Source: Deltaproteobacteria bacterium
GTDB lineage: Bacteria; Desulfobacterota; DSM-4660; Desulfatiglandales; Desulfatiglandaceae
Direction of reading: 5' to 3'
Length of the DNA stretch: 10,234 nucleotides
Assembly: GCA_003646995.1 (NCBI GenBank)
Contig: QMLZ01000094.1
Span: forward strand, 1 to 10,234
Shown here: positions 1 through 10,234 of the stretch, piece after piece
Layout of the letters: every line of letters starts with the position of its first letter
Numbering within the stretch: position 1 is the stretch's first letter
Position numbers and translations under genes: made by a program
Notes under the pieces: generated by a model
Databases searched by the model: none
What the model was told of the DNA's origin: nothing
Seen by the model: only the letters and a program-made list of their open reading frames with translations

Positions 1-299
1 ATGGCTTCTCCCACAACGGTGGTACTTACCTTATCCAAGCCAAGGCCACCGTACTCCTCGGGCACATCCGTTCCAAGGAGCCCCAGTTCTCCTGCTTTCG
101 CCAAAAGACTGAGGACCAATTCCGGGTTCTTTTCTTCCAACTTTTCAATGTTAGGCATAATTTCTTTTTCAACAAAATCTTTTGCCGTCTGATAAATCAT
201 CTTGTGCTCATCAGTAAAATCTTCTGGCGTAAAAATATCTGCCGGAGTTGCATCAGTAATAAGAAATTCTCCGCCTGCAAAGATTCTTCTCTCACCCAT
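1..299 (-). CDS. fadE: Acyl-CoA dehydrogenase, FadE type (N-terminal part, cut by window edge)
   Basis: Catalyses the first, FAD-dependent step of beta-oxidation, acyl-CoA to trans-2-enoyl-CoA, in the cytoplasm. Only about 99 N-terminal residues are present. They include a GGEFLI segment, then IFTPEDFTDEHKMI, then the GLLGTDVPEEYGGLGLDK signature typical of the N-terminal helical domain of acyl-CoA dehydrogenases. The leader before the helical domain resembles, from memory, Bacillus FadE and related long-chain enzymes of about 590 residues, so most of the protein lies beyond the left edge. The ATG at 299 is supported by an AAGGAGAG ribosome binding site (306-313) at normal spacing. It is the last visible gene of the fadN-fadA-fadE order, 83 bases after the thiolase stop with no terminator between, so it is probably co-transcribed. 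The FAD-binding core and catalytic glutamate cannot be checked here. Family is confident; chain-length specificity is inferred from operon context. Confidence 0.9.
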   Translation of the reverse strand, partial: MGERRIFAGGEFLITDATPADIFTPEDFTDEHKMIYQTAKDFVEKEIMPNIEKLEEKNPELVLSLLAKAGELGLLGTDVPEEYGGLGLDKVSTTVVGEA

Positions 300-305
300 T
301 GTTTA

Positions 306-313
306 CTCTCCTT
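306..313 (-). promoter_or_regulatory. Ribosome binding site of the acyl-CoA dehydrogenase gene
   Basis: On the minus strand this reads AAGGAGAG and ends six bases before the ATG at 299. It fixes the start codon. The rest of the 83-base gap to the thiolase stop shows no hairpin terminator and no convincing promoter, which supports read-through from the thiolase gene. Confidence 0.75.
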
Positions 314-382
314 TTTCCTCTGTAAGTTATCTTTGGTGGTTAATCTATCGCCCTCGAGCGTCAATAATTTTGTCCACAAGGC

Positions 383-1567
383 CTAATAGTCTTCTACCTC
401 AAAGATGGCTGCTGCCCCCATGCCAAAGCCGATGCACATGGACACCAGGCCCCAGCGAAGCTTTCTCTCGTGCATTTCATAGACCAACTGGGTTGTCAAC
501 TTTGCCCCGGTACACCCAAGTGGGTGCCCCAATGCTATGGCCCCGCCGTTAACATTGGTGATTTCCTCATTTAGGCCTAGAGTCCTGATGCAGTAAATTG
601 CTTGGGCAGCAAATGCCTCATTGAGCTCTATCAACTGCATTTGGTCCAGATCCATACCCGCCAGCTTTAATACCTTTGGGATTGCAACTGCAGGGCCCAC
701 ACCCATGTACTCGGGGGGGCATCCCTCCACCACATGGTAGCGGAACGTAGCCATGGGTTTTAGACCAAGTTCTTTTGCTTTTTCCTTGCTCATCAGCACC
801 ACACCCGCGGCACCGTCACTTGTTTGCGAAGAGTTACCGGCCGTAACCGTGCCGTTTGGCTTGAAAGCCGGCCTAAGATGCGAGATACTCTCCTTCGTGG
901 TCCCAGGTCTGACTCCTTCGTCAGTGTCAAAAATTATCTCATCAAAGTCAAAGTGCCCATTAGGAAGTTGTTTCTGGACCTTAACCTTCAACGGCACAAT
1001 CTGGCTTTTGAATTTACCAGCCTTTATGGGAGCTTCAGCCCTTTGTTGACTACGAGCACCAAACTCGTCCTGCTCTTCCCGGGTTATCCCATATTTTTCG
1101 GCGACGTTTTCAGCAGTCAAACCCATTCCAGTAAAGGCACCAGGACGCACATCCACAAGTGCCGGATTTGGGTACATCATGCTTCCTCCCATGGGTATCT
1201 GGCTCATACTTTCAACACCGCCTGCTATTACCACATCCGAATAACCGCACATTATCTTCTCAGCCCCTATGGCTATTGCCTGAAGCCCGGACGAGCAGAA
1301 CCGGTTGACCGTCATGCCCGGAATACGATCCGGCCATCCCATGGACATCACCAAAACCCTTCCCAGATTGAGACCTTGGGTTGCTTCGGGAAATGTACAA
1401 CCTATAATTACGTCATCGATCAGGTTGGGATCCAGGTTCCCTGCCCGCTTCAACAGATCTCCTAAAACAGCACAACCCATAGCCTCGGGCCTCACATGCC
1501 TTAAGGTGCCTCTCGGTGCCTTTCCTACCGCCGTTCTGCATGCTGCAACTATCACGGCTTCTCTCAT
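383..1567 (-). CDS. fadA: Acetyl-CoA C-acyltransferase (3-ketoacyl-CoA thiolase)
   Basis: Performs the last step of beta-oxidation, splitting 3-ketoacyl-CoA with CoA into acetyl-CoA and a shortened acyl-CoA. The protein is 394 residues, normal for thiolases. Visible landmarks: the nucleophilic cysteine Cys91 in [16 protein letters not shown] at 316-320, the [11 protein letters not shown] block at 341-351 with His348, and the second catalytic cysteine Cys378 in [11 protein letters not shown] near the C-terminus. All expected catalytic residues are present, so it should be active. The start is supported by a GGAGG 8 bases upstream. It lies 36 bases after the stop of the upstream multifunctional gene and 83 bases before the acyl-CoA dehydrogenase, in the same order as Bacillus fadN-fadA-fadE. 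A biosynthetic acetoacetyl-CoA thiolase has the same fold, but the operon favours the degradative role. Confidence 0.95.
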
Positions 1568-1603
1568 GACTCAATCCTCCATCCAAAAGGGGTTATACGA
1601 TTT

Positions 1604-4036
1604 TTAATTACGCAGGGGCTTACCAGTGTTAAGCATATGTTGTATCCTGGCCTGCGTCTTGGGGTGACCACAGAGACTTAGGAAAGCCTCCCTCTCAAGA
1701 TCAAGCAAGTACTGCTCACTTACCTTGGTATCTGACTGTATTCTCCCGCCGCACAGTACATAGGCAACTTTCTCAGATACCGTCACATCGTGCTCGGTAA
1801 TATAACCAGATGTGTGCATGGTCCACAACGCAAGCTTAAGCATGGCGAATGTATTTTCTCCAGCCACCCTTATCTCATCTTTCGGATCTGGGGGCACATA
1901 GCCTTCCATATTCATTGCAAGGACAGTCTTCTTGGCGTCTTCAATCAAGTAATCCCTGTTGACGGTCATTTTGTCGGTCGGCCTTAAATAACCGAGCTTC
2001 ACAGCTTCCGGGCCTGATGTGGAAACCTTGGCCATGGCGATAGTCTCAAAGGCTCTTGCTACAAAGGGCATCAATTCTATTTGCTTGGGGTAGACGCCAC
2101 CTCTAGGTACCTCAAACAAATGCTCTGTATTGCGGAGATACAGTTCCTTGGTGCCTCCGCCTGCCGGTATCAGCCCGACTCCAACCTCAACCAGGCCCAT
2201 ATAGGTCTCAGCAGCGTAACGCACCCGGTCCGCAGCAAGGCAGACCTCGCAGCCCCCGCCAAGCGCCATGCCTGCGGGGGCTGCCACCACAGGCTTTTCC
2301 AGGTACTTGAGCCTCATCAATGAATCTTGAAACATCTTTATCATCCACTCAAGGTCGTCCCACTCTTCCTCTTGAGCCGTAAACAAAACTAGAGGGAGGT
2401 TTGCACCAACGGAAAAGTTGTCGGCGTGATTAGCGATAACAAGTCCATCAAACCGTTCACTCACTATATCTGCCGCCTTGTAGATCATGTTGACAATATC
2501 ATCGCCTATGGCGTTCATTTTGGTGTGGAATTCAAGGCAGGCAACACCGTCGCCCAAATCTATAAGAGATGCGCCAGGATTGGAGGCAATCTCCATGTTC
2601 CTTTCCTTCAGAGACGGCAGCAAAATGATCCCCGGCTTGATAGGAACTTCTTTATAGCTCTTTGACTGCATATCATAGTAAAGCTGCTTGCCGGCCTCCC
2701 TCTTGTAAAATGACTCATTGCCTTGTGCCAGCATCTCTTCAACCCAGGCAGGAATTTGGTAACCCGCCGCCTTCATCTTCTCCACTGACCTGCCAACCCC
2801 GATAATGTCCCATGTTTCAAAGGGCCCGTATTTTCTTCCAAAACCCCACTTCATGGCATTATCCACGTTCACAATGTCATCGGCGATTTCGGGGATCCTA
2901 TTGGCTGCATAGATCAGGGTTTCGCTCATGGTCTTGAAGATAAACTGACCCCCAATATCCTGCGCATAGTAAAGAGACCGTATTTTTTCAGCTGTCCCGG
3001 AAATATTTTTGGCGGCTTCAAGGGAGGGTATGGAAACCTTTTCTTGCGGCTTATACTCTAATGTATTGTAATCCAGAGACAAGATCACCTTCTGACCTTG
3101 GGAATCTTTGGTCTTTTTGTAAAACCCCTGGCCGGTCTTTTGCCCGAGCATGTTCTTTTCCAGCATCTTCTTTATGAACTCGGGCGGCTGGAACACATCT
3201 CTCCTCTCGTCATCCGGCACACCTTCATACACATTGCTGGCTACATGGACCATGGTGTCTAGGCCAACAAGGTCGCCCGTCCTAAAGGAGGCGCTTTTCG
3301 GATTTCCAATGACCGGTCCTGTCAACTTGTCTACCGCCTCTATAGTTAATCCCATCTCCATCATCACCTTGATGCCATTGAACATGCTGAATATGCCGAT
3401 CCTATTGGCAATGAAGTTAGGAGTGTCCTTTGCGTAAACTATTCCCTTTCCCAGGGTCCGCTCGCATACTTCCGCCAATACCTCCATAACCTCGGGAAGG
3501 GTATCGGGCCCAGGTACCAGCTCCAGCAATTTCATATATCTTGGAGGGTTAAAAAAGTGCGTTATCGCGAAATGCTTGCGGAAATTTTCAGACCTGCCCT
3601 CAGACATGGCCCTGGCCGACAGCCCAGAGGTATTAGACGTCACGATGGTGCCGGGCGTTAAGACGGACTCAATCTTTTCGAACACGCTCTGCTTTATATC
3701 AAGCCTTTCCACAACAACCTCGATTATCCAATCCACATCCTTAAGCCAGTCGAGGTTATCCTCCAGATTTCCCACCTTTATCCGCTTTGCGTATTCCGGC
3801 AAGTAGAAAGAAGCTGGTCTAGATTTGAGGGCATTCTCAAGCCCCTTTTTTGCAAACTTATTGCGAAACTCCGGGCTCTCCTCGGTAAGGCCCTTCTTTT
3901 TGTCCTCGTCTGTAAGCTGCGGTGGTACGATGTCGAGTAAGACGGTATGAATCCTGGTGTTCGCCAGGTGGGCAGCTATTGTAGCACCCATTACTCCTGC
4001 ACCGATCACCCCAGCTTTTTTTATCCTGTATTCCAT
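1604..4036 (-). CDS. fadN: 3-hydroxyacyl-CoA dehydrogenase / enoyl-CoA hydratase fusion (FadN type)
   Basis: A bifunctional beta-oxidation enzyme that hydrates enoyl-CoA and then oxidises the 3-hydroxyacyl-CoA with NAD+. At 810 residues the dehydrogenase comes first and the hydratase last, the reverse of the E. coli FadB order and the layout of Bacillus FadN. Dehydrogenase half: Rossmann loop GAGVMG at 12-17, SNTSGLS at 134-140, catalytic His160 in THFFNPP, then ELVPG, and NFIANRIG at 207-214. A second dehydrogenase C-terminal domain seems to lie around 350-440. Hydratase half, from about 490: DNFSVGANL, then GMALGGGCE with Glu597, then VEVGVGLIPAGGGT with Glu617. These match the two catalytic glutamates of crotonases, so both activities look intact. 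The start at 4036 has a near-perfect AGGAGGT 5 bases upstream. It is the first gene of the operon, behind a promoter with a FadR-like operator. Confidence 0.95.
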   Translation of the reverse strand: MEYRIKKAGVIGAGVMGATIAAHLANTRIHTVLLDIVPPQLTDEDKKKGLTEESPEFRNKFAKKGLENALKSRPASFYLPEYAKRIKVGNLEDNLDWLKDVDWIIEVVVERLDIKQSVFEKIESVLTPGTIVTSNTSGLSARAMSEGRSENFRKHFAITHFFNPPRYMKLLELVPGPDTLPEVMEVLAEVCERTLGKGIVYAKDTPNFIANRIGIFSMFNGIKVMMEMGLTIEAVDKLTGPVIGNPKSASFRTGDLVGLDTMVHVASNVYEGVPDDERRDVFQPPEFIKKMLEKNMLGQKTGQGFYKKTKDSQGQKVILSLDYNTLEYKPQEKVSIPSLEAAKNISGTAEKIRSLYYAQDIGGQFIFKTMSETLIYAANRIPEIADDIVNVDNAMKWGFGRKYGPFETWDIIGVGRSVEKMKAAGYQIPAWVEEMLAQGNESFYKREAGKQLYYDMQSKSYKEVPIKPGIILLPSLKERNMEIASNPGASLIDLGDGVACLEFHTKMNAIGDDIVNMIYKAADIVSERFDGLVIANHADNFSVGANLPLVLFTAQEEEWDDLEWMIKMFQDSLMRLKYLEKPVVAAPAGMALGGGCEVCLAADRVRYAAETYMGLVEVGVGLIPAGGGTKELYLRNTEHLFEVPRGGVYPKQIELMPFVARAFETIAMAKVSTSGPEAVKLGYLRPTDKMTVNRDYLIEDAKKTVLAMNMEGYVPPDPKDEIRVAGENTFAMLKLALWTMHTSGYITEHDVTVSEKVAYVLCGGRIQSDTKVSEQYLLDLEREAFLSLCGHPKTQARIQHMLNTGKPLRN

Positions 4037-4041
4037 ATGAG

Positions 4042-4048
4042 ACCTCCT
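4042..4048 (-). promoter_or_regulatory. Strong ribosome binding site of the FadN-type gene
   Basis: Reads AGGAGGT on the minus strand, 5 bases before the ATG at 4036. This is close to the perfect anti-16S sequence and decides the start codon of the first operon gene. Confidence 0.85.
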
Positions 4049-4131
4049 CTGTGCTTCAGGTTACCACCCAGAGAATGTATGCTGCCCCGGGCAAAAGGAA
4101 AGATTTAGAATAAAGCTTTTGGGGTAAAAAA

Positions 4132-4149
4132 TGAATGAGCTTTCATTCA
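4132..4149. promoter_or_regulatory. FadR-like (TetR-family) operator palindrome
   Basis: On the plus strand the sequence is TGAATGA, GCTT, TCATTCA: two perfect 7-base arms around a 4-base centre, 18 bp in total. As I recall it, the consensus for the Bacillus subtilis FadR operator is TGAATGA-MTAN-TCATTCA, so both arms and the spacing match and only the centre differs. It lies just downstream of the promoter at 4159-4187 and covers the predicted transcription start and first transcribed bases, where a bound repressor would block initiation. In Bacillus, long-chain acyl-CoA releases FadR. That the same signal acts here is inference, and no TetR-family gene is in the window. Confidence 0.82.
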
Positions 4150-4158
4150 CCAATAGCG

Positions 4159-4187
4159 AAATTAACATAATGTAACCTGCATGTCAA
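4159..4187 (-). promoter_or_regulatory. Sigma70-type promoter of the fatty-acid degradation operon
   Basis: On the minus strand a perfect TTGACA -35 box (4182-4187) is followed by a 17-base spacer and TAATTT as the -10 box (4159-4164). The -10 matches consensus weakly (3 of 6), but the spacing is ideal. The expected start near 4151 falls at the edge of the 18-bp palindrome. This leaves a leader of roughly 115 bases before the first ATG, in which I see no riboswitch-like structure. Confidence 0.65.
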
Positions 4188-4251
4188 ATTTTTTTACCAT
4201 GTAAAGGACAAAACGGGAAGATAAATATTGATATGATGGAATGAGTTCCTC

Positions 4252-5172
4252 TTAATTGGCCATCTGGGTATTTTGGGAAGGTTGACCAGTCTCTGTGTCA
4301 AAAAAGCGGAGCATATTATCCCTTTCTTCGGCCAAAAATTCCTGGATTTGCTGAAGCAACTTCTCCATCGTGGGTGCATCAAGGTCAAACCCGCTTTCCA
4401 CGATGAACTTCATGGCCTTGGATTGGGCCAAATCATCAATTGTGACAATCTTTTCATCTTCAAGACAGGTGTATCCGGCAAGTTTAGTGAAGATATTGGC
4501 CAAATATATGATTATAGAGCTGGTCAAATAATTTTTGTCATGCCAAGGAGCATGATGATAAAATACCTGCATTGTAACCTTTTCGGGAAACTTCCACTGC
4601 TGCAGCAGCTTTGCTGCCACCTGATAATGGGTGATACCCAAGACCTGCTTTTCCCCTCTACTAAAGCTCTCGTTGTTCGTGGATATGTAATCGATGATCT
4701 TGAGAAAATCTTCATGGAAGTATTGATCGAACACTACCTTTCCCATGTCATGTATCAAACCTGCCAAGAATATTGTATCATCTCTCACCACATTGAAGTA
4801 TCGAGCCAAATACTTGGCTATCTGGCTGCATACGACCGAGTGTTTCCAAAATCTCGTTCGGTCGAAGTGGCCGTCCTTGTGCTGGGAAAAGAAGTTATGG
4901 ATGGAAAAAGCCAGAAGAATAGATCTCACCTCTTCAATTCCCAAGATCACAAGTGCATGGTCTATGGTGCTAACCTTGCTCAACGTTCCATAAAATGCCG
5001 AGTTGGCAACCTTGAGGATTTTTACTGCAAGCGCCTGGTCTCGCTCAATGAGAGAGGCCACCTTGGGTAGTGACACATTCTCATCGCTCAGCAGCAGGAG
5101 AATTTTCTGGGATACAATGGGGAGCGTCGGAATCTGTTCTATTCGCTGTATTAGTTTTTCTAGATCGGCCAT
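4252..5172 (-). CDS. HDOD domain signalling protein
   Basis: HDOD proteins are HD-like output domains with no firmly assigned general activity, found in bacterial signalling and often beside cyclic-di-GMP or motility genes. The protein is 306 residues from the chosen start. Landmarks, numbered from that Met: NSAFYG at 57-62, WKHS at 109-112, FLAGLIHDMGK around 135-145 with an intact His-Asp pair, and YHHAP near 205-209. The domain fills about residues 5-225 and no second domain is evident; the last about 80 residues are helical and polar. Two ATGs are possible. The one at 5178 sits only 2 bases after the AAGGT box, while the one at 5172 is 8 bases away, so I prefer 5172. The AAGGT box overlaps the stop codon of the upstream MinD-like gene, implying translational coupling. 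Function is not assignable beyond the domain. Confidence 0.88.
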   Translation of the reverse strand: MADLEKLIQRIEQIPTLPIVSQKILLLLSDENVSLPKVASLIERDQALAVKILKVANSAFYGTLSKVSTIDHALVILGIEEVRSILLAFSIHNFFSQHKDGHFDRTRFWKHSVVCSQIAKYLARYFNVVRDDTIFLAGLIHDMGKVVFDQYFHEDFLKIIDYISTNNESFSRGEKQVLGITHYQVAAKLLQQWKFPEKVTMQVFYHHAPWHDKNYLTSSIIIYLANIFTKLAGYTCLEDEKIVTIDDLAQSKAMKFIVESGFDLDAPTMEKLLQQIQEFLAEERDNMLRFFDTETGQPSQNTQMAN

Positions 5173-5183
5173 AGTCATTTACC

Positions 5184-6347
5184 TTAATTCGGGTCAACTC
5201 CACCTTTTGTCCGCAAGTAAGCCTGCAGATCCAGCTTGATTTTCGGCCCCCCGTGGCTTAGGAATCCACCACCTGAACCTCTTCCGTCACCTTCAGGGTT
5301 TCCGTTCCTTTCCAAAGCGCTTCTAATAAGCCTTAACTCTTCCGAAACCGCTGCAAGCCCCTTTGCCAGTTCCTCGATTATAGGCGTGTCTTTCTTTGCC
5401 ACTCCTTTATCGCTCTCAGGCTCTTGCTTCTGTGTCGTAACGGGTGGCGCCGGGGGCTGCGACACTTCTTTTTGGTCTTTCTCCTCCCGCCTGGAGGGGG
5501 GGCTGGTGGATTGTTTGTTGTTACCCGAGTCCTTTAGTTTTAAGGGGGCTTGCACCGCCTTCCACCACCGTCTCCAAAAGCTACCAATTTCAACATCCTG
5601 AAGCTCCTCCCCTCCCCCTTGAAGCAATTTTTCTCCTATTTTCCTAATGCACTGGGAAGCGGGTGAGTTGGGGAAGTTTATCAAAAGGGGCTTTTGCTGC
5701 TTTACAGCTTCAGTAACCCTTGTGTCATCGAAAACCACCCCAAGGGCCTGTACCTGCAGGCCTAGGTATTTCTGTACAGCCCCCCTGAATTTAGCATAGA
5801 CTGACTTCGCGGTAGCAAAGTCCTTGCATAAATTGATAATTACCTCCAGCTTACCCTGATACTCGTTAGCACAAAGCACTTTCACCAGGGAATAGGCATC
5901 GGTTAGTGAGGTGGGCTCAGGAGTTATGATAACAACTACTTCGGGGGCTGCTAAGCAAAAAGATATCACGTTTTTTGAAATGCCAGCGGAGGTGTCAAAA
6001 AGCAAGAAATCGTACTCGTGAAGCCCTGCCAAGGATTCTACTAATTCAAAGGTCTTCTCCTCTGCCAAATTGGCTAGCTCTTCAATCCCTGAACTGCCTG
6101 GCAAGATGTCAATTCCCTCAAAATCCTTAATAAGAATTTGCTGCAATTCCCTGCCGTCAAGCACCAGATCTTTGAGGGTGTGCTCAGGTTGCAATCCAAG
6201 TAATATGTTGATATTGGCCAGACCAAGGTCAGCATCAAACAAGCACGTCCTTTGACCTTGTGAGGCTAAGTACAGAGCCGTGTTCAGGCTGATGTTTGTC
6301 TTGCCTACCCCGCCTTTTCCGCTGGTTATTGTAATAATCCTAGGCAT
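5184..6347 (-). CDS. MinD/ParA-family ATPase (FlhG-like) with long C-terminal tail
   Basis: A P-loop ATPase of the MinD/FlhG type, a family that positions polar or membrane structures such as flagella and division sites. It has 387 residues. The deviant Walker A KGGVGKT is at 11-17 with signature Lys11, followed by DADLGLANI at 38-46 and FDTSAG at 117-122. The ATPase core ends near residue 245. The N-terminal DQA-type helix by which true FlhG activates FlhF is absent, since the protein begins directly at the first strand. After the core come a basic, tryptophan-rich stretch (FWRRWWK at 257-263), a Pro/Ser/Lys-rich linker to about 320, a helix (about 322-347) and a Gly-rich end. It lies 65 bases after the PilB-like gene and nearly abuts the HDOD gene. 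No clear ribosome binding site precedes its ATG. It may position the PilB-like ATPase; that is inference. Confidence 0.88.
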   Translation of the reverse strand: MPRIITITSGKGGVGKTNISLNTALYLASQGQRTCLFDADLGLANINILLGLQPEHTLKDLVLDGRELQQILIKDFEGIDILPGSSGIEELANLAEEKTFELVESLAGLHEYDFLLFDTSAGISKNVISFCLAAPEVVVIITPEPTSLTDAYSLVKVLCANEYQGKLEVIINLCKDFATAKSVYAKFRGAVQKYLGLQVQALGVVFDDTRVTEAVKQQKPLLINFPNSPASQCIRKIGEKLLQGGGEELQDVEIGSFWRRWWKAVQAPLKLKDSGNNKQSTSPPSRREEKDQKEVSQPPAPPVTTQKQEPESDKGVAKKDTPIIEELAKGLAAVSEELRLIRSALERNGNPEGDGRGSGGGFLSHGGPKIKLDLQAYLRTKGGVDPN

Positions 6348-6412
6348 TCTTATATATTGCCGTTACAGCACCTTAAAAGATTTTCTCTCCAATCGCCCCT
6401 AACCGCACAGAC

Positions 6413-9088
6413 TCACGCAGCGCTCTGAAATCCTTGCATGTAGCCCACTTCAGGGATCGCGGATATTTCCACACCGTCGTGGTTCTGTTCCAAAATAAAT
6501 GAAACCTTGGAGCAGTTGTGTTCCCTACAAATCTTCTCAAAGCTGTCTTTGATAAACTCCACAAAGACCGGTCGGTCAACCCGTGTCCCGGTTTGGCCGT
6601 TCCTTGAAACCATCCTGCTATATTCTTCATACATATTGTTTACCACATCAGTTTCTGTCCTGATGTCAGAAACTACAAACTGCTTAGCTCCTTCGGGAAG
6701 TTGTTTTTCCCGGATGCGACGCTGCTTTTCCCTCAATCTAAATGTCTGAATCATATCATGGGGTACAACCCTTATGATCTCAGTCAGGGTGGTCTGTCTT
6801 AGCTTTTGCAAACCATCATCGAGCATGGTGAGCATGCCTTTTTCCATAGCGATACGTTTGATATCGTCCACCTCAGCACCCTTGCTCAAAGCTGAGGCGA
6901 TATCCTTATCCACTACAAAAATTTCTGACAACAAGGTCCTACCCTGATACCCTGTATACCCGCAGGCCTCGCATCCCTTGCCCTTGAAAAATTGCAGGTG
7001 AGAAGGATACTCGTCAAAAATAATTGCCCATTCTTTCTCGTCCGGCACTATTTCCGTGATACACGAAGGGCAAATTCTCCTAACCAGCCTCTGCGCCAGC
7101 ACGCAACTCAGAGAAGCTGCGATTTGCGCCCTTTCTACATTCAGGTCCATCAGTCGCGGAACAGCGCTTACCGAGTCATTAGTATGGACCGTGCTGAGCA
7201 ATAGGTGCCCTGTTTGCGCTGCATCAAACCCGATCTTGGCAGTCTCCTCGTCCCTGATCTCCCCCACTAATATCACGTCCGGGTCAAGTCGCAGAAACGA
7301 CCTCAGTAACCTCGAAAAAGTTAGATCAATTTTTGGATTCACTTGGGTTTGCATGATCCCCGGGAAGCTATATTCTATTGGGTCCTCTGCTGTTATGATC
7401 TTAATCCCTGGATCATATATGTATTTCAGGGCGGCATAGAGCGTGGAGGACTTACCACTACCAGTGGGGCCGGAAACAAGTATCATTCCCGCAGAGCTTT
7501 TGAGGAACCTCTTGAAAGGCTCAAGCACATGAGGTGAATGATTCAGGCTTTCAAGTCCAACATTGGCTTTTCGAGAATCCAGGATACGAATGGTCACGTT
7601 TTCTCCAGCAATGGCCCGACACGTGGCCACACGAAAATCCAGATCATATTTTTGGCCTCGGGCCTTATCGTAATAATTGATTCTGAATACCCCATCCTGG
7701 GGGAGCCTTCTTTCTGCGATATCCAGGTTCGATATAATCTTTATTCGAGAGATAATAGAACCGGCCTTTTCCTGCAGCTTTTTCTTTAACCATGAAATAT
7801 TCACATCCTGCAAAACACCATCTATCCTGTAACGCAGTTTCGCACCTTCTCTATCCTGTTCTATGTGAATATCGCTGGCGCCATTGCTGATTCCGTATTT
7901 GATAATGAAGTTGACAAGTTCCTCTGCCTCTAAGTCCTGGGCATCGTATACAGGGCCCTCATCGGCCTCGTTGTCCATGTCCTCGTCCAACTCGATTTGC
8001 ATGAAGTCAATGCCCTTGGGTGTCTCCTCCTCCTCTTCTGCCTCTTCTATCTTTGTTTGCAATCTGCCGAGCTTACTGCTGTAAAGCACCTCAAAAAGCT
8101 CACTGAACTTCTCCTCGGTAATCAGAACACATTTGATGTTCAAGTTGCTGTAAAGACCCTTCAATTCTCTTGCAGTATGGATATTCTCGGGTCTAACTAT
8201 CGCAAGGGTTAGTTCCTTGCCTATCAAGGAAATAGGTATCATTAGATTTTTCTCAGCGTATTTTCTGCTGATTATACCCGACAATATCTTCTTGTCTTCC
8301 TCGCTGTAGGTAAACCCCCTCAAGTTCCTGAAGGGAATATTGCATTGGCGGGACAGGGCTTCTTGCAGTTGTTCGTTGGTAATGAGCTGTTTTCTAACCA
8401 GGATTTCACCCAGGGTCTCTGAACTATGACGTTGTTCTTGAAGGGCCTGATTTAGACTTTCCTTATCTATGTACCCCAGCCTTAGAAGAATCTCGCCCAA
8501 TTTGAACTGCTTCTTGTATTTGTTGAGCACGTAGTAGAGGTCAAGCGGATTTACCAGCTCCAAATCACACAGGATCTCCCCCAGAACCCGTGGTGATTTT
8601 TGAATCTTCAAGGCGTGCTTCAAGGTTTTTTCGTCAATTAGGTTCCTCTGGACCGCAAGCTCTCCCAGTCGTTTAGAATTCATCTGCTCCTTTTGCAGGT
8701 CACGGAGCTGTTCAGGGCTGAGATAACCTTGTTTTACCAGTAAGTCCCCTAGGGGCTGACCGGGAGCTTGCTTTCTGAGAGCTTCCGCCAATTGCTCCCT
8801 GGATATATATCCCTTTTCAATGGCCAAGCTCCCCAGGTCCCTTTTTAGATCAGGATGCTCCAGGAGCTCGCGAAGATCTTCCTCGGTCAAAGCACCCATT
8901 CGGACCAGGATCTGGCCAAGGGGATATTTGGCCAGTTCTGATTCCTCCTTTTGAATGGTCAAGGCCCTTTGGATATCTTCTTGTTTGACAAACCCCTCCT
9001 TGACCAAAAGATCCCCTATCTTCAAGTTTCCTCCAACTTCTAGAGGACGTTTGGAACGACTTTGCGCGTTAGGAAAATTTTCATTCAT
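6413..9088 (-). CDS. PilB/GspE-like secretion ATPase with eight MshEN motifs and a C-terminal extension
   Basis: A hexameric AAA-like motor of the type IV pilus/type II secretion superfamily. Numbering is from the ATG at 9088 (891 residues). Residues 23-248 hold eight tandem repeats of the pattern xLGxxLVxxGxxxxxxLxxxLxxQ. The rest of the usual N-terminal domain follows (249-345), then a very acidic linker (about 348-378). The ATPase core shows Walker A GPTGSGKSST (540-549), Asp box ITAEDP (565-570), Walker B DPDVILVGEIRD (602-613), His box TGHLLLSTVHTND (626-638) and a four-cysteine zinc site (Cys673, 676, 706, 709). The core ends near 777, and 778-891 is extra. Start uncertain: the frame is open to 9238 without a good ribosome site there. 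ATG 9088 has only a weak AGG, and a TTG at 9025 has GGAGG 4 bases upstream. First gene of a probable operon with the MinD-like and HDOD genes. No pilin or platform gene is nearby. Confidence 0.93.
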   Translation of the reverse strand: MNENFPNAQSRSKRPLEVGGNLKIGDLLVKEGFVKQEDIQRALTIQKEESELAKYPLGQILVRMGALTEEDLRELLEHPDLKRDLGSLAIEKGYISREQLAEALRKQAPGQPLGDLLVKQGYLSPEQLRDLQKEQMNSKRLGELAVQRNLIDEKTLKHALKIQKSPRVLGEILCDLELVNPLDLYYVLNKYKKQFKLGEILLRLGYIDKESLNQALQEQRHSSETLGEILVRKQLITNEQLQEALSRQCNIPFRNLRGFTYSEEDKKILSGIISRKYAEKNLMIPISLIGKELTLAIVRPENIHTARELKGLYSNLNIKCVLITEEKFSELFEVLYSSKLGRLQTKIEEAEEEEETPKGIDFMQIELDEDMDNEADEGPVYDAQDLEAEELVNFIIKYGISNGASDIHIEQDREGAKLRYRIDGVLQDVNISWLKKKLQEKAGSIISRIKIISNLDIAERRLPQDGVFRINYYDKARGQKYDLDFRVATCRAIAGENVTIRILDSRKANVGLESLNHSPHVLEPFKRFLKSSAGMILVSGPTGSGKSSTLYAALKYIYDPGIKIITAEDPIEYSFPGIMQTQVNPKIDLTFSRLLRSFLRLDPDVILVGEIRDEETAKIGFDAAQTGHLLLSTVHTNDSVSAVPRLMDLNVERAQIAASLSCVLAQRLVRRICPSCITEIVPDEKEWAIIFDEYPSHLQFFKGKGCEACGYTGYQGRTLLSEIFVVDKDIASALSKGAEVDDIKRIAMEKGMLTMLDDGLQKLRQTTLTEIIRVVPHDMIQTFRLREKQRRIREKQLPEGAKQFVVSDIRTETDVVNNMYEEYSRMVSRNGQTGTRVDRPVFVEFIKDSFEKICREHNCSKVSFILEQNHDGVEISAIPEVGYMQGFQSAA
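8345..9022 (-). repeat. Eight tandem about 24-residue MshEN-type protein repeats
   Basis: Within the PilB-like protein the copies lie at residues 23-46, 56-79, 84-107, 112-135, 140-163, 168-191, 196-219 and 225-248, with gaps mostly of 4-5 residues (9 between the first two). Copy 7, KLGEILLRLGYIDKESL, shows the pattern. The family motif as I recall it, in tandem pairs binding cyclic di-GMP in MshE, is RLGxx-hh-xxG-hh-xxxxLxxxLxxQ (h, hydrophobic). Only copy 5 keeps the exact RLG opening; the others start KIG, PLG, DLG, VLG, KLG or TLG. Copies 2 and 6 lack the final Gln. The repeats are diverged at DNA level, so they are old. Confidence 0.85.
9023..9034 (-). promoter_or_regulatory. Alternative start signal: GGAGG followed by TTG
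   Basis: On the minus strand GGAGG (9030-9034) is separated by AAAC from a TTG at 9025 in frame with the PilB-like gene. Starting here would place the first repeat (KIGDLLVKEG) directly at the N-terminus, as is common in the family. The 4-base spacing is short, so this remains a competing start to ATG 9088. Confidence 0.4.
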
Positions 9089-9379
9089 TGTGGAAACCTG
9101 GGCCCTAGAATCTTGGGTTAGACAGCTCAGTACCAATAAACACTGTCCTAAGACCACCATTATTCGCGATTTGGTAAAGCAATTTACGTGCCATCCCTCA
9201 CGCATTTCAGTGAGGAAGGTACCATGGGTCCTAATCATGTTACGTTTATCACGTCTTTCGAGAATTCGTGCCCTCAGGACGGGTATTACTTTATACTCTC
9301 TGGGAAACCAACCAGCGGAAAAGTGGTCCAGTAGCTTACCATTCCTGTCAAAAAAATGACTAGTGACAAAACATTTTCG

Positions 9380-9402
9380 GGATTACATCAAAAGGGTAAT
9401 CC
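9380..9402. promoter_or_regulatory. 7-bp inverted repeat abutting the FHA-GAF gene promoter
   Basis: GGATTAC (9380-9386) and GTAATCC (9396-9402) are perfect inverted copies separated by 9 bases, so the half-site centres are 16 bp apart. The right arm ends exactly one base before the -35 box at 9403. Position and symmetry suit a dimeric regulator, but the regulator is unknown. A weak RNA hairpin is the alternative, though the site lies upstream of the predicted start. Confidence 0.5.
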
Positions 9403-9430
9403 TTGCAATTTTATTAACTAATGCTAAAAT
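9403..9430 (+). promoter_or_regulatory. Sigma70-type promoter of the FHA-GAF gene
   Basis: TTGCAA (9403-9408, 4 of 6 matches) and TAAAAT (9425-9430, 5 of 6) are separated by 16 bases. The predicted start near 9437 leaves a leader of about 46 bases. An AAAAGG ribosome site (9469-9474) lies 8 bases before the ATG at 9483. Confidence 0.6.
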
Positions 9431-9482
9431 GGCAGCCGATTTAATATATGGATCTAACCCATTGAACTAAAAGGTAGATTAA

Positions 9483-10234
9483 ATGTCCATAAAGCTCCGG
9501 GTAATTAAAGGCCCAATGAAGGGTCATACATTCGAAATCAACAAACCCACCGTTTTTGTGGGCAGGTCCTCGAAGAATGACATTCAAATAAGGGATGCCA
9601 CCATCTCCAGGAAACAGGTAAAATTGTTCACACTCGGCAATAAGCTATTTGTTGAAGACCTTAAGAGCACCAATGGGACAAAGCTGAACGGGACCCGAAT
9701 TCAGCCTGGCGAAGGTATAGAGGTAGGGGAATCGGATATCTTGACCATGGGAGATACCGTCATCCAATTAACAGGTTTGGATAGTGGCTTGGTACCGCCC
9801 TCACCCCATAGACTATCGGTTAAGACGAGTTCTGAGCAATCCGCTGTTCCAGAGGAAAGAAAAGAGCGCAGGAGCTTAACAAGGAATATGCAACTGGTGG
9901 TGGAATTGGGTGAGTTGCTCAAAGCAAAATTTTCCCTCCATGAAATGTGCGAGAAGGTGCTCGATTTCCTGCTGAAAAATCTACCCCGTATTGACCGAGC
10001 AACCATTGCATTGTTCGACCCTGACAGCCTTACCGTAACCACGGCCCTTAGCAAGACAAGATCGGGTCAAAAAGATGTTATTTCCCCATACAGCCGCCAA
10101 ATCCTGGAAAGGACTCTCAGGACCGGAAAATCCGTTAGAATGTCCAATACACATTATGAAACAGCAGATGAGCTTTCAGAAAGTATCGAAACCCTCAGAA
10201 TTAAATCATTGATGTGCGTGCCCATGATGAGTAA
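9483..10234 (+). CDS. FHA-GAF domain signalling protein (C-terminus beyond window)
   Basis: An open frame of 250 codons running off the right edge, translated directly from the sequence. Residues about 1-97 form a forkhead-associated domain, a phosphothreonine-binding module: VGRSSKNDI (26-34), ISRKQ (41-45), STNGT (62-66) and LNGTRI (68-73). The GRS loop, Ser42/Arg43 and Asn64 are present, but the usual histidine of the SxxH motif is Gln45. A polar linker (about 100-133) leads into a GAF domain from about 135 to the edge, ending at SLMCVPMM, the typical GAF strand. The output domain is not visible; FHA-GAF proteins may continue into cyclase, GGDEF, sigma54-activator or phosphatase modules. 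ATG 9483 has an AAGG box 8 bases upstream. It is divergent from the PilB-like operon and may sense or report kinase signalling related to it, which is inference from position only. Confidence 0.88.
   Translation, partial: MSIKLRVIKGPMKGHTFEINKPTVFVGRSSKNDIQIRDATISRKQVKLFTLGNKLFVEDLKSTNGTKLNGTRIQPGEGIEVGESDILTMGDTVIQLTGLDSGLVPPSPHRLSVKTSSEQSAVPEERKERRSLTRNMQLVVELGELLKAKFSLHEMCEKVLDFLLKNLPRIDRATIALFDPDSLTVTTALSKTRSGQKDVISPYSRQILERTLRTGKSVRMSNTHYETADELSESIETLRIKSLMCVPMMS

Follow-up and report, generated by a model that had tools for sequence, protein, structure and literature searches.

Results

An eight-motif array in front of a secretion ATPase core

The window, by which we mean the whole 10,234-nt stretch analysed here (contig QMLZ01000094.1, assembly GCA_003646995.1, Deltaproteobacteria bacterium), contains a gene for a PilB/GspE-like ATPase and, next to it, genes for a MinD-family ATPase and an HDOD-domain protein (Table 1). 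The start codon of the motor homologue was picked from the lengths of its homologues; the in-frame ORF reaches position 9238, and the database copy P0002 was called with 907 aa. The protein belongs to the T2SSE secretion/pilus ATPase superfamily, as judged from its PF00437 core with Walker A, Walker B and two CxxC pairs (tetracysteine); G543, S544, G545, K546, D604, E610, C673, C676, C706 and C709 are invariant in 56 aligned sequences. It does not reach the cut-off of the PilB equivalog TIGR02538 (480 vs 676 bits; match over aa 196-774) or that of the GspE equivalog TIGR02533 (451 vs 630 bits).

Table 1. Features of the window (positions counted from its first base)
Feature	Position	Strand	Residues and remarks
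PilB/GspE-like ATPase with eight-motif N-terminal array	6413..9088	(-)	891 aa
M1	8951..9022	(-)	aa 23-46
M2	8852..8923	(-)	aa 56-79; Pro at positions 1 and 24; not ligand-competent
M3	8768..8839	(-)	aa 84-107
M4	8684..8755	(-)	aa 112-135; Gln for Leu at position 21
M5	8600..8671	(-)	aa 140-163; neighbours M4 and M6 not ligand-competent
M6	8516..8587	(-)	aa 168-191; least MshEN-like motif
M7	8432..8503	(-)	aa 196-219; first half of predicted c-di-GMP site
M8	8345..8416	(-)	aa 225-248; separated from M7 by a 5-residue spacer; second half of predicted c-di-GMP site
MshEN_C alpha/beta subdomain	8075..8344	(-)	aa 249-338; PF05157
Acidic linker	7937..8074	(-)	aa 339-384; pLDDT mostly <50
T2SSE ATPase core	6761..7936	(-)	aa 385-776; PF00437 367 bits, aa 388-770
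C-terminal tail	6416..6760	(-)	aa 777-891; about aa 801-891 kept by ATPase-less orthologues
FleN/FlhG-like MinD-family ATPase, conserved next gene	5184..6347	(-)	closest solved structures FleN, E 2.5e-50
HDOD-domain protein, conserved third gene	4252..5178	(-)	PF08668, synteny
Thiolase, FadB-like and divergent FHA-GAF genes flanking the operon	383-4036 and 9483-10232

The sequence-only reading of this DNA had placed eight tandem MshEN motifs at 8345..9022, and this held to the base, with M1 starting at 9022 and M8 ending at 8345. We derived a profile from 66 motif copies in PilB-like proteins outside the family. It scores M1 to M8 at 38.3, 26.8, 36.1, 33.2, 26.2, 5.0, 40.0 and 37.5 bits, and none of 103 shuffled ORFs scored above 0.9 bits. 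M6 is unproven by its score alone, because the same profile gives 4.0 bits to a segment of the ATPase core (at aa 714) that is surely no motif; M6 is supported by its place in the 28-residue register, by two predicted helices and by relatives (13.1 bits in L001). The NCBIfam model NF053729 (c-di-GMP_motif), whose cut-off is 38 bits, matches the protein in four stretches and scores 178.7 bits. Only M7-M8 have the classical 24+5 spacing; motifs M2 to M7 follow each other every 28 residues, and M1 and M2 are 33 apart. An exact RLG start is found in one copy only, as had been noted, and this copy is M5. The RLG start is not diagnostic, however, since GSPII-B of Thermus thermophilus PilF lacks the arginines and is reported to bind c-di-GMP at 6 nM (PMC11731258).

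The array is an old and family-wide feature

To collect relatives, aa 1-400 were searched against 5.8 billion sequences and the best 120 of 668 matches were used; the 117 listed relatives are those longer than 700 aa, the window protein included, with P0002 and three proteins of at most 700 aa left out. Within this set the spacing 33, 28, 28, 28, 28, 28, 29 is identical in 114 of 117 proteins, and in 108 every one of the eight motifs is recognised by the profile. All named organisms among these best 120 of 668 matches are Desulfobacterota/Thermodesulfobacteriota or Deltaproteobacteria, Desulfurivibrio alkaliphilus being one with an annotated member. Orthologous motifs are more alike (42-72% identity) than are the motifs within the window protein (mean 34%), which argues that the array is old. 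Of 395 genomes sampled evenly from the phylum, 7, that of the window among them, gave a match at E <= 1e-150 when no more than two candidates per genome were scored. Among individual relatives, L001:378-2705 is an ATPase-bearing protein of 775 aa without the C-terminal tail, and the motor gene of G244 (L101:8902-11519; also L096) is split over two overlapping frames by a frameshift or an assembly error. G199:C1:276612-278534 encodes a paralogue (39% identity to aa 255-884, frame of 1029 aa) whose match apparently takes in the tail region; one TGA was counted inside the match.

Copy number elsewhere was surveyed in the best 80 of at least 595 matching loci together with further loci, duplicates removed, which makes it a sample and not a census. 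Among the 98 other unique PilB-like ORFs sampled, two motifs are the commonest number (68 ORFs), and 19 ORFs have one, 6 none, 4 three and a single one six; where there are two, their distance is 29 residues in 58 ORFs, 30 residues in 8 and 28 residues in 2. None of the 98 exceeds six, and eight copies are thus unusual among PilB/GspE homologues. The feature belongs to the whole family, however (identical spacing in 114 of the 117 listed relatives), and is not a peculiarity of one gene.

Longer arrays of the same motif occur in other proteins. Among 118 further matches to the array (from the best 120 of 399), 55 have six motifs, 21 four, 2 ten and 7 twelve. Most of these listed multi-motif proteins carry no T2SSE annotation, and some with four motifs do (P0145, P0178, P0203). 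The arrays of six, ten and twelve are mostly built in visible pairs or groups, with six-motif proteins mostly spaced 29/42/29/37/29. The proteins with 6, 10 or 12 motifs, which are often labelled DUF4388, resemble the window protein in having long arrays and differ from it in being mostly arranged in pairs (29 within; 36, 37 or 42 between) or fours and in having no annotated MshEN_C-ATPase unit. A long even run is nevertheless rare and not unique, since P0159 is spaced 29, 27, 29, 29, 29 and a spacing of 30, 30, 30 occurs in some proteins with four motifs. In P0138, P0140-P0144 and P0146 (430-468 aa, no T2SSE annotation) twelve motifs of the MshEN type are arranged as three sets of four. Candidatus Sericytochromatia is the name given for P0144 and for P0147, which has eleven motifs.

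The MinD-like gene accompanies most members examined

The full gene order including the thiolase, FadB-like and FHA-GAF genes recurs in G420, G423 and G443 (L148, L150, L151). Among 14 genomes examined, of which 13 are informative, the MinD-like gene adjoins the ATPase-bearing form in 11, including G213 and G424, where a contig end cuts it (in G424 the neighbour was found by tblastn); it was not found near the motor gene in G043 and G001. The HDOD gene then follows in 8 of 9 informative genomes and was not found in G459. Contig ends made G444 uninformative for MinD and G213, G424 and G444 for HDOD, for which G043 and G001 were not counted. A domain search recognised no pilus platform gene (pilC, pilM-Q, pilins) in the window. 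All 7 genomes searched for GGDEF and T2SSF genes have both.

Some orthologues lack the ATPase core

Array, MshEN_C and tail also occur without the T2SSE core. Thirteen such proteins were counted, eleven of 421-467 aa from the best 120 of 399 array matches plus those of G136 and G190; a further one in G452 lies outside this count. P0122 and P0123, which run into the ATPase core, P0129, which has no tail, and the short P0133 and P0137 were rejected as members. In the class of G136 the array was found at E <= 1e-40 in 9 of 85 genomes searched, with one match each; seven of the frames are 841-937 aa long, and those of G136 and G452 are 462 and 449 aa. G136 and G190 have 10 and 8 T2SSE-family matches, none with more than 44% identity to the core of the window protein.

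The MinD-like gene adjoins the ATPase-less form in 3 of 3 genomes. All three loci are preceded by a gene for a receiver-domain response regulator with DUF4388 (by Pfam in two, by 73% identity in the third), a domain which we take to be PATAN. The G136 locus continues with a PilZ-domain gene and the G190 locus with a gene for a kinase-receiver-HDOD protein.

An array-plus-tail tree of the 13 ATPase-less proteins with every second family protein longer than 800 aa plus two loci (58) separates the two forms cleanly and is unrooted; its branch nearest to the ATPase-less proteins is L001. In a tree with an outgroup of 45 other PilB-like ORFs (duplicates kept), the ATPase-less proteins group together in a single clade (0.87), and no such clade unites the ATPase-bearing ones. 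Limited to about 146 columns, this tree favours a loss of the motor.

M7-M8 is the predicted c-di-GMP site

Following the reported ligand positions of MshE (PMC5013675), we regarded a motif as ligand-competent if it has Leu2, Gly3, Leu17, Leu21 and Gln24, with Leu, Ile, Val or Met accepted. In the window protein the pattern is 10101011, and M7-M8 is the only intact pair. It is also the only pair that satisfies the sequence definition of MshEN, with 24-residue motifs, a five-residue spacer and the Leu, Gly and Gln residues; M7 opens with Lys, M8 opens with Thr instead of Arg, and M8 has Gln instead of Gly at position 10. The proposal of several ligand sites per subunit was thus only weakly borne out.

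Across the 117 listed relatives, competent copies number 104 for M1, 3 for M2, 34 for M3, 90 for M4, 97 for M5, 0 for M6, 51 for M7 and 69 for M8, and adjacent intact pairs 3 for M1-M2, 28 for M3-M4, 74 for M4-M5 and 48 for M7-M8; neither M4-M5 nor M7-M8 is intact in 21. With kinship ignored, competence is kept or lost jointly in M7 and M8, and M4 and M5 show no such coupling. M2 is mostly without the ligand Gln, and in M6 Tyr or His replaces Gln at position 24 in 117 of 117. With M7-M8 intact in no more than 48 of 117, c-di-GMP sensing at this pair would not be universal in the family, and a second site may lie elsewhere in some members, as the M4-M5 counts suggest.

In the 13 ATPase-less proteins Gln24 is present in 10, 0, 0, 4, 1, 1, 13 and 13 copies of M1 to M8, and full competence in 8, 0, 0, 3, 0, 0, 13 and 12. 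M7-M8 is intact in 12 of the 13, the exception being G190 with Phe at position 2 of M8, and M7 opens with Arg or Lys in all 13. M6 is the best-conserved motif within the ATPase-bearing family; between the ATPase-bearing and ATPase-less clades its conservation (0.44) is no better than that of M1 (0.50) or M8 (0.49).

The array is predicted to be a well-ordered helical arm (pLDDT 87.5, pTM 0.74). Structure prediction had been named as a check on MshEN-like pairing: in the model, M7-M8 and MshEN_C are predicted to form the four-helix bundle and alpha/beta C-subdomain of MshEN, with a VIA match of aa 194-336 to MshE, and M1-M6 have two helices each with high pLDDT, the fold comparison being limited to aa 196-338. 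A long adaptor arm or partner-docking surfaces, also proposed from the sequence, fit better than multiple ligand sites, given the ordered arm of the model and the retention of the array in orthologues without the ATPase.

Discussion

The repeats of the eight-motif array are related to a known cyclic-di-GMP sensor. As in Vibrio cholerae MshE (PDB 5HTL), a unit of M7-M8 and MshEN_C, alike in pattern, 24+5+24 spacing and modelled fold, stands next to a T2SSE ATPase. Unlike MshE, the window protein has six extra motifs in front that have no MshEN_C of their own, five spacings of 28, a C-terminal tail and, within the window, no recognised pilus gene beside it. T. thermophilus PilF with its three GSPII domains likewise has several MshEN-type motifs ahead of a PilB core, seven on adding the per-domain counts, three of them in GSPII-C (PMC11731258, PMC12002112). 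PilF, however, repeats whole GSPII domains and one C-subdomain serves eight motifs in the window protein; with PF05157 matching in a single stretch (aa 250-340), a PilF-type triple GSPII ATPase was ruled out. Three consecutive GSPII domains are described as so far restricted to PilF homologues of Deinococcus-Thermus (PMC11731258), and the excerpts of PMC11731258 and PMC12002112 mention no ATPase-less orthologue of PilF. In Synechocystis PixE-PilB1, PilB is reported to be regulated by PATAN-type response regulators (PMC7690835); similarly, receiver-domain DUF4388 regulators adjoin all three ATPase-less genes examined, in contrast to the window, which has no DUF4388 regulator gene. Among the open-licence papers listed, none deals with the eight-motif family, as judged from titles and abstract beginnings.

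The results show the array and how it is conserved, the operon, the orthologues without an ATPase and, in a model, the MshEN-like fold of M7-M8. We suggest, at about even confidence, that the protein is a motor homologue with an ordered arm, a single c-di-GMP site in M7-M8, a partner scaffold in M1-M6 and an optional motor core; we infer c-di-GMP binding, partner docking and what the motor drives. Each PilB/GspE-type subunit would carry a long ordered helical arm ending beside the motor in an ordinary MshEN module of M7-M8 and MshEN_C, which would most likely bind one c-di-GMP per subunit. M1-M6, which have no intact ligand pair in the window protein, would be a scaffold holding a partner, with M6, conserved and not ligand-competent, as the best candidate docking face. 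By gene adjacency, the FleN/FlhG-like MinD ATPase of the operon would be the most likely partner. Binding of c-di-GMP would shift the seating of arm and partner on the motor and so place or license the motor. Because some lineages keep arm, sensor and tail beside the MinD-like gene without the core, the arm would be what stays constant and the motor what can be dispensed with. More tentatively, the protein can be read as a c-di-GMP-sensing positioning adaptor with a MinD partner, built onto the motor by lengthening of MshEN and able to shed it.

A purely structural arm, in which no motif binds ligand and the array is a spacer or forms an oligomerisation ring round the hexamer like the assumed disk of PilF, is unlikely in our estimation: M7-M8 is not intact in 69 of the 117 listed relatives, and binding or its residues are reported lost in some GspE and PilB N-domains (PMC5013675, PMC8389850), but the pair is intact in the window protein and in nearly all ATPase-less proteins, where the other motifs have decayed. 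We regard as rather improbable a multi-site sensor with graded or cooperative control by at least two c-di-GMP per subunit, bound at M7-M8 and at M3-M4 or M4-M5. PilF is reported to bind two c-di-GMP per subunit, by only two of its three GSPII domains (PMC11731258, PMC12002112), and among the listed relatives M4-M5 and M7-M8 are both intact in 26 of 117 and M1 has Gln24 in 113 and Arg or Lys at position 1 in 98. Against this, M4-M5 is broken in the window protein by loss of the second Leu of M4, its spacer has four residues, its members show no coupled loss, and M5 is competent in none of the 13 ATPase-less proteins. We hold it to be quite improbable that the ATPase-less form is older and that arm and tail were separated by a later insertion of the core. 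The clean split of the two forms speaks for it, in a tree that is unrooted. Against it, M7-M8 and MshEN_C directly precede the core as in ordinary PilB (the TIGR02538 match), and the outgroup tree, on its approximately 146 columns, makes a clade of the ATPase-less form only.

In total, we favour the single-site arm with an optional motor, in which the row of eight probably senses c-di-GMP by its last two repeats only, and the array illustrates that ligand sites cannot be counted from motif number alone. If the adaptor reading is true, the operon conserves the sensor arm and tail and not the ATPase. What the N-terminal domain contributes in pilus extension motors is, according to a review, poorly understood (PMC11656802). 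A natural family in which this domain is much lengthened, has a link to a MinD-like gene and sometimes stands free of the motor allows its function to be studied apart from ATP hydrolysis.
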